Below, one piece after another: positions 1 to 64,000 of a stretch of 64,000 bases of DNA (positions are counted from its first letter, which is position 1; each line of letters starts with the position of its first letter). The notes beneath the pieces are model-generated. The model was not told the origin of the DNA and did not search any database. It saw only the letters and a program-made list of their open reading frames with translations. The position numbers and the translations under genes were made by a program. The stretch comes from Planctomycetota bacterium (GTDB taxonomy: Bacteria; Planctomycetota; Phycisphaerae; Phycisphaerales; Phycisphaeraceae), in contig JAIOPN010000031.1 of NCBI GenBank assembly GCA_021413865.1, forward strand, positions 1-64,000, written 5' to 3'.

Positions 1-135
1 CTGTGGCGGGCTGAGTTTGTATCCAGAGCCATCAGGTGGCGGATAGAACCCTTCCGCGGGGGAGCCGGGGGTTGGGGGCTGACGGCGAAGCCCCCAATTC
101 GGTCATACATCACCCACGGAAATCCCGGGAGGACC

Positions 136-173
136 AAAAAAAGCACGACCCGGGCAGGGGATGCACCGGGTCG
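136..173 (-). terminator. Intrinsic terminator after the exported protein gene
   Basis: A perfect 8-bp stem (146-153 with 166-173) is followed, on the minus strand, by a run of seven T (A136-A142 on the plus strand). It lies about 30 bp beyond the stop codon of the minus-strand gene ending at 205, so it probably ends that transcript. Confidence 0.8.
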
Positions 174-204
174 CACTCGATCAGGGGTTGTGTAATTCGG
201 ACGT

Positions 205-738
205 TTACTCGGCCATCGCGACGGTCTTGGAATCCTTGCTCTTCTCCGGCGGCTGCGGGACGATCGGCATGTCGCCGGGCTGCTGCGGGCCGTTGCCCGG
301 CGTGGGCTTCATCATGATCATCCGCGGCTTGATGCTATTGACGTCGATCGTCTCACGCACCGGGCCACCGTAGATCACCGTCACACCTCGGGCATAGCCT
401 CGCAAACTCCGGGCCAGACGCTGCGCCTTGAGGAGCGAAAAGTTCTGGTCCACCGGGTTCACGCCCTGGTGGTAGTAGTCGGCGTCGGGGTCCAGTAAGA
501 CGGTGGTGTTGACCATGCGGACCTCGATCAGGTCGGGCCTGACCGGCTGCTCGCTCAGTTCACGTGTGACGATGGCGGCGGGCTCGACGATGTCGCGCGT
601 GACGACATAAACGCGCGGCCCCTGTCCTTGCGGCAGGCGGTGGGCGGTGACGATCTCGACGCCCGCAAAGAGCGGCGCCGACAGGCTTAGCGTGGCCAGA
701 CCGGCCAAGAGGCACGACTTCAACGTGGAAACGGGCAT
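205..738 (-). CDS. Exported hypothetical protein
   Basis: This is a 177-residue protein of unknown function. The start at 738 was chosen because the minus strand has GAAGGAGAG just upstream of it and because a signal peptide (MPVSTLKSC then a hydrophobic stretch ending SAPLFAG) begins there; the frame stays open upstream to 813. After the signal peptide the protein is mixed alpha/beta in character, with a Pro-rich C-terminal tail (about residues 145-170). No known domain was recognised. It is a single-gene unit, closed by the intrinsic terminator at 136-173. Confidence 0.75.
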   Translation of the reverse strand: MPVSTLKSCLLAGLATLSLSAPLFAGVEIVTAHRLPQGQGPRVYVVTRDIVEPAAIVTRELSEQPVRPDLIEVRMVNTTVLLDPDADYYHQGVNPVDQNFSLLKAQRLARSLRGYARGVTVIYGGPVRETIDVNSIKPRMIMMKPTPGNGPQQPGDMPIVPQPPEKSKDSKTVAMAE

Positions 739-1167
739 GTGCGTCTCTCCTTCCCGCCGGGGCTTTTTAGGCCGGGCGATGCGGGTGTTAAAACCCCGTC
801 GGGGTGGCGGCAAGGTCTCCAGCCTCGCCGGCCCGATTGTGGGGTCAGGGTGAATAGGGCAACCCCGGTGCCAGAAAAGGCGATCCGCCGGGCTGCGCCG
901 TAAATCGCATGATTATAGGTACATCCGGGGGTTCTCCGTGCCGGTTTTTGGGCCGGGTGAGGGGTTCCGTTGGTGCGGTCTGTTGCGTGGAAGCAACATG
1001 GGATGTGGTGCGGGGCGGATGGTGATGTCCGGTGGGGGCAGGCGTCCCGCCTGCATCTTGCTTAATGGGTTCCCAAAGCGGCAGGCGGGACGCCTGCCCC
1101 ACCGGATACCGACCTCGCTACCATATCCCCCTCTTACGCCCGGAGGGCGGGGACGGCGTTACCGAAC
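739..1167. other. Intergenic region between divergent genes
   Basis: This stretch separates the minus-strand exported protein from the plus-strand MFS gene. No convincing gene was seen in it. The short open frames here have no ribosome site or recognisable product. Its main structure is the long palindromic repeat at 1028-1106. Promoters for both flanking genes must lie here, but I could not place them with confidence. Confidence 0.5.
1028..1106. repeat. Long-armed palindromic repeat, family A
   Basis: Two arms of about 23-24 bp (1031-1054 and 1081-1103) are inverted copies of each other, differing by one extra G. The arm core reads GGCAGGCGTCCCGCCTGC. The loop is about 26 nt. The same arm sequence recurs as an inverted pair at 37691-37781, so this is a dispersed palindromic repeat and not simply a terminator. 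Confidence 0.8.
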
Positions 1168-2676
1168 ATGAGCAGCTCTTTGTCTCTGGTGTCCAGCCCC
1201 GTGGCGGAGTCACGGGTTGACCCGCTGCGGTCGCGGTTGCGCGTCATTACGGTCGCGTGGTTGTACGGCGCGTTCTGGCTCTCCACCGTCAACGGTGCGG
1301 CATTGGCGAAATTCCAGATCGAGATGGGCACGCCGCAGTGGGCGTACGGCATCCTCTCCGCGCTGCCCTACCTGGGCTGCCTCTGCCAGTTGCCGATGGT
1401 CTTCCTCCAGCCGCGCCTCGGGCACCGCAAGGAAGTCTTCATCGTCAGCGTGCTGATCGGTCGGTTGATGTGGGTGGTGGCCGCGGCGGTGCCGTGGGTG
1501 TTGCCGCACGCGCGGGAGTGGTGGTGGCCGTTGATGACGGCGGCGTTCCTGCTGGGCTGGGCGGGGAACAACGCGGGCAGCCCGGCATGGATGGACTGGA
1601 TGGCGGACGTGATCCCCAAGCGGCTGCGCGGCCGGTATTTCGCCGTGCGTTCCCGCCTGGGTCAGTTCGTCTCGATGGCGGCCACGCTGGGCATCGGCGT
1701 GCTCTTGAATCTCGTGGACGGCGACGGCAGCCCGGGGCTGATGCTCAAGGTCTGCAGCGGCGTGCTGGCGATCGCGGGGCTGATGGGGGCGCTGGACATC
1801 CTGATGTTCCGCCGTGTGCCCGACCAGTTCAGGCCCGACACCAACGACCAGCCCGGGGCGTGGGAATCGATGAAGGAAGTCTTCGCCGACAAGAACTACA
1901 TGCGCTACATGGGCTTCGTCTTCACGCTCTATCTGGCGATCGGGTTCATCCAGCAGTACATCTGGCTCTACATGCTGGGCGAGATTCATTACTCGCCGTG
2001 GCGCGCGAACCTGCTCCTGATCGCGGTGCCGGTGCTGGTGCAGGCTTGCATGTACGGCGCGTGGGGCCGGCTGATCGACCGCCTGGGGCGCAAGCCGGCG
2101 CTTTTGATCGCGGGCGTTTTCGTGGTGAACGGGGCGTGGGGCTGGCTGCTCGTGGGCCACGGCGGCTGGCCGTTCGAGCTGTTCGGGTACGAGTGCTCGG
2201 GGCTGAGCATCATCGGCTACGCGGTGGCGGTCAGCGCGATGGTCGCCTGGCCCGGGGCGGAGCTGGCGATGCTCAACGTCGTCATGGGCATGGCGGGCAC
2301 GCGCGACGGCCGGCGCAACGGCAACGCGTATGTCGCGGTCAACTACCTCGCACTCGCGGCCGGGGGCATCCTCTCGGGCTTTCTGGGCGGCTTCGTCGCC
2401 GGGGCGCTGGAGAACCTGCGCTGGATGATCCCGCTGCTGGGCATCCCGCTGACGTACCACGGTGTGCTCTTCATCCTGTCGGCGGGGCTGCGCGGGGCGG
2501 CGCTGCTGTTCATCGTCGCCATGACCGAGCCGCGCGCCGCACGGACCCGCGACGCCATGCGCTACGTCACCTTCAATCTCTACTCGAATGCCGTTGAGGT
2601 GATGACCAACCTGCCCGGGCGGATCGTCAGCCACGCGGCGAAGGTGGGGTTCAGGTTGAACCCGAGGAAGTCATAA
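1168..2676 (+). CDS. MFS transporter
   Basis: This 502-residue integral membrane protein has roughly 11-12 hydrophobic segments spread over the whole length, as expected for the major facilitator superfamily. The loop after segment 2 carries basic residues (PRLGHRKE), and a second one in the middle reads RLIDRLGRKPA, close to the MFS signature loop G-x-x-D-R-x-G-R-R/K. About 60 residues between the halves (around 225-250) are hydrophilic. The substrate is not evident. The next gene starts 143 bp downstream and encodes a lipoprotein, so the transporter is probably its own unit. Confidence 0.8.
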   Translation: MSSSLSLVSSPVAESRVDPLRSRLRVITVAWLYGAFWLSTVNGAALAKFQIEMGTPQWAYGILSALPYLGCLCQLPMVFLQPRLGHRKEVFIVSVLIGRLMWVVAAAVPWVLPHAREWWWPLMTAAFLLGWAGNNAGSPAWMDWMADVIPKRLRGRYFAVRSRLGQFVSMAATLGIGVLLNLVDGDGSPGLMLKVCSGVLAIAGLMGALDILMFRRVPDQFRPDTNDQPGAWESMKEVFADKNYMRYMGFVFTLYLAIGFIQQYIWLYMLGEIHYSPWRANLLLIAVPVLVQACMYGAWGRLIDRLGRKPALLIAGVFVVNGAWGWLLVGHGGWPFELFGYECSGLSIIGYAVAVSAMVAWPGAELAMLNVVMGMAGTRDGRRNGNAYVAVNYLALAAGGILSGFLGGFVAGALENLRWMIPLLGIPLTYHGVLFILSAGLRGAALLFIVAMTEPRAARTRDAMRYVTFNLYSNAVEVMTNLPGRIVSHAAKVGFRLNPRKS

Positions 2677-2819
2677 GGTTGGCCATCGGCCTCGCCCGAC
2701 GGCTAACACGCGCCCTATGTACGGGTTACGGATTCCCGATCCCGCACGCCCCGGCGCTCGTATAATCGTCCGTCCAACCAACCCGGGCATTGCAGCCCTA
2801 ATTCCCCGAGGCCAAATCC

Positions 2820-3419
2820 ATGACCACGACCCCGCGTTTTGTGCTGTGTGGCGCGCTCCTCTTCGCCTCCTTTGCCGGCCTGGGCTGCCACTCGAACGGG
2901 CGTGAGGAGGTCACGCGCGAGACCGAGGCGGAGGTCAACTCCCGCCGCGTCCGCCCCGCGGCGCTCATCGAGTTCTCCGACCAGGCGGCCCAGCGCGTCG
3001 CGCAGGAGATCAGCGAGATCCCAGAAATCCGCAACGTGCCGGGCCGCGTCACCATCCTCGTGGGCGACATCAACAACAAGACCGGCATCGTCTCCTCCGA
3101 CGACTTCGAGCTGATGCGCAGCCGGCTCCGCAACAACCTGCTGCAGAGCAAGTATGTGAAGGACAAGCTCAAGTTCGTCGAGCGCCGCGCCCGCATGTCC
3201 GCCATCCGTGAACGCGAGCTCGTCGGCCCCGACCAGGGCAACGGCGAACCGGCCAACTACGACGCCCAGACCACCTTCGCCCTCAACGGCGACTTCTACC
3301 GCCTCGCCCGCAACGGCACGGACCTCTACTACATGGAGTTCCAGCTCGTCCACTTCGGCAGCAACGAGATCGTCTTCTCCGACCGCTACGAGATGAAACA
3401 GTTCAAGGTCAACGATTGA
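2820..3419 (+). CDS. LpoB-like lipoprotein
   Basis: A 199-residue lipoprotein with a signal sequence ending in the lipobox LGLGC-type motif (AGLGC, Cys about residue 23). The rest resembles the LpoB/PBP-activator family: a short strand VTILVGDINNKTG, then a helix with RSRLRNNLLQSKYV, then strands ending in DRYEMKQFKVND. In Proteobacteria LpoB is an outer-membrane lipoprotein that activates the peptidoglycan synthase PBP1B. That role in this organism is an inference. It heads a run of four lipoprotein genes (2820-6344), three of which match families that co-occur elsewhere. Confidence 0.7.
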   Translation: MTTTPRFVLCGALLFASFAGLGCHSNGREEVTRETEAEVNSRRVRPAALIEFSDQAAQRVAQEISEIPEIRNVPGRVTILVGDINNKTGIVSSDDFELMRSRLRNNLLQSKYVKDKLKFVERRARMSAIRERELVGPDQGNGEPANYDAQTTFALNGDFYRLARNGTDLYYMEFQLVHFGSNEIVFSDRYEMKQFKVND

Positions 3420-3425
3420 TCGCTC

Positions 3426-3552
3426 TTATCCCCTCTCCCCCTGGGAGAGGGTAAGGGTGAGGGGACCCGCGGCCGGATGGCTCGCACGTCAGCGCACCAC
3501 CCTTCCGGCCTGTGATCCCCTCACCCCGGCCCTCTCCCGGGGGGAGAGGGGG
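3426..3552. repeat. Composite palindromic repeat, family B
   Basis: The arms (about 3429-3465 and 3516-3552) contain the inverted pair CCCTCTCCC / GGGAGAGGG and, inside it, GTGAGGGGA / TCCCCTCAC. The inner segment includes GCGGCCGGATGG and CCGGCC. A second copy with the same order of parts lies at 41419-41560, and the inner segment is partly conserved, so the two are copies of one element and not chance hairpins. The right arm supplies the purine-rich bases just before the next start codon. Confidence 0.8.
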
Positions 3553-3567
3553 CCAGAAAAAACCACC

Positions 3568-4134
3568 ATGCCCCGCGTTTTACGCATCCTCCCGCTTACC
3601 GCCGCGCTGCTGTTGCTCGCCGCCTGCGCCCCCTCGCGCTCCACGCGCATGACCGTCTCCGACTGGGAGGTGATGGGCTCCGCCATGGCCGCCAGCCTCG
3701 CGCAGAGCCCGGCCATCACGCGGCGCACCCCCGCGAGCGAGCCCTGGGTCGTCTCCATCGACAAGGTGCAGAACCTCACCAGCGACGTCATGACCGAGGG
3801 CGAGCAGTGGGGCATCATCGCCCGCCTGCGCGGCACGCTCCCCATGCGCGCCCTCAAGGACCAGAAGAACATCGCCTTCGTCATCCCACCCGAGCAGATG
3901 AAGAAGGTCCAGCAGAGCGGCGCGGCGGCGGGCGTGGACGGGCAGTTCGGCGAGCGGCGGAAGCCCACGCACCTGATGACCGCGACCTTCCGTTCCGTCA
4001 CCCGCGCCCAGGCGGAGCGGCGGACGGAGCTGTATTACGCCGAGTTCGAGCTGCTGGACATCCACGACGGCGTGCCCGTGTGGACCGACCGTTTCGAGTA
4101 CAAGCGGGAGGCCGTCGGCCATGTGTGGGACTGA
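3568..4134 (+). CDS. LpoB-like lipoprotein, second copy
   Basis: A 188-residue lipoprotein. The frame is open from 3457, but the extra upstream codons lie inside the palindromic repeat. The start at 3568 gives a clean signal peptide with lipobox LLAAC (Cys about residue 20). Like its upstream neighbour it has the LpoB-type layout: strand VVSIDKVQNLTSD, helix, then a C-terminal strand DRFEYKREAVGHVWD. The two are paralogous in layout but strongly diverged. It overlaps the next gene by 14 bp, which supports co-translation. Confidence 0.65.
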   Translation: MPRVLRILPLTAALLLLAACAPSRSTRMTVSDWEVMGSAMAASLAQSPAITRRTPASEPWVVSIDKVQNLTSDVMTEGEQWGIIARLRGTLPMRALKDQKNIAFVIPPEQMKKVQQSGAAAGVDGQFGERRKPTHLMTATFRSVTRAQAERRTELYYAEFELLDIHDGVPVWTDRFEYKREAVGHVWD

Positions 4135-5887
4135 TGCGCTGCGCCCCATCCTCGCCGCGGTGCTGCTGGTCGTTGCCACGGCGATGACCGGCTGCGCGTC
4201 GAAGGAGGTTTACAGCGACGGCTGGATGCTGCAGGGCGACCTGGGCCACGCCCGCGACTACTTCCACGACCACCTCACGCAGAAGAAGGACGACCGCCGT
4301 TACCTGCTCGACCGCGTGCGTCTCGCGGTGCTCACGATGGCGGACGGCTACCCCGGCGCCGCCCAACCCTATTTCGAGACCGCCTACGACATCCTCCGCA
4401 CCCAGGGCGTCAACGCCGACAAGACCGTGCAGTCCGTCGTCCTCACCGAGGGGGTGAAGTTCTGGAAGGGCGAGCCCTTCGAGCAGGCGCTGGCGATGTC
4501 GTACTACGGCATCCAGCAGTCGATGCTCGGCCACTGGGACAACGCCCGCGCCGCCTCGGGCAACTCCCTCTTCCAGCTCCGCGACTTCGGCAAGAACGCG
4601 AACGGCCAGCGCATCAACACCTACGAGATCGCCCAGCGCGCCCTGGAGTATGAGCGCGGCGCCGCCGGCAAACCCGCCGGCACCGACTACATCGACCACG
4701 GCTACGTCGTCCGCGAATCCAACTTCACCCTCGGCTACATCCTGGGCGGCATCGCCAACCAACAGCTACAGCGCCCCGAGGAGGCGAGCGACCATTTCCT
4801 CGCCGCCGTGCAGTTCAACCCCGCGATCCAGCCGCTCACGCAGGAGCTGCGCTCGGGGAAATACAACACGATCCTCGTCGTCGGCTGGGGCCTGGGGCCG
4901 CGCAAGGTGGAGTACGGCCCGGACGGCTCGCTCGCCCGTTTCGACCCGCGCACGCCCAGCGACCCCCAACCCCTGCTCGTCACCGTCGGCGGCGCGACGC
5001 GCACCTATCAGGTCGTCACCGACGTCAACGCCATGGCCGTCGATCACATGTGGAACAACATGGAGGATGTCCGCACCGCCAAGAGCTTCCTGGGCAACGC
5101 GCTGCTCACCGGCGGGCTGATCGCCACCGGCGTCGGCTCGGGGACGCACTCCAACGAGGCGGTGTACGCCGGCCTGGGCGCGGCGGCGATGGGCATCCTC
5201 CTCAAGGCCACCGCCCACGCCGACACCACCTACTGCGACGCCTTCCCGCAGCGCTTCTACGTCGTCCCCCTGCAGCTCGACTCGCCCGACACGGTGGTGA
5301 CGCTCGAGGTACAGGGCTCGCCCGTCTCACGCCTCGCGCTCACCGGCGTCGTCCCGCCGCGCGGCGACCCCTCAGCACGCGGGGCACGGCTGCGCTACGT
5401 GCACCTGCTCGGCGGCGGATATATGGATGGCTCCACGTCGCCGCCTTGGGCCAGCTCCGGCCGGGTCTTCTACGACAGCGACACCGGAGCGATCAACGCC
5501 TCCGCCGCCGGCCCCGTGCCGCTCTCGCCCTACATCCTGGGCGGCAACAGCGTCCGCCCGCCCGACGACACCGCAGTCACCGCCTACCGTTCCAGCGGCG
5601 GCCTCGTCGGCGTCACCCCCGACGAATTGGCCGGCTTCTACCGCGGCGAGGGCATCACGTGGGACACGCGCGGCGGCGATGGCTGGGCGGGGCTCCATGT
5701 TCTGGAGGGCGGGAAATCGCTTGTCGCGCCGATGGGCGGCACACTGGGCTTCGTCCGCCTCTTCGGTCAGTCGCACCCGCCGTATGTGCTTGTATCGAAA
5801 CCCGTCCGTGATTTCATCGACTCGCTCAAATCCCCCGTCGCCCCGCGCCCGCAATCGAGTCCGCCCGCGACCCAGACGAACCGTTGA
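4121..5887 (+). CDS. COG3014-like lipoprotein with TPR-type N-terminus
   Basis: This 588-residue protein starts with a short signal sequence and a lipobox (MTGCAS, Cys about residue 25). Residues 40-220 are helical and TPR-like (YFHDHL, YFETAYDIL, ALAMSYYGIQQ). The rest is richer in strands, with a hydrophobic Gly-rich segment near 330-360 (LLTGGLIATGVGSG). It resembles COG3014 proteins, which in other bacteria sit beside LpoB and YcfL homologues, as here. The start overlaps the upstream gene by 14 bp. The molecular function is not established. Confidence 0.6.
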   Translation: MCGTDALRPILAAVLLVVATAMTGCASKEVYSDGWMLQGDLGHARDYFHDHLTQKKDDRRYLLDRVRLAVLTMADGYPGAAQPYFETAYDILRTQGVNADKTVQSVVLTEGVKFWKGEPFEQALAMSYYGIQQSMLGHWDNARAASGNSLFQLRDFGKNANGQRINTYEIAQRALEYERGAAGKPAGTDYIDHGYVVRESNFTLGYILGGIANQQLQRPEEASDHFLAAVQFNPAIQPLTQELRSGKYNTILVVGWGLGPRKVEYGPDGSLARFDPRTPSDPQPLLVTVGGATRTYQVVTDVNAMAVDHMWNNMEDVRTAKSFLGNALLTGGLIATGVGSGTHSNEAVYAGLGAAAMGILLKATAHADTTYCDAFPQRFYVVPLQLDSPDTVVTLEVQGSPVSRLALTGVVPPRGDPSARGARLRYVHLLGGGYMDGSTSPPWASSGRVFYDSDTGAINASAAGPVPLSPYILGGNSVRPPDDTAVTAYRSSGGLVGVTPDELAGFYRGEGITWDTRGGDGWAGLHVLEGGKSLVAPMGGTLGFVRLFGQSHPPYVLVSKPVRDFIDSLKSPVAPRPQSSPPATQTNR

Positions 5888-5915
5888 GCCTAAAATCGAT
5901 CCAAGGAGAAACCGT

Positions 5916-6344
5916 ATGAAACGCCTCTGCATCACCCTCGCGTTGCTTTCCTCCCTGTTCGTGTTCGCCGCCGCCGGCTGCGACATGCCCCCCGGCGCCG
6001 GCCGCGCCGACCCGATCCTGCGCGAGAATTACCCGCGCATCGTCGCCCTCGAAGACCTCGACCACATCCTCGCCTTCTCCCCCGCCGACGTGCGCGGCGG
6101 CGACGGCTCGGTCCCCCTGAGCGTCTCCGTTCCCGCCCGCGTCAAGTCGAATGACGATTACGAGGTGCAGTACCGCTTCGAGTTCTTCGACAAGGGCGGC
6201 CGCCCGATCCGCCCGAACATGGAGTGGCGCTACCTGAAGATGCCGGCGCGGGCCCAGGTCTTCATGGAGGGCGCGGCGGTGGACACGAATGCGGCCGATT
6301 GGCGGCTGCTGGTGCGGCCTTCGAAGATGTCGGATAAGGATTGA
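5916..6344 (+). CDS. YcfL-like (DUF1425) lipoprotein
   Basis: A 142-residue lipoprotein. The start at 5916 is preceded by AAGGAGA at the right distance. The signal peptide ends in a lipobox AAAGC (Cys about residue 22). The mature part has the DUF1425 pattern: VQYRFEFFDKGGRPIRP, then W, then strands with a conserved Pro, ending WRLLVRPSKM. In E. coli ycfL lies next to lpoB, so this gene closes an operon whose family pairing is conserved across phyla. It ends just before a strong hairpin (6354-6397). Confidence 0.7.
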   Translation: MKRLCITLALLSSLFVFAAAGCDMPPGAGRADPILRENYPRIVALEDLDHILAFSPADVRGGDGSVPLSVSVPARVKSNDDYEVQYRFEFFDKGGRPIRPNMEWRYLKMPARAQVFMEGAAVDTNAADWRLLVRPSKMSDKD

Positions 6345-6353
6345 GGTGAAGCT

Positions 6354-6397
6354 CGGGTGCCACGGGTCGGACGAGTACGGCCGACCCGTGGCACCCG
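6354..6397. repeat. Perfect palindrome, family C; possible terminator
   Basis: A perfect 17-bp inverted repeat (6354-6370 with 6381-6397) with a 10-nt loop. The arm core GGGTGCCACGGGTCGG is similar to arms at 38679-38762 (GGGTGCCACTGGTCG) and loosely to 34542-34625. It follows the lipoprotein operon directly and could stop transcription, though there is no T-run. Confidence 0.75.
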
Positions 6398-6426
6398 GCC
6401 TGTGATCGGAAAATTTTTCATCTAAT

Positions 6427-7053
6427 TTATTTTTGTTTCTGAGCAAGTTCATCAACGATATGCCCCAACTCTATCGCTTGATAGTTGCCCAGATGCAAGT
6501 AACCAGTGTCACTGATAAGCGATACCGCATATACGCCGGGCGTCTTCACTTCTCCTGATTCTCTATCCGGATAAATGATGATGCGATAATTACTCCACTG
6601 ACCATCAGTGCGCCGACGGAGTCGCAGGGCGTAGGTCTTGCCTATGGCATGTTCATGATTTGAATAATAAGGCTGAATCAATTTCAGGCTGTCAAATACA
6701 CGCGATAATGTTTGACTATCAAAAATGTTAATTTTTCGATCCGAGTCGGGGCGTGGGTAGGGTGATGAGGATTGGATTATCTCGATCTCGTCGACGTCAT
6801 TGTCGTCCCAATCAAAACGCACAGCTTGGATCACTGCCACCCAAAACAAAGCGAAGATTATACACAAAAAGGCAGACACATAAGATACTATCTGGTTTTG
6901 AGATAATTGGCGGACAGCGTCAGGAATATTGCGCCAATTGCGGCGGATACGGTATATCTGCCGCCGGCAGTAGGCCCACAGCACCACTAAAAATATCGTA
7001 CCCAACAACATGGGAACGCCAACTGCGCGCATAGCTACGATAATACTGATCAT
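6427..7053 (-). CDS. Two-segment membrane protein of unknown function
   Basis: A 208-residue protein with two membrane segments (about residues 9-28 and 55-75) followed by a soluble domain of about 130 residues with strands such as YALRLRRRT and YRIIIYPDRES. No family was recognised. The gene is much richer in A and T than its neighbours, including many AAT and TTT codons, which suggests horizontal transfer. It is a lone minus-strand gene between two plus/minus blocks. Confidence 0.65.
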   Translation of the reverse strand: MISIIVAMRAVGVPMLLGTIFLVVLWAYCRRQIYRIRRNWRNIPDAVRQLSQNQIVSYVSAFLCIIFALFWVAVIQAVRFDWDDNDVDEIEIIQSSSPYPRPDSDRKINIFDSQTLSRVFDSLKLIQPYYSNHEHAIGKTYALRLRRRTDGQWSNYRIIIYPDRESGEVKTPGVYAVSLISDTGYLHLGNYQAIELGHIVDELAQKQK

Positions 7054-7172
7054 TTGTTTATATTCGAAAGCATAATACGAGTCTAAAGGCTTGCTGTTTT
7101 GTCGGCGTTGGAATGCGCGGAGGACGGGATTTGAAGATTCAGTCCGCCCTGCAAAACTCAGTCACCTGCAGA

Positions 7173-8438
7173 TCATTTTACCCACTTGCACTTCCCCGCA
7201 TCGACATCCGCCTGCCACTCGGGCTTCATTTTGACGCCTTCGCCAAGCTCGAACTTGGGGGTGTATTCGTACACCGGCTGGGGCCGGTCGAAGTCCTGGA
7301 TAGAGCGGTAGAGGGAGCGGCGGTTGGGGCCGGTGACGACGGCGGCGTGTTGCGTCAGCGACCAGTTGGCAAGCGGCTCCTTGGCGGGGATGCCCTTTTC
7401 GCCGGCGAGGCAGACGCGCGCCGGGAAGGGCACGGCGTGGTCGGCGACGACGTTCAGCGCGCCCCACAGCGTCGCGCCGCGCTTCGCCTCGGCGTTGGTC
7501 AGGTCCAGCAAGCGTTGCTGCCGCTCGTCGCTCCCGCAGGCATAGACCCAGTCGGGCGAGGTCTCCTCGTTCTCCCCCTTGTGTTTCATGACGAGCCGGA
7601 GGCGTGACTTCTTGTAGGCGTTGAGCTCCGGGTCGATGTAGCTGCAGGCGGTGATGGAGATCGCCCCGCGCACGGTCGGCCAGCGGTAGGCGACGCGCAC
7701 GTTGGCCTTCTCCACCATCACGCCGCGCAGGGAGCGGTCCACCCACATCTGGTTGCCCGGGCCCCAGAAATCCTTGTAGCGTTCCATGAAGGCGGTCATG
7801 TCGCGGATGTCGTTGAAGCAGTCGTCGGGCATCACCTCCCAGGGGTTGCAGGGGAAGATGCAGGCGGGTTCCTCGTCGAGCATGACGGCCGAGGAGACGC
7901 CGCCCTGCCAGGGGCTGACCTTGCTGGGGGAGATGTCGGGGCCGACGGCGACGCGGTGCTTGGGGACGTGGCCGCGGTAGTGCGGCTGGAGCACGTCGTC
8001 GCGGTTGTCGGAGATGATCACGCCGCCCTCGGCGGTGTCGGGGAAGAAGACGTTGGTGCACTGCACGGGCGGGGCGTTGAGGTCGTAACGGGCCACGTGC
8101 GAGGCGTTGATGTGCTTCCAGATGAAGAAGCCGAAGGTGAAGTGGTGCGCCGCCTCGGCGGGGGTGAAGCCGGTGCCGTCGGTGAAGCCCTCGCGCTCGC
8201 CCAGGTGGCGGTCGATCATGCCGCGCAGCTCGGGGAACTTCACGGGGTCGGGGGTGGAGTCGAGGCGCTTCTTGTCGTAGGCGAGGACGGCGGATTCGAA
8301 GTCGAAGCCTTCACCGAGGGTGGGGAAGAGCCTGCGGTTCCAGTCGTAGTCGAAGCGGCGCATGTAATCGAACTTGGATTTGTCGAGTTCGAGTGCGGCT
8401 TTTTTGCCGCGTTCACGGCCGATTTGTCGTTGGTTCAT
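7173..8438 (-). CDS. Putative Ntn-hydrolase-like protein (C45 acyltransferase type?)
   Basis: A 421-residue soluble protein. The start at 8438 is preferred over 8486 because the upstream codons lie inside the terminator palindrome of the preceding gene. An internal stretch PPVQCTNVFF (Cys about residue 127) followed by VIISDNRDD resembles the nucleophile Cys and the R-N-x-D type strand of C45 acyl-coenzyme A:6-aminopenicillanate acyltransferase-like Ntn hydrolases. In those enzymes the Cys becomes N-terminal by self-cleavage. Here it lies after a long helical N-terminal region. The match is weak, so unknown function is still possible. Confidence 0.5.
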   Translation of the reverse strand: MNQRQIGRERGKKAALELDKSKFDYMRRFDYDWNRRLFPTLGEGFDFESAVLAYDKKRLDSTPDPVKFPELRGMIDRHLGEREGFTDGTGFTPAEAAHHFTFGFFIWKHINASHVARYDLNAPPVQCTNVFFPDTAEGGVIISDNRDDVLQPHYRGHVPKHRVAVGPDISPSKVSPWQGGVSSAVMLDEEPACIFPCNPWEVMPDDCFNDIRDMTAFMERYKDFWGPGNQMWVDRSLRGVMVEKANVRVAYRWPTVRGAISITACSYIDPELNAYKKSRLRLVMKHKGENEETSPDWVYACGSDERQQRLLDLTNAEAKRGATLWGALNVVADHAVPFPARVCLAGEKGIPAKEPLANWSLTQHAAVVTGPNRRSLYRSIQDFDRPQPVYEYTPKFELGEGVKMKPEWQADVDAGKCKWVK

Positions 8439-8467
8439 GGGGGAGATTATATCGGGCGCGGTGCGCA

Positions 8468-8497
8468 AAAGCCCAGGCATGGCCATGCCTGGGCTTT
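8468..8497 (-). terminator. Intrinsic terminator after the Sel1/protease gene
   Basis: A perfect 30-bp palindrome (8468-8497), AAAGCCCAGGCATGG and its complement, lies 37 bp after the stop of the minus-strand gene ending at 8535. On the minus strand the stem ends in TTTT. It also contains the upstream in-frame ATG of the next gene, which argues against that ATG as a start. Confidence 0.75.
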
Positions 8498-8534
8498 GGT
8501 TGGAAATGGAAATCGGATACGCGCGGTGTCGTGC

Positions 8535-10247
8535 TCAGCGCTCGACGAGCACCATGCCGGTGGCGGCCTCGACGGAGCGGGCGATGGCGGCGGCGTCGGG
8601 GGTTTGCTGCGACGGGGCGGGGGCGAGTTTTTCGGACAGGCCCGGAACGGATTCGAGGATGCTCACGAGGAGCGTGCCCTTGATGGCGTAGTTGACGTTC
8701 TCGGGGAGTTGGCCGGTGGCCTTGAGGGCGCGGAGCTGATCGAGCCTGCCGACGACGACGCCCACCACGTTGCCCCGGGCATCGACGAGCGGCCCGCCGG
8801 AGTTGCCGGGCTGGAGCGGGACGCTGACCTGGAGGATGCGCGGGTCGTCGGCCGGGCCGGTGAGGGCGCTGACCTCGCCGCTGCTGAACTTGGGGAAGAC
8901 GCCCTGGAGGGAGGGGTTGGGGTAGCCGACGGTGGAGACGCGGTCGGCGGGGCGGACGCCGGTGCTGCCCCGGACGTGGAGCGAGGGAAACGCGCCCGTG
9001 ACGCGGAGGAGCGCCAGGTCGTTGGCGGCGTCGTCACGGACGACGGCGGCGGTGAACGAACCCTGCGCGGTGCGCACCGTGACGCGGCGGGCGTCGGCGA
9101 TGACGTGGTGGTTGGTGACGAAGTAGCCGTCGGTGGTGATGAAGAAGCCCGAGCCGGTCTGGTCGGCGCGGAGCGCGGGGAAGGCGGGGGTTTTCTGCTC
9201 CGACCGGGTCTGCTTGGGCATGAACCGCGAGGAGAGGCGCTGCGCCTCGGTGATCTGCTCGGGGGTCATGCTCTTTTCGAGGGTGTCGCGGACGGTGGCG
9301 GCGTTGGTCTGGCCGTGCGCGGCGGCGAGGTTGCACCAGACGTACGCCTCGGTGCTGTTCTTGGTCACGCCCTCGCCCGTGGCGTAGAGGAGCCCCAGGG
9401 CGAGCTGCGCGGCGGCGTTGCCCTGCTCGGCGGCGCGGGTGTACCACTTCACCGCCAGCGCGGTGTTGCGCGGGATCGTGTCGCCGGCGGCGTAGAGGAG
9501 TGCGAGGTTGTACTGCGCGGTGCTGTTGCCCTGCTCTGCGGCGAGCGTGTACCACTTGGCGGCCAGCGCGGCGTTCTTGGGCACGCCCTCGCCGCCGGCG
9601 TGCATGATGGCGAGGTTGAGCTGGGCGCCGGCGTTGCCCTGCTCGGCGGCGCGGGTGTACCACTTGGCGGCCTCGGCTGCGTTCTTGGGGACAGTCTCGC
9701 CGGTGGCGTACATGAACCCGAGGTTGAACTGGGCGCCGGCGTCGCCCTGCTCGGCGGCGCGGGTGTACCACTTCACCGCCTCGTCCGGGTCCTTGGGGAT
9801 GCCGCTCCCGGTGGCGTACATCAGGCCCAGGAAATACTGCCCGCCGTCGAGCCCCTGCTCGGCGGCGCGGGTGAACCACTTGGCGGCCTCGGCGGGGTCT
9901 TTGTCGGCGCCGTCGCCGGTGGCGTACATGACGCCCAGCTTGAACTGCGCCTGCGCGTCGCCCTCTTCGGCCGATCGCAGGAGCGCCTCGGCGCCGGCGC
10001 GGGAAGCGGCGGGGAGATACCCGGCCGATAGCTCCGCGCCGCCGGTCGTTGACGGTTCGGGATCGGCGATGCGGCTGGCGATGGCCTTGGAGATACCATT
10101 GGTCAACTGCGTGCGCGCCGACGCGATATAAAAAACACAGATCGCGATGAGCACGATCAGCGTGGACGAGGGCAGGAAGACCGCCTTGAAGATGCGCCGG
10201 TAGGAGAGCGTGCTGCGCGGGTTGGCGGGTGGGTTGGGGGCGGGCAT
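8535..10247 (-). CDS. Membrane-anchored Sel1-repeat / trypsin-like serine protease fusion
   Basis: This 570-residue protein has one N-terminal membrane anchor (about 27-45, VFLPSSTLIVLIAICVFYIA). It then has seven Sel1-type repeats of 36 residues (about 85-340; repeated core AAKWYTRAAEQGNAGAQ). The C-terminal half is a trypsin-like/HtrA-type protease (about 355-550). The triad is visible: His in VTNHHVIAD, Asp in DDAANDLALL, Ser in PGNSGGPL. No PDZ domain follows. The orientation is probably anchor in the cytoplasmic membrane with the rest outside. The repeats may recruit a substrate. The gene has its own terminator at 8468-8497. Confidence 0.85.
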   Translation of the reverse strand: MPAPNPPANPRSTLSYRRIFKAVFLPSSTLIVLIAICVFYIASARTQLTNGISKAIASRIADPEPSTTGGAELSAGYLPAASRAGAEALLRSAEEGDAQAQFKLGVMYATGDGADKDPAEAAKWFTRAAEQGLDGGQYFLGLMYATGSGIPKDPDEAVKWYTRAAEQGDAGAQFNLGFMYATGETVPKNAAEAAKWYTRAAEQGNAGAQLNLAIMHAGGEGVPKNAALAAKWYTLAAEQGNSTAQYNLALLYAAGDTIPRNTALAVKWYTRAAEQGNAAAQLALGLLYATGEGVTKNSTEAYVWCNLAAAHGQTNAATVRDTLEKSMTPEQITEAQRLSSRFMPKQTRSEQKTPAFPALRADQTGSGFFITTDGYFVTNHHVIADARRVTVRTAQGSFTAAVVRDDAANDLALLRVTGAFPSLHVRGSTGVRPADRVSTVGYPNPSLQGVFPKFSSGEVSALTGPADDPRILQVSVPLQPGNSGGPLVDARGNVVGVVVGRLDQLRALKATGQLPENVNYAIKGTLLVSILESVPGLSEKLAPAPSQQTPDAAAIARSVEAATGMVLVER

Positions 10248-10381
10248 GGCGCGGCTGTAAACGGTGTATTGGAAACTATCTAATCGGTAGGTTCGAGAGA
10301 GGGGTTTTACGGAGACATTTTGGGCGCAATTACGCCGCCGCGGCCGCGCCGTGTTTGCAGGAAAATCTTTTGCGGGATTTC

Positions 10382-11260
10382 TCAGACCGCGGCAGGCTGG
10401 ACGCGCGCTTTATTCTCGGCCTGTAGCTGGTAGAGCGAGGTGAACCGCTTGTCCATGTTGGGGATGTAGGGCGGCGGGCCGGCGAAGCGGGCGTAACGCG
10501 ACGGTTTACCCCGGATGAGGTGGCCGTGTGATTCCTGCGCGGCGGTGTCGTCGCCGTAGTAGATGGGGAAGGAATCGGTGGCGCGGAACTCGAAGATGAA
10601 GGTGCGTCGCGGCTTGTCGGAGCGGTTGGGGAGGGAGCTGTGCGGCGTGACGCAGTGCATAAGAATGGCCGAGCCCGCGGGGGCCTCGATGGGGACGGGC
10701 TTGCCGAAGCGGTTGTTGGAGAGGTCCTCGGTGATCATGCCGGCGAAGTGGCCGTCGGGCGCGGTGTGGTCGAAGAAGTGGTGGTGGTGGCGGGGCAGGA
10801 CCTGGAGGCAGCCGTTGTGGAGGGAGGCGTCGTCGAGGTAGATGAGGCAGGAGATGATGTCGTCGTTGGTGTGGGGGAAGTAGGCCAGGTCCTGGTGCCA
10901 CTCGACCGCCGAGCCGATGTGCGGCGGCTTCATGTTGAGCTTGGAGTGCTGGCAGTCGAAGTTGCCGCCGATGAGGGACTCGACGCCGTCGAGGAGGCGC
11001 TCGTCGGTGGCGAGCTTGCGGAAGGTCTCGTGGCGCTCGAAGGGGTGGTAGATGCGGCGGGGGACGCGCTTGCCGTCGAGCGTTTCGGGTTCGAGCTCGA
11101 GGATCTTGGAATAGTCGCCGCCGGCGAGCGCCTCACGCGTGACGGCGTCGATGGTGCGATCGATCTCGCGGAGCAGCGGGGCATCGAAGAGCCGTTCGAG
11201 GACGACGTAACCCTCGCGGCGGTAGTGGGCGACCTGTTCGGCGCTGAGCGGGTGTCGCAT
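10382..11260 (-). CDS. Phytanoyl-CoA dioxygenase family protein
   Basis: A 292-residue Fe(II)/2-oxoglutarate-dependent oxygenase of the PhyH family. The start at 11260 has GGAG upstream. The metal-binding triad is visible: H-x-D in EWHQDLAYF and the distal His in HCVTPHSSLPN, with the 2-oxoglutarate-binding Arg likely in KPRRTFIFE. The substrate is unknown. It sits 20 bp downstream of another PhyH gene in the same direction (11281-12171), so the two are probably co-transcribed. Confidence 0.85.
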   Translation of the reverse strand: MRHPLSAEQVAHYRREGYVVLERLFDAPLLREIDRTIDAVTREALAGGDYSKILELEPETLDGKRVPRRIYHPFERHETFRKLATDERLLDGVESLIGGNFDCQHSKLNMKPPHIGSAVEWHQDLAYFPHTNDDIISCLIYLDDASLHNGCLQVLPRHHHHFFDHTAPDGHFAGMITEDLSNNRFGKPVPIEAPAGSAILMHCVTPHSSLPNRSDKPRRTFIFEFRATDSFPIYYGDDTAAQESHGHLIRGKPSRYARFAGPPPYIPNMDKRFTSLYQLQAENKARVQPAAV

Positions 11261-11280
11261 GGCGGGCTCCGGCGAAAGGG

Positions 11281-12171
11281 TTACACGGTTGCGGCGGCCG
11301 TCGCGGCCTGGCGCGATTTCCACGAGCGGTACGCGGCCGTATCGAGGTTCGGGTTGTCCCAGTCGGCCGAGGCGCCGTCCGCCTTCTTGGGCTTGTAGGG
11401 CGGGTTGAGGAAGAACTGTTTGAACTGCGGCGTGAAAATCCCGTCGTGGATCGTGGAGCGCTTGCGGTAGGGCACGTAGTTGCCCGTGTGCCAGAGCGAG
11501 TTGCGGTAGAGCATGTAGTCCCCGGCGTTGAGCTGCGCCTGGAAACCGCCGGGCATGCTCGCGGTGTATTCCCTGCACGTCAGCTCCGCCTGCGTGTCGT
11601 CCATCCCCTCGGTGTTGGGCCCGTTGATCGGCCGCTCGGGGAAGCGCAGGATTTCCTCCGGCGTGTCGCGGCGCAGGTGGCTGCCGGGCACGACCCACGT
11701 GCAGGCGTCGTCGTACAGCGCGAAGTTCACCTGGTTGAACAGCCGCACGTCCAGCATCACCTTCTCCCACGCCGGCACGCTCAGCCCCTTGATGTTGTCG
11801 CGCCAGTCCCGGTGCCACTGCGTGCACCAGGGCCGGGTCGAGGGCTCGTAGAGCACCGCGAAGTGCTCGCGCGTGCCGTGCGTGTCCACCGGCTGGCCGA
11901 ACTCCTCGGCGAAGAGCTCGTTGAGCCCCTTCACCAGCGGCGGGTGATTGTGGTAGTCGTCGAAGGGCTTCATGTCGATGCGGTCGGGGTAGGTGTGGAT
12001 CGGCTGGAGCCGCTGGGCGTCCGCGCCGGAGCGCTGGCGGGCGATCTCCCGGCCCTTGTCCGCCTCACGCCGCAGGTCGGCCAGGAGCGCGGCGGGGACA
12101 AGGTCGCGGAAGACCGTGAAGCCGAGCTGGTGGTATTCGTTGATGTGGCGGCTGCAGAACTCGAAGGCCAT
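11281..12171 (-). CDS. Phytanoyl-CoA dioxygenase family protein
   Basis: A 296-residue PhyH-family oxygenase. The start at 12171 (MAFEFCSRH) fits the family N-terminus; the frame is open further to 12294. The metal site is H-x-D in QWHRDWRDN and the distal His in SLWHTGNY, with a basic cluster RKRS after it. It is divergent from the sialidase gene at 12312, with a shared 140-bp upstream region, and lies just upstream of a second PhyH gene. Its substrate is not evident; a modified sugar or lipid is possible. Confidence 0.85.
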   Translation of the reverse strand: MAFEFCSRHINEYHQLGFTVFRDLVPAALLADLRREADKGREIARQRSGADAQRLQPIHTYPDRIDMKPFDDYHNHPPLVKGLNELFAEEFGQPVDTHGTREHFAVLYEPSTRPWCTQWHRDWRDNIKGLSVPAWEKVMLDVRLFNQVNFALYDDACTWVVPGSHLRRDTPEEILRFPERPINGPNTEGMDDTQAELTCREYTASMPGGFQAQLNAGDYMLYRNSLWHTGNYVPYRKRSTIHDGIFTPQFKQFFLNPPYKPKKADGASADWDNPNLDTAAYRSWKSRQAATAAATV

Positions 12172-12311
12172 GGCGCGGGTTCCGGGGGTGGCGGGGTGCG
12201 GGGATGGAGGGAAAACATCATTATAGATGCAAGACGGGCGACGCATCGCCTCCCTGCAAGCGACGCCCATGCCCGTCCGCGCCGTCAACCGCACTCCTGT
12301 TGTTTACCACC

Positions 12312-13952
12312 ATGCCACCCACCGCCCCGCAAGTCATCGCCACTCTCGACGAATCCGGCCGGATCGTCCGCCTGCCCGACGGCACGCTCCACCTCTACCT
12401 GCTGGGCCCGGCGGACCCGGCGCGGAACCGGCCCGTGCTCCGCCGCGTCTCTCACGACCACGGGGCCACATGGGCTGACGCTCAACCCGTGCTCACGCTC
12501 GACGGCTCGACCGGGGGCTGGGGCTGTGTCGATGCGCTCATCGATGACCGGGGCGACACACACCTCTTCCTCCTCAACGACCGCAACACCGGCGTCTTCG
12601 CCAGGCCGATGGGTGAGATGGACCAGAACAAAACCCAACTCGGCGGCGTGAAAATCGACATCTGGCATTGCAAGACCACCGCTCCCGACAATGACGCCGC
12701 GCCCGCGTGGACACCGCCCGTCTGCATCTGGAAGGGCTACACCGGTTCGCTCAACAGCGTCGTCCAACTCCGCTCCGGACGCATCGTGCTGCCTTTCTCG
12801 CACACCACGGATAAACACTGGTTCAATCGCTGGCCCGATCTCGACAACTTCACGTTCCACGGCCAGTTCGTCTGCACCGTGCTCTGCTCCGACGACCGCG
12901 GCGCCTCGTGGTCGCTCGGCACTCCCGACATCAGGGTGCCCGTGCCCGACCCTACCGGGGCGTACGGCGCCGTCGAGCCTGTCGTGGTCGAGCGCCGCGA
13001 CGGCTCCGTGTGGATGCTCATCCGCACCCAGATGGGCCGGTTCTACGAATCGTTCTCGCCCGACGGCGCGGAGTGGTCGATCCCCACCGCGACGCGCCTG
13101 CTCTCGTCGGATTCCCCGGCGGGGATCGTGCGGCTGATCGACGACCGGCTCGTCATGCTCTGGAACCTCTGCCTCCGCTACCCCTACGCCTACGGCGGGC
13201 GGCAGGTGATCCACGCCGCGATCTCCGAAGACGATGGCAAGACGTGGCGCGGCATGCGCGAGTGCGCCGCCGATCCGCGCCGGCACGAACCGCCCCCCAA
13301 CCAGAGCGGTGACTTCGGCACCGCGTACCCCTACCCCAGCGTCACCGCGGACAACCGCGTCATCTATGTCACCGGCCAGGGCCGGGGGCGCGTCCAGCTC
13401 CTGCGGCTCGACCCAGACTGGCTCACGCAGACGCAGGCCACCAGCAACTTCACCGACGGCGAGGCGTGGCACACCTTCGGCACCGCGGGCGTCTCGATCC
13501 AGCCCCACCCCGACCGCGCCGGCGCCAAGGCGCTCCGCCTCACGCGTGAACTGCCCGGCGCCACCGCCGCCGCGCTCTGGAACTTCCTCTCGGGCCGTGC
13601 CGGCACGCTCCGGCTGCGCTTCCGCGCCATGCCCGCCTGCGGCCCGCTCCGCGTCAGCCTGATGGACCACTTCTCCCCGCCCTTCGACACCGAGGACGCG
13701 CTGCACGCCTTGTTCAACATCCGGCTCGACGGCGAGCGATACACCGACGGCAAATGGCACGAGCTGATGATCGAATGGGACACGCTTCAGCGCCGCGACG
13801 CCGCGGTGTACATCGACGAACACCCCCTGGAGGCCGTGCCCCTGCTGCACGAGACGATGGGCGCGTGTTATGTGCGGCTGGTGTCGGAAGCGAAGGGGTG
13901 CGACGCCGCGGGGTATTGGTTCGACCGCGTCGAGGTCGGCGTGACGCAGTGA
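12312..13952 (+). CDS. Sialidase-like exo-glycosidase with C-terminal jelly-roll-like domain
   Basis: A 546-residue protein. The start at 12312 was chosen because upstream codons lack protein character. The N-terminal 380 residues form a six-bladed propeller typical of BNR/sialidase proteins, with Asp-box motifs SHDHGATW, SDDRGASW and SEDDGKTW. The C-terminal 160 residues (about 385-545) resemble a concanavalin-type lectin module (GKWHELMIEWD, YIDEHPLE). There is no clear signal peptide, so it may act inside the cell or be exported by another route. The catalytic specificity cannot be read from the sequence. It lies between PhyH genes. Confidence 0.75.
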   Translation: MPPTAPQVIATLDESGRIVRLPDGTLHLYLLGPADPARNRPVLRRVSHDHGATWADAQPVLTLDGSTGGWGCVDALIDDRGDTHLFLLNDRNTGVFARPMGEMDQNKTQLGGVKIDIWHCKTTAPDNDAAPAWTPPVCIWKGYTGSLNSVVQLRSGRIVLPFSHTTDKHWFNRWPDLDNFTFHGQFVCTVLCSDDRGASWSLGTPDIRVPVPDPTGAYGAVEPVVVERRDGSVWMLIRTQMGRFYESFSPDGAEWSIPTATRLLSSDSPAGIVRLIDDRLVMLWNLCLRYPYAYGGRQVIHAAISEDDGKTWRGMRECAADPRRHEPPPNQSGDFGTAYPYPSVTADNRVIYVTGQGRGRVQLLRLDPDWLTQTQATSNFTDGEAWHTFGTAGVSIQPHPDRAGAKALRLTRELPGATAAALWNFLSGRAGTLRLRFRAMPACGPLRVSLMDHFSPPFDTEDALHALFNIRLDGERYTDGKWHELMIEWDTLQRRDAAVYIDEHPLEAVPLLHETMGACYVRLVSEAKGCDAAGYWFDRVEVGVTQ

Positions 13953-14020
13953 AACGCCGCCGCCGGTCGCCCGCCTATCGTTTACCATGACGGATCACGC
14001 ACCCCGCACGGAGCCCCGCG

Positions 14021-14764
14021 ATGTCCACGACAGGTCCGCTCACCCCAGGCCAGGTTGACCAGTTCAACCGCGACGGCTTCCTCGTCGTCAACAACCTGCT
14101 CTCGCCCGCCGAGATCGCCGCTTACATCGAGCACCAGTCCAAGCCCCGGCCCAAGGAGTGGAACCTGGGCCTCCAGTGTCACAAGGCCGACCCGATGATC
14201 AAGCGGTTGGCCAACCACCCGAATATTCTGTCGATCGTCCGACAGCTCGTCGGCGGCAGGGCGCGCATCGTGCAATCCATGCCGCTCGACAAGGCACCCG
14301 CCGGCGGCAAGGGGATCCCGCTCCACCAGGACACGCACTACCTCCCCTGCGAGCCCAACACGCTCATGGCCTGCTGGATCGCCGTCACCGACACCGACGC
14401 CGGCAACGGCGGCTTCTGCGTCGTCCCCGCCAGCCACAAGCGCGGGCTGCACCCCACCCACTGGAGCCAGGACCCGACCCAGCGCGAGGAGTTCGAGACC
14501 ACCTACACCATGCGCGACCGCGCCGGCAAAGAGTGGCAGGTCCCCATGAAACGCTTCGAGATCGACAACCTCCGCCAGCAGGACATCCTCCCCCTCACCA
14601 TCCCCAAAGGCGGCGGCGTCTTCTTCCACGGCATGATCATCCACGGCTCCTTCGCCAACCCCTCGCCAGACCGCATCCGCCGGGCGTGGGCGGTGCACTA
14701 CGTCCACGAAAAAACGTGGCTCCTCCGCACCGACGTCCAGGACGCGGTGATGGCGGAGATGTAA
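14021..14764 (+). CDS. Phytanoyl-CoA dioxygenase family protein
   Basis: A 247-residue PhyH-family Fe(II)/2-oxoglutarate oxygenase. It has the usual N-terminus (TPGQVDQFNRDGFLVV), the metal motif H-x-D in PLHQDTHYL, and the distal His in FFHGMIIHGS, followed by RIRRAWAVHY with the likely 2-oxoglutarate-binding Arg. It is 68 bp downstream of the sialidase gene on the same strand, so it is probably the second gene of that transcript. Confidence 0.85.
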   Translation: MSTTGPLTPGQVDQFNRDGFLVVNNLLSPAEIAAYIEHQSKPRPKEWNLGLQCHKADPMIKRLANHPNILSIVRQLVGGRARIVQSMPLDKAPAGGKGIPLHQDTHYLPCEPNTLMACWIAVTDTDAGNGGFCVVPASHKRGLHPTHWSQDPTQREEFETTYTMRDRAGKEWQVPMKRFEIDNLRQQDILPLTIPKGGGVFFHGMIIHGSFANPSPDRIRRAWAVHYVHEKTWLLRTDVQDAVMAEM

Positions 14765-14788
14765 GTTATTTTTTGATTCGCATCCTCG

Positions 14789-15766
14789 ATGCGTTCGATG
14801 GTCTTCGAATTTATGCCCAAAGGCGATGAACAGTTTGAAGAACACATCCGATCTCGACCAGAGAGCGAAAAGCCTCCCGCCATTCTCTACAAATACATGT
14901 CGGTCGAAACGGCACGCATCGTCCTTTCGACGGGGAAACTTCGATTCCAGTCTCCGCTTCGTTACAACGACCCTCTCGACTCGCAGTGGGACGTGTTCTG
15001 GCCTTTGTTCACACCTGAAGCAATTAAGTATGAACAGGATTTGACCGAACAGGTGATCCGCAATCCCAGCTCCTGGCCTGCCGATGCGGATACGAGATCC
15101 ACAGACTTAATGAATCAGCAACGTGCAAGGATCAATGCACTACCGCGGGAACAACGTGAAAAAGCCATCGCTGATTTCATTCAAAACATCAGCGACAGGC
15201 CAATGAATTTCAAATCACTCGCTCGTCGGTTTCAGGACATTCGACGTCGCATGCGGGTATTGTGTCTTTGTGGGAATGTTGATTCCATCCTGATGTGGTC
15301 GCATTATGCTGATCAACACCGCGGTATTGTGTTGGGATTTGATTCGGCCGCATTCGAGAAAGGCTTGAAGCGTCCGCTAGAACCCGTCGTGTACAGAGAT
15401 GGCCCACCTCAACTCATTGACCCGTACGCTTGGATTCGTGCGATTGTCTGCGGATCACCTCAGCCAGAGTTGACGACGGGACGGGATCGTGAATGGGTTT
15501 TGACCAAACACTCCAGCTGGACATACGAGCGAGAGTGGAGGTTTGTGCTCGGTGCCAAGCCTGAGACGCTTGGAGATTACGAAGACTTTGCGTTTCCGCG
15601 AGCTTCGCTCATGGAGCTTGTGGCAGGATGTCGGACTGATGCTGTGCGAGGGATGGAACTGCTGGCTCTCGCAGGTGCCTTTCGATCAGACGTCCGTCAT
15701 TTTCAAATGTCGGTGCATCCAAGCCGATTTGAACTCGTCAAGACGGAAATTCCCGCTTCGTCCTGA
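14789..15766 (+). CDS. DUF2971 protein
   Basis: A 325-residue soluble protein matching DUF2971. Family landmarks are LYKYMS near the N-terminus (about 35), RFQSPLRYNDPLD (about 53), LCLCGNVDSILMWSHYADQHRG (about 155-176, quoted here in parts: MWSHYADQHRG) and YEREWRFV (about 250). DUF2971 genes are common in accessory regions; no enzymatic role is established. The gene has visibly lower GC than its neighbours and ends 8 bp before the left att repeat of the integrated element, so it may be leftover cargo from an earlier insertion. Its start is uncertain, with in-frame ATG codons at 14789, 14798 and 14813. Confidence 0.75.
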   Translation: MRSMVFEFMPKGDEQFEEHIRSRPESEKPPAILYKYMSVETARIVLSTGKLRFQSPLRYNDPLDSQWDVFWPLFTPEAIKYEQDLTEQVIRNPSSWPADADTRSTDLMNQQRARINALPREQREKAIADFIQNISDRPMNFKSLARRFQDIRRRMRVLCLCGNVDSILMWSHYADQHRGIVLGFDSAAFEKGLKRPLEPVVYRDGPPQLIDPYAWIRAIVCGSPQPELTTGRDREWVLTKHSSWTYEREWRFVLGAKPETLGDYEDFAFPRASLMELVAGCRTDAVRGMELLALAGAFRSDVRHFQMSVHPSRFELVKTEIPASS

Positions 15767-15774
15767 TTCGTCAA

Positions 15775-15795
15775 TGCGCCCGGATGGAATCGAAC
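15775..15795. other. Left attachment site
   Basis: TGCGCCCGGATGGAATCGAA plus C matches 24139-24159 except for one base (A15789 against T24153). It equals the 3' end of the tRNA-Arg gene on the opposite strand. The flanking bases differ on both sides, so crossing over probably occurs within this block. Confidence 0.8.
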
Positions 15796-15978
15796 GGTGA
15801 CGCGATTCCCCGAGAAAAACCGCCATCCGCGCCGGCCGCGACGCAGAATCCGACGCAGTCGCCGCACGGACCCGGCAAAACCGACCCCGACCTAGCCGCC
15901 ATCGTGACCGCCTGGCCGACCCTGACCGCTGACCAGCGCCGGCGGATCGTGGCCATCACCGGGGGGGGCAAGCCGTGA
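15784..15978 (+). CDS. Left-end ORF: integrase C-terminal extension in the excised circle
   Basis: A 64-codon open frame starting inside the left att core. It ends in GTGA shared with the next gene. The frame is the same as the integrase frame at the other end: ATG15784 corresponds to ATG24148, so joining the two att copies fuses it to the integrase. The text includes ATQNPTQSPH, also found in the integrase tail as ATQNPTQSLH, and a compact helical end (DLAAIVTAWPTLTADQ). It may not be translated by itself in the integrated state. The fusion follows from the coordinates; the biological use is inference. Confidence 0.55.
   Translation: MESNGDAIPREKPPSAPAATQNPTQSPHGPGKTDPDLAAIVTAWPTLTADQRRRIVAITGGGKP
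15837..15860 (+). repeat. 24-bp direct repeat, left copy
   Basis: These 24 bases are identical to 23994-24017 inside the integrase gene. Both copies are in the integrase reading frame and encode ATQNPTQ. The repeat is separate from the att core and lies at different distances from it on the two sides (42 bp after the core here, 121 bp before it on the right). Confidence 0.8.
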
Positions 15979-16403
15979 GGTTGCACCCGCTGGTCATCCC
16001 GTCCGCTGGCGTCATCGTCGCCCCGTGGTCAACGCCGGCGCTACCGCTGGCCGTGGCGGGCGACGTGGGCGAGGGTGACGTGGTGGAGGTCGGGGGCGTG
16101 GTGACGCTGTGGGCCGACGTGGGCGACCAGCGAGCAATGAACGCGGCGGCGCTGGCGGACCTGTTGAGCGAGCGAGCCAAACGGGAGCGGGCGAGTAAGG
16201 GCGGAAAAACAGGCGGCGTGAGCAGGCCGAGAAATAGCTTGGCGACCACGTTGTCCTCCAAGCTATCCAAGCCGGCCGATCCTAAGAGCCGCGCCGCTGC
16301 CGCCAAGTCCTCCGGCGTGTCCGAGCGGAAGGTCCGCGACGCGGTGGAAACATCCGACAGAAGGGCGACAGATTTTCCACCGGGCCGGCGACGGCTGGAT
16401 TGA
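15975..16403 (+). CDS. Hypothetical element protein with ParB/KorB-like HTH segment
   Basis: A 142-residue protein starting at a GTG that overlaps the preceding stop (GTGA). The N-terminal half is Val/Gly-rich and beta in character. The C-terminal half holds SERAKRERASKGGKTGG and RAAAAKSSGVSERKVRDA. The latter looks like a helix-turn-helix of the kind found in ParB-like or plasmid-regulator proteins. No firm family match. As the first full gene of the left operon it could be an early regulator. Confidence 0.5.
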   Translation: MRLHPLVIPSAGVIVAPWSTPALPLAVAGDVGEGDVVEVGGVVTLWADVGDQRAMNAAALADLLSERAKRERASKGGKTGGVSRPRNSLATTLSSKLSKPADPKSRAAAAKSSGVSERKVRDAVETSDRRATDFPPGRRRLD

Positions 16404-16526
16404 GAATGACGACGGGTTAGTATCAACGTGGGCCGGCGACTGATCCTCGCTGGAAGATTCGGCGGACGTGCGGACGACTTGTCCCGCCTGTGCGTCCGCC
16501 GGATCGCCCGCATGAAGGGACAAGCC

Positions 16527-17276
16527 ATGTCATCGACAGCGAAGCGCAAACCGAAGGCCACCACGCCCGCGAAAACTGAGCCGGCGAGGACCGCGCCGAA
16601 CCCCGCCGTGATTCACGCGATCGCGGATCAGTATCTCGAACTGGCCGTCAAGATCAAAGACCCCGAGAGGCGGCCGGATTATTCGCGCGTGGTCATCGCC
16701 CTGGATAGGCACGCCGGGCAATTGCTGGAAGAGGCGATGAACGCGGGCGCGTTGACCAGCTATCCCGAGATGGCGGAATCTCGAAGAATCACCATCGAGG
16801 TAAAGCCCGATTGCCACCCGAACTTCTGGAACAACGCGATGCACGAGTGGAGCGTCAAGATACCCGCGTGTGTGCGCGGCGGGCCTGGTATGGATTCAAT
16901 CGGCTCGGTGGAGTTTGCGGCCAAGTGCCGCGCCGTCGCCGGGGTGTTGCACGCGGAGGCGAAGGCGATGGATGGTGGGGATGAGCAGCAGGCCTTTAGT
17001 TTGAGGCGATCTGAGCAGTTGGTACTGCTTGCCCTGGCCGATTTTGATATATCCGTCTTGGCGAGTGTGCCCGAAATTGCACTTAAGACAAGGGCGTTAT
17101 TCAAGGCCGAGAGGCTGCCATCGTGTCTTTCCGACACTACTATCAAGCCCGCGCTTCGGAGGTTGATTGAGTTGCAACTTGCTGAGCGGCCCGATGGTAC
17201 TAAGCAGGGGGTGAGGCTGACCAGCGCCGGGCGAAAGCTCGCAAGAAAAATCGACCGACAATCGCCCGTAGTTTGA
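16527..17276 (+). CDS. Hypothetical element protein with C-terminal winged-helix-like region
   Basis: A 249-residue protein. The start at 16527 has AAGGGA upstream, and the codons before it are Arg-rich and not convincing. The N-terminus is a basic linker rich in Lys, Pro and Thr. The last 75 residues (LRRSEQLVLLALAD then IKPALRRLIELQLAERPDG and RLTSAGRKLA) look like a winged helix: recognition helix, wing, and a terminal helix. A DNA-binding role is likely, but the family is unknown. Confidence 0.55.
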   Translation: MSSTAKRKPKATTPAKTEPARTAPNPAVIHAIADQYLELAVKIKDPERRPDYSRVVIALDRHAGQLLEEAMNAGALTSYPEMAESRRITIEVKPDCHPNFWNNAMHEWSVKIPACVRGGPGMDSIGSVEFAAKCRAVAGVLHAEAKAMDGGDEQQAFSLRRSEQLVLLALADFDISVLASVPEIALKTRALFKAERLPSCLSDTTIKPALRRLIELQLAERPDGTKQGVRLTSAGRKLARKIDRQSPVV

Positions 17277-17311
17277 CCCTAACCTGACTGACCGTGCTCG
17301 ACGATTCGAGC

Positions 17312-17518
17312 ATGGAAACAAAGAGCCTTACCGACGACCCGTTGCCGCTGAACATGGCGGCACGGTGCCTGCGCGTCCCGGCGGGATGGCTGCGCGAGGA
17401 AGTGAGCGCCGGCCGCCTCCCCGCGCTCCATGCAGGCCGCGTAATCCTGGTGCACGTCCCGACGGTGGCTGGTTTGCTTGCCGAGCGCGCCCGCAGGGGT
17501 GAGGCGGTGGAGCGATGA
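17312..17518 (+). CDS. Small HTH (excisionase-like) protein
   Basis: A 68-residue protein with the layout of small MerR/excisionase-type DNA-binding proteins: NMAARCLRVPAGWLREEVSAG is the helix-turn-helix region, followed by a short wing (LPALHAGRVILVHV) and a helix. An alternative GTG start exists at 17294. It overlaps the next HTH gene by 4 bp (ATGA), giving a tandem pair. Confidence 0.6.
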   Translation: METKSLTDDPLPLNMAARCLRVPAGWLREEVSAGRLPALHAGRVILVHVPTVAGLLAERARRGEAVER

Positions 17519-17748
17519 GCACGCCCGCCCCGCAACCCGAGCCGCTGTGCGTGGATCAGGACACCATCGCGCGGATGTTCGGCGTCAGCGCGAAGACGAT
17601 TTTTCTATGGCGTCAACGCGAGGGGATGCCGCATTTCAAGATCGGAGCGAAGGGCGGGACGGTTCGGTTTGACGTTCAGGAAGTGCGCGAGTGGATGCGT
17701 GCCCGCCGCGTCGTCACCACGACCGCCGGATCGGAGGCGCAGCGATGA
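17515..17748 (+). CDS. HTH_17-type excisionase-like protein
   Basis: A 77-residue protein with a typical excisionase/HTH_17 fold: VDQDTIARMFGVSAKTIFLW, then a wing (FKIGAKGGTVRFDVQEV) and a last helix REWMRARR. Such proteins bend att DNA during excision or act as repressors. It overlaps both neighbours by 4 bp (ATGA), so it belongs to the left operon. Confidence 0.7.
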   Translation: MSTPAPQPEPLCVDQDTIARMFGVSAKTIFLWRQREGMPHFKIGAKGGTVRFDVQEVREWMRARRVVTTTAGSEAQR

Positions 17749-18323
17749 GCCACAGTCGCAAGGCCCCGCAATTCGGTCGCGTGCCCTACTGGATCGTAGA
17801 GAGCGAGGTCATCGCCGCCATGAAGCCCGCCGACGCGCGGGTGTACCTGGCCCTGTGCGCACACGCCGGCAACGACTGGACGGCGAGGCCTGGTGTTCGG
17901 CGGCTCGCCGCCAAGACCGGCCTGATGATCGGAACAGTCTCTGAGGCATTGCACCGCCTGACGCAGCTTGGCGTCGTCTCGATTGCCTGGAGCGGCAATG
18001 GCTGTCCCGCAAGCTACCGCATCGTAAGCGTTCAGCCTGCGCCGAACGGTCAAGGCAAGCCAACCGTTCTACGCCCGCCGAACGGTCCGCAAGCGAACCG
18101 TTCAGCGCCCGCAAGCCCGACCGTTCAGCGCCCGCAAGAAAACCGTTCGGCGGGTGCCGAACGAAACATATTGAACACAAAAGAAACACCGTCAGAAAAC
18201 CAAGAGGGGGTTACACCCCGGGAGAATCCGCAAACCCGGAAGCGTGTTCCACCGGCGGCGCGTCCGATCCACCAACAGCTCCGCGAGCTTGAGGCCGCCA
18301 GCGCGGCGGGAGGAAGCCGGTGA
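17745..18323 (+). CDS. Replication initiator-like protein with origin inside its gene
   Basis: A 192-residue protein starting at an ATGA overlap. Residues 1-95 form a winged helix of the HTH_36/phage replication type (AMKPADARVYLALCAHAG, then LAAKTGLMIGTVSEALHRL). Residues 98-150 are a low-complexity linker (PNG, PTV, NRSA repeats) whose DNA carries an iteron array. The C-terminus is basic and Pro-rich. The arrangement, initiator with origin in its linker-coding DNA followed directly by a DnaB-type helicase gene, copies that of phage lambda gene O. A DNA-binding initiator role is therefore likely. Confidence 0.65.
   Translation: MSHSRKAPQFGRVPYWIVESEVIAAMKPADARVYLALCAHAGNDWTARPGVRRLAAKTGLMIGTVSEALHRLTQLGVVSIAWSGNGCPASYRIVSVQPAPNGQGKPTVLRPPNGPQANRSAPASPTVQRPQENRSAGAERNILNTKETPSENQEGVTPRENPQTRKRVPPAARPIHQQLRELEAASAAGGSR
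18027..18205. other. Predicted replication origin: iteron array plus A-rich stretch
   Basis: The 7-bp motif ACCGTTC, in either orientation, occurs at 18044-18050, 18063-18069, 18080-18086, 18097-18103, 18120-18126 and 18142-18148. A one-base variant (AGCGTTC) lies at 18027-18033. Spacings are 17, 19, 17, 17, 23 and 22 bp. Directly after it, 18161-18205 has only 16 G or C in 45 bases, unlike its GC-rich surroundings. Iterons followed by an easily melted region inside an initiator gene are the layout of the lambda origin. Confidence 0.7.
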
Positions 18324-19669
18324 ACGCTACAGACACAAACCTCTTCGACCATGAGGCCGAGGCCGTCGTCGTCGGGGCGATCCTGGTGCGGGCGTGTGAG
18401 CCGGATTTTTCGGTGTTCATGGCTGACATCCAAGACGCCGTGAGCGCCGAGGACTTCCACCGGCCCGGCCCTCGTGCCGTGTACGAGGCTATCACGCGGG
18501 TCTACGCCCGCGGCGACGCGATCGAAATCGCCGCCGTGAAGTCCGAGCTTCAAGACGCCGGCACCCTCGAACTGGTCGGGGGCGTCGCGGGCCTGGTGGA
18601 CCTGGCCGCCGCTGTCCCGTCTGGCGGGCTGACCGCGCTACAGCATGCCGCGCGGGTGCGTGGCCTGGCGAGCCTGCGCCGCCTCACCCAAGCGACCACC
18701 GACATTGCCGCCGACGCCGCCAGAAATCCCGGTGACGCATCCGAGGTCATCGACCGGGCCGAGAGCCGGATATTCGCCATCAGCCGCCAAACCGAACGCC
18801 AGCGCCCCCGCGCGGTGGGCGATGGGCTGGCCGCCCTGGTGGACCGCCTGGAGGCGGGCGAGCCGGCGGCCGTGGGGCTGGACACCGGGCTCCCGAGCCT
18901 CGACGCCACGACGGGCGGATTCAAGCCCGGACAACTCATCGTCGGCGGTGGGCCGCCGAGCGTGGGCAAGACGGCGCTTGGGACGGGGGTGGCGATCCAC
19001 GCCGCCGTCATCCGCAGGCGCGGAGTGCATTTTCTCTCGCTCGAAATGACCACCGCCGAGTTGCAGCGTCGCGCATTGTCCGCCCTGTCCGGGGTGTCGA
19101 TGCACCGGATGGACCGACCCGACGCCCTCAGCGCCGCCGCGATACGGAACCTGCGCGATGCCGTGGACACCCTCGCGGATGCGCCGCTGTACCTGGACGA
19201 GTGCGCCGGTCTGACCGCCGCCTCCCTGCGGTCGCGGGTGAGGCGCGAGGCCGCACGGCACGACATCGGACTCGTGGTCATCGACTACCTCCAGTTGATC
19301 GCCGGCTCACACTCGGGCAACTCCAACCGCAATAACGAGATCGCGGAGATCAGCCGCGCCGTCAAAGTGTTGGCGTCGGAACTGGAAATCCCGGTCTTGC
19401 TGTTGTCTCAGCTAAACCGCACTTCGCGCGGAGAATCACGCAAGCCGCAATTGCATGACCTGCGCGACAGTGGCGCAATCGAACAGGACGCCGACATCGT
19501 GATCCTGCTGCACTCCGAGGACTACGCGCATCGGGGCGAATCGGGCCACACATTCACCGGGGAGACGGACTTGATCGTCGCCAAAAACCGCAACGGACCT
19601 ACGGGTGTCGCGCGCGTGGTATTCAATCCGGAGCGCGCGGCATTCGCCGACATGGAGGTCGCGCGATGA
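18320..19669 (+). CDS. DnaB-type replicative helicase
   Basis: A 449-residue protein with GTG start overlapping the upstream gene. It has a DnaB N-terminal domain (about 1-110, with AVVVGAILV and FHRPGPRAVYEAI), a linker, and a RecA-like C-terminal domain. Motifs: Walker A GGPPSVGKTAL (about 216), FLSLEMTTAEL (H1a), Walker B IGLVVIDYLQLI (about 325), LSQLNR (H3 region) and DSGAIEQDADIV (H4). The length is near the family norm of about 450. It probably loads at the origin inside the preceding gene, letting the element replicate by itself. Confidence 0.85.
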   Translation: MNATDTNLFDHEAEAVVVGAILVRACEPDFSVFMADIQDAVSAEDFHRPGPRAVYEAITRVYARGDAIEIAAVKSELQDAGTLELVGGVAGLVDLAAAVPSGGLTALQHAARVRGLASLRRLTQATTDIAADAARNPGDASEVIDRAESRIFAISRQTERQRPRAVGDGLAALVDRLEAGEPAAVGLDTGLPSLDATTGGFKPGQLIVGGGPPSVGKTALGTGVAIHAAVIRRRGVHFLSLEMTTAELQRRALSALSGVSMHRMDRPDALSAAAIRNLRDAVDTLADAPLYLDECAGLTAASLRSRVRREAARHDIGLVVIDYLQLIAGSHSGNSNRNNEIAEISRAVKVLASELEIPVLLLSQLNRTSRGESRKPQLHDLRDSGAIEQDADIVILLHSEDYAHRGESGHTFTGETDLIVAKNRNGPTGVARVVFNPERAAFADMEVAR

Positions 19670-20001
19670 GACTCCGTTTCGTCATAGCAAGCTTAGCGTG
19701 GCAGATGCACGAGGTACGCCGGGCGTGCCGCGCACCCAACACTGCCTCATACCGTGTTGACGCGGGGAAGCTGTGGGATTTCATTCTCCAATCCATCCAC
19801 GGCCACGCGGATGAGCGGTGGATTTCGTTCTGGTCCGGCATCTCGATAGCTGACCTGCCGCACCATGTTCGCCACCACTTACAGACATACGCGCTCGAGG
19901 CCATCGCCGCCCTTGAGCGCCACAACCTACCAACCCCGCCGCGCCTGTTGGCGTTGCTGAACAAACTTCGCAAAGGCGCGCCGGCCGAGGTGCCCGAGTG
20001 A
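19666..20001 (+). CDS. Hypothetical element protein
   Basis: A 111-residue protein overlapping the helicase gene by 4 bp (ATGA). It is mostly helical, with YALEAIAALERHNLPTPPRLLALLNKLRKG near the C-terminus. No family recognised. Confidence 0.5.
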   Translation: MRLRFVIASLAWQMHEVRRACRAPNTASYRVDAGKLWDFILQSIHGHADERWISFWSGISIADLPHHVRHHLQTYALEAIAALERHNLPTPPRLLALLNKLRKGAPAEVPE

Positions 20002-20240
20002 AACGCACCACCCACAACCCCGAGCCGATCGGCGACATCCTCCCCCGCGTGCTTGATCGCATCGCGCCGAAGTCTCGCCCGGTGTTTGTCATCCGGTTGC
20101 GACCCACGCCGGGCGTCGATGCCGTCCGGGCCCTGCGGCGTGCCCTGAAATACTGCTCCCGCGCGTGCGGGCTCAGGTGTGTTGATGTTCAAGAACTCCC
20201 CGCCGGCGAGACCGGCAAAATCGAAAGGAAAACGTCGTGA
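19998..20240 (+). CDS. Hypothetical element protein
   Basis: An 80-residue protein with a GTG start and 4-bp overlaps on both sides. The central part FVIRLRPTPGVDAVRALRRALKYCSRACG reads as a strand followed by a helix, a compact alpha/beta pattern. Small proteins of this kind follow replication genes in many phage-like elements. Function unknown. Confidence 0.5.
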   Translation: MKRTTHNPEPIGDILPRVLDRIAPKSRPVFVIRLRPTPGVDAVRALRRALKYCSRACGLRCVDVQELPAGETGKIERKTS

Positions 20241-20674
20241 GCGAAACCATGAACGAACACCAGGCCGCCGCATTCCAACAGGGCGTCGCCGATGGCCGCG
20301 CCCAGGGTAAGGCCCGCATCTCCGCCCTGATCGAAAAGGCCAGCGCCGGCGGCTGCGCCGATGAGGTGTTGGCGATGCTGCAAAAGGACGTGAAGCTCGA
20401 AACCGTCGAAGAGATGGCCGACCTGCTCACACGCGCCAAGGCCGCCGACTGCAAGGCCGACCTGATGGCGATGCACAAGCACGGCGCGAAGCTGAGGGAC
20501 ATCGAAGAGGTGTGCGCGACGTTCGAGTACCTCAAGTCCGCCCATGGCAAAGAGGCGCTGAGGGACACGCTGCGCCGTCGCACGCTGTCCGTGCACGACG
20601 CGTGCGAGTTTACGCGCTCCAAGTATCAGCCGGACGGGAAGATGGTCCCCCATCGGGCACCCCGCGGTTACTGA
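20237..20674 (+). CDS. Hypothetical element protein, helical
   Basis: A 145-residue protein with GTG start in a GTGA overlap. It begins with AAFQQGVADGRAQGKARISALIE, which resembles the C-terminal scaffold-like tail seen on some phage head proteases (QGVxxGRxxERxRI), but no protease domain precedes it. The rest is helical, with repeated Ala-Lys-rich turns. This is a weak resemblance, not an assignment. Confidence 0.45.
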   Translation: MSETMNEHQAAAFQQGVADGRAQGKARISALIEKASAGGCADEVLAMLQKDVKLETVEEMADLLTRAKAADCKADLMAMHKHGAKLRDIEEVCATFEYLKSAHGKEALRDTLRRRTLSVHDACEFTRSKYQPDGKMVPHRAPRGY

Positions 20675-20744
20675 TCCCCGCCGGCCCGTGTGGGTCGGTT
20701 TTCACTCCCCCAGCCGGCAAAGACCGGCGACACGAAAGGACACC

Positions 20745-21092
20745 ATGACCACCTCCAGCAACGCCCCCAAGCTTCGGCCCGACGCCACGCCCCAGGAGAA
20801 GGCCGACCACGAGTGGGAGCACGACCCCCAGGCCCGCAAGGACTTCAAGGACAAGGCCGCGCTCACCCGCTACCACGAGCACGTCGCCAAGGGCCGCATC
20901 AACACCGGCCGCGCGAGCAAGCCCCGGCAACCGTTGACCGCTGAGGAACGGGCCGCGCTCGAACGGCGCTACCCGTCTCAGGCGACCCGCGATGCCGAGT
21001 GGAGCGACCCGGCGACCAAGGCCGAGTTTCGCAACGATCGCGCGGCGTTCGATCGTTGGCACGAGCACAAGGCCGCTGGCCGCATCCGCTGA
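20745..21092 (+). CDS. Hypothetical element protein with internal repeat
   Basis: A 115-residue acidic/basic protein. The start at 20745 has GAAAGGA upstream. Two units of about 33 residues are related: EWEHDPQARKDFKDKAALTR with YHEHVAKGRI, and EWSDPATKAEFRNDRAAFDR with WHEHKAAGRI. The conserved pattern is E-W-x-D-P-x-x-K/R-x-x-F, A-x-x-R-Y/W-H-E-H and GRI. No family recognised. Confidence 0.5.
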   Translation: MTTSSNAPKLRPDATPQEKADHEWEHDPQARKDFKDKAALTRYHEHVAKGRINTGRASKPRQPLTAEERAALERRYPSQATRDAEWSDPATKAEFRNDRAAFDRWHEHKAAGRIR

Positions 21093-21145
21093 TCCGCGCC
21101 GGCCGCGTGGCCGGTGTTCAACTCCATCATCACGAAAGGCAACGC

Positions 21146-21625
21146 ATGGGATTCATCGACGAACTGTTCAAACGCAAAAGGACCAGCGACCAAGAGGCGC
21201 GGGCGACGTACCGCACGCTGCTGGCCAAGGGCGACGCGATCAAGCCCGCCGAGCTGGCGAAGTTGGATCAGGTGGCCGAAGCGATCGGCAAGACCGCCGA
21301 GGACGTGGCCGCCGACCTGGAGGCGATGAGCGAGGCCCGCGCACTCGTGGCGGGCATGGGTGATGAGCGGCAATTGATCGCCGCGAGCAAGGCGTCTGCC
21401 AAGGCCATCAGCGACCACGACGCCAGCAAGGCCAAGCTGCTCGCCGAGTTTGACGCCAAGGCCCGAGAGCTGGCGAAGGCGCGGGGCGTGGCATCCTCGC
21501 GGATGCAGGCGGCCGGGCAGGCCCGCGAGCGGTTGACCATGCTGCACCGCCTCCACCCCGACGTGGTGAGCATCGACATGGTGCCGCAGTCCCCGCGTGA
21601 CGCCAACGGGAACCTGATCCCGTGA
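21146..21625 (+). CDS. Hypothetical element protein, coiled-coil-like
   Basis: A 159-residue, strongly helical protein. The start at 21146 follows GAAAGG. Residues 20-130 have heptad-like Ala/Leu/Lys spacing (AKLLAEFDAKARELAKARG). The N-terminal MGFIDELFKRKR is amphipathic. It lies upstream of the terminase-like gene. A role in assembly is possible but not shown. Confidence 0.5.
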   Translation: MGFIDELFKRKRTSDQEARATYRTLLAKGDAIKPAELAKLDQVAEAIGKTAEDVAADLEAMSEARALVAGMGDERQLIAASKASAKAISDHDASKAKLLAEFDAKARELAKARGVASSRMQAAGQARERLTMLHRLHPDVVSIDMVPQSPRDANGNLIP

Positions 21626-21963
21626 CGCATCACAGCACGCATGAACTCTCTGTTCGGTCGCCGGGGAGGACGCAATACCCGCCCCGGCACTTTCGCCCCG
21701 CGTCGTCGAGAGACGGCGCGCGGCTTTCGTCCGAGGTCAGTGAGGGCGCTACGTTCGATCGTGGCGCGTCCGAGTTTCGGAGGGGCGTAGAGGCGGGCGT
21801 GACGACAGCCGCGCCCAGCGCCGGCGCAGGGGGAGGGGTAGGCCCACCCGGTGCCAAGAGGTTCTTCCGACGCCGGCACGCCATGAGGGTCAAAGCGATC
21901 GAACGTCGTGAGTGTCAATCGTTCCGTGGAGTAAACAATGAGCCGCGCCGCTTCCAAGCCTGA
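21622..21963 (+). CDS. Doubtful ORF in a 312-bp gap
   Basis: A 113-codon frame starting with GTG in the same GTGA overlap style as other genes of the element. Its composition is Arg/Gly/Ser-rich and not clearly protein-like. A competing 49-codon frame at 21641-21790 (MNSLFGRRGGRNTRPGTF) is also Arg-rich. I cannot tell which, if either, is translated. The stretch might instead hold a packaging or regulatory site. Confidence 0.25.
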   Translation: MTHHSTHELSVRSPGRTQYPPRHFRPASSRDGARLSSEVSEGATFDRGASEFRRGVEAGVTTAAPSAGAGGGVGPPGAKRFFRRRHAMRVKAIERRECQSFRGVNNEPRRFQA

Positions 21964-22435
21964 CCGAAGATTGCCGACCGCCGACGCCGCCGCTGTGTTG
22001 GGTATCGCCATCGGCACGTTGAGGAAGTGGGTCGCGCTCGGATGCCCGCACTCCACCGACAAGCCACCCGCGCAAGGCTACCTGTTCAGCGCGCCCGAGG
22101 TTCGCAAGTGGATGGCCGACGCCGGCCGCACCGGGCTGTCCGGCCGTCCAAGGTCCGAGGGGTCAAAGGTGATGCTGGCCGCGCGAATCCGCAAGGAAAG
22201 CGCGCTGGCGAACCTGTACGAAGGGCAGGTCCGCCGCGCCGCCGCCCACCTGCTCGACGCCGACGACGTTCGCCGGGAGTGGGATCGCACCACGGCCTTG
22301 ATCCGCGCCACGATCGAGCCGCTGGGGGCGAGCCTCGCACCCCTGATCCACGGGAAGACCGTCCCCGAGATTCAGGTCATCCTCGACAACACCATTGCCG
22401 ACGCCCTGCGCCGGCTCGCCGCGAGCGCCGCCTGA
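21938..22435 (+). CDS. Nu1-like terminase small subunit
   Basis: A 165-residue protein with an N-terminal winged-helix HTH (LPTADAAAVLGIAIGTLRKW) and a wing (GYLFSAPEVRKWM). A basic helix follows (AARIRKESALANLYEGQVRRAA), and then a dimer-type helical C-terminus (DDVRREWDRTTALIRATIEP, VPEIQVILDNTIADALRRL). This order matches phage Nu1-type small terminases, which recognise the packaging site. No large terminase subunit is encoded in the element. In phage satellites a private small subunit redirects the helper's packaging motor. Confidence 0.65.
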   Translation: MSRAASKPDRRLPTADAAAVLGIAIGTLRKWVALGCPHSTDKPPAQGYLFSAPEVRKWMADAGRTGLSGRPRSEGSKVMLAARIRKESALANLYEGQVRRAAAHLLDADDVRREWDRTTALIRATIEPLGASLAPLIHGKTVPEIQVILDNTIADALRRLAASAA

Positions 22436-22507
22436 TCGACCCGGCCGGACTTCTAGGTGAATCAACCGCCCCGCCGCATAGCGTCCGGTGGCGAGCCTGA
22501 ATAGTGA

Positions 22508-22521
22508 TTGCATTAGTGCAA
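22508..22521. promoter_or_regulatory. Candidate operator upstream of the XRE gene
   Basis: TTGCA-TTAG-TGCAA is a perfect 5-bp inverted repeat 22 bp upstream of the XRE start. Placement just before a small repressor gene suits an autoregulatory operator. There is no experimental support. Confidence 0.4.
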
Positions 22522-22543
22522 CGACGACGATAGGGTAATAGCC

Positions 22544-22762
22544 ATGTCGAAACTGTTGAATGAATTGTGCGAACTGATCCGAGCCGACGGGCGGGGCGTC
22601 AACAAGCTGGGCCGTGCATCAGGCGTCCCGCCGTCGAGCCTCAGCCGATTGTTGAACGGAACGCACGGGCTTGGCGCGGACCACATTGAGGCCGTCGCCA
22701 AGGCGCTCGGCTACACGGTCGAGTTGAGGCCGACGCCGAAACTCAAGAAACGGAGTAAATGA
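22544..22762 (+). CDS. XRE-family regulator
   Basis: A 72-residue Cro/C1-type HTH protein: VNKLGRASGVPPSSLSRLLN is the helix-turn-helix, followed by GADHIEAVAKALGYTVEL. It overlaps the integrase gene by 4 bp (ATGA), so it is co-translated with it. The decayed island at 25.7-29.6 kb has the same pairing of a small XRE protein and integrase (27172-27399 and 25666-27168). Confidence 0.8.
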   Translation: MSKLLNELCELIRADGRGVNKLGRASGVPPSSLSRLLNGTHGLGADHIEAVAKALGYTVELRPTPKLKKRSK

Positions 22763-24177
22763 GCATGGCCAGCATCAGCACAAACTCGGACGGCCATCGC
22801 CGCATCTTCGTGGCCGTGGGCAAGAAACGCCCCGCGATCTACCTTGGGGCGATGAGCCTGCGCGATGCACAGGCGATCCGCGTACACGTTGAGGCCCTGG
22901 CTCGTGCGCTCCGCACCCGGCAGGCCGTCGCCGCCGCTACCGAGGTCTGGCTGTCCGAGATCGGCGACGACATGCACGACCGCCTCGCCCGCGTCGGTCT
23001 GGTGGCGGCGCGGGGATCGGCCACGCTGGCCGCGTTCATTGACGGCTACCTTGCCCGCCGTGTTGACCACAAGCCCAACGCCAAGAAAAACATTCTCGGC
23101 GCTCGCCGGTGTCTGGTGGCGTACTTCGGTGCGGACAAACCGATGCGCGAGATCACCGAGCACGACGCCGACGGGTTCCGCTTGTGGCTGATGAGCAAGG
23201 CGAGGCGGGCGTCGGGCAGGGGGAAGGGCAAGGCCGACACCTTGGCGGACAACGTGGTCAACAAGGTAACGCCCGTGGCCGGAACAATTGTTCCACTCCC
23301 GCCCTTGGGTACAACTGTACCCACCGACGCCGGGCTGTCCGAGGCCACGGTCCGCCGGCGCTGCGGGTACGCCAAGCAACTGTTCAAGGCCGCGATCAAG
23401 GCCCGGCTGATCGACCGCAACCCGTTTGCCGAAGTTGTCACCGCCTCCGTGGGCAATGACGCCCGCCTGTTCTTCGTTGACCGCGCCACAATCGACGCCC
23501 TGCTGTCCGCGACGACGTGCCCCGAGTGGCGGCTGATGATCGGCCTGGCCCGCTACGGGGCGTTACGCTGCCCCAGCGAGGTCTTGGCGCTGCGGTGGGC
23601 GGACGTGGACTTCGAGGGCAAGCGTATCCGTGTCCCCTCGCCCAAGACCGCCGGGCACGCCGGGCACGGCCACCGGCTGATCCCCCTCTTCCCCGAGCTT
23701 GAACCCCTGCTCACCGCCGCGCTCAATGCCGCACCCGAGCGCAGCGAGTACGTCGTGAGCAAGTACCGCGACTGCGCCGTCAACCTGCGGACGCACCTGC
23801 TGCGCCTGATCGACCGCGCCAAGCTGGTCGCGTGGCCGCGGCTTTGGCAAAACCTGCGGGCGTCGAGGGCGACGGAGTTGGCGAAAGAGTTTCCCGCGCA
23901 CGTCGCCGCCGGCTGGTGCGGGCACAGCGTCGAAGTGGCGGGCGCGCACTACTGGAGCACGACGGATAGCGACTTCGACCGCGCGACAAAAGGCGCGACG
24001 CAGAATCCGACGCAGTCATTGCACCGAATGACAACAAATGACCGGAAATCACCGGAAGCGGGAAAATCCGAGGGTATCGCTAATGGCGGGGACGTATTCG
24101 AGTTAGCAGACATTTCCGAAAATGACCGAGAAAACAAGTGCGCCCGGATGGATTCGAACCATCGACCTACGGTTTAG
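22759..24177 (+). CDS. Tyrosine integrase whose 3' end lies in tRNA-Arg(CCT)
   Basis: A 472-residue tyrosine recombinase. The core-binding domain is at about 85-240 and the catalytic domain at about 240-420. Likely catalytic residues are Arg in YGALRCPSEVLALRW, Arg in the NLRASRATEL block, His in WCGHSVE, and Tyr in AHYWSTT. The tail carries ATQNPTQ, encoded by the 24-bp repeat. The last residues (CARMDSNHRPTV) are encoded antisense to the tRNA gene, so they depend on integration. In an excised circle the frame would continue into the left-end ORF to about 527 residues. It overlaps the XRE gene by 4 bp. Confidence 0.85.
   Translation: MSMASISTNSDGHRRIFVAVGKKRPAIYLGAMSLRDAQAIRVHVEALARALRTRQAVAAATEVWLSEIGDDMHDRLARVGLVAARGSATLAAFIDGYLARRVDHKPNAKKNILGARRCLVAYFGADKPMREITEHDADGFRLWLMSKARRASGRGKGKADTLADNVVNKVTPVAGTIVPLPPLGTTVPTDAGLSEATVRRRCGYAKQLFKAAIKARLIDRNPFAEVVTASVGNDARLFFVDRATIDALLSATTCPEWRLMIGLARYGALRCPSEVLALRWADVDFEGKRIRVPSPKTAGHAGHGHRLIPLFPELEPLLTAALNAAPERSEYVVSKYRDCAVNLRTHLLRLIDRAKLVAWPRLWQNLRASRATELAKEFPAHVAAGWCGHSVEVAGAHYWSTTDSDFDRATKGATQNPTQSLHRMTTNDRKSPEAGKSEGIANGGDVFELADISENDRENKCARMDSNHRPTV
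23994..24017 (+). repeat. 24-bp direct repeat, right copy
   Basis: Identical to 15837-15860. It encodes ATQNPTQ within the integrase tail. Confidence 0.8.
24139..24159. other. Right attachment site
   Basis: This is the 3' end of tRNA-Arg(CCT), repeated with one mismatch at 15775-15795. The mismatch falls in the T loop (TTCGAAT here, TTCGATT in the left copy); both are acceptable T-loop sequences. Confidence 0.8.
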
Positions 24178-24211
24178 GAAACCGTCGCTCTATCCCCTGA
24201 GCTACGGGCGC
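24139..24211 (-). tRNA. tRNA-Arg (CCT)
   Basis: On the minus strand a full cloverleaf is readable: acceptor GCGCCCG/CGGGCGC, D arm GCTC/GAGC, anticodon stem ACGGT/ACCGT around loop TTCCTAA (anticodon CCT), T arm GATGG/CCATC with TTCGAAT. The length is 73 nt with discriminator A. It reads AGG codons. Its 3' end is the right att copy of the integrated element, so the gene stays intact after integration. Confidence 0.95.
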
Positions 24212-24376
24212 TCGTGGTGGGGCATCGTATCACCCCCGGCGGGGGCGTGACCAATCCGTGGGCGATCCGCGGGAAGTCCGGGGCGTTGCCGTGGGCGGTG
24301 ATCCGGTATCATGGTTTGGCCCTGTCCGGCCGGTGTCCGTCGTGTTTTTACGCCTACCGTTCCATCGAGGATCATC

Positions 24377-25615
24377 ATGAACCAGCCCGCCGCCGCTCCC
24401 GCACGTTCGCCGGTCCGCACCACGCCGTTCCCCGGTCTGCCGCCGCGGTTCGACGGCAAGGAGATGGAGTACCTCCGCGAGGCGCTGGCGCAGAACAGCC
24501 TCTTCTACAACCGGCCGGACGGGCTGGTCGCGCGGATGCTCAAGCGTGCCTGCCAGACGTTCAACGCGCCGCACGCGGTGGCCACGTCGTCGGGCACGGC
24601 GAGCCTGCATGTCGCCGTCGCCGCGTCGGAACTGCCGCCGGGGTCGGAGGTCATCACCTCGCCGATCACGGACATGGGCACGTGCATCGCCATCCTGTAC
24701 CAGAACCTGGTGCCGGTCTTCGCCGACGTGGACCCGGAGACGTACAACATCACCGCCGAGTCGATCAAGGCGGTGATGACCGAGCGGACGCGGGCCGTGA
24801 TCGCGGTGCACCTGACCGGTGCGCCGTGCGACATGGACCCGATCGTCGCGTTCTGCAAGGCGAAGAACCTCTCGCTGATCGAGGATTGTGCGCAGGCGCT
24901 GGGTGCGAGCTACAAGGGCAAAAGCGTGGGCACGCTCGGCCGGTACGGGGCGTACAGCCTCAACGACTTCAAGCACCTCTCCTGCGGCGACGGCGGCGTC
25001 GTGCTGGCGGGGAACGAGGCGGACTACCTGCTCGCCCACAACTACGCCGACAAGTTCTACGACCGCGCGGGTAAGGGCGTCCGCCTCACGAAGCTGGGCG
25101 CGAATTACCGGATGACCGAGTTGCAGGGGGCGGTGGCGCTGGCTCAGTTTGAGCGGCTGGAGTCCATCGCCAGCAAGCGCAACCGGCTGGGCGACCGCCT
25201 CAGCTCGGCGATCTCGGGCATCCCGGGCGTGATCCCGTACCGCGTCGTGCCGGGTGCGAAGTCGAGCTACTGGTTCTACATGTTCCGCATCGATCCGGCG
25301 GTGCTGGGGGTGGACCGGGACGAGTTCAGCCGCAGGCTCAACGCCGAGGGCATCCCCGCCGGCGGGGGTTACGTCGCCAAGCCGATGTGCCACGAGCCGG
25401 TCTTCCTCAACAAGGCGTTCTTCCCCGGCGGCGTCTGGCCCGCCGAGAAGGTCGCGGGCAAGACCTACGATTACGCCAAGGTCCGCGTGCCCGTGTGCGA
25501 CACGGTGCTGACGACCTCGATCCGCATGCCGCTGCACGAGGGGATGAGCGAGGTCGATGTGGACGACGCGGCCAAGGCGATCCGGCTGGTGGCGGGGGAT
25601 TTGGCGAGAAGATGA
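24377..25615 (+). CDS. DegT/DnrJ/EryC1/StrS-family aminotransferase
   Basis: A 412-residue PLP-dependent enzyme. The start at 24377 gives the usual N-terminus. Family landmarks are ATSSGTASLHVAV (about 72), VFADVDPETYNI, IEDCAQALGASYKGK (about 175) and the PLP-binding Lys in YSLNDFKHLSCGDGGVV (about 201). These enzymes make amino-sugars, for example for surface polysaccharides. It lies alone between two tRNA-Arg genes and two integrated elements, so it may be an old cargo gene or a chromosomal gene spared by both. Confidence 0.85.
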   Translation: MNQPAAAPARSPVRTTPFPGLPPRFDGKEMEYLREALAQNSLFYNRPDGLVARMLKRACQTFNAPHAVATSSGTASLHVAVAASELPPGSEVITSPITDMGTCIAILYQNLVPVFADVDPETYNITAESIKAVMTERTRAVIAVHLTGAPCDMDPIVAFCKAKNLSLIEDCAQALGASYKGKSVGTLGRYGAYSLNDFKHLSCGDGGVVLAGNEADYLLAHNYADKFYDRAGKGVRLTKLGANYRMTELQGAVALAQFERLESIASKRNRLGDRLSSAISGIPGVIPYRVVPGAKSSYWFYMFRIDPAVLGVDRDEFSRRLNAEGIPAGGGYVAKPMCHEPVFLNKAFFPGGVWPAEKVAGKTYDYAKVRVPVCDTVLTTSIRMPLHEGMSEVDVDDAAKAIRLVAGDLARR

Positions 25616-25665
25616 GGGAGGCCGGACGCTAAGCCGCAAGCGGCCGATCGGCGATAGTTGTTGTA

Positions 25666-27168
25666 TTAGAAGCCCCCGTAGCTCAGTGGATAGAGCAGCA
25701 GATTTCTAATCTGCGGGTCGCAGGTTCGATCCCTGCCGGGGGTATTCCCGTTCCGTCCGGCATCATTCCGCACCGAGTCGTCGCCAGGCCTTGTTTTCAA
25801 GCCTTTTGTGGTGGTCGCTTCCGCCGACCGCCCGCTGCCTGGGCGGCACTGGACCGCACCTTTAAGAACCGAATCGTGCCGCAATTGTTGGGACCTAAGT
25901 GGGGGGTCCTTCGAGATTGGAACGACCGCCGCGCTGCCGTCGGTTAGCTGCAACGGCTCCGGCACGGACGGGATCATCACCGGCAGGCGTGCCACCGTGT
26001 CCGCTTCCTGTCCCGGCAACAGGTGCCCGTAGGTGTTCATGGTCGTCGTGATGTCCGAGTGCCGCATGATCGCTTGGATGGCCTTTGGCTGTGCCCCCGA
26101 GGCGGCCAGCCACGTCGCGGTGGTGTGCCGGAGGCTGTGGAAGTCCAGAACCTCCCCTCGGTGGTCGGTGGGAGAGAGGAAGTCGGACTGCTGCCGCTTC
26201 GCGTACTCCTTGGGATCGGCCTTCGCCGCGTTCATCCAGGCGTTCCTGGCGTCCGCGAGATCGGCCCTGAGCATGTCGGCCACTTCCCAATCACGCGGCA
26301 TGGTGAAGGCGGCCGCCTGCGGGGTCTTTGACTCGACGTGCTTCTTGAGGGCCTGGGCAAGATCGGCCAGGACGTGTTGCTTGGCGGACTTGCCGTTCTT
26401 CGTGGACCCGGCCCGGCACCGGATGTGCGGCTGGTCCGAATCCATGAACAGGTCCCCCCGCGTAAGACTGCGTAGCTCACTTGAGCGGAGGCCGGTCTGG
26501 ATCGCTGTTGCGTAAAGAAGAACCCGATCCGCTCCAGACATTCCAAACCGAGCCTCGTTCGTCTCGGTGGTAAATCGGAGCCAGTCCCACTCTTCGAGGC
26601 TCAGGGCTCGCCGTATCCGCCGCCTGTCGGTCTTCGGGCTGGGCTTGACCACGGACGCGAGGGGATCGCGGGGAAGTTTGCCGTGAACGGACAGCCACTT
26701 GGAGAACCCCTTCACCGATGTGATGTGGGCGTGGATGGTCCGTCCCGACAGACCCTGCGTCTTCATATCCGCCGCGTAGTGGTTCACGCCTTCCGCCGAG
26801 AGGTCGGAGGCCAGTGACCAACCGCGATGCGTTGCGATCTCTCGGACGTGGTGGAGAGCGGTTGCAACGTATCTTGGGTTGCGTCTCCCGGCGTTCAGCT
26901 TGGCTTCGTAATCGCTCAGGTGGGACTCAATTGTCCGCTGGGCTTGCTGCAAGATTCCCTCCAACTGGGGGTCGATTACGCCGCTGGTGCGGAGTGCAGC
27001 TTGGCTCACGAGCTTGCTGATGATCCGCTCGGCGTCCCGCCGGTCGGTGGTTCGGGTGGACTGCTCTTTCCATTTTTTGTCGTGGGTCAGATACCGGGCG
27101 ATCCAGGGGCCGCCTTGGACCCTCTTGAAAAGCGTTCCCTGCCCATTCGATCTTCGTTTACGTGTCAT
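25666..27168 (-). CDS. Tyrosine integrase whose 3' end spans tRNA-Arg(TCT)
   Basis: A 500-residue tyrosine recombinase. There is an N-terminal arm-binding region (GTLFKRVQGGPWIARY), a core-binding domain (about 95-190), and a catalytic domain (about 205-385). Catalytic residues: Arg in TGLRSSELRSL, His-x-x-Arg in FHSLRHTTATWL, His in MRHSDITTT and Tyr in MNTYGHL. After a long unstructured tail the last 24 or so residues (GRDRTCDPQIRNLL and on) are the antisense reading of the complete tRNA, with the stop just past it. As with the other integrase, the C-terminus is set by the host gene. Confidence 0.85.
   Translation of the reverse strand: MTRKRRSNGQGTLFKRVQGGPWIARYLTHDKKWKEQSTRTTDRRDAERIISKLVSQAALRTSGVIDPQLEGILQQAQRTIESHLSDYEAKLNAGRRNPRYVATALHHVREIATHRGWSLASDLSAEGVNHYAADMKTQGLSGRTIHAHITSVKGFSKWLSVHGKLPRDPLASVVKPSPKTDRRRIRRALSLEEWDWLRFTTETNEARFGMSGADRVLLYATAIQTGLRSSELRSLTRGDLFMDSDQPHIRCRAGSTKNGKSAKQHVLADLAQALKKHVESKTPQAAAFTMPRDWEVADMLRADLADARNAWMNAAKADPKEYAKRQQSDFLSPTDHRGEVLDFHSLRHTTATWLAASGAQPKAIQAIMRHSDITTTMNTYGHLLPGQEADTVARLPVMIPSVPEPLQLTDGSAAVVPISKDPPLRSQQLRHDSVLKGAVQCRPGSGRSAEATTTKGLKTRPGDDSVRNDAGRNGNTPGRDRTCDPQIRNLLLYPLSYGGF
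25672..25744 (+). tRNA. tRNA-Arg (TCT)
   Basis: A full cloverleaf: acceptor GCCCCCG with CGGGGGT (one G-T pair), D arm GCTC/GAGC, anticodon stem GCAGA/TCTGC around TTTCTAA (anticodon TCT), T arm GCAGG/CCTGC with TTCGATC, discriminator A. It reads AGA codons. The whole gene is antisense to the 3' end of the island integrase. Confidence 0.95.
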
Positions 27169-27171
27169 CGT

Positions 27172-27399
27172 TCACTTCCTCTTTTGCCGCCGCGTTTGTC
27201 GGCGGGTCTTCGTCGTTAGCGTGATCTCAAGACCAAGGCAGTCGGCCAGCCTCTCCATCGCGTCGAAGCTCAGGCCCTTCTCCCCGGTCATAAATCGAGA
27301 GAGATGGGCCTGGTCGATGCCCGTCTGCTTGGAGATGGCGTACCGGGTCTGACCACTGGCAATGATCGCGGCCTGCATTGCTTTCACGATTCGGCTCAT
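27172..27399 (-). CDS. XRE-family regulator
   Basis: A 75-residue HTH protein (ISKQTGIDQAHLSRFMTGEKG is the HTH region; then MERLADCLGLEITL). It ends 3 bp before the integrase gene. The basic tail TKTRRQTRRQKRK is like the KLKKRSK tail of the XRE protein in the first element. The two elements thus share an XRE-integrase module. Confidence 0.8.
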   Translation of the reverse strand: MSRIVKAMQAAIIASGQTRYAISKQTGIDQAHLSRFMTGEKGLSFDAMERLADCLGLEITLTTKTRRQTRRQKRK

Positions 27400-27429
27400 G
27401 GACTCATTTTACCATTGATTGTCCATCGT

Positions 27430-27636
27430 TCAAGTAGTCTCGGCTCTCTCGGCCCACTCCTCAAGGGTCGTCAGGCGGAATCGAACCGAGCGCCCTACCT
27501 GGACGCAGGGAATCTCCCCCGAGGTCTTGAGGGAGAACAGCTTTCGTTCCGAGATGCCCAGCATCCTGGCGGCTTCGCGTGAGTTCACGAGAATCGGGCG
27601 GGGGATTTCAGGCGTCTGCGTTGTGGTCGTGGACAT
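27430..27636 (-). CDS. HTH_17 excisionase-like protein
   Basis: A 68-residue protein with a typical excisionase fold: VNSREAARMLGISERKLFSL, then a wing GEIPCVQVGRSVRFRL, then LEEWAERAE. It is 30 bp upstream of the XRE gene on the same strand, probably in one transcript with XRE and integrase. Confidence 0.8.
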   Translation of the reverse strand: MSTTTTQTPEIPRPILVNSREAARMLGISERKLFSLKTSGEIPCVQVGRSVRFRLTTLEEWAERAETT

Positions 27637-27975
27637 GGATCATTGGCTCCATTGAGTAAAAGGGGCCATCCCTCGGTGTGTTCCAAAGGGACGGACCCCG
27701 ACAGGCAGGGAATAGTGGTGGGGATCAGCGGCAGTGATTCATCCACCGCTGCTTCGTCGTCGTGAGTGTGGGGCGTGAAATGGATGAGAAACCGTGCATG
27801 GGAGGCGGTGAAACGTCTACTGGAATGGGCGGCTGTAACAACAGTGATTGCAGGCACTTCGGAGATGTTTCACGTTTCAGGACTATTAAGATATGAAACT
27901 GTGAAACAACCAGAAGGACCTTCGGGCCAATGAAGGCGGCCGAAGGGTCTAAGGTCTTCTAGCACTGCTGTTCTT
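27637..27975. other. Intergenic region of the decayed island
   Basis: No convincing gene; a 90-codon minus-strand frame here has no protein character. It holds the inverted repeat at 27866-27908 and a GC-rich hairpin near 27911-27955 just past the ATPase stop, which may end that transcript. Confidence 0.4.
27866..27908. repeat. Inverted repeat near the RepA-like gene
   Basis: TGTTTCACGTTTCA (27866-27879) is mirrored by TGAAACTGTGAAACA (27894-27908), with one extra base in the right arm. Each arm contains two GTTTCA/TGAAAC units. It could be an operator or an origin-type site. It is AT-rich against its surroundings. Confidence 0.6.
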
Positions 27976-28542
27976 TCAGGGCCTCACTCGCCGCCCGTAA
28001 CTGCCTGCCTTGAGCAGCCCCTCGGCTTTGATCTTCTTCCAGAGTCGTGAGGCTGTCGCCGGGGAGATACCCATTTCTTTGGCAATTTCTTTCTGAGTTT
28101 TGTACTTCATGCTCTTCACCAGTCCCACCATCTCCTCCACCCTTGCGTCCGTGGCGTCTTCCCAGTCCCAGACCGATGACCCATCGGGGTTTGTCTTGAG
28201 ATGGACTTCAAGCGATTTTGTCTCGTCGCTCCGCTCATCCCGAACCTTCTCGAACGTGATGACGAATGCGGCTCCCGAGTTGGCCGGTACGGAATGGTGC
28301 GGGGAGAGTTGAATGATCGTGTCATTGATGACGCCCATCTTTGATGTCCCCCGGTACGACCCCGCGCGTGGAGCTTTGCCATCCGTGATGGAAGCCTTAC
28401 GTGCATGATGGACAAGTATGCTGGCCCGGTTCTGCTGACGGAGCTTCATCAGGAGTTGAAGTACGGGGTTAAATGACGATGCGTCGTTCTCGTCTTCGAC
28501 GTCCGTCAGCGTTGAGTAGTTATCGAGGATGTCCAGTCCTAC
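27976..28542 (-). pseudogene. RepA-like AAA ATPase, 5' half missing
   Basis: The preserved part starts near LDILDNYSTLTDVEDEND, equivalent to the Walker B strand of AAA_25/RepA-type ATPases. It continues with RASILVHHARK and RGTSKMGVINDTIIQL, then a C-terminal winged helix (KTQKEIAKEMGISPATASRL). The Walker A half is absent; upstream of about 28542 the frame runs antisense into an HsdR fragment. It probably was the island's replication ATPase. Confidence 0.7.
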
Positions 28543-28548
28543 AGGGAG

Positions 28549-28680
28549 ATGAACATCACGGCGGGTCTCGGTGTCGCCGTGCGCGAGTTCCCCCTCAAGA
28601 CCGGCTTCGCCGACTACATGCTCTACGCCGACGGCAAGGCCATCGGGATCGTCGAGGCCAAGCCCGAGGGCCACGCCCTC
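28549..28680 (+). pseudogene. HsdR fragment (type I restriction subunit)
   Basis: About 44 codons read GVAVREFPLKTGFADYMLYA, GKAIGIVEAKPEG. This matches the N-terminal nuclease domain of HsdR: the D of ADY and the E-x-K of VEAK are the PD-(D/E)xK residues. The rest of the gene is gone on both sides. It cannot make a working enzyme. Confidence 0.7.
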
Positions 28681-28771
28681 AACCGTGCAGCGATTGAAAC
28701 AGTCTTATGGTTGGCAGGTCGGTGGATGAGTCCCGACGTTCATCTGATCCCCCCCCGCAATCAGACGCAGT

Positions 28772-29414
28772 CCCCTTAACCCGGATTTCCTGGTTGACTT
28801 TGCGAGTTTGATAGAACCAACATGTGTTTGATGCCGTAATTCATGGTGTTCTGCGCATCTCAACCCCACCATGGAAGGGCCACCCAATGGGTGACGCACG
28901 CAGGGACGCGTTAAAGGTCGGTTTCGACGGCTCGATCCGGCTTGAGTTTCACGGAGCGACGGTCAGCAGCGACGGCGGCCTGCTGGCCTATCGTGATGTC
29001 GATGACGCGCTGGCACTGACGGCGACGGCCGGTGCGACGCTGACCGACTGGCGCACCGGGACCAACATCCGCCACTCGCTGACGGCGCTGTTGCGGCAGT
29101 CGATCTACAGCCGCCTGGCGGGCTACGACGATCTCAATGATGCGGACCGACTGGCGGTCGATCCGGTGATGCGGCAGGTCGTGGGCGGCCGGGCCACAGA
29201 GAAGCAAGCCGCCTCCACCAGTCAGATGGCCCACTTCGAGACGGCCGTGTTGACCCGGCCTGACAACCTCAAGGCGCTGATGGACCTGTCGGGGAAATGG
29301 ATCGGTCAAGTGCAGCAGCACCGCCCTTTGGACCGCATCATCCTCGACCTGGATAGCTCGGTCAGTGAGACGCACGGAGAGCAGGAAGGCTCGGCCTACA
29401 ACGGCTACTTCGAG
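28772..29414 (+). mobile_element. Partial IS1380-family insertion sequence
   Basis: The left end is probably at CCCCTTAACCCGGATTTCC (28772-28790), a sequence that looks like an IS1380-type terminal repeat. The transposase gene starts at 28887. The right end is missing: the element is cut near 29414 and joined to an HsdS fragment. Confidence 0.6.
28887..29414 (+). pseudogene. IS1380 transposase, truncated
   Basis: The first 176 residues or so of an IS1380-family DDE transposase, normally about 440. Landmarks are SSDGGLLAYRDVDDALALT, RQSIYSRLAGYDDLNDADRL, DPVMRQVVGG and ILDLDSSVSETHGEQEGSAY with the first catalytic Asp (LDLD). It stops matching after YNGYFE and continues in frame into HsdS-like sequence. 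It is therefore inactive. Confidence 0.8.
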
Positions 29415-29561
29415 TGGATCAAAAGCACCCTTGCCGGTCTCATCGTCCCAACAAGTGAGCGTGTCTCGCCGTCTAAATACGGCGAGCTACCTTTCATTGG
29501 CCTTGAACACGTCGAGGCTCACACAATGCGGTTGCTCCCTGCCGGAATATTTTTTAGGTGA
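29415..29561 (+). pseudogene. HsdS fragment (type I specificity subunit)
   Basis: About 48 codons with SERVSPSKYGELPFIGLEHVE then AHTMRLLPAG. The motif PFIGLEHVE is typical of the start of a target-recognition domain in HsdS. It is fused in frame to the truncated transposase. Its stop overlaps the stop-codon region of the following minus-strand gene by 8 bp. Confidence 0.6.
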
Positions 29562-30942
29562 GGATTCTTTCCGCGATCTCCAGGCTCAGCCGTGCGCACC
29601 GGCTGATGGCGATCGGTTCGTAGCCCATCACCTGTGAGTGGAGCGTATCGTGCAGCGGGGCGGCCCATTTCTTCGGCAGCCGTGATGCGCCGAGCATCGC
29701 GCCGGCGATCGAGCCGGCCGTCGCGCCGTTGCAGTCGCTGTCCCACCCGCCCATCACCGCGATTGTGACGACCTTCTCATAGTCGTGTCCCCCCAGCAGG
29801 AGGGCGGCCACCACCAGCGCGGCGTTGTTGTTGGTGTGCACGGGGTGGTAGTGCCCCAGCAGGGCGTAGATGCGGTCCAGCACGCCCTCGAAACGCGCCG
29901 GGTCGCGGCCGTGCTCCACGCAGATGTCGATCACCTGCCGCATCTCGGCGTGCAGCCGGCTGGTGCGGGGGATTTCCGCCAGCCCGGCCTCGACGATGCC
30001 CAGCGGGTCGTCCAACACGAAGGCGGCGGCGATCATCGCGGCGCAGAACATCTCGCCGTAGATACCGTTCTTGACGTGCGACAGGCGGGCGTCGCGCCAC
30101 GCAAACTCCGCGGCCAGCTCCGGGTTGCCCGGCGCGGCGTAGCCCCATGAGTCGGCACGGATCTGCGCGCCGATCCATTCGCGGTAGGGGTTGTCGTGCG
30201 TGGCGACCCACGTCCAGTCGATCTGGTCCGCGGGGGTTTCCCGTGCGTGCACGCCGTAGCGCATTACCAGGTTGCGGTACGCCTGTGTCTCGGCGGTGCA
30301 GACCATGCGGTAGGGCAGCTCGGCCAGCCACGACATCGCCACGTGATGTGTGGTGAAGCTTTGGCCGTGCGCCAGCAACACCTTCTGCGCAAGCACGGTG
30401 TAGCGGATGTCGTCGTCGCTTTCCATGAAGGCGATGTGCTCGCGCGTGGATTGCGGGCAAGTGGCCCGGCCGGTGCGCTCCTGTGCAGGTGACTCAATGG
30501 GGAAGAAGTTGTTCAGCGGGTACTCGCCCGGCGCGATTGCTCTGAGGTAGGTTTTGATGCGGTCCTTGCTTGATAATCCCGTGTGCGGCCCCATGAAAAG
30601 CTCGACGGGTTTTCCCAGCGCACAGCCGGCGCAGCGGCCGAGCCAAGCACCAAACATGCGGTCATAGAGTTCTTCACTGGCGAGGCGGAGATCGAAGCGG
30701 TGGGCGCCGACCGGGCGTGCGGCGCGGATGGAGGGCAGGTCGCTGGGTTCCGAGAACGGGAAGTCCTCGCGGATCGGCAGGGCGGCGAGGTCGCGCCAGA
30801 CTTGTTCGAGCTTCGCCTCGTCATCTCCCGCCGCCTCGAACGCTGGTCGCAGCGCCGCCACCGCCGCGGGGTCGCGCCCCTCCTGCACCGACTGCTCGAA
30901 CTCATCGGCGACCATGCTTTTCCAGTTGGCCCAGCCGGGCAT
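29554..30942 (-). CDS. ADP-ribosylglycohydrolase family protein
   Basis: A 462-residue protein. The N-terminal 90 residues are helical and not part of the core. From about 95 the ADP-ribosylglycohydrolase fold is visible: YDRMFGAWLGRCAGCALGKPVE, ESDDDIRYTVLAQKVL (metal-binding Asp pair), and GGWDSDCNGATAGSIAGAML near 415 (second metal site). The family removes ADP-ribose from proteins or nucleosides, or acts as related hydrolases; the target is unknown. The gene is divergent from the enolase-superfamily gene, with a 115-bp gap. Confidence 0.85.
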   Translation of the reverse strand: MPGWANWKSMVADEFEQSVQEGRDPAAVAALRPAFEAAGDDEAKLEQVWRDLAALPIREDFPFSEPSDLPSIRAARPVGAHRFDLRLASEELYDRMFGAWLGRCAGCALGKPVELFMGPHTGLSSKDRIKTYLRAIAPGEYPLNNFFPIESPAQERTGRATCPQSTREHIAFMESDDDIRYTVLAQKVLLAHGQSFTTHHVAMSWLAELPYRMVCTAETQAYRNLVMRYGVHARETPADQIDWTWVATHDNPYREWIGAQIRADSWGYAAPGNPELAAEFAWRDARLSHVKNGIYGEMFCAAMIAAAFVLDDPLGIVEAGLAEIPRTSRLHAEMRQVIDICVEHGRDPARFEGVLDRIYALLGHYHPVHTNNNAALVVAALLLGGHDYEKVVTIAVMGGWDSDCNGATAGSIAGAMLGASRLPKKWAAPLHDTLHSQVMGYEPIAISRCARLSLEIAERILT

Positions 30943-31057
30943 AAAACCTCCGTGACAAGACGCAACGACTGCTTCAACGTAACCCGCCGCCCGCGATCCC
31001 GCACCTTCGCGAGCCCCCGCGCGAGGTTACAGTGGCGTGCCACCCCAGGGTTACGCC

Positions 31058-32221
31058 ATGAAGATCGCCGCCATCGAGACCGCCCACCTGCTCTACCGCT
31101 ACGACAAGCCCTTCACCTACGGCGGGGGCGTCTGCACGGGCAGGCTCGCGTCGCTCGTCTTCGTGCACACCGACGACGGCAGGACCGGCATCGGCTCGGT
31201 CTATTCGCACCCGGGCATGGTCGAGCTGGTGGTCAAGCGGCAGCTCGAGCCGCTGCTCATCGGCCGGGATGCGGCGGACATCGACGGCCTCTGGAAGATG
31301 ATGTACGGCCTGACGCGCTGGTACGGCCGCAAGGGGGCGGCCATGTCCGCCATCGGCGGCATCGACACCGCGCTGTGGGACCTGCGCGGCAAGGCGGCGG
31401 GCCTGCCGGTGCGAAAACTCCTCTCCCGCGACGCCAAAGATTTGTGCCCCGCCTACGCGAGCGGGCTCCTGTGGAAGGAGATCGCCGCGCTGGAGACCGA
31501 GGCGGCCGGGCACATCGCCGCGGGCTTCCGCCGTGTGAAGATGCGCGTCGGTCAATCGGACGAATACGACGCCGCGGCGATGCGGGCCGTGCGCAAGGCG
31601 ATCGGGCCGAAGAACGACATGATGGTGGACGCGGTGATGCGTTACGACGTGGCGACCGCCAGGCGCATGGCGCCGGTGCTCAGGGAGGTCCGCGCGTTCT
31701 GGTTCGAGGAGCCGTTCCAGCCCGAGGACATCGACAGCTTCCTCGCCCTGCGCGGGCACATCGACGTGCGCGTCTCGACGGGCGAGAACGAGTTCGGCGT
31801 GCAGGGCTTCCGCGAGTGGATCAGGGCCAAGGCGGTGGACATCGTGCAGCCGGACGTCTGCCGCTGCGGCGGCATCAGCGAGGCGTGGCGCGTCGGGCAG
31901 ATGGCGCTGGAAGCGGGGCTGGAGGTCGCGCCGCACACGTGGAGCGACGCGGTGACGATGATCGCCAACGCCCACGTCGTGGCGGCGCTGCCCAACGGCA
32001 TCACCGTCGAGGTGGACCGCACGGGCAACCCGCTCATCGAGCGGCTGCTCGTCGAGCCGCCGGTGGTGCGCGACGGCGTGATCAAGCTCAGCGATGCGCC
32101 GGGCCTGGGCATCGAGGTGGACATGAAGCTGGTCGAGAAGCTCCGCATGCCCGACCCGTTCAGCATCCCGGACGGGAACTACTCCGACTTCGCGTTCGGC
32201 AAGGCGCACTTCAGGGGATAA
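31058..32221 (+). CDS. Mandelate racemase / muconate-lactonizing enzyme family protein
   Basis: A 387-residue enolase-superfamily enzyme. The start at 31058 (MKIAAIET) fits the family. Metal ligands are Asp in MMVDAVMRY (about 191), Glu in FWFEEPF (about 217) and Glu in STGENEFG (about 243). The active site has KMR after the second strand, in place of K-x-K, and the His-Asp pair typical of the mandelate racemase subgroup (Asp in VQPDVCRCGG, His in APHTWSD). It probably acts as a sugar-acid dehydratase or racemase. The MlrC-like gene follows 10 bp later. Confidence 0.85.
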   Translation: MKIAAIETAHLLYRYDKPFTYGGGVCTGRLASLVFVHTDDGRTGIGSVYSHPGMVELVVKRQLEPLLIGRDAADIDGLWKMMYGLTRWYGRKGAAMSAIGGIDTALWDLRGKAAGLPVRKLLSRDAKDLCPAYASGLLWKEIAALETEAAGHIAAGFRRVKMRVGQSDEYDAAAMRAVRKAIGPKNDMMVDAVMRYDVATARRMAPVLREVRAFWFEEPFQPEDIDSFLALRGHIDVRVSTGENEFGVQGFREWIRAKAVDIVQPDVCRCGGISEAWRVGQMALEAGLEVAPHTWSDAVTMIANAHVVAALPNGITVEVDRTGNPLIERLLVEPPVVRDGVIKLSDAPGLGIEVDMKLVEKLRMPDPFSIPDGNYSDFAFGKAHFRG

Positions 32222-32231
32222 GGGAGAAGCC

Positions 32232-33761
32232 GTGGGCACGACACCGCGCATCGCCGTCGCCGCGTTTTTCACGGAGTGCAACCACTTCAGCACGCCGGGG
32301 GTGAGCTACGCCGACTTCGAGGCGACCGAGCTGCACCGCGGCGAGGCGGTGCTCAAAGCGCCGACGGGCGCGGTGGGGGGGATGCTGGCGGTGCTGCGCG
32401 AGCGCGGCGCTTCGGCCGTGCCGCTGCTGGTCGCCAGCGCGGTCTGCGGCGGGCCCGTGGTGGCGGATGCTTACCGGCGCATCAAGGGCGAGCTGCTCGA
32501 ACGCCTCGCGGCCGCGCTGCCGGTCGAGGGCGTGCTCCTCTCGCTGCACGGCTCGATGACGATCGAAGACGTGGGCGACCCAGAGGGCGACCTGCTGACC
32601 GCAGTGCGCGCGCTGGTGGGTGAGCGCGTGCCGATCGTGGCGTCGCTGGACCACCACGCGCACGTGACGCGCGAGATGGTGGAACAGGCCGACGGGCTGG
32701 TCGCGTGGGAGACGTACCCACACCGGGACACCGATAACACCGGCCGCCGCGCGGCATCGCTGCTGCTCGACACCGCCGCCGGGCGGGTCAGGCCGGTGAT
32801 GGCGCTGGCGAAGGCACCGGTGATCGTCTCGGGCGTGCACGGCCATACCGACGGCCCCGGGCCGTTCGCCGATGTGATGCGGCTGGCCAAGTCATTTGAG
32901 AAATTGCCCGGCGTCGTCTCCACCGCCGCGTTTCTCGTGCACCCCTACCTCGATCTGCCCGACATGGGCGGCGGGGGCTTGGTCATCACCGACGGCGACA
33001 AAAAACTCGCGGTGGAACTGGCGACACGGCTCGCCGACGCCTACTGGAAGCGGCGGTTCGGCCTGGAGCCCGAGGTGTTCACCCCTGCCGAGGCGATCCG
33101 CCGCGGCGCGGCCATCGAAGGCGGGCCGATCCTTCTGGTCGAGACGGCGGACTGCTGCGGCGGCGGCGCGGCGGGCGACAGCGTACACACGCTGCGGGCG
33201 CTGCTGGATGCAAAGGTGCAAGAGCCGAGCCTCGTGCCCGTGGTGGACCCCGAGGCGGCGGCGCGGTGCCACGACGCCGGCGCTGGCACCGAGGTGTCGC
33301 TGGAATTGGGCCACAAGCTCGACCCCGCGTGGGGCAAACCGCTGGGCGTGCGGGGAAAAGTTCTGCGCCTGAGCGACGGGGATTTTGTTTACAGCGGCGG
33401 CATCTGGGCGGGGATGCACAAGAGCATGGGGCCGACGGCGGTGCTGGAGATCGGCTCGGTGCGCGTGCTGATCATGAGCAAACCGACCTACGACTGGAAG
33501 GACGAGCAGTTCCGCTCCGTCGGGCTTGATGCGGCGTCGAGCAAGTTCGTCGTCGTGAAAAACCCGATGAACTTCCGCTTCGCCTACGCGGGGCTGTCGA
33601 AGGCGGCGTTCATCCTCGACACACCCGGCCCGACACCCGCGACACTGAAACACGTCGCCTTCCGCCGCCTCCGCCGGCCCTATTTCCCGGCGGACAGCGA
33701 AATCTTCGGTCTGAGTTTCAGCGAGTACGTCCATGAGTCCGCGTGCGGCCTGGGGCGGTAG
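32232..33761 (+). CDS. MlrC-like M81 family metallopeptidase
   Basis: A 509-residue protein with GTG start. The N-terminal MlrC domain has FTECNHFSTP near the start, SLHGSM, and the zinc ligands in SLDHHAHVT and ETYPHRDTD. The C-terminal MlrC domain carries GGGLVITDG and VETADCCGGGAAGDS. MlrC was named for the last step of microcystin breakdown, but most family members are of unknown function. The 10-bp gap to the enolase-superfamily gene suggests that they share a catabolic pathway. Confidence 0.8.
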   Translation: MGTTPRIAVAAFFTECNHFSTPGVSYADFEATELHRGEAVLKAPTGAVGGMLAVLRERGASAVPLLVASAVCGGPVVADAYRRIKGELLERLAAALPVEGVLLSLHGSMTIEDVGDPEGDLLTAVRALVGERVPIVASLDHHAHVTREMVEQADGLVAWETYPHRDTDNTGRRAASLLLDTAAGRVRPVMALAKAPVIVSGVHGHTDGPGPFADVMRLAKSFEKLPGVVSTAAFLVHPYLDLPDMGGGGLVITDGDKKLAVELATRLADAYWKRRFGLEPEVFTPAEAIRRGAAIEGGPILLVETADCCGGGAAGDSVHTLRALLDAKVQEPSLVPVVDPEAAARCHDAGAGTEVSLELGHKLDPAWGKPLGVRGKVLRLSDGDFVYSGGIWAGMHKSMGPTAVLEIGSVRVLIMSKPTYDWKDEQFRSVGLDAASSKFVVVKNPMNFRFAYAGLSKAAFILDTPGPTPATLKHVAFRRLRRPYFPADSEIFGLSFSEYVHESACGLGR

Positions 33762-33881
33762 CGGTTCACTTCGCACAAGCCGCGATCGTGAGGGAGCGGT
33801 CTTTGGGAGAATTGCAGCCGTCGCGGAACCACTCCCGCACGGTCGCATGCCGTGACCCACAACCCGGGCCCCATGGCCGGC

Positions 33882-34484
33882 CTACTTCTTTCCCTGCTCC
33901 TTTACCACCTCCAGCAGCGCCACCACCCGGTCGCGGAACTGGTCGAGCTTCTTCGACAACCCCTCCAGGTAGGCCTTGCGCTCCGCGTTCGCGTCCTGGG
34001 CCGCCAAAACCTTGGCCATGTGCGAGCCGTACTGCATCGAGTCCGTCTGGGTCAGGAGCAGCCGCAGCTCGAACGCATCGCCGGCGGTCATCAGCAGCCG
34101 GGTCTGCGTCGCCTCGATCGCGTCGCGTGTGGAGACCTCGAGCTTGGGCAACGGCCGCATCTTCAGCCGCAGCGCCGGGTCCGCCGCCGCGAACGCCTCG
34201 AACCGCGCCTTGGCCGCCGCCGACGCCTGCGCGATCTCTTTCACCACCGCCTCGACGCGCGGATCGACCTTGTGCAGCCACATCGCCTTGTCCACGTCCT
34301 TCTCTTTGCCGCACAGCTCGTAGAGCAGGCTGTACCCCTCGTTGAGCATCACGGCGTGGGCGTCCACCCCCGCCGGTTGCGTCGCCTTTGCCTGTGGCGC
34401 GGTCTGGCAGCCCATCGCCATCAACACCGCGGCGCCGATGATTCCCAATCGAGACATTGCGTTTATCATTGTTGAGCATCTCAT
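33882..34484 (-). CDS. Hypothetical lipoprotein
   Basis: A protein of up to 200 residues. From the in-frame ATG at 34457 it has a clear lipoprotein signal (MSRLGIIGAAVLMAMGCQT), so that start may be the right one. The mature part is helical and Ala/Lys-rich, with coiled-coil-like ends (KKLDQFRDRVVALLEVVKEQ). No domain recognised. Confidence 0.65.
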   Translation of the reverse strand: MRCSTMINAMSRLGIIGAAVLMAMGCQTAPQAKATQPAGVDAHAVMLNEGYSLLYELCGKEKDVDKAMWLHKVDPRVEAVVKEIAQASAAAKARFEAFAAADPALRLKMRPLPKLEVSTRDAIEATQTRLLMTAGDAFELRLLLTQTDSMQYGSHMAKVLAAQDANAERKAYLEGLSKKLDQFRDRVVALLEVVKEQGKK

Positions 34485-34541
34485 GGTGAAAGAGGTTCAA
34501 GTGTAGCAGGCGCGCACCCATATAGTGTCTTGGTTACGCAT

Positions 34542-34625
34542 GGGTGGCTGGGGCTAAGGTCTTCCGCAGCCCCGGCGATGGGCTCACGAAGAACCGGGGC
34601 ATCGAAGACTCTGCCCCAGCCACCC
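34542..34625. repeat. Long-armed palindromic repeat, family D
   Basis: The arms (34542-34564 and 34604-34625) are inverted copies with a few differences: GGGTGGCTGGGGC at the outer end and GTCTTC at the inner end. A smaller nested hairpin (GCCCCGG/CCGGGGC) lies between. It sits between the lipoprotein and the next gene pair. Confidence 0.75.
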
Positions 34626-34662
34626 GATACAACGCAACGCACCACCCCCGAGGCCCGCGACC

Positions 34663-34935
34663 ATGAATGACACGGCCCCCACCACGGAATTGAAGTTCGG
34701 CGCCGAACCCTCGGGGCTCTACATCGCGCACGACGACCTGAGGCTCTACCGCAGCGCCCTGCAGGCCATCCGTGAGGGCCGATCCGACCCGATCTGCCAG
34801 GCGACCTTCGCCCAGCTCATGGACCTGATGAATCAGGCCGCGGACGACGACATCGGCGACTCCGTGGCGGTCTGCAAGAGCTTCGACGACTGCCGCATCA
34901 CCACCGCCAAGCTCGATTCGCTGATCCGGACGTAA
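34663..34935 (+). CDS. Small hypothetical protein
   Basis: A 90-residue acidic protein, mostly helical (LYIAHDDLRLYRSALQAIRE, FAQLMDLMNQAADDDIGDSV). It has no signal peptide. It is 33 bp upstream of the SGNH-like gene, likely in one transcript. Function unknown. Confidence 0.6.
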   Translation: MNDTAPTTELKFGAEPSGLYIAHDDLRLYRSALQAIREGRSDPICQATFAQLMDLMNQAADDDIGDSVAVCKSFDDCRITTAKLDSLIRT

Positions 34936-34968
34936 TCCGTGCTCCGTTTAGCGGGAGGAATCGCTGTC

Positions 34969-36180
34969 ATGCCCGGCAAAAAAATCTCCTACGAGCAATA
35001 CCTCCGCAACGCCGCCGTTCCACGGGCGGTCATCGACACTTTCCTCGACGCCGCCAGGCCGCGCTGGGCGCAGTTCAACCCCGACACCGGTTACACGCTG
35101 GGCAACTCCATGCCCCACGACGGGCTGGACGGCTGCTGGACCATCTCCACCGCCCAGAAAAACAGCGCCCGCGCCGCGCACATGTACGCCGACCGCCCCT
35201 GCCGCATCAACACCTACGGCAACAGCTTCACGCAGTGCCACCAGGTGAGCGACGGCGAGACGTGGCAGGAATACCTCGCCGGCCACCTGGGCGAACCGGT
35301 CCGCAACTTCGGCATGGGGGGCTACGGCGTGTATCAGTCCTACCGCCGCATGGTGCGGACGGAGCGGTCGCGCGACGGGGGGAAGTACGTCCTTCTATAT
35401 ATATGGGGGGACGACCACTTCCGCAGCGTCATGCGCTGCCGGCACGCGGCGATCTACCCCTGGTGGGACCACCGCGGCGGGCTGATGTTCCACAACAACT
35501 TCTGGGCGAATCTGGAGATGGACCTGGGGTCGCGCCGCCTGGTCGAAAAAGAAAACCTCCTGCCCACGCCCGAGTCGCTCTACAAAATGACGGACGCCGA
35601 CTTCATGGCCGACGCCCTGCGCGACGACCTGATGCTGCAGCTCTGCACGGTCGAGCACGTCGATCCCGCGAGCCTCGACGTGGAGCGCCTCGGTGCGCTG
35701 GCCGAAATCCTCCGCGTGCCGCCCATCGACACAAGCACCGCCGACGCCCTCAAAACATCGGCGCACCGCCTCAAGACCGCGTACGGCTTCGCCGCCACCA
35801 AGCACATCATTGACCTGGCGATGCGCTTCTGCCGGGAGAACGGCCGGGAGCTGATGATCCTGCTGCTCTGCCCGACGGCGACGTGGAACCTGCTCTGGAA
35901 CGAGCCACGCTACGAGCAGGAGATCGCGGATTACCTCGTCGAGAAAAAGCAGCGCCACTTCGACATGAACCCCGTGCACCTGGCGGACTACAAGTGCTTC
36001 AGGCTTTCGCCGGAGGAGTACATGAAGCGCTACTTCATCGGGCACTACGGCCCGGCGGGGAACCACTTCTTCGCCTACGCGCTCAAGAACCGGCTCGTGG
36101 AATGGCTGGACCCCAAGCCCGTGACCTACCGCGACGACGGGAGCAGCGCGGTCGGTTTCGACGGTTATCTGCCGGGGTGA
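34969..36180 (+). CDS. SGNH-hydrolase-like protein
   Basis: A 403-residue protein. The start at 34969 was chosen because GGGAGGA lies 9 bp upstream. NTYGNSFTQCHQV (about 83) looks like SGNH block I with GNS in place of GDS, and NFGMGGYGVYQ (about 117) like block II. A late GPAGNHFFAYA (about 361) supplies a candidate block V His. The middle is helical. AlgX/AlgJ-type polysaccharide O-acetyltransferases have the same general set of blocks. No signal peptide was seen. Confidence 0.6.
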   Translation: MPGKKISYEQYLRNAAVPRAVIDTFLDAARPRWAQFNPDTGYTLGNSMPHDGLDGCWTISTAQKNSARAAHMYADRPCRINTYGNSFTQCHQVSDGETWQEYLAGHLGEPVRNFGMGGYGVYQSYRRMVRTERSRDGGKYVLLYIWGDDHFRSVMRCRHAAIYPWWDHRGGLMFHNNFWANLEMDLGSRRLVEKENLLPTPESLYKMTDADFMADALRDDLMLQLCTVEHVDPASLDVERLGALAEILRVPPIDTSTADALKTSAHRLKTAYGFAATKHIIDLAMRFCRENGRELMILLLCPTATWNLLWNEPRYEQEIADYLVEKKQRHFDMNPVHLADYKCFRLSPEEYMKRYFIGHYGPAGNHFFAYALKNRLVEWLDPKPVTYRDDGSSAVGFDGYLPG

Positions 36181-36302
36181 TCGGTCGAACGGTTTCGTGT
36201 GTGGGGTGCGTTGCGTACCAGCCCCTTGCGGATTTGCACTAAACAAAGAGACGGCCCATACTTGCCCTCATCTGGTCACCACCAAGAATAAGGAGCCGAG
36301 CA

Positions 36303-36580
36303 TGGACCGTCAGCACTGGATGTTACTGCGTCCGTTGATCCGCCGCGCCGTTAACCTGACCGGACGCTAACCGCGCGTGGTCTTCTGCGACGCCCTGATC
36401 CTCACGATGTATCTCTGAAGCGCCGCCCACGACCTGCACAAGCACGTGTCGAGCCACGGCGGCTGGCTCTGGGCACGCCCACGCGGCATGGCTGAGCACC
36501 CCGTGACCCTGCGGCAGATGGGCCCGGCCCGACGCGCCCTGCTGGAGGTGTGGCGTCAGACGCCCGGTGTAGTGTTCATG
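36303..36580 (+). pseudogene. Degraded transposase N-terminal fragment
   Basis: Read across frames and an internal stop, this stretch gives MDRQHWMLLRPLIRR, then CDALILTMYL, a stop, and AAHDLHKHV with WLWARPRGMAEHPV. The pattern DALILxMYLWxxxHD followed by basic P-rich sequence is common near the N-terminus of IS4-like DDE transposases. The surroundings (36181-36634) hold no other gene. The call rests on a short pattern only. Confidence 0.4.
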
Positions 36581-36634
36581 CGAAATCGTAATAGTGCCAC
36601 CCTCCCCCGGAGGGAGAGGGGGTATATTGACCGC

Positions 36635-37666
36635 ATGTTCGTTTACGCAGGGATCGACGAGGCGGGTTACGGGCCGATGTTCGGGCCGATGGTGGTCGGC
36701 CGGATGGTGCTGGTCGTGCCGTCGGTGGAGGCGGGGGCGCAGGCGGCGCGGGAGTGGTACGGGCCGGTGGTGTGGGAGAAGCTGACGGCGGCGGTCTGCC
36801 GCGACCTGACGGGCCGGCGGGGGCGGATCGCGGTGAACGACTCCAAGAAGCTGCATACCGCCAAGCACAAGTCGCACGAAGAGACGAACCCGCACAAGCA
36901 CATCGAGCACCTGGAGCGCGGGGTGCTGGCGTTCGCCGCGCTCTCGGGCCGGCGGCCGGGGCACATGGGGCAGTGGCTCGACGCGCTGGGGGAGAAGAGC
37001 CACCACGACCTGACGGGCCTGCCGTGGTACGCCCCGTGTGACGAGCACGCGTGGAACGCGCTGCCGATGGCGTGCAGCGAGGGTGAGATCGGCGTGGCGC
37101 GGGCGATGCTGGCCAGCGCGGCGAAGGCCGTGGGCTTCGAAGCGCCGGATTTCGCCGCCGACGTGGTGTTCGAGGACCGGTTCAACAAATTAGTCGCGGC
37201 GACGCGCTCCAAGGCCTCGACGAGTTTCACCTTTGTCGCCGGGCACCTGGAGTCGATCTGGAAACAGTACGGCGAGCACCGCCCCGTGGTGGTGGTGGAC
37301 CGGCAGTCCGGCCGGACGCACTACCGCGAGCTGCTGAGCTACACGTTCCCCAATGCGTCGATGACGGTGCTGGAGGAAGGCCCGGAGGCGAGCGGTTACC
37401 GCTTGACGGAAGGGGCGCGGACGATGTCGGTGCGGTTCGAGGTGGAGTCGGAGATGCGGCACATGCCCGTGGCGCTGGCGAGCATGATCTGCAAGTACAC
37501 GCGGGAGCTGCTCATGGCGCGGTTCCAGGCGTGGTTCCGCCGCCGCGCCCCGCACGTGAGGCCGACGGCGGGTTACGCGCTGGATGCGAAACGGTTCTGG
37601 CGCGAGATCCAGCCGGAGCTGGCGGGGCTTGCGATCGACCCGGCGGTGTTGGCGCGGTCGTGTTGA
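36635..37666 (+). CDS. RNase HII-like protein, long form
   Basis: A 343-residue protein. The start at 36635 gives MFVYAGIDEAGYGPMFGP, the RNase HII active-site start (Asp-Glu). Other family marks are VNDSKKL (about 68), the third acidic residue in VVVVDRQSGRTHY (about 220) and SMICKYTRELLM near 285, where the usual Asp of K-x-T-R-D is Glu. RNase HII is normally about 200-220 residues; about 120 extra residues lie between the DSKKL motif and the third acidic residue. It may cleave RNA in RNA-DNA hybrids or have a new role. Confidence 0.65.
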   Translation: MFVYAGIDEAGYGPMFGPMVVGRMVLVVPSVEAGAQAAREWYGPVVWEKLTAAVCRDLTGRRGRIAVNDSKKLHTAKHKSHEETNPHKHIEHLERGVLAFAALSGRRPGHMGQWLDALGEKSHHDLTGLPWYAPCDEHAWNALPMACSEGEIGVARAMLASAAKAVGFEAPDFAADVVFEDRFNKLVAATRSKASTSFTFVAGHLESIWKQYGEHRPVVVVDRQSGRTHYRELLSYTFPNASMTVLEEGPEASGYRLTEGARTMSVRFEVESEMRHMPVALASMICKYTRELLMARFQAWFRRRAPHVRPTAGYALDAKRFWREIQPELAGLAIDPAVLARSC

Positions 37667-37690
37667 GGTTGGTTCAGATTGGATTTCAAT

Positions 37691-37781
37691 CCGGTGGGGC
37701 AGGCGTCCCGCCTGCCTTCTTTTCTTGAATTTCAGATCCGGCCTAGGAAGGCCGGCGGCAGGCGGGACGCCTGCCCCACCG
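37691..37781. repeat. Long-armed palindromic repeat, family A, second copy
   Basis: Inverted arms at 37691-37716 and 37757-37781 share the core GGCAGGCGTCCCGCCTGC with the copy at 1028-1106. A nested hairpin (CCGGCC/GGCCGG, about 37738-37755) lies inside. Confidence 0.85.
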
Positions 37782-37860
37782 TGCGCGTCGGCAATCCTTA
37801 TTTGGTTTTCCGCGATCTATAATGCCTGTCGCATCGACACGCCCCCGCGGGACACGCACC

Positions 37861-38670
37861 ATGAACGCCACGGCCATCGAACACATCCACGTCACCGACG
37901 CGCAGCGCGCCCAGCTCGACGACCTGGGCTACTTCATCACCGACAAGGTGATCGACGACGGTACGCTCATGGCGGTGCGCGAGGAGTTCATCCGCTTCTG
38001 GCAGGAGGAGATCACCGGCGCGCGGAAGACCAGCGACGCGCGGTGGCTGGAGCTGACGGAGAACCGGCCGTTCATCTCGCAGCTCCACCTGCGCGGCCGG
38101 GCTTGTGACGCTTTTTGCCGGCACCCGGCGATCATGGATTTGTGCCGGCAGTTGGTCGGCCCGGACGCCGATATGACGTGGAACCAGGCGATCATCAAGC
38201 CCCCGGCGGAGAAGCCCTACCCCTTCGCGTGGCACCAGGACATGTGGTACGCGACGCACGGCGACTACGCCCGCAACGCGAACCCCGAGATCTTCCTCCG
38301 CAACGAAACGGGCATCACCGTCTGGGCGGCGATCAGCCGGACGACGGTGGACAACGGCACGCTCTGGGTGCTGCCGGGCAAGCACCGCGAGGGGCTCTTC
38401 CCGCACAAGTGGGACGCGCACAACCGCGATTGGGAAGCGCAGGTGGACACGTCCTACCGCGTGCCGGCGGTGATGGAGGCGGGGCAGTTGCTGGTGTTCA
38501 GGAAATACGTCCCGCACTCCAGCGGGCCGAACATCTCGTGCGAGACGCGGATGGCGTACCAGATCGGCTACGCGGTGCCCGGCGCGCGGCACGTCACGTC
38601 GGACTTCGAGTCGCCGCTGCTGCGTGGGGATGAGGCGGTGGCGTCGCCGCACTGGGCGGATGCGCTCTGA
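37861..38670 (+). CDS. Phytanoyl-CoA dioxygenase family protein
   Basis: A 269-residue PhyH-family oxygenase, the fourth in this window. The start at 37861 fits the family; the frame is open from 37822. The metal site is H-x-D in FAWHQDMWY and the distal His in YVPHSSGPN, with an Arg in CETRMAYQIG likely binding 2-oxoglutarate. It stands apart from the cluster at 10.4-14.8 kb. Its neighbours are the RNase HII-like gene upstream and UDP-glucose dehydrogenase convergent downstream. Confidence 0.85.
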   Translation: MNATAIEHIHVTDAQRAQLDDLGYFITDKVIDDGTLMAVREEFIRFWQEEITGARKTSDARWLELTENRPFISQLHLRGRACDAFCRHPAIMDLCRQLVGPDADMTWNQAIIKPPAEKPYPFAWHQDMWYATHGDYARNANPEIFLRNETGITVWAAISRTTVDNGTLWVLPGKHREGLFPHKWDAHNRDWEAQVDTSYRVPAVMEAGQLLVFRKYVPHSSGPNISCETRMAYQIGYAVPGARHVTSDFESPLLRGDEAVASPHWADAL

Positions 38671-38678
38671 ATTTCAGC

Positions 38679-38762
38679 GGGTGCCACTGGTCGGCTTCTT
38701 GGCAGACCACTGCTCTGGGGCTCCAGAAAGACACTGGTCTCGAAGACGCGACCAGTGGCCCC
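38679..38762. repeat. Palindromic repeat, family C-like
   Basis: GGGTGCCACTGGTCG (38679-38693) and CGACCAGTGGCCCC (38749-38762) form an inverted pair across a 55-nt interior. It resembles the perfect palindrome at 6354-6397. It lies between two convergent genes, where it could act as a bidirectional terminator. Confidence 0.7.
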
Positions 38763-38771
38763 CGTTGTGCG

Positions 38772-40127
38772 CTATTCGCCCTTCCCGCTCACCGGTGCGC
38801 GGCCGATCGAGTGGTACACGAAGCCGTGATCCTTCATCGAGTCGAGGCGGTAGAGGTTTCGGCCGTCGAAGATGACCGGGGACTTCATGCGGGCGCGCAT
38901 GGCCTCGAAGTCGGGGTGGCGGAACTCGTCCCAGTCGGTGCAGATGATCAAGGCATCGGCGGCGTCGAGGGCGCTCATCGGGTCCTTGGCGTAGTCGATC
39001 TTGCTGCCCAGCATGTGGCGGCAGGTCTCGTGCGCGACGGGGTCGAAGGCGACGACCGTCGCGTTGCGGTCGAGCAGGTGCTTCATGAGCGTGATCGAGG
39101 GCGCCTCACGGACGTCGTCGGTGCCGGGCTTGAAGGCGATGCCCCAGATGGCGACGCGTTTGCCGGTGAGGTTTGCGCTGCCGCCGAAGTGTCGGTCGAT
39201 CTTGGCCATGAAGGCGTCGCGCTGGCGCTGGTTCACGTCGTGCACGGACTGGAGCAGGGCGATGGGGGTGGAGGACTGGTTGCCCATGGAGATGACGGCG
39301 AGCACGTCCTTGGGGAAGCAGGAGCCGCCGTAGCCCAGGCCCGGGTAGAGGAACTGGTTGCCGATCCGCTTGTCGGAGCACATGCCGCGGCGGACCTCGT
39401 CGATGTCGGCGCCGTAGGACTCGCAGAGGTTGGCGATCTCGTTGATGAAGGAGATTTTCGTGGCGAGCATGGCGTTGGCGGCGTACTTGACCATCTCGGC
39501 CGAGGGGATGTCCATGACGAAGATGGGGTTGCCCTGGCGGACGAAGGGGTCGTAGAGGTCGCGGAGGCGGTCGGCGGTGCCCTTGTCCTCGACGCCGATC
39601 ACGACGCGGTCGGGGTAGTTGAAGTCGCGGATGGCCGCGCCCTCTTTGAGGAACTCGGGGTTGCTCGCCATGCGGAACGGCCGGGCGGTGCGCGAGGCGA
39701 TCTCTTTCTTGACCATCGCGTTGGTGCCCACGGGGACGGTGGACTTGATGATGATGATTTTCGCGCGGCGGTCGGTTTTGTCGGGCGGGGCGGCCTCGAT
39801 CGCCTCGCCGATGTCCCGCGCGGCGGCGAGGATGTATTTCAGGTCCGCCCGGCCCATCTCGTCGCTGGGCGTGCCCACGCAGACGAAGATGATCTCCGCG
39901 CTCTGGTAGGCGGCCTGCTTGTCGATGGTGAAGTGCAGGCGGCCGGCTTTCACGTTGCGCTTGATGAGCTCGTCCAGCCCGGGCTCATAGATCGGCGACT
40001 CGCCGCGGTGGAGCTTCTCGATCTTCTTCTGATCGATGTCCAGGCAGGTCACGCTGTTGCCGGTGTTGGCGAAGCAGGTGCCGGTGACGAGGCCAACGTA
40101 ACCGGTGCCGACCATGGTGATACGCAT
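38772..40127 (-). CDS. ugd: UDP-glucose 6-dehydrogenase
   Basis: A 451-residue enzyme that oxidises UDP-glucose to UDP-glucuronate, a precursor for surface polysaccharide. The start at 40127 has AAGGA upstream and gives MRITMVGTGYVGLVTGTCF, the NAD-binding Rossmann motif. The catalytic Cys is in YGGSCFPKD (about 259), and the other family marks are STVPVGT, NPEFLKEG and WGIAFKPGTDDVR. The length matches the bacterial form. It is a single-gene unit, not linked to the exopolysaccharide operon at 51-58 kb, though it could feed it. Confidence 0.92.
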   Translation of the reverse strand: MRITMVGTGYVGLVTGTCFANTGNSVTCLDIDQKKIEKLHRGESPIYEPGLDELIKRNVKAGRLHFTIDKQAAYQSAEIIFVCVGTPSDEMGRADLKYILAAARDIGEAIEAAPPDKTDRRAKIIIIKSTVPVGTNAMVKKEIASRTARPFRMASNPEFLKEGAAIRDFNYPDRVVIGVEDKGTADRLRDLYDPFVRQGNPIFVMDIPSAEMVKYAANAMLATKISFINEIANLCESYGADIDEVRRGMCSDKRIGNQFLYPGLGYGGSCFPKDVLAVISMGNQSSTPIALLQSVHDVNQRQRDAFMAKIDRHFGGSANLTGKRVAIWGIAFKPGTDDVREAPSITLMKHLLDRNATVVAFDPVAHETCRHMLGSKIDYAKDPMSALDAADALIICTDWDEFRHPDFEAMRARMKSPVIFDGRNLYRLDSMKDHGFVYHSIGRAPVSGKGE

Positions 40128-40316
40128 GGGTGATTCCTTGGAGCCGCTTCCCGGCGGCGGGGTCGATAACACGGACCCCGCCCCGTGGGGGTTATCGTCG
40201 GCAAGATACGCACGACAATGTAGTCCCGCTTTGCCGGGCGGGCCACCGGGGTTGGATTATCCCCTCGCCTCTCGGGGGTGAGGCCGCCCCGGTCGCATGC
40301 ACCTATTGATCCCGTT

Positions 40317-41405
40317 ATGTTGAAACACCCCATGCCCGCAAAAAACAAAAACAGCGACGCCGCGATCCCCGCCTGCGTCATCCTCGACGACTTCCCCATC
40401 AACGGCAGCTACTGGACGCGCGAGCAGCAGACCGCGTTCGGTTTCACGCCGACCGCCGGCGGGGAGTTCGGGCGCAACTGGCGTAACCAGGCGCAGGCGG
40501 CGTGGTGCCCGCCCGAGGCGCTCAGTGAGTTCGCCGACCTGTGCGAGGAGTTCGGCGTGCGCGGGAAGTTCACCGTCCTGCCCTGCCCCGCGGGGTTGGG
40601 AAGAATCGATCAGAGTGTGCGTGGCTGCCCGCCGGGGTATATCGAGGGTGTGCTGGAGATCGTGCGCCGCCGGATCGCCCCGCGCTTCGACATCACGCCC
40701 GAGGTGCTCACGCACTCGATGGCCTACAACCCGCGCACCGGCGAAATGCTGCCACACACCGAGAGCGCCTGGGTCTCCCACCTGGCGGCCACGGGGAAAC
40801 TCGCGGAACTGGAGGAGTATCTCACGCACGCCTGGGCGATCCTCTACGCCGTGGGCCTGGAGCCGCGCGGCGTCACCATCGGCGGCATCCCCGATCAATC
40901 GGGCATCTCCGCCGGCCAGATGCTCTACGACGACCACAACCGGGACAGGCTCGGCGAGGTGCTGCTGAAGGTCATCCGGAAGTTCCGCCCGGGCGTTCAA
41001 GAGAGTTTCATCTACGCCTTGGGCCGGCCGACGCGCGATCCTTATTTGCAGAGCTGGCTCCCCGAGCCGGTGTGGGACGGCCCGGGCGGCGCGCGGGTGT
41101 GTGAAATCATGTCGCAGGTCAACGACCCGCTGCTGGGCGTGATGCACGCCGACGGCGACGTGGAGGCGGAGGCCGCGAAGATGATCACGGCCGATCTGTC
41201 CGGCGGGCAGATGGTCGAGTGCGCCGAGGCCGGGCAGGCGATCGGCATCACGATCCACGCGCAGACCATCACGTCGCTGAACACGCGGATGGGGTTGAAG
41301 GTGCTGGGCATTGCGCTGCGGCGGTTCAGGGAGCGGTACGGTCGGCGCGTGCAATGGATGACGCCGATGGAACTGTGTGCGATGAGCCGTGAGCGGCACG
41401 GGTGA
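40317..41405 (+). CDS. Polysaccharide-deacetylase-like protein
   Basis: A 362-residue protein. The start is uncertain (40317 or 40332). The N-terminal strand VILDDFPINGSYW recalls the Asp-Asp metal strand of NodB-type deacetylases, and TPEVLTHSMAYNP (about 127) could hold the metal-binding His. Later landmarks are GIPDQSGI and TIHAQTITSLNT. The family assignment is tentative. There is no signal peptide, so if it is a deacetylase, it may act on a soluble substrate. Confidence 0.5.
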   Translation: MLKHPMPAKNKNSDAAIPACVILDDFPINGSYWTREQQTAFGFTPTAGGEFGRNWRNQAQAAWCPPEALSEFADLCEEFGVRGKFTVLPCPAGLGRIDQSVRGCPPGYIEGVLEIVRRRIAPRFDITPEVLTHSMAYNPRTGEMLPHTESAWVSHLAATGKLAELEEYLTHAWAILYAVGLEPRGVTIGGIPDQSGISAGQMLYDDHNRDRLGEVLLKVIRKFRPGVQESFIYALGRPTRDPYLQSWLPEPVWDGPGGARVCEIMSQVNDPLLGVMHADGDVEAEAAKMITADLSGGQMVECAEAGQAIGITIHAQTITSLNTRMGLKVLGIALRRFRERYGRRVQWMTPMELCAMSRERHG

Positions 41406-41418
41406 GAGCTGAATCCGA

Positions 41419-41560
41419 CCCCTCTCCCCCCGGGAGAGGGTGGCGGCGTCTTCGCCGACGGGTGAGGGGATCTGCGGCCGGATGGGTTTTGCGCACTCGC
41501 GCGACCAAACCGGCCGGTGATCCCCTCACCCTAACCCTCTCCCGGGGGGAGAGGGGATAA
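41419..41560. repeat. Composite palindromic repeat, family B, second copy
   Basis: It has the same parts in the same order as 3426-3552: CCCTCTCCC/GGGAGAGGG, GTGAGGGGA, an inner GCGGCCGGATGG, CCGGCC, then TCCCCTCACC and the closing arm. About 13-15 extra bases (GGCGGCGTCTTCGCCGAC) form a small extra hairpin in the left arm. It lies between two convergent genes. Confidence 0.85.
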
Positions 41561-41586
41561 GAGCGGAGGCTACGCCGCGTGCGGCG

Positions 41587-44259
41587 TCACGCCCAGTGTT
41601 TTTTGAGCATCCACGTCTTCACGCCCTGGGTCAGAACCACGTAGCACAGGAGGGTGAGGATCAGCAGCGGCCAATAGGTGAGCGGGAGCTTTGAGAAGCC
41701 CAGGTAGTGGCCCAGGTGCGTGGCGGGGATGAGGATGCCGATCGCCATGATGACCGCGGACATTACGACGAGCGGCCAGGACGGTCGGCTCTGCAAGAAC
41801 GGGACCTTGTTGGTGCGGATAACGTGGATGATGAGCGTCTGCGTGAGCAGGCTCTCGACGAACCAGCCGGCCTGGAAGAGGCTCGCGCTGGCAGCCGCCT
41901 TCTCGGGTGTCGAGACATCCCAGCAGCCAAACAGGTAGAGCATCATGAAGTAGGTCGTGTAGTCGAAGACCGACGAGCAGGGCCCGATGAAGAGGATGAA
42001 TCTGGTGAGCTGTTTCATGTCCCAGGGGCGAGGCTTTTCGACCTGCTCGGGGTCCACCTCGTCGGTGGGGATGGCCGTCTGGCTGACGTCATACAGGAGG
42101 TTGTTGGCCAGGATCTGGATCGGGGCCATGGGCAGGAAAGGCACGAACACGCTGGCGCCCAACACGCTGAACATATTGCCGAAGTTGCTCGACGCGCCCA
42201 TGCGGATGTACTTGAGGATGTTGCAGAAGACCTTGCGGCCCTCGATCACGCCCTCTTCGAGCACGAGGAGGGATTTTTCCAGAAGGATCATGTCGGCGGA
42301 TTCTTTGGCGATGTCCACGGCGGTGTCCACGCTGATGCCCACATCGGCGGTGCGGAGCGCGGGGGCGTCGTTGATGCCGTCGCCCATGAAGCCGACGGTG
42401 TGGCCTTTGGACTGCAGGGCCTTGATGATCCGCTGCTTGTGGGCGGGGGAGACGCGGGCAAAAAGGGTGGTCTTCTCGGCGGAGGCGGCGAGCTGCTCGT
42501 CGCTCATGTTTTCGACCTCGCCGCCCAGCAGGACGAACTCGGTGGCCAGCCCGACCTCCTTGCAGATCTTGCGGGCGACCAGGTCGTTGTCACCCGTCAC
42601 CACCTTGACGGTGACGCCGTGGCCCCGCAGCGCGGCGATGGCGGCGGTGGTGGACTCCTTGGGCGGGTCGAGGAAGGCGATGTAGCCGTTGAGGACCAGG
42701 TCGCACTCGTCGGCCTTGCCGTAGGGCGTGGCGTCCCCGGCGACGACGCCGCGCGGCTCGGTTTCCTTGCTGGCGATCGCCAGCACACGGAAGCCGTCCG
42801 CGGAGAGCTGCTCGTACTCCTCCTTGAGCTCGTCGATGAGGATGTGCTCCATGGGGTAGAGCCTGCCGTCGAGCTCGAAATCTTTGCAGCGTGCGAAGAC
42901 CGCCTCGGGCGCGCCCTTGCAGATGAGCCGGTCCTTGCCCCCGGGCGTGCGGACGACGACGGACATCACGCGGCGCTGGAAGTCGAAGGGGATCTCGTCC
43001 ACCTTGGCGTAGTCGGGGATGTGGGCGTCGGCGTGCGTCTCCTTGTGCGCCAGCACGGCGCGGTCGAGCACGTTTTTCAGGCCCGTCTGGAAGAAGCTGT
43101 TGAGGTACGCCAGCGCCAGCACTCCGTCGTCCTCGCGCAGGACGACGTCGCAGTGCTTCTCGAGGATTACGCGGTCCATCGTGAGCGTGCCGGTCTTGTC
43201 GGTGCACAGGACGTCCATCGCGCCCAGGTTCTGGATGGCGTTGATGCGCTTGACGATGACCTTCTTGCGCGACATTGCCATCGCCCCCTTGGAGAGGCAG
43301 ACGGTGACGATCATGGGGAGCATCTCGGGCGTGAGGCCCACGGCGACCGCCATGGCGAAGAAGAAGGCGTCACCCCAGTTGCCCTTGGTCACGCCGTTGA
43401 TGATGAACACCAGCGGCACCATCACGAGCATGAAGCGGAGCATCAGCCAGGTGAAGCTGGAGACGCCGCGGTCGAAGGCGGTCTGCGTCGGCTGCTCGGT
43501 GATCGATTGCGCCATGCCGCCCAGGTAGGTCTGCGTGCCCGTGGCCAGCACGACGGCGACGGCCGAACCGCTCTCGACGCTGGTGCCCAGGAAGGCGATG
43601 CTGGTCAGCTCGATGGGCGCGGCGGCGGGCGCGGCGTGTTCGACCTCGAACTTCTCGACCGGGAAGCTCTCGCCCGTCAGCGAGCCCTGGATGACGAACA
43701 GGTCCTTGGCGGAGACGATGCGCACGTCGCCGGGGATCATGTCGCCGGCGGCGAGCTTCACCACATCCCCGGGCACAAGCTGTGAGACGGGGGTTTCCAC
43801 CGCCGCGCCGTCGCGCAGGACCGTGGCGGTCACGGAGATCATGGCCTTAAGCTTGGCGGCGGCGCTGTCGGCCTTGGCCTCCTGGATGAGCTTGAGCGAG
43901 ACGCCCAGCACGATCATCAGCGACATCACGATCCCGGCGCGCACGTCTTCGGTGAGGAATGAGATCGTCGCCAGCACCGCCAGCAGCAGCACGAGCGGGT
44001 TGAGCACGGCGTGCCAGAGCAGCTTGCCGACGCCCGTGCGGTGGTCTTTAGCCAGCACGTTGGGCCCGTGCTTGAGCAGCCGCGCGGCGGCCTCGTCGCC
44101 GGTGAGCCCCTCGGGCCGCGTTTCGAGGCGTTCGTACACGGCCTGGGGGGTGAGCGTTGCCGATTCGACGACGACCGCCGAGACACGGATGGCCGGCTTC
44201 TCGCGCCGGATCGCGGCGAAGAGGTTCTTGGGCAGGATGGTGGATGGGATCAAGGACAT
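41587..44259 (-). CDS. mgtA: Magnesium-translocating P-type ATPase, MgtA/MgtB type
   Basis: An 890-residue P-type ATPase of the type III (Mg import) class. The start could also be 44289. The phosphorylation motif CTDKTGTLTMDRVILEKHCD is near residue 350, with TGES earlier, KGAPE, and GDGIND (hinge) later. About ten membrane segments are visible, with the last six at the C-terminus. These pumps bring Mg2+ inward and are usually induced by Mg2+ shortage. A terminator-like hairpin stands 7 bp from the alternative start at 44289. Confidence 0.85.
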   Translation of the reverse strand: MSLIPSTILPKNLFAAIRREKPAIRVSAVVVESATLTPQAVYERLETRPEGLTGDEAAARLLKHGPNVLAKDHRTGVGKLLWHAVLNPLVLLLAVLATISFLTEDVRAGIVMSLMIVLGVSLKLIQEAKADSAAAKLKAMISVTATVLRDGAAVETPVSQLVPGDVVKLAAGDMIPGDVRIVSAKDLFVIQGSLTGESFPVEKFEVEHAAPAAAPIELTSIAFLGTSVESGSAVAVVLATGTQTYLGGMAQSITEQPTQTAFDRGVSSFTWLMLRFMLVMVPLVFIINGVTKGNWGDAFFFAMAVAVGLTPEMLPMIVTVCLSKGAMAMSRKKVIVKRINAIQNLGAMDVLCTDKTGTLTMDRVILEKHCDVVLREDDGVLALAYLNSFFQTGLKNVLDRAVLAHKETHADAHIPDYAKVDEIPFDFQRRVMSVVVRTPGGKDRLICKGAPEAVFARCKDFELDGRLYPMEHILIDELKEEYEQLSADGFRVLAIASKETEPRGVVAGDATPYGKADECDLVLNGYIAFLDPPKESTTAAIAALRGHGVTVKVVTGDNDLVARKICKEVGLATEFVLLGGEVENMSDEQLAASAEKTTLFARVSPAHKQRIIKALQSKGHTVGFMGDGINDAPALRTADVGISVDTAVDIAKESADMILLEKSLLVLEEGVIEGRKVFCNILKYIRMGASSNFGNMFSVLGASVFVPFLPMAPIQILANNLLYDVSQTAIPTDEVDPEQVEKPRPWDMKQLTRFILFIGPCSSVFDYTTYFMMLYLFGCWDVSTPEKAAASASLFQAGWFVESLLTQTLIIHVIRTNKVPFLQSRPSWPLVVMSAVIMAIGILIPATHLGHYLGFSKLPLTYWPLLILTLLCYVVLTQGVKTWMLKKHWA

Positions 44260-44295
44260 AAACGCACCCGACCCCGGCATCGCGATCACAGGCGG

Positions 44296-44324
44296 AAAAA
44301 AACGTGACGCCTTGCGGCGTCACG
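44296..44324 (-). terminator. Intrinsic terminator between the surface protein and mgtA
   Basis: A perfect 9-bp stem (44303-44311 with 44316-44324), loop TTGC, is followed on the minus strand by seven T (44296-44302). It ends the surface protein transcript. Because it lies just upstream of mgtA, it could also serve as an attenuator in an mgtA leader. Confidence 0.85.
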
Positions 44325-44392
44325 GGATGAAGCTTTATTTATTCGTGCGGCGAATGAAGGAATGAAAGTTTACCCGGCGCAACCGCGGGCGG

Positions 44393-47300
44393 CTAGAGGA
44401 TGCGGATGGTCAGGTCGCCCACGGGGATGAGGGTGGCGTACTCGTCGGGGGTGTCGAGCTTCAGGGTGGCGTTGGCGTCCTTGTAGCTGACCGACTTGAT
44501 GGTCTGGGCGGCGACGCCGTACGGGTCCCCGCCGTTGTCGAGGTTGGGGAGCAGCAGCGTGACCGGCCCGATGTTGGCGGCGGCGATGATGCTGTTGACC
44601 AGGTCGAACGTGAGGCCCGTGACGCCGGCGATCTTGAACGAGGCGATGCCCGCCTGCTGCGCGAGCTGGCCTGCGCTGCTGGGCAGCTCTTCCACGTTCG
44701 GATCGACGCCGGCGAAGAAGGTCGAGTCGATCGCGGCGCCGACCGTGACCGCGCCGACGTTGCCGTCGGAGCGCAGGTCCAGGCCATCGACGACACCCTT
44801 GACGGTCATCTTGCCCAGGGCGGTGAGCTTGGGGTTGTTGGCGTCGGGGACGAGGGTGAGGTGGAAGGCCGAGTCGGTGAGGTTGCCGTTAACGGTGAGG
44901 GCCTTGAGCACCCGCGCGGCGAAGGTGGCGTCGGAGGCGTTGCCCTTGATGGTGAGGCCGGCCGCGTCGCCGGTGATGTCCCAGTTGCTGTCATTCAGCG
45001 AGCCGGTGACGGAGACCGCCCCGATGCTGTTGGCGGAGGTCAGGCCGAGCCCGTCCACGAGGCCCTTGACGGCCATCTTGCCCAGGGCGGTGAGCTTGGG
45101 GTTGTTGGCGTCGGGGGCTTGCGTGAGGTCGAGGGTGGAGTCGGTGAGATTGCCGGTGACGGAGAGGGCCTTGAGCATCCGCGCGGTGAAGGTGGTGGAG
45201 GCGTCGCCCTTGATGGTGAGGCCTGTAACGTCGCCGGAGAATATCGCGGACCAGTCCTGGGTCGAGCCCGCGGTGATCGCGCCGCCGTCGCCGGTGACGC
45301 TCCATGTGCTGTCACGCAGCGCGCCGGTAACGGCGATGGTCCCGATGCTGTTGTCGGAGGTCAGGTCAACGCCATCCACGAAACCTTTGACGGCCATCTT
45401 GCCCAGGGCGGTGAGCTTGGGGTTGTTGATGTCGGGCGACTGGGTGAGGTGGAGTGTGGAGCCGGTGAGGTTGCCGGTGACGGAGAGGGCCTTAACCATC
45501 CGCGCGGTGAATGAATCGGAGGAGGCGTTGCCCTTGACGGTGATGCCCTTGATGTCGCCGGGGGTGTTCACGTCGGCATCGAAGTTGCCCTTGAAGGTGA
45601 GCGTGCCCAGCGAGGGTGCGGTGATGAGGGAATCGCCGCCGTTCTTGATCCACTGGGCGGCGGCGATGCTCTTGATGGCGACGCCGGAGGTGAGGGAGCT
45701 CCCGACGGCCCCGGTCACACCCGCGAGGCTCAGCGCCAGGGCGACGGCGGGGTCGGCCGATGCACCGATGGTGAGCGCGGCATTTTGCAGCGAGCCGAGC
45801 GTGATGGTCTTGACGCCGCCGGTCGCCGTGAGGTCGCCCAGCAGGTTGACCATCTTGCCGGTGATGCTCTTGAAGTCGCCGTCGGCGGTGATGTTGGTCA
45901 GGTCGATCTGGCCGTTGCCGCCCTTGCCGGTGAAGGTCAGGGTGCCGGCGATCGTCGCGCCGGTGATGTCGATGGCGACGGCCTGGATGTTCGTGCCGGT
46001 GAGGGTGGTCCCCTTGGAGGTGGTGACGACCTGGAGGTCGTCGCCGGAGAAGGAAACCTGCGCGGTGGACTTGGCGACCTTGATGACGACCGCGGTGTTG
46101 TCGGCGTCGGTGTAGGAGACCTGCTTGGCGCCGCCCACGCCGATCGTCACGCTGAGCGTCTGCACGTTGAGCGAGACGGCTGCGTCGTTGGAGGCATCGC
46201 CGGAGTTGTCGGAGAAGTGGTAGGTGAAGGAGTCCGCGCCCAGGTAGTTGTGGTCGGGGGTGTAGAGGATGGCGTGGGTGGTGGGGTTGATGGACACGGT
46301 GCCATGGTCGGGCTGATCGACGATGACGATGCTCGCGGCGTCAACCGTGCCGTCGGGATCGGTGTCGTTGGCCAGGACGGCGACGGAGACGGCGGAGTTG
46401 ACGAAGGCGGTGGCGCTGTCGTTGCTGGCGGTGGGGGGGGCGTTGACGTGGACGTTCACCGTGGTGGCCGCGGAGACATGGCTATTGGAGTCCGTCACGG
46501 TGTAGGTGAAGGAGTCGTCGCCTGAGAACCCGCTGGTGGGGGTGTAGGTGATGGCGCCGGTATCGGGGTCGATGCCCAGCGCGCCGTGCTGCGGGCCGGT
46601 GCCCGCGGCGACGGTGGTGGCGTCGATCGTCCCGCCGGAGGCGGTGTCGTTGGCCAGGACGTTGAGTGTGACGGGGGTGTTGAAACGCGTGGCGGCCGAG
46701 TCCGCACCGGTGACGACGCCCGCGACGCTCACGTCGAACGTGTCCTCGACGAAGGCGCCGGTGGAGTCGGTCATGCGCACGGTGAGGGTGGATTGCCCGA
46801 CCGCGTTGGGGGCGTAGGTGAGTTGGAGCTGGTTGTTGACGATCGCCGGGGTGACGAGGGCTGGATTGCTGTTGGCGCGCACGGTGAAGGTCAGGCCGGT
46901 GGCGACCTGGATTTTGTTGTAGAGGATCAGGTTAGCCAGCCCGACGTTAACACCGTTGGTGTAATCGGCCTGGGAGTAGTTAGCCAAGGGGGTCTGCCCA
47001 AAGGCGCTGCCAAAGTCATAGATCGGCAGCGCCGCGATGGCGTCGATGACGGAGTTGTTGCCGAAGACGGTGGCGCCGAAGACGGCATAGGGGTTGGTGG
47101 CGTTGAAGAAACCAGAATTGTCCGCGTTATTGAAGAAGAAGGCGGTATCGGCGGTATCCGGGTCAGCGTTGTCACGCGCCATCGCGAGTGTGCCGCGCGT
47201 GTTGGGCAGGTTGAACTCCATCGCGATGGCGTTGCCGGTGAGCGCGTCGCCAATGGCGAAGTCCACGCCATTGCTGGAGCTGATCGGGTAAGTGCCGGCC

Positions 47301-49090
47301 TGGACGATCTTGAAGGAATTGTTCTGGTCCACGTGCTGGATGATGTTCGACGTGTACGCGTTGGTTGTAACGTAGTGAAGAAAATTGGCGACTGTCAGCG
47401 GCGCCCTGTCGTCGTAAAGCTGAACGAAGAAGCTGCCCAGGGTGGAGTCGAAGCGCACAACCGTGCCGCCGGAGTTGAGGTTGGTGAGCGTCGGGGAGGC
47501 GCCGCGCAGGACCGACACGTCCGCCAGCGGGCTGGTGATGCTCCCGGCCAGGATGGTCGCCAATGTCTGGATATTCAGCGAGACGGTGGCGTCGTTGGAG
47601 GCCTCCCCGTCGTTGTCCGAGACGTGGTAACTGAAACTGTCCGCGCCGACGTAGCCCTGGTTGGGGGTGTAGAGGATGACGCCGGTGACCGGGTCGGCGA
47701 CGGCGGTGCCGTGGTCGGGCTGATCCACAATGACGACGGTGGTGGGATCGAGTTCGCCGTCGGGGTCGGTGTCGTTGGCCAGGATGCGGACGAAGAAAGG
47801 GCTGTCGGCGACGGGGGCGGCGGTGTCGTTGGTGGCGACCGGCGCGCGATTGATGTGGATGCTCACGGCCGTGGAGGAGGAGGTGATGCCGTTGGTGCTG
47901 GCAACGGTGTAGGCAAACGAGTCGCTGCCGACAAAATCATTGTCGGGGGTGTAGGTGATGTCGCCGGTCGCGCCGTCGATCTGGGTGGTGCCGTGCTGGG
48001 GGCTGACGGCGATGGCTACCGAGGCCGGGATCAGTGTGCCGTCGGTGGTCGTGTCGTTGTCGAGGATTGGGATAACCACCGGCGTGTTGAGCCGGACCGT
48101 CGCGGAATCGGGCTGTGCATCGACGCCGGTGACATGGACGCTGAAGGTGTCCTCGACGAAAGCGCCGGTGGAGTCGGCCATGCGGACGGTGATGTTGGCC
48201 AGGCCCACGACGCCGGAGGCGTAGGTCAGGTGGAGTTGCTTGTTGTTGTCGATCGAGGGCGTGACCAGTGCAGGGTTGCTGTTGGCCGTGACCGTGAAGG
48301 TCACGCCGGAGGCGACCTGGATGTTGTTCACCAGGACGAGGTGGGAGTAGGAGAGGCTGTCGTTGCTGTAGTTGTCCTGGGTCCAGTCGGAGAGCGGCAC
48401 GGTGGAGAACGCACTGCCGCTGTTTCCGCCCGAGTAATCAAAGACGGGCAGGGCGGCGATGGCGTCCACCACGGTGTTGTTGCCGAAGACGGTGGCGCCG
48501 AAGACGGCGTAGGGGTTGCCGGCGTTGAAGACGGCGGTGTTGTCGGCGTTGTTGAAGAAGAAGCCGCTGGTGGCGCTGTCCTGGACGCTGGTGCGCGCCA
48601 TGGCGAGCGTGCCGCGCGTGTTGGGGAGGCCGAACTCCAGAGCGATCGGCGGAGACGTGACGACGTCGTTGGCGACGAAGTCGACGTTGTTGGTGGTGGT
48701 GATGAAGAACCCGCCGCCCTGGATGATCTTGTACGAACTGTTCTGATCGCTGCGGTGGATCAGGTCCGCGGCGTAGCTGTTGCTGTTGACGTAGCTCAGG
48801 AAGTTCGCGACCGAGATGGGCGCGGCGGCGTCGTAGAGCTGGACGAAGAAGTTGCCCTGCGTGGTGTTGAAGCGGACGAGGGTGCCGGCGGGGTTGAGGT
48901 CAACGACGGTCGGGGCCGCGTCGTGGTTCACCGACACGTCGGAGATCGCGCTGGTGATGTTGGCCGAGAGGAACGCCCGGTCTTCCAGCGGCTCGAGCAT
49001 CAGGGCGGCGCGGCCGGCGGCGACCGTTTTTTTCTTCTTCGACGATTGAAGTTGGCGCCACAACTGGGGCGGGGCGGATCGTTTGGCCAT
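44393..49090 (-). CDS. Giant surface protein: two cyclophilin-like domains, cadherin-like repeats, C-terminal repeats
   Basis: A 1565-residue protein. The start at 49090 has AAGG upstream. Residues 32-38 are LEPLEDR, an N-terminal motif typical of large exported planctomycete proteins. Domain 1 (about 70-260) is cyclophilin-like (RFNTTQGNFFVQLYDAAAP, NTRGTLAMA, YAVFGATVFGNNTVVDAIAA). Two cadherin-like repeats follow (FVGSDSFAYTV, YVGADSFSYHVSDNDG). A second cyclophilin-like domain (about 535-730) and two more cadherin-like repeats come next. The rest (about 1000-1530) is beta-repeat-rich, with three units around NNPKLTALGKMAVKG. It is probably displayed on the cell surface. It closes at the 44296-44324 terminator. 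Confidence 0.8.
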   Translation of the reverse strand: MAKRSAPPQLWRQLQSSKKKKTVAAGRAALMLEPLEDRAFLSANITSAISDVSVNHDAAPTVVDLNPAGTLVRFNTTQGNFFVQLYDAAAPISVANFLSYVNSNSYAADLIHRSDQNSSYKIIQGGGFFITTTNNVDFVANDVVTSPPIALEFGLPNTRGTLAMARTSVQDSATSGFFFNNADNTAVFNAGNPYAVFGATVFGNNTVVDAIAALPVFDYSGGNSGSAFSTVPLSDWTQDNYSNDSLSYSHLVLVNNIQVASGVTFTVTANSNPALVTPSIDNNKQLHLTYASGVVGLANITVRMADSTGAFVEDTFSVHVTGVDAQPDSATVRLNTPVVIPILDNDTTTDGTLIPASVAIAVSPQHGTTQIDGATGDITYTPDNDFVGSDSFAYTVASTNGITSSSTAVSIHINRAPVATNDTAAPVADSPFFVRILANDTDPDGELDPTTVVIVDQPDHGTAVADPVTGVILYTPNQGYVGADSFSYHVSDNDGEASNDATVSLNIQTLATILAGSITSPLADVSVLRGASPTLTNLNSGGTVVRFDSTLGSFFVQLYDDRAPLTVANFLHYVTTNAYTSNIIQHVDQNNSFKIVQAGTYPISSSNGVDFAIGDALTGNAIAMEFNLPNTRGTLAMARDNADPDTADTAFFFNNADNSGFFNATNPYAVFGATVFGNNSVIDAIAALPIYDFGSAFGQTPLANYSQADYTNGVNVGLANLILYNKIQVATGLTFTVRANSNPALVTPAIVNNQLQLTYAPNAVGQSTLTVRMTDSTGAFVEDTFDVSVAGVVTGADSAATRFNTPVTLNVLANDTASGGTIDATTVAAGTGPQHGALGIDPDTGAITYTPTSGFSGDDSFTYTVTDSNSHVSAATTVNVHVNAPPTASNDSATAFVNSAVSVAVLANDTDPDGTVDAASIVIVDQPDHGTVSINPTTHAILYTPDHNYLGADSFTYHFSDNSGDASNDAAVSLNVQTLSVTIGVGGAKQVSYTDADNTAVVIKVAKSTAQVSFSGDDLQVVTTSKGTTLTGTNIQAVAIDITGATIAGTLTFTGKGGNGQIDLTNITADGDFKSITGKMVNLLGDLTATGGVKTITLGSLQNAALTIGASADPAVALALSLAGVTGAVGSSLTSGVAIKSIAAAQWIKNGGDSLITAPSLGTLTFKGNFDADVNTPGDIKGITVKGNASSDSFTARMVKALSVTGNLTGSTLHLTQSPDINNPKLTALGKMAVKGFVDGVDLTSDNSIGTIAVTGALRDSTWSVTGDGGAITAGSTQDWSAIFSGDVTGLTIKGDASTTFTARMLKALSVTGNLTDSTLDLTQAPDANNPKLTALGKMAVKGLVDGLGLTSANSIGAVSVTGSLNDSNWDITGDAAGLTIKGNASDATFAARVLKALTVNGNLTDSAFHLTLVPDANNPKLTALGKMTVKGVVDGLDLRSDGNVGAVTVGAAIDSTFFAGVDPNVEELPSSAGQLAQQAGIASFKIAGVTGLTFDLVNSIIAAANIGPVTLLLPNLDNGGDPYGVAAQTIKSVSYKDANATLKLDTPDEYATLIPVGDLTIRIL

Positions 49091-49341
49091 GACGGTGATT
49101 ACCTTGATCGGGAGCGAGGGTCCACCGTCCGTCCACACACCCGCCGAGGGGCGCCGTATCGGGGGAGGGGTCACGAGGTTGCGGGCTCAAAACCCGGTTG
49201 TCGCCAAGCCCTTCAACTCTAGCACAGTCCGACGCACGGGCAATCCTTTTTTATGCATATCTTTCGAGGGATAACCCCATTTACGCCCCACGAAGAGGGC
49301 GGGTTCTACCATCGCACGGGCTTCGGATATGCTCCACGGCG

Positions 49342-50016
49342 ATGAGCCACTCGCTTTCACACGGCAAGCCGATCGACGTGGGCCATTTCGGCCTGTTGCA
49401 GGAGGACCTGCCCCCGCCCCCGCCGCCGGGCATGCCCGCGCCACGCCTCGACCTGAACGCGTGGTTCCCGGCTGAACTCCGGGGCCACCCGCTGGAACTG
49501 GAGATCGGCTCGGGCAAGGGCACGTTCCTGGTCGGCCAGGCCGCCGCCACGCCCGGGGTGAACTACATCGGGGTCGAGTGGGCCAGGGCCTTCTGGTCGT
49601 ACGCCGCCGACCGTGCAAGGCGGCACGCGCTGGAGAACGTCCGCCTGCTCCGCGCCGATGCGGCCGTCTTCGTCCGCTGGCACTGCCCGGACGCCCTCTT
49701 CCGGCAGGTGCACATCTATTTCCCCGACCCCTGGCCCAAGGCGCGTCAGCAGAAACGCCGCATCATCCAGGCGGAGTTCCTGCGCGAGCTGCACCGCACG
49801 CTCGCGCCCGGGGGGCAGATACGCATCGCCACCGACCACGCGGATTACTTCCAGTGGATGCTCGACCACGCGGCGCAGGTCTCGGGGATTTTCGAGCGGC
49901 TGCCCTTCGAGAGCCCCGATTCGGCGGGCGAGGGGGAACTGGTCGGCACGAACTTTGAACGCAAGTACCGCCGCGAGGGCCGCCCGTTCCACGCCATGAT
50001 CCTGCGGCGTCTGTGA
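49342..50016 (+). CDS. trmB: tRNA (guanine-N7)-methyltransferase
   Basis: A 224-residue SAM-dependent enzyme that makes m7G46 in tRNA. The start at 49342 gives the family length. The SAM motif is LELEIGSGKGTFLVG (about 51-65). The active-site region is VHIYFPDPWPKARQQKRR (about 120-137) and the end has ELVGTNFERKYRREGRPF, all typical of TrmB. It stands 251 bp from the divergent surface protein gene. Confidence 0.92.
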   Translation: MSHSLSHGKPIDVGHFGLLQEDLPPPPPPGMPAPRLDLNAWFPAELRGHPLELEIGSGKGTFLVGQAAATPGVNYIGVEWARAFWSYAADRARRHALENVRLLRADAAVFVRWHCPDALFRQVHIYFPDPWPKARQQKRRIIQAEFLRELHRTLAPGGQIRIATDHADYFQWMLDHAAQVSGIFERLPFESPDSAGEGELVGTNFERKYRREGRPFHAMILRRL

Positions 50017-50089
50017 CGGGTGGGGCGGTGGGTGTCGTTTGTTGTATCCTTTTTCATTTTTCATTCCGCGTTTCGACAAGGGCATCATC

Positions 50090-50569
50090 ATGTTGCACTC
50101 GAAATATCCGACGCGCCTTGCCTGGGTTTGCATGGCGATGATGGGCCTGGCCGGTTGTGCCTCGACACCCACGGAAGAGGTCCGGCCCCAGGCGCAGGCG
50201 GTCCCGATTTTTCGCGCGGCCGCGGGTGACGAGCCGGGCCTGACGCGGCCCGGGGTCGTGTACCTGAACTCGCGCTCGAAGCTCGGGGACCTTCACGCGC
50301 CGGAGGCGGAGAAGCTCAGCGTCGATTTCGTGAAGGAGGCGATGATCGTCGTCGCGCTGGGCGAGCGGCCGACTGGCGGCTACTGGGTGCGCATCACCGG
50401 CGTGCGCCGGGTGGGGCATGTGCTGATCGCACAGGCGACCTGCAGCCGTCCGGGGCCCGGGTCGGCCGCGGCGCAGGTGGTGACACACCCCTTTGCGGCG
50501 GCGGTGATCCCCGCGCAGAGCGGGCCGGTCGAGGTGAGCCTTGAATCGACCTCGGTCGAGGGGGAATAA
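50090..50569 (+). CDS. PrcB_C-domain lipoprotein
   Basis: A 159-residue lipoprotein with signal peptide and lipobox (GLAGC, Cys about residue 22). The C-terminal half matches the PrcB C-terminal domain: EAMIVVALGERPTGGYWVRI, then PGPGSAAAQVVTHPF. In Treponema the PrcB protein is part of the dentilisin protease complex; its homologues elsewhere are of unknown function. The frame is open from 50039, but the signal peptide starts at 50090. Confidence 0.75.
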   Translation: MLHSKYPTRLAWVCMAMMGLAGCASTPTEEVRPQAQAVPIFRAAAGDEPGLTRPGVVYLNSRSKLGDLHAPEAEKLSVDFVKEAMIVVALGERPTGGYWVRITGVRRVGHVLIAQATCSRPGPGSAAAQVVTHPFAAAVIPAQSGPVEVSLESTSVEGE

Positions 50570-51157
50570 CCGGCGGTCTGGCATCCACATTTACGACGCC
50601 GGCTTCGCCGCTTCGCTGGTGCGTGGGTTTGGGGATTTGGGGGCTTTACCGGGCTTGGATTTGCCGCGAAAAATGGTTGACATAACTCCGGGATGATGTA
50701 GGTTTAGGGAGAGCGGTAGAATTGGGGAGAACGAGATGTCGGTTTGTGGTGCCATCCCATCGCGGACGGGGGTCCGTTGAGCGACGCCAGGAAGGCAGTT
50801 GAAAAACCCTGATCGGGACCGTGTCATGTATTGTCACGGTAAGTGCCTGATTTGATGGGGTTTGCGCTGTTGACTCGGAAGCTCCTGGTATGGAGGTTTT
50901 GACGATTGTGGGGTGGTCACACGGGTTGCATCAACGTGGGTGAAAGAGTGGTCGAAAAGAGATACAGGCGAGGATTCGCCGTGAGTTGGTGCAGGGGGTG
51001 TTGAAAAGCAGGGTTTGGTGGGTCGCTGTCGGTGGAGGAGCCGACACCGGCCCGCCCCCTCTTTTTTCCGGCGTGTGTTCGGGCCCAGGAGCGGTTTGCG
51101 ACGTATCAGGTGCGGGCGTTGCGGGGACGTGACGCCGTTCAAGCGGGACGCGGGGTT
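50570..51157. other. Long upstream region of the exopolysaccharide operon
   Basis: No gene was seen in these 588 bp. The composition is less GC-rich than the flanks. A good -35 match, TTGACA, lies at 50677-50682, with only a poor -10 (TAGGTT, 50699-50704) 16 bp later. The region probably carries the promoter and leader of the operon that begins at 51158. Confidence 0.4.
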
Positions 51158-51817
51158 ATGCCAGAACCGATTACGATTGTGATGGTGGGTGCCGGCGGCG
51201 GGAGCGTCTTGCTCGAGCTCGCGCGCCGCCAGTTCCGCATTTTCAAAGAGCTGCTCGACGTGGTCGGCGGGGTGACGGCGCTGATCGTTTTCACCCCGGT
51301 CATGGCGCTCTGCGCGCTGATGATCAAGATCGCCGACCCGGACGGCCCGGTGATGTACCGCCAGGTCCGCGTGGGGCTCAACGGCCGGCTCTTCACGATC
51401 TACAAGCTCCGCACGATGTACGTGGACGCCGAGAAGCACGGCAAGGCGCAGCGCGCCGGCGAGGACGACCCCCGCGTGATCCCCTGCTGCCGCTGGATGC
51501 GCAAGGGCCACCTCGACGAGCTGCCGCAACTGGTGAACATCCTGCGCGGCGAGATGAGCCTGGTGGGCCCGCGGCCCGAACGTCCGGAATTGTTCGAGGA
51601 CCTGAGCCGTGAGATGCCCGATTTCGAGAAGCGCCTGGCCGTCAAGCCCGGGCTGACCGGCCTGGCGCAGATCAAGAACGGCTACGACACCGACATCGAT
51701 TCGGTCCGGCGCAAGCTCCAGTACGACCTGGAGTACATCGAGAATATGAGCCTGTTGCAGGAGATCAAGCTCCTGTTCGCCACGGTCAGCAAGTTCCGCG
51801 ACCAGGGCGCACGGTAA
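51158..51817 (+). CDS. Bacterial sugar transferase (initiating glycosyl-phosphate transferase)
   Basis: A 219-residue membrane enzyme. The start at 51158 removes 42 doubtful codons. One hydrophobic segment (about 38-60, [20 protein letters not shown]) anchors the conserved domain: [48 protein letters not shown] and [10 protein letters not shown]. These enzymes attach the first sugar phosphate to undecaprenyl phosphate. It heads the exopolysaccharide operon. Confidence 0.88.
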
Positions 51818-51986
51818 CGCCGGTCCGGGCTCTGCCCCGCTGTTATCGGCGATGGTTATCGGTCAGCGGTGGAAACATCGCTGTCCCTGCTTTAGCGGTA
51901 CCCGGACTTCGACCGACGTTATCGAGGTCCGGCCCGGTCGATCCACCGGTTCGGTCCAGGACGGTTTTGACACAAGGGAGTGCATT

Positions 51987-52730
51987 ATGCGGCAGCATCT
52001 GAGGATCGTGTCTTGCGGCGGTTTCTCGTTGGTCGCCCTGCTGGTGGCGGCGCTGGCCTCGGTCGGCTGCGCCCCGCCCAAGTACACCGACTACGACACC
52101 TTCATGAAGAAGCCCCGCCCCATCGTCGGCGGCAAGCCCTACGTCATCGAGCCGCCCGACACCATCCGCATCATCTCCCCCAACGCGCCCGAGATTAACA
52201 ACGTCTCGGTCACCATCCGGCCCGACGGCTACATCACCCTCTATCTCCTGGGCGACCTCTTCGTCGCCGGCAAGACCCCGACCCAGCTCTCCAGCGAGAT
52301 CGAGGAAAAAATCCTCAAGTACTACCAGGACGCGACCATCCAGATCGAGGTCATCGGCTTCAACTCCAAGTTCTACTACCTCGCCGGCGAGATCGACATG
52401 GGCCCCAAGCCCTACACCGGGCGTGAGACCGTCCTCGACGCCGTCCTCAAGGGCGGCGTGGCGCGGTCGTCGTGGCCTGAGCACCTGGTCGTCCTGCGCC
52501 CCAACGAGGAGGAGCAGCTCGTCCGCCGCATGACGATCAACTTCCTAGACATGATCGAAAAGGGCGACCTACGCTACAACGCGGTGGTTGAAGAGGGCGA
52601 CATCCTTTTCATGCCCATCAACCCGCTCGCGGCGATCGGCGTCGCGGTGCAGAACCTGTTGTCGCCGGTTAATCCGCTCATCCAGGCCGCCAGCACGCCC
52701 AAGGCGGCGGGCGCGGCCGCGGGGTTCTAA
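51987..52730 (+). CDS. Polysaccharide export protein (Wza type)
   Basis: A 247-residue outer-membrane lipoprotein. The start at 51987 is preceded by AAGGGAG. The lipobox is SVGC (Cys about residue 28). The poly-export domain is clear: YVIEPPDTIRIISPN, VTIRPDGYITLYLLGDL, AGKTPTQLSSEIEEKI. A SLBB-type region follows (FYYLAGEIDMGP, TVLDAVLKGG) and ends with EEGDILFMP. It would form the export channel for the polysaccharide. Confidence 0.88.
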   Translation: MRQHLRIVSCGGFSLVALLVAALASVGCAPPKYTDYDTFMKKPRPIVGGKPYVIEPPDTIRIISPNAPEINNVSVTIRPDGYITLYLLGDLFVAGKTPTQLSSEIEEKILKYYQDATIQIEVIGFNSKFYYLAGEIDMGPKPYTGRETVLDAVLKGGVARSSWPEHLVVLRPNEEEQLVRRMTINFLDMIEKGDLRYNAVVEEGDILFMPINPLAAIGVAVQNLLSPVNPLIQAASTPKAAGAAAGF

Positions 52731-52798
52731 CGGCCTGTTCGGTTGCTAGTCACGGGCCGGCCTGATCCGCCGGCCCGATCATCAGGGGAGTTTCTTGC

Positions 52799-54448
52799 AT
52801 GGCCTGGCGTAAGCCCGCGAATCTGAACGAATGGCTGTCGGTCGGCGCCAAGCGCTGGACGCTCTTCCTCTTCCCGGCCCTGGCCGTCATGGTCGTGGTC
52901 TGCCTGGCCAGCTTCAAGGTGGACCGCGTCTATCAGGCCGAGGCCATGTTCCGCCGCATGAACGACGTCTCGATGGGGTCCACCTCCGAGAGCATGGGCA
53001 GCCGCCAGCTCGACACCATCCGCATGAGCTACAACCAGGACCTCCGCGGCAAGGCCGCCGTCAGCCAGCTCATCGACGACCTGGGCCTGGCCAAGAACCT
53101 GCCCCGCAGCCGCACCGCCGACGGCGCCCTGACCGCCGAGGGGCAGATCCTCAAGGACGACATGATCAAGGACATGCAGTCCCGCCTGCGCATCGGCTTC
53201 CAGAACAACACCGAGCAGCAGGACGACATCACCGTCACCTTCAACGACTCCGACAGCCAGCTCGCGCCCCGCGTCGTCAACCAGTTGATCGAGAACTACA
53301 TCCGCAAGACCAAGCAGGAACTCAACGACGTCCTGCTGGGCGCCAAGGTCTTCTTCGACAAGGAGACCGAGCGCTACCGCAACAAGGTGCAGGAGCTCGA
53401 GAAGAAGAAGCTCCTGATCGCCAAGGGCCACGCCGGCATGCTGCCCGACGACCCCAGCAGCGCCCAGAACAAGCTCGTCGAGATCCGAGGCCGGCTCGCC
53501 AGCGTCACCCAGGAGCTCGAGGTTTCCCGCGAGAAGTTCACCGCCATGGACGCCTGGATCAAGGCCCAGCCCGAGTTCATCGAGCGCCCCATCAACGTCG
53601 AGAACCCCGTCCTCCGCCAGTTGCTCGAGAGCAAGACCAGCATCGAGAACGACCTGGACAAGAACCTCACCCTCTTCCGCCGCACCGACGAGCACCCCGA
53701 GGTCAAGTCCCTGCGCCTCCGCCTGGCGAACATCGAGAAGAAGATCGCCGAGACCCAGGCCCAGATCGTCGGCAGCAACCAGAGCGTCCCCAACGAGCAG
53801 CGCCAGCTCGCCATGCGGGACCAGCAGGCCCTGGGCGGGACGATCACCGCCCTGCAGCGCCAGAAAGAAGACCTGGCCTCGCAGCAGGAGCAGATGGAGA
53901 GCCTGGACCGCGACTTCTTCTCCTACCGCAGCGAGTACACCAAGACCGACCGCGAGCTGACCGAGGCCATCGAGCAGGCCAAGTTCTGGGAGGACAAGCT
54001 GCGCAACACGCAGATCGCCCTCTCCGCCGAGTTCAGCCAGAAGGGCATCCGCCTCACCTTCCTCCAGCAGGCGGACATCGCGCGTCCCAGCAAGCCCACG
54101 CTGCTCATGGTGCTTGTCGTCGCGGTGGGCCTGGGCTGCGCCGTCGGCGCGGGCCTGGTGATCGTCACCGAGCTGCTGGACACCTCGTTCCGCAACGCCG
54201 ACCAGGCGATGGACGACCTGAAGCTCCCCGTCCTGGGCGCCGTCAGCGAGATCGTCTCCCCCGCCCAGAACTTCCGCCGCCGCATCATCACCATGGCCGT
54301 GTACCCGTCGCTGGCGACCTTCATGATCCTCGTGCTGCTGGTCAACTTCTGGCTCATCTACATGAGCCTCGAGGAGACGCACCGGTTCGAGCAGCTCGTC
54401 AGCTCACCCGCCTCGTTCATCAAGCAGACCCTGCTGGGCAGGGGCTGA
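52799..54448 (+). CDS. Wzz-type chain-length determinant
   Basis: A 549-residue inner-membrane protein with two membrane segments (about 22-42, and near 430-455) plus a third close to the end (about 500-522). A long helical coiled-coil region lies between (about 160-400, QELEKKKLLIAKGH, LRLRLANIEKKIAETQAQI). The N-terminal Wzz domain has the strands ASFKVDRVYQAEAMF. It regulates polymer length and contacts the export channel. It fits the larger form found with exosortase-linked EPS loci. Confidence 0.85.
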   Translation: MAWRKPANLNEWLSVGAKRWTLFLFPALAVMVVVCLASFKVDRVYQAEAMFRRMNDVSMGSTSESMGSRQLDTIRMSYNQDLRGKAAVSQLIDDLGLAKNLPRSRTADGALTAEGQILKDDMIKDMQSRLRIGFQNNTEQQDDITVTFNDSDSQLAPRVVNQLIENYIRKTKQELNDVLLGAKVFFDKETERYRNKVQELEKKKLLIAKGHAGMLPDDPSSAQNKLVEIRGRLASVTQELEVSREKFTAMDAWIKAQPEFIERPINVENPVLRQLLESKTSIENDLDKNLTLFRRTDEHPEVKSLRLRLANIEKKIAETQAQIVGSNQSVPNEQRQLAMRDQQALGGTITALQRQKEDLASQQEQMESLDRDFFSYRSEYTKTDRELTEAIEQAKFWEDKLRNTQIALSAEFSQKGIRLTFLQQADIARPSKPTLLMVLVVAVGLGCAVGAGLVIVTELLDTSFRNADQAMDDLKLPVLGAVSEIVSPAQNFRRRIITMAVYPSLATFMILVLLVNFWLIYMSLEETHRFEQLVSSPASFIKQTLLGRG

Positions 54449-54536
54449 CCCGCGGCCGCCGGCCGTCTGCACCCGAAACCGGAAATCCCCCGCCCGCGAG
54501 CCTATAACTCCCTCCCGGCCCCGCGACTCTTCCCCG

Positions 54537-55427
54537 ATGTACGAGACCTACTACAACCTCGCCTGCCAGCCCTTCGCCAACACGCCCAACTCGCGCTTCT
54601 TCTTCGAGACCGACCAGCACAAAGAGGCGCTGGCCAAACTCGAATACACCGTCCGCAACCGCCGCGGCTTCGCCCTCATCACCGGTGAGATCGGCTCGGG
54701 CAAGACCACCCTCACCCGCACCCTCATCCGCCGCCTGGGCTCCGAGGCCCGCGTCGCGCTGATCAACAACACCCGCGTCACCTCCGCCCAGTTGCTCCGC
54801 CTGATCGCAGGCGAGTTCCAGATCCAGGTCGCCGCCTCCGCCGACAAGTCCGTGCTCCTGACCGCCATCCGCAAGTTCGTCGAGCAGCAGCACTCGGTCG
54901 GCCGCACCGTGGTCATCATCATCGACGAGGGCCAGTGCCTCTCCATCGACGAGTTCGAGGAGATCCGCCTGCTGACCAACCTGGAGACCGAGACCGAGAA
55001 GCTCGTGCAGCTCCTGATCCTGGGCCAGCCCGAGCTGCGCGCCACCCTCAAGCACGCCCGCCTGGCGCCGCTGATCCAGCGCATCGTGATGTACATGCAC
55101 CTCATGCCCATGAGCTTCGACGACATGACGCGCTACATCGCCTTCCGCCTGGTCCGCGCCAGCAAGGACAAGCCCAACGTCGATTTCTCGCGCAACGCCC
55201 TGGAAGTGATCTACGAATACTCCAAGGGCGTGCCCCGCATTGTGAACCTGGTCTGTGATAACGCGTTGCTGGTGGGCTATTCCAACGACACCCGGCTGAT
55301 CGACTCGAAGATTATCCGCCGCGCAATAACCCAGATGTTGCCGAACTTCGACGGCGTTTCGACCGATCTATTAGGGGGCGAGGACGAACCCGCGCGGCAG
55401 GAGTTGGACGATGGGCGACGTATTTGA
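54537..55427 (+). CDS. ExeA-like AAA ATPase of the exopolysaccharide locus
   Basis: A 296-residue AAA ATPase. The opening MYETYYNLACQPFANTPNSR is typical of the ATPase linked to exosortase (XrtA/PEP-CTERM) polysaccharide loci. Walker A is ITGEIGSGKTTLTRTL (about 42), Walker B VVIIIDEGQCLS (about 124), and there is a sensor-type LLILGQPEL. A Pro-Arg-Ile-Val segment (KGVPRIVNLVCDNALL) follows, as in the family. It overlaps the next gene by 17 bp. Confidence 0.85.
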   Translation: MYETYYNLACQPFANTPNSRFFFETDQHKEALAKLEYTVRNRRGFALITGEIGSGKTTLTRTLIRRLGSEARVALINNTRVTSAQLLRLIAGEFQIQVAASADKSVLLTAIRKFVEQQHSVGRTVVIIIDEGQCLSIDEFEEIRLLTNLETETEKLVQLLILGQPELRATLKHARLAPLIQRIVMYMHLMPMSFDDMTRYIAFRLVRASKDKPNVDFSRNALEVIYEYSKGVPRIVNLVCDNALLVGYSNDTRLIDSKIIRRAITQMLPNFDGVSTDLLGGEDEPARQELDDGRRI

Positions 55428-56415
55428 TGCCATGAAGCGCTCCCGCAAGGAGCGCGAAACCAAGCCGGACGCACCCCGCGCCGATTCCGCGCCGGCGCCC
55501 GCCGCCCCCGCGCGCCCCCAGAGCGACGACGCCCGCCCCGCACTGCCCATGGACCAGGTCCACGTGGACCGCTCCGACGACCACGACGACGCCCCCACCC
55601 AGGCCGTGGAGCGCAAAGCCCCCGCCGGCAGGGGGGTCTCCGCCGCCGTCGATCGCGCCAAGGCCGACCTCACCGCCGACCCCTCGCTCGTCCCCGGCAT
55701 GCTGCCCTCGCCCGCCGCGGGCCTGCACGACCCGGCGCTCAACGGCTACTCCTCCCAGATCGTCGTCCACCACGACCGCGGCTCGGTCATCACCGAGCAG
55801 TACCGCGCCATCCGCACCCAGATCCTCGCCCGCGCACGCAACCGCAGGCTCCAGACCCACGTCATCACCAGCTCCGCCCCCGAAGAGGGCAAGAGCGTCA
55901 CCTCCGTCAACCTGGGCGTGACCTTCAGCGAGCTCCGCAGCCAGAAGACCCTGCTCATCGAGGCCGACCTGCGAAAGCCCAGCTTCCAGAACCTCTTCCG
56001 CCGCAACCCCACGCCCGGCCTGACCAACTACCTCCGCGGCGAGGTCGATTCCATCGACAAGATCCTCCACCCCTCGGTCTATCCCAACCTCCAGATCATC
56101 CCCGCCGGCGACCGCGACGTGACGGGCAGCACCGAGCTGCTCTCCAGCCCGCGCATGGCGGCGCTCATCGAACGGCTCAAGGACCGCTACGAGCACATCT
56201 TCATCGACACGCCCCCCGTCGTGACCGTCACCGACGCCTGCATCCTGGGCGCGCTGTGCGACGAGACCCTGCTCGTGGTCCGCCTGGGCAAGACGCCCGC
56301 CGGCATGGTCGAGCGCGCCAAACGCCTGCTCCGCTTCGCTAACTGCGACGTCGCGGGCGTCATCCTCACCCACCTGCACCTGCAGGCGCCCAAGTACCTC
56401 TACCGCTACGCGTGA
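55411..56415 (+). CDS. CpsD/CapB-family tyrosine kinase
   Basis: A 334-residue cytoplasmic kinase. The N-terminal 110 residues are Pro/Ala/Asp-rich and probably flexible. The kinase domain has Walker A SSAPEEGKSVTSVNLG (about 153), Walker A' TLLIEADLRKPS (about 181) and Walker B HIFIDTPPVVTVTDA (about 264). These BY-kinases regulate polysaccharide assembly together with the Wzz protein. The C-terminus does not end in a clear Tyr cluster (only YLYRYA), so self-phosphorylation may be limited. Confidence 0.88.
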   Translation: MGDVFDAMKRSRKERETKPDAPRADSAPAPAAPARPQSDDARPALPMDQVHVDRSDDHDDAPTQAVERKAPAGRGVSAAVDRAKADLTADPSLVPGMLPSPAAGLHDPALNGYSSQIVVHHDRGSVITEQYRAIRTQILARARNRRLQTHVITSSAPEEGKSVTSVNLGVTFSELRSQKTLLIEADLRKPSFQNLFRRNPTPGLTNYLRGEVDSIDKILHPSVYPNLQIIPAGDRDVTGSTELLSSPRMAALIERLKDRYEHIFIDTPPVVTVTDACILGALCDETLLVVRLGKTPAGMVERAKRLLRFANCDVAGVILTHLHLQAPKYLYRYA

Positions 56416-56446
56416 GCCCGCACCCCCGCCAACCCAGCGCGCAGCC

Positions 56447-57700
56447 ATGACCGTCGCCGTCGAGCCACCCCCGACCCCCGCCCCGACGCCCGCCACGGCA
56501 CGCCGTGCGGTGCGCAAGGTTCTCCTGCTCACCCACCGCCTGCCCTACCCGCCCGACCGCGGCGACCGCATCCGCAGCTACAACCTCGTCCGCCTCCTCT
56601 CCCGCCACTTCGACCTGGCCGTCGCCTGCACCAGCGACGAGCCGGTCTGGCTCCAGCACCACCAGCTCCTGCGCACGATGGCCAAGCGCGTCACCATCCA
56701 GCCGATCTCGGGCCTGTACTGCAAGGCCCGCAGCGCCGCGGCCATCCTGACCGGCGGGGCGGCCACGCCCGCCTCCTTCTACCGCGTGGGCCTGGCGGAG
56801 GCGATCCAGCAGTGGCACGAGCAGGACCCCTTCGACGCCGTGCTCACCTTCTGCACCGGCATGATCCATTACGCCCGCCTGCTCACGCGCGGCCCCAACC
56901 CGCCGCGGCACGTGCTCGACCTGGTGGACGTGGACTCCATCAAGTGGCGCAGCTACGCACAGGGCTGGTCGCCCAAGAGCTGGGTCTTCGCCGCCGAGTC
57001 GCGCCGCCTCCGCCGCATCGAGGCCGGCGAGTTCGACCGCTTCGACGCCGTCACCGTCGTCAGCGACGCCGAGGCCAAGGCCTACCGTGAACACGTCGGC
57101 GACCACCCCGGCCTGGCCGTCGTCGGCAACGGCGTGGACCTGGACTACTTCCACCCGCTCCCCGAGCCCGAAACACCCAACACCATCTGCTTCGTCGGCG
57201 TGCTCAACTACAAGCCCAACGCCGACGGCATCGCCTGGTTCGTCAAAGAGGTCATGCCGCTCCTGCGCCATCGCCTCCCCGACGCCCAGGTGCTGGTCGT
57301 CGGCCGCCACCCCACGCCCGCCGTGCTCGAACTGGGCAACGAGCCGGGCGTCGAGGTCGTCGGCTCCGTGCCCGACGTGCGCCTCTACATCGAGCGCTCC
57401 TCGGCCGTCATCGCCCCGCTCCAGATCGCCCGCGGTGTGCAGAACAAGGTCCTCGAAGCGATGGCCTGCCGCCGCGCCGTCGTCTGCTCACCCGGCGCGG
57501 CCCAGGGCATCAACGCCACCGACGGCGAGCACCTGCTCGTCGCCGACCGGCCCGCGCAGTGGGCCGACCACCTGCACCGCCTCCTCACCGACGCCGCGCT
57601 GCGCAAGACCATCGCCGACGCCGCCCGCACGCAGGTCGAGCGCCGCTACACATGGGAGGACGCCCTCGCCCCGATGGTGCACCTGCTCAAGGGCGAGTAA
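56447..57700 (+). CDS. GT4-type glycosyltransferase (XrtA-system type)
   Basis: A 417-residue glycosyltransferase. The N-terminal KVLLLTHRLPYPPDRGDRIR is characteristic of the sugar transferase associated with exosortase systems. The C-terminal GT-B half has TICFVGVLNYKPNADGI, VLVVGRHPTP and IAPLQIARGVQNKVLEAMA, with the usual Glu. It probably adds a sugar to the growing chain. It is the last gene of the operon in this window; no exosortase gene was found. Confidence 0.88.
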   Translation: MTVAVEPPPTPAPTPATARRAVRKVLLLTHRLPYPPDRGDRIRSYNLVRLLSRHFDLAVACTSDEPVWLQHHQLLRTMAKRVTIQPISGLYCKARSAAAILTGGAATPASFYRVGLAEAIQQWHEQDPFDAVLTFCTGMIHYARLLTRGPNPPRHVLDLVDVDSIKWRSYAQGWSPKSWVFAAESRRLRRIEAGEFDRFDAVTVVSDAEAKAYREHVGDHPGLAVVGNGVDLDYFHPLPEPETPNTICFVGVLNYKPNADGIAWFVKEVMPLLRHRLPDAQVLVVGRHPTPAVLELGNEPGVEVVGSVPDVRLYIERSSAVIAPLQIARGVQNKVLEAMACRRAVVCSPGAAQGINATDGEHLLVADRPAQWADHLHRLLTDAALRKTIADAARTQVERRYTWEDALAPMVHLLKGE

Positions 57701-58191
57701 GCCAACTATGGGTGAGCTTCCGCGCTCTTTTCCCCTCCCTTCCAGGGACGGAGATGTAAATGTACTTCGCCCCTTTTCTTCCCCGGGGTCTGCGTTCCAC
57801 CGGTTGGCTCCTTGGTGGGGGCTACGGCAGATTTTTCCGCCAAGCGAAGGCTTCTCAAAATCCTCTGTTTGAACCTTTCTTTCGACGGCGTAACTCTTGT
57901 TCCTGAAATGAGAAAGCCCTTCAACCTGCTGGTCGAAGGGCTTCATTCTCACGTAAATCGGGGTGACCGGCGATGGACATTTCCTAACGAGGTAACGGGC
58001 CGGAATCTGCTGTTGCAGGCAATGTCGCTAACCGTAGCGTTCACTGCCGAAGAGTTCTTTGCCGCGGGTTTGGCGTAATTCAAAGCAATCACGCCGGAAC
58101 CCTAATTCCGCAAACTAGCTCTTAGCAACCCCAGCTTCCGCCGTGACCTTCCCTGCCGAGTTTCATTGGAAACCGGTTAGGGAGTCTTTTC
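57701..58191. other. Gene-free stretch after the exopolysaccharide operon
   Basis: No credible gene. It holds a hairpin at 57914-57943. The composition drops in GC toward the recombinase gene. It probably represents the junction between the operon and a mobile element. Confidence 0.4.
57914..57943. terminator. Hairpin after the exopolysaccharide operon
   Basis: A 9-bp stem AAGCCCTTC/GAAGGGCTT with a 12-nt loop. It is 213 bp past the stop of the glycosyltransferase and has no strong T-run, so it is only a possible terminator. Confidence 0.4.
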
Positions 58192-59313
58192 GTGAACACG
58201 AAACTTGACGTAATTTATACGCGCTACAGCACGGAGCAGCAGAGGTCCGAGAGCAGCACCGATCAGGAACGGCGCTGCCGCAATGAGCTCGACAAGCTGG
58301 GCATTCCTCATGAGCACTTTGAAGTCATCAATGACGAGGCGGTCAGCGGTACCAGCGAAAACCGCACCGGCTTCGAACGGATCATGAAGATGATGCACGC
58401 TCGCCAGATTGGCACACTCATCGTCACCGAACAGGCGCGATTCTCACGCGGGGATAACGCCAAGCTGTTCATCAAAGACGTCGTGTATTACGGCGGGCGT
58501 TTCATTTCCGTGACAGAAGGCATTGACACCACCAAGAATGGCTGGCAGGTCATTGCAGGCGTCATGGAGTTGCACCACTCGCAGTCCACCACGGATACCG
58601 CCGCGCGCGTCCGCGGCGGCCAAGAGGGCCGGGTGCTGGATGGGAATGGCTCGGCTGGCGACTTCCCGTTTGGGTACCGGTCGGAATATGTCGATCCGGC
58701 CGCCGCATTGGCTTGTCGCAATCGTGGTCCAAAGCCCAAGAAGATCGTCCTGATCGACGAGCCCAGCGCTGCGGTAGTGCGGGAGATCTTCCGCCGCTTT
58801 GCGACCGGCGAGTCGTACGGCTCGATTGTTCGTTGGCTCAACAACCCCGCCAACCCCGTACCGTCCATCGGAAAAAGCCCCTGGCACCACGAGCATGTCC
58901 GCCGGATCCTGACAAATACGAAGTACATCGGAATCTGGACTTACGGCAAGACGACCACCGTGCGCAGCTCGACGGGGAAGAAGAAGCAGGTCGCTCCCAT
59001 GGCTTACCAGAAGGTCACTACCTCGCAACGGCCGGAACTGCGGATCGTTGAGCAGAGCGTTTGGATTGCTGTTCAGAGCCGCATCCAGGAACTCCTGAAA
59101 ATCTACGGTATGAAAGAGGGCGGGAAAAAGCGTGGCCCCGCGCAGCACTACCGGCTGCTCTATGCCGAGGAGATCCTGCCCGGTCTCGTCCACTGCCTCA
59201 CCTGCGGCAGCCGGCTCCACACCACGGTTAGTGGCAACGGTGTCAAGCGGATGGCCTGGCCCCGGATTCACCCGCGTTCGCGCTGGGGTTCAAGCCAATC
59301 CCGGTGGACCTGA
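58192..59313 (+). pseudogene. Serine recombinase, C-terminally truncated
   Basis: The GTG start gives 373 residues. The resolvase domain (about 1-145) has Ser in YTRYSTEQQ and the usual LIVTEQARFSRG. The recombinase domain (about 160-275) is present (GSAGDFPFGYRSEY, SIVRWLNNP, VRRILTNTKYIGIW). The zinc ribbon begins with LVHCLTCGSRLHTTVSG but the second Cys pair is missing: after GVKRM the frame continues as unrelated sequence (AWPRIHPRSRW). Large serine recombinases are usually 450-600 residues, so this copy is probably inactive. Confidence 0.75.
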
Positions 59314-59375
59314 TCGGCCCCGACGGCTGGGTCAAGCGCGGCCGTCCAGTGCGAGCCGAGCCGGCCGTGAAATAG
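59265..59375 (+). pseudogene. C-terminal tail fragment of a glycosidase-like protein
   Basis: A 36-codon piece ending in a stop: DSPAFALGFKPIPVDLIGPD, then GWVKRGRP. The pattern SPAFxLGFKPIPxxxIGxDGW is typical of the end of parallel-beta-helix glycoside hydrolases. It shows that a gene was cut here when the recombinase end was lost. Evidence is by eye only. Confidence 0.4.
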
Positions 59376-59630
59376 ATTGTTCCAAGTCGCGTGCGATGGT
59401 CATCTCCCCGCACCGGCCAACAAGAACCCAAAACCTCTGAACGGTGATTGGCTGGTCGGGAGCATGCCGCGGATTTGCTCTATGAGCACTCGCGGACGGT
59501 CCTCATCGTGTTCGCCGCGTGCCTGTTCCCACAGCGCCAGGCGTGTAACGTGACTGGCGCCCTCCCCGGAATCTGATCCAGGTGATGTGAGAGAATCCTG
59601 ACGGCCCGAAGGGGCCGGAAAGGATTGGAG

Positions 59631-59903
59631 ATGAAGAAGCGACACAGCGCGGAACAGGTTGTTGGGATGCTTCGGCAGGCGGATGTGGAGTTGGGCAAGG
59701 GCCAGAAGGTCCCGGAGGTCTGCCGTCAGCTTGGGATCAGCGAGGTGACGTACTACCGGTGGCGGACCAAGTACGGGGGGATGGACCCGCAGATGGCCAG
59801 GCAGATGCAGGAGCCGCAGAAGGAGAACGCGCGGCTCAAGCGGTTGGTGGCGGACCAGGCGTTGGACATGTTGATCTTGAAGGAGGCGGCACGCCCAAAC
59901 TGA
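59631..59903 (+). CDS. IS3 transposase OrfA
   Basis: A 90-residue protein with HTH: KKRHSAEQVVGMLRQADVEL, QLGISEVTYYRWRTKYGGM, then a leucine-zipper region (ENARLKRLVADQALDMLILK). The start at 59631 has AAGGA upstream. In intact IS3 elements OrfA and OrfB are joined by a programmed frameshift; here the two genes overlap at TGATG. Confidence 0.8.
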   Translation: MKKRHSAEQVVGMLRQADVELGKGQKVPEVCRQLGISEVTYYRWRTKYGGMDPQMARQMQEPQKENARLKRLVADQALDMLILKEAARPN

Positions 59904-60085
59904 TGAGCCCCGAGGGGCGGAGGAGGACGGTGGAGAAGGTCCGCCGCCGCCTGGGGCATGAGAAGGTTTCGGAGCGTCGAGCCTGCGAGGCGTTGGGTCA
60001 ACCAAGGACGACCCAGCGCTACCGCCCGGGGGCCCGGAAGGTGGATGCGGATCGGCGGTTGATCGTTCAGATGCGTCGGCTAATC
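59903..60085 (+). pseudogene. IS3 transposase OrfB, truncated
   Basis: Reads MSPEGRRRTVEKVRRRLG, SERRACEALGQPRTTQRYRP, then VQMRRLIRQ, equal to the first 60 or so residues of IS3 OrfB (normally 270-300 with a DDE domain). The catalytic part is missing. Confidence 0.75.
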
Positions 60086-62620
60086 CGCCAGAGCAGCCCT
60101 CAACTTGACGATCTCATTGGCTACGGCGCGGCGCACCACCTGCATGCGCGGGGTTTTGAACGCGGGCTCGTTCATGCAGTTGGCCCAGGGCACTGCCTCG
60201 ACCAGCGCGTTGAGCACGGCCTCGGCCGCGTCCGCCTTCTTACAGATTGCCTGATCGGTATGGCGGCGTGCCTCAGCGATCGTCCGGGTGAGCGTGTAGA
60301 GGTAGGCGTAGTCGTCCACGCCCTCGCGCAGCGCCTCCCACGCGATCGTGGGGATGGCGCCCTGATACGTGGACCAGTCGTCGGCTTTCAAGAACCAGGG
60401 GTAAACCATGCCCGGTTCTTTCGGCTCTCTGGCGTTGGCGTGCGAACCGTCAAAATCGTTGAACGCGTCCTCCTGGGGCCGGCAGAACGCCCAGGTGGCT
60501 TGAGCCTTGGCGCCGCTCTTCCAGAACAGCAGGCCGGCGCCGTAGCGGTTGTGGTAGAGGTAACTTTCCTGCGGGAAGGGATTGACATACGAGCCGGTCC
60601 CGTACCACCAGAACTCGGCGCCGGTCTTGGCGCACGCCTCACGCGCCTCGCGGGACTTCTTCTCGTCACAGATAAGACCGGACACAAAGCAGGGCGCGGA
60701 GATGTAGGCCGAGGTTTTCTCGATGAAGTGGATGTCGCGGACGGTCGCGTATGTTTTGGCCCCGCCGGCGTGCCACGATTGATAGTCCTGGATGGCGAAG
60801 GTATTTTCGCTCGAAGGCTCGTCAACGCCGTAGTAGTACCAGGGCGGCAGACCCCGGGTCGCCTCTACCGCGGCGCGGGCCACCGCGGCGACCCCCTCTT
60901 TGACCGCCCGCGGCCAATCACCCCTCTCCAGATTCACGCCCGGCGCGACCACGTCGCGCACCGCGCCGGCGTCCCACGATTTGATGATGTGCGGCCCAGG
61001 TAGCCCGGCCTCGGCCGCCATATGCGCCAACCGGCGGTAGCTCGTGGCGTCGAAAGAGGCTTTGCCCTCCTTCAGCCCCGACAGGTCGGCTCTCCCCAGG
61101 CCGATCTCGATCAGCCCGGTCATCCCGTGCCGGGCGAAGTCGCGCAGATCCCCCATGACCTGTGCGTCGCTCATGCCGATCCAGCGGTACGGGTCGCAGT
61201 AGAGCGCCCAGGAACGGTCGGCCGGGCGCTGGAGCTTGAAGGGGAGTATTTCGATCCGCAGCGGCAGCGCGAGGTCCCCGCGGTCTTTGCTCTGGATGTA
61301 TACGACCGCGTTGTAGGTGCCGGCCCTGGCGTCCGCCTTGGCGTTGAGTGTCAGCCAGAACGCCGCGGTCACGCCGGTTTTTAGATCGAACGAGCGTTCC
61401 TCAAGGAGGCCCCGCTTCATCGGCACCTGCATTTTCCCGTCTCGGCAGGGGAGCAGCAGTTCCGGCGTGATGTACCACTGGCGCGACTTCCAACCGGTCC
61501 GCTGAGGCCAGAAGTGCATGTACCGCACGTCAACGGAGACGGGCGCGTCCGAGGTGTCGACGCGAACGGTCAGGCCCTGCACATCGTCAAGCCCGCGCAC
61601 GCCGAACCATGCCGGTGTGTATTCGTCGGGCGTCAGGAATGAGGCCAGCGTTGACGCGTGCTCCGCCGGCCGCGGCACCCGGTCGGGTCTGTAATCGCCC
61701 GGGTCGGAGGTGACGTAGGCCATCAGCCCGGCGGCGCGCTCGGCGGGGCTCGGTTCGGGCGGACGCCAGTCCTGCGGCGGGACAGGCGCGGGCGTGAACG
61801 GCTCGCCCGGGTCCACGGCGTCGTACGTCACGCCGCCTATGGTCCGGGCGCTCTTTTCAACCCCGTCGTGTTTCTGCTTGAGTTGCAAGGCGAGTTGTTC
61901 GGGCGTCACGCCGCCCATCGTGCCGTCAGCGTCGGCAAACACGAGGTGCCCCCACTGATTGATGTTGTGGAAGGCCCCGCGCGTCGGCGAGTAGCAGAGG
62001 TAATCCTCGGCGGGGTGATCCGTACGGTTGAGGTTGAAGCCCCATACGTCGCTGGCCTTTGGTTTTGCCCCGATGTCCTTCCACGGCATCCTGATCTTCG
62101 CGCTCCAGCCCTTGGGCGTCCTCTCGACCTTCGTGGTCACGCCCCGGGCGTCGAACCCCGCGTTGCCGGAAACGACCGCGCCGTTGCTGAGCCACTCGGC
62201 GACAGGCCCTTGCTCGTCAGAAACGCCACCGGAGGCGGAGACCAGGACATGAAACCAACGGCTCATCGGGTTGTGTGAATGGTCGGGATCGAGAAAGACC
62301 TCCACGCAGTCGTCCCGCCACATCTCCTTGTCGTCCCGGGCGGGGTGCATGGCCACGATCTGGCTGTCTTCGCATTCAAAGAGAACGGTCAGCGCTTCGT
62401 CATCCCAGATCACCACCGCGGACGTCATCTCTTTCGGGGCACCGTTCGTGGTGGTGACAAATCCCGTTATCGGCGCCCCATTCCCACCTTTGGGAACTAC
62501 AAGCATCTTTTGTGGTTGGCTCTCAGGCGGGTTGCTGTCGGTGGATGCCCCAAGACCGAGGCAACAGAAAACAAAGACGACCGCTCCGCTCAACATCCGC
62601 CTTCGGTAATCCACGAACAT
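60080..62620 (-). CDS. DUF4091-type glycosidase-like protein with CBM9-like domain
   Basis: An 846-residue exported protein. It has an N-terminal signal peptide (MFVDYRRRMLSGAVVFVFCC, about 1-25), then a CBM9-like domain (about 45-225: FECEDSQIVAMHPA, WRDDCVEVFLDP, FNLNRTDH). A large C-terminal part resembles DUF4091/GH-like proteins, with WYYYGVDEPSSENTF (candidate acid residues), GAEFWWYGTG, WAFCRPQEDAFNDFDG, and WEALREGVDDYAYLYTL (the WE..REG-x-DDY motif is characteristic). It probably acts on a polysaccharide outside the cell. It meets a truncated IS3 element at its 3' end. Confidence 0.75.
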   Translation of the reverse strand: MFVDYRRRMLSGAVVFVFCCLGLGASTDSNPPESQPQKMLVVPKGGNGAPITGFVTTTNGAPKEMTSAVVIWDDEALTVLFECEDSQIVAMHPARDDKEMWRDDCVEVFLDPDHSHNPMSRWFHVLVSASGGVSDEQGPVAEWLSNGAVVSGNAGFDARGVTTKVERTPKGWSAKIRMPWKDIGAKPKASDVWGFNLNRTDHPAEDYLCYSPTRGAFHNINQWGHLVFADADGTMGGVTPEQLALQLKQKHDGVEKSARTIGGVTYDAVDPGEPFTPAPVPPQDWRPPEPSPAERAAGLMAYVTSDPGDYRPDRVPRPAEHASTLASFLTPDEYTPAWFGVRGLDDVQGLTVRVDTSDAPVSVDVRYMHFWPQRTGWKSRQWYITPELLLPCRDGKMQVPMKRGLLEERSFDLKTGVTAAFWLTLNAKADARAGTYNAVVYIQSKDRGDLALPLRIEILPFKLQRPADRSWALYCDPYRWIGMSDAQVMGDLRDFARHGMTGLIEIGLGRADLSGLKEGKASFDATSYRRLAHMAAEAGLPGPHIIKSWDAGAVRDVVAPGVNLERGDWPRAVKEGVAAVARAAVEATRGLPPWYYYGVDEPSSENTFAIQDYQSWHAGGAKTYATVRDIHFIEKTSAYISAPCFVSGLICDEKKSREAREACAKTGAEFWWYGTGSYVNPFPQESYLYHNRYGAGLLFWKSGAKAQATWAFCRPQEDAFNDFDGSHANAREPKEPGMVYPWFLKADDWSTYQGAIPTIAWEALREGVDDYAYLYTLTRTIAEARRHTDQAICKKADAAEAVLNALVEAVPWANCMNEPAFKTPRMQVVRRAVANEIVKLRAALAD

Positions 62621-62865
62621 CGCTACCCCTTTTGTGAGCCTGAGTTTTACCCGTTGGAGGTTGTTCGGCGAACGCCCTCAGCGATATTGCATAGCGTAGC
62701 ACTCGGTATGCGTCGCCCCCAATGCCAGTCCTGCCCAGACTCGGGATGTCGCACATGATCGCCACGTTGTCGCCGTGATCGAGGGCGTCGCGTCGGTGGG
62801 GCCGAAGGAAGAAGTGTTCGTGGCCGCGGGGAGATGGGGCTGACCGGATGGCGCGCCCAACGTGA

Positions 62866-64000
62866 TCACCGCGGCCCTTTGTGATGGCCAGCCTGCCGCT
62901 CATCGAGGGCGTCGTCCAGTTCCTGCTCCGTACCGAACGACTTGGCCAGCGGGTAGGGGTCGTGATCCATCCAGCCCCAGTTGCTTTCCACGGATTCCCG
63001 GTACCACCGGTCGAACTCCGGGAAGGTCCTCCCCATGATGACGCAGGCGGCAACCAGCTTGTGCCGCAGGTCCCTCTGCTCGGGGTCCGCGTCGTCTTCA
63101 TCAGTCTGGACAAGCTCCCGCACCGGCTCGATCGCGACGGGGTCCAGGTGTGACAGGGCCGCGTGCCCCAGGCTCAGGGCGACGTCCAAGTCGTCTTCCT
63201 CCTCCAGGAAGGTCAGGCAGCGTTCCACGCTCAGGTCGCCGTGGATGTGCTCCAACGGCTCGCACAAGCTGAAACGCCCGCCCGTGTCCACGTCCCGCCA
63301 CGCCCGGTTCACCCCCTGGATCACGGCGTCCGTGCCGATGCGTGCGAGCGCCGGACCGACCTCGTCGATCACGCTCTCGTTATCCTCGCCCATCCGCTTG
63401 ATCAGCAGCGGGATCGCTTTCTCCATCCGCAACCTGCCGGCCAGTTCCACGATCCACGGCTCCAGCCACTCCATCAGCGGTCGGTCGACGGACCGGTACT
63501 GCCTCCTGAGCAGCCCCAGGACTTGGTCCGCCCCAGCTTGTGGGTGACGGGCCAGCGCCTCGATGATCCGGTCGCCGTGGCGGGAGTCCTCGCGGGTGAC
63601 CGTATGGGCCTCCATCGTCCGCGAGCCCAACGCCTCCAACGCCGACCACGCTGCGGGCCAGTCCCAGAAGTGCATCTTCAGTCGCTCGTCGAAAGCCGGC
63701 CTCAACTGCTCGGGGAGCAGGGCCGCAAGTTCGGCGTGACGCCTGATCAGCAGTTCAGGGTAGGCATTCTGGACGATCAGGGCCGCGGCGAAACGGTAGT
63801 TCTCCCCGTTCAGGTCTTGGTGTTGCCGTTCGCCGGCAAGCTCACGTGCAAGCCAGTCGATGGCGGCCGGCGTCTGGAGCAGATGGTCGGCATCGCGGAG
63901 GATGCGAAAGGCCTTATCCCTGCTGTGCGTTTCCACGGCCCGGATGACCAACGGCATCAGCGACGGGTCCGCGGTGCTGGCCCCGCAGTAGTATGCCAGG
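62866..64000 (-). CDS. HEAT-repeat protein, cut by the window edge
   Basis: At least 378 residues. The frame continues past 63957 to the window edge (LAYYCGASTADPSLMPLVIR), so the 5' end lies outside. It is all helical, with HEAT/PBS-lyase-like repeats (KAIPLLIKRMGEDNESVIDE, VGPALARIGTDAVIQGV, ALSHLDPVAIEPVRELV). The C-terminal 60 residues are acidic. Such proteins are scaffolds; the partner is unknown. Confidence 0.7.
   Translation of the reverse strand, partial: LAYYCGASTADPSLMPLVIRAVETHSRDKAFRILRDADHLLQTPAAIDWLARELAGERQHQDLNGENYRFAAALIVQNAYPELLIRRHAELAALLPEQLRPAFDERLKMHFWDWPAAWSALEALGSRTMEAHTVTREDSRHGDRIIEALARHPQAGADQVLGLLRRQYRSVDRPLMEWLEPWIVELAGRLRMEKAIPLLIKRMGEDNESVIDEVGPALARIGTDAVIQGVNRAWRDVDTGGRFSLCEPLEHIHGDLSVERCLTFLEEEDDLDVALSLGHAALSHLDPVAIEPVRELVQTDEDDADPEQRDLRHKLVAACVIMGRTFPEFDRWYRESVESNWGWMDHDPYPLAKSFGTEQELDDALDERQAGHHKGPR

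Follow-up and report, generated by a model that had tools for sequence, protein, structure and literature searches.

The locus and its surroundings

The window analysed here is a stretch of 64,000 nucleotides from a planctomycete of the Phycisphaeraceae (contig JAIOPN010000031.1), and the gene under study lies on its reverse strand (Table 1). The reading frame is open from a GTG. The first ATG, at residue 29, coincides with the end coordinate of an earlier sequence-only reading of this DNA and is the likely start, since a paralogue on contig C19 of the same genome opens with a similar MAKK... N-terminus. The neighbouring genes point to no specific partner. The PF02390 methyltransferase among them is presumably of the TrmB kind, and the sugar transferase and polysaccharide export genes may mark the beginning of a polysaccharide cluster.

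Table 1. Coordinates of the gene, its parts and its neighbours in the window
Feature	Position	Strand	Basis or remark
Open reading frame	44393-49174	-	1593 aa counted from GTG
Whole gene from likely ATG (aa 29 of the 1593-aa frame)	44393..49090	-	1565-aa protein
LEPLEDRAFLS, by-eye likeness to planctomycete LEPR-XLL N-terminal motif	48965..48997	-	sequence
Unit 1, split Ig/cadherin-like repeat, N-terminal part	48884..48958	-	profile and model
Unit 1, inserted cyclophilin (Arg55 present, aa 141)	48314..48883	-	PF00160 aa 100-244; PDB match 7zfm_A
Domain 1 Arg55-equivalent codon CGC	48752..48754	-	sequence
Unit 1, split repeat, C-terminal part	48122..48313	-	profile and model
Unit 1, two Big_9/cadherin-like repeats	47564..48121	-	Pfam and self-alignment
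Unit 2, split repeat, N-terminal part	47465..47539	-	profile and model
Unit 2, inserted cyclophilin, Arg55 to His (aa 614)	46904..47464	-	second PF00160 match; PDB match 1j2a
Domain 2 Arg55-equivalent codon CAC (His)	47333..47335	-	sequence
Unit 2, split repeat, C-terminal part	46715..46903	-	profile and model
Unit 2, two Big_9/cadherin-like repeats	46157..46714	-	Pfam and self-alignment
C-terminal 587-aa region, no Pfam match	44396..46156	-	resembles stretches in other large open frames of the genome
Cation-transporting P-type ATPase	41587-44289	-	neighbour
PF02390 methyltransferase	49198-50016	+	neighbour
PrcB_C-domain protein	50039-50569	+	neighbour
Sugar transferase	51032-51817	+	neighbour
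Polysaccharide export protein	51852-52730	+	neighbour

This long multi-repeat protein is probably exported and surface-located, as suggested by its repeats and by the LEPLEDRAFLS motif. By eye the latter is akin to the LEPR-XLL motif, the model of which presumably is the one that appears as LEPR-8K. The LEPR model NF012209 gave no match in the protein in the NCBIfam search (E up to 1), nor is the protein among the two matches of this model in its own genome. Near the N-terminus no stretch stands out as hydrophobic (the best mean over 19 residues is 0.75), which is why we call export no more than probable; borderline hydrophobic stretches occur at residues 1525 (mean 1.60) and 1143 (1.71). For the C-terminal region Pfam gives nothing up to an E-value of 0.01. 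It produces 16 matches in its own genome, itself included, which extend across nine other open frames of 519 to 2571 aa (counted by hand), and judging from this recurrence it may serve several proteins as a common module for sorting or anchoring. Two of the nine frames have a LEPR-8K match.

Cyclophilin domains nested in repeats

The sequence-only reading had seen two cyclophilin-like domains in this protein, and both are well supported. PF00160 matches the whole protein with an E-value of 6.9e-41 in two stretches, and in the genome search these score 79.1 bits (1.1e-21) and 75.6 bits (1.3e-20), far above the curated cut-off of 21.7. Among PDB sequences both match E. coli cyclophilins, domain 1 at 3e-20 and domain 2 at 4.1e-12. 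AlphaFold2 models of both units, computed from an alignment of 33 nested units of this kind, reached a pLDDT of 89.3 for unit 1 and 91.2 for unit 2, with pTM values of 0.85 and 0.87, respectively. The best structural match in the PDB is a cyclophilin in both cases: 7zfm_A for unit 1 (Z 24.0, rmsd 1.8, 160 aligned, model residues 29-223) and 1j2a for unit 2 (Z 23.0, rmsd 1.9, 158 aligned, model residues 30-219). Foldseek likewise returned cyclophilins for both models. Structure prediction had been proposed as a check on the earlier claim, with any other fold counting against it; the two inserted domains are predicted to have cyclophilin folds, and in view of the models and of the PDB and Foldseek matches another fold was rejected for both.

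The same reading described these domains as alternating with cadherin-like repeats. The repeats are certainly there: Pfam finds six Big_9 (PF17963) stretches, overlapped by four Cadherin_5 (PF17892) and four Cadherin_4 stretches, with scores above the curated cut-offs (196.4 bits versus 23.6 for PF17963 and 100.6 bits versus 26.5 for PF17892), and NCBIfam identifies tandem-95 repeats (NF012211). The arrangement is not a simple alternation, however. In the models of both units a short two-strand piece precedes the cyclophilin and a five-strand piece comes after it, and as judged from profiles and models each cyclophilin sits within an Ig/cadherin-like repeat, behind the first two predicted strands of that repeat.

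N-terminal piece, cyclophilin and C-terminal piece are conserved jointly, in identical order, in the C19 paralogue and in units of other genomes. A profile built from 33 nested units, which include the Verrucomicrobiota loci L017 and L018, matched both flanking pieces in 17 further units, bringing the nested form to 50 of the 209 distinct cyclophilin units compared; flank matches within the 33 profile-building units themselves are circular. The nested unit thus recurs in Planctomycetota and in some Verrucomicrobiota.

Uninterrupted copies of the same repeat exist as well. In genome G038 a protein of 1323 aa has a single nested unit, behind which come repeats of this kind without an interruption. 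When the two halves of nested units were rejoined into a profile made from nested units only, three of these G038 repeats and one repeat in G008 scored 44-69 bits. The N-terminal piece raised the score over that of the C-terminal piece alone in all four repeats tested, by 19.1, 13.5, 5.5 and 3.8 bits, and column-permuted controls equalled the real contribution in 0, 0, 1 and 3 of 60 cases, respectively; in the weakest repeat (+3.8 bits) the profile match begins only at position 29. The rejoined profile A4, derived from 12 of the 33 nested units with the cyclophilin cut out, was searched against 51 genomes of the family. Among the 34 matches listed, from 12 genomes, 14 cross the junction uninterrupted (counted by hand), mostly in one genome (11 in G038, two in G048 and one in G008). 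Nested copies in G041 and G045 show up as two pieces with this profile. A match in the window protein (11-104) also spans the junction but lies in unit 2 behind the cyclophilin and was left out of the 14.

The Pfam scores, on the other hand, tell against this. Against Big_9 the rejoined window repeats score 18.7 bits (unit 1) and 18.6 bits (unit 2), below the cut-off of 23.6, under which an uninterrupted homologue also falls (20.9 bits), and for unit 1 the N-terminal piece brings no gain (18.7 bits joined versus 19.4 for the C-terminal piece alone). A search of PDB sequences with the rejoined repeat gave nothing better than E 0.047. Matches to the cyclophilin domain take up the PDB structure lists, and the Ig-like part was consequently matched to no solved structure in them.

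Duplication and active-site residues

Residues 73-545 of the protein align end to end with residues 546-1006 (473 versus 461 aa), which indicates that a 473-aa block comprising the nested unit and two repeats is duplicated inside the protein, as expected from the domain duplication claimed earlier. Identity between the copies is 52% for the N-terminal pieces, about 58-60% for the cyclophilins, 72% for the C-terminal pieces, and 47% and 61% for the two trailing repeats; the two repeats inside unit 1 are 42% identical to one another. In a tree of 33 of the 37 nested units (alignments A2 and A3; four units with long insertions were omitted) the two window units group as sisters (100/100); the end branch of unit 1 measures 0.2 and that of unit 2 measures 0.4. 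The cyclophilin pair has a dN/dS (NG86) of 0.38, a rough value given the high GC3 and one that averages both copies. Constraint has therefore probably acted on one of the copies at least, or on both during part of their history. No second genome of this genus came up in the searches.

The motifs quoted in the sequence-only reading, IHRS and QGGGF in domain 1 and IQHV and QAGTY in domain 2, are exact in the translation, with IHRS at residues 139-142 and IQHV at residues 612-615. Domain 1 retains the equivalents of Arg55, Gln63 and Phe113. In domain 2 the catalytic arginine is indeed replaced by His, while Gln63, Phe113 and the Asn102-equivalent are retained. The further claim that the QGG is lost in this domain is correct for the next Gly, which is Ala, and for the fourth residue of the motif, which is Thr; the catalytic Gln63 itself is kept. 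A sequencing slip can be discounted as the origin of the Arg loss, judging from the assembled sequence alone, because several linked changes are involved (HRS to QHV and GGGF to AGTY). Domain 1 has three extra residues before Gln63 in the Arg-Gln hairpin relative to PpiA and, as aligned, Val and Phe at the positions equivalent to Trp121 and Leu122. Domain 2 has Phe at both positions, as aligned, and E. coli PpiA also has Phe at 121. For residues 60 and 121 of the window domains the assignment hinges on where the gaps are placed and is less certain than for Arg55 and Gln63. Position 121 is without an aromatic residue in 36 of 37 nested units, the exception being the Phe of domain 2, so that a non-aromatic residue is the norm of the family.

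Loss of Arg55 is rare. We compared 209 distinct cyclophilin units, reduced from 322 domain rows and drawn from 162 of 212 records (the window plus 211 loci), and 206 of them have the arginine, which is lost in 3/50 nested versus 0/159 other units. Fisher's exact test gives p = 0.013, and p = 0.0087 (3/37 versus 0/139) in a smaller set of 176 distinct units from 233 domain rows, restricted to those covering model columns 60 to 165 with duplicates removed; both values ignore relatedness and how the loci were chosen. The units concerned are window unit 2 (His), unit 2 of a G036 protein (His), which has lost Gln63 and Phe113 besides, and the first of two adjacent genes at L020 (Gln), a record labelled Phycisphaeraceae that corresponds by its genes to contig C92 of G123. 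The tree requires three separate losses (bootstrap range 3-3), and this rules out a single ancient loss common to window unit 2 and G036 unit 2.

Four proteins have two nested units. The second unit has lost the arginine in two of them, the window protein and that of G036, but the pattern is not general: in G037 the second unit retains Arg while having Gln54 and Ala64, and in G756 both active sites are intact. The Gln54 and Ala64 pair is common to window unit 2 and the second units of G036 and G037, even though the tree pairs the first of these with window unit 1.

Proposed roles of the two copies and related proteins

According to the available text of PMC2911226, Arg55 is the invariant catalytic arginine of cyclophilins; human PPIL4, which has Asn at this position, shows no activity on standard substrates, and inactive isoforms might still be proline-binding domains. 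PPIL4 resembles domain 2 in lacking Arg55, but it and the other inactive cyclophilins in that text are human and are not copies within a protein beside an Arg-bearing one. Loss of this key residue makes it probable that domain 2 serves for binding or as a structural element and is no enzyme, and the most likely assignment from these residues is a pseudo-isomerase for domain 2 and a weak or specialised isomerase for domain 1.

We regard it as fairly probable that the gene encodes an exported repeat protein displaying nested cyclophilins as faces on a platform, the first copy being an isomerase and the second a binding or structural element. Sequence and prediction show the cyclophilin fold, its insertion in an Ig/cadherin-like repeat, homologous nested units and the duplication of the nested unit with its two repeats; the repeat, like the rod that carries a graft, would serve as the platform presenting the cyclophilin face. 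With Arg55, Gln63 and Phe113 in place, copy 1 is most likely a prolyl isomerase, if a modest or specialised one, and would isomerise or bind prolyl peptides. Copy 2, keeping the fold and much of the pocket with His for Arg55, most likely has little or no isomerase activity and acts as a proline-peptide binding or structural module, possible targets being proline-containing segments of its own protein, of neighbouring copies or of other surface proteins.

That domain 2 is instead decaying under relaxed constraint after the duplication, as a folded spacer with neither ligand nor activity, is possible, if on the whole not probable. Its end branch has double the length of the domain 1 branch, and the branch of G036 unit 2, with its additional losses of Gln63 and Phe113, is longer still (1.05 versus 0.37). 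However, domain 2 has kept Gln63, Phe113, the Asn102-equivalent and the predicted fold, and the dN/dS of the pair also speaks against decay, though averaged over both copies. One could also imagine an extracellular planctomycete family with a cyclophilin grafted in an Ig-like repeat where, after duplication within the protein, loss of Arg55 and the changes His54 to Gln and Gly64 to Ala turn one copy into a receptor dedicated to proline peptides, this Gln54/Ala64 pair having been reached at least twice independently; enzyme and pseudo-enzyme would then be paired on one surface fibre. This more far-reaching version is offered tentatively, and we consider it unlikely as a whole.

Domain 1 itself departs from the consensus at 121 (Val), at 122 (Phe) and in the lengthened hairpin, and may therefore not be an active enzyme. 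If so, both cyclophilins could be display or adhesion modules, which we find quite doubtful, as the conservation of Arg55 in 47/50 and of Gln63 in 49/50 nested units indicates selection for catalysis in the family, and the non-aromatic residue at 121 is what nearly all nested units have. Conversely, domain 2 might still be an active isomerase, perhaps of altered specificity, with His55 in the role of Arg and some activity retained. Its Gln63 and Phe113, a Phe at 121 as in E. coli PpiA and an unchanged predicted fold would fit, but the invariance of Arg55 described in PMC2911226 and its presence in 206/209 units make this improbable. It is very improbable that the flanking strands are cyclophilin extensions packed on the domain as in the AquaCyps instead of a split repeat: AquaCyp293 (5ex2_A) does occur in both structural lists with alignments reaching past the cyclophilin core (unit 1, 152 aligned, rmsd 2.2; unit 2, 184 aligned, rmsd 4.3), but uninterrupted copies of the repeat are found elsewhere, three of them following the nested copy of the G038 protein, and there is not one cysteine in the 1593 aa of the window frame for the conserved disulfide that the consulted part of PMC4898713 describes, and on this ground we reject membership of the AquaCyps.

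The AquaCyps are all the same the nearest bacterial precedent we found for a cyclophilin embedded in another structure. As far as PMC4898713 was available, they too are bacterial cyclophilins with added segments at both termini, which pack against each other, and the two described differ in active-site residues and activity. They differ from the window units in the NIC domain, for which a novel alpha/beta fold is described that includes a central insertion and a disulfide, whereas the window pieces appear to form a split repeat, and in that AquaCyp293 and AquaCyp300 both keep the arginine that one window copy has lost. PpiA and PpiB (PF00160) share the fold and, with domain 1, Arg55, Gln63 and Phe113; the window cyclophilins instead each interrupt an Ig-like repeat, in a protein of 1565 aa, and domain 2 is without Arg55.

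In FKBPs of the insert-in-flap type, SlyD for example, the prolyl isomerase has an accessory domain inserted in it. They resemble the window protein in nesting an isomerase and a second domain, but in the window protein the isomerase is the insert and the repeat its host. The window repeats match those of tandem-95, Big_9 and Cadherin_5 proteins (NF012211, PF17963 and PF17892), unlike which one repeat per window unit is broken by a cyclophilin. To our knowledge, most cyclophilins either stand alone or are fused at their ends to other domains. A 2026 review (PMC13162259) describes, in its available part, multidomain cyclophilins with TPR or WD40 modules. No cyclophilin nested in an Ig-like repeat appeared among the matches listed in a literature search of titles and abstract openings, partly aimed at known cyclophilins and covering few subscription journals. 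The cyclophilins and the repeats are themselves known families.

Nested cyclophilins with repeated Arg loss in duplicated copies would represent natural enzyme/pseudo-enzyme pairs in one chain. Such pairs could show directly which roles other than catalysis the pocket of a cyclophilin has, and might give a clue to ATP-free folding or to binding outside the cell in planctomycetes.

Several variations on the nested form were encountered among the loci. The nested cyclophilins of L155, L113 and L156 (G063, G034 and G033) have a further mid-domain insertion of roughly 80-160 aa. Nested cyclophilin genes also occur as adjacent pairs, at L146, L147, L148, L149, L020, L201, L202 and L203 in the genomes G261, G167, G299, G135, G123, G779, G784 and G698. 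The genome of the window contains in addition stand-alone cyclophilin matches, one of them with one in-frame TGA (L010, G000:C41:62287-62760).
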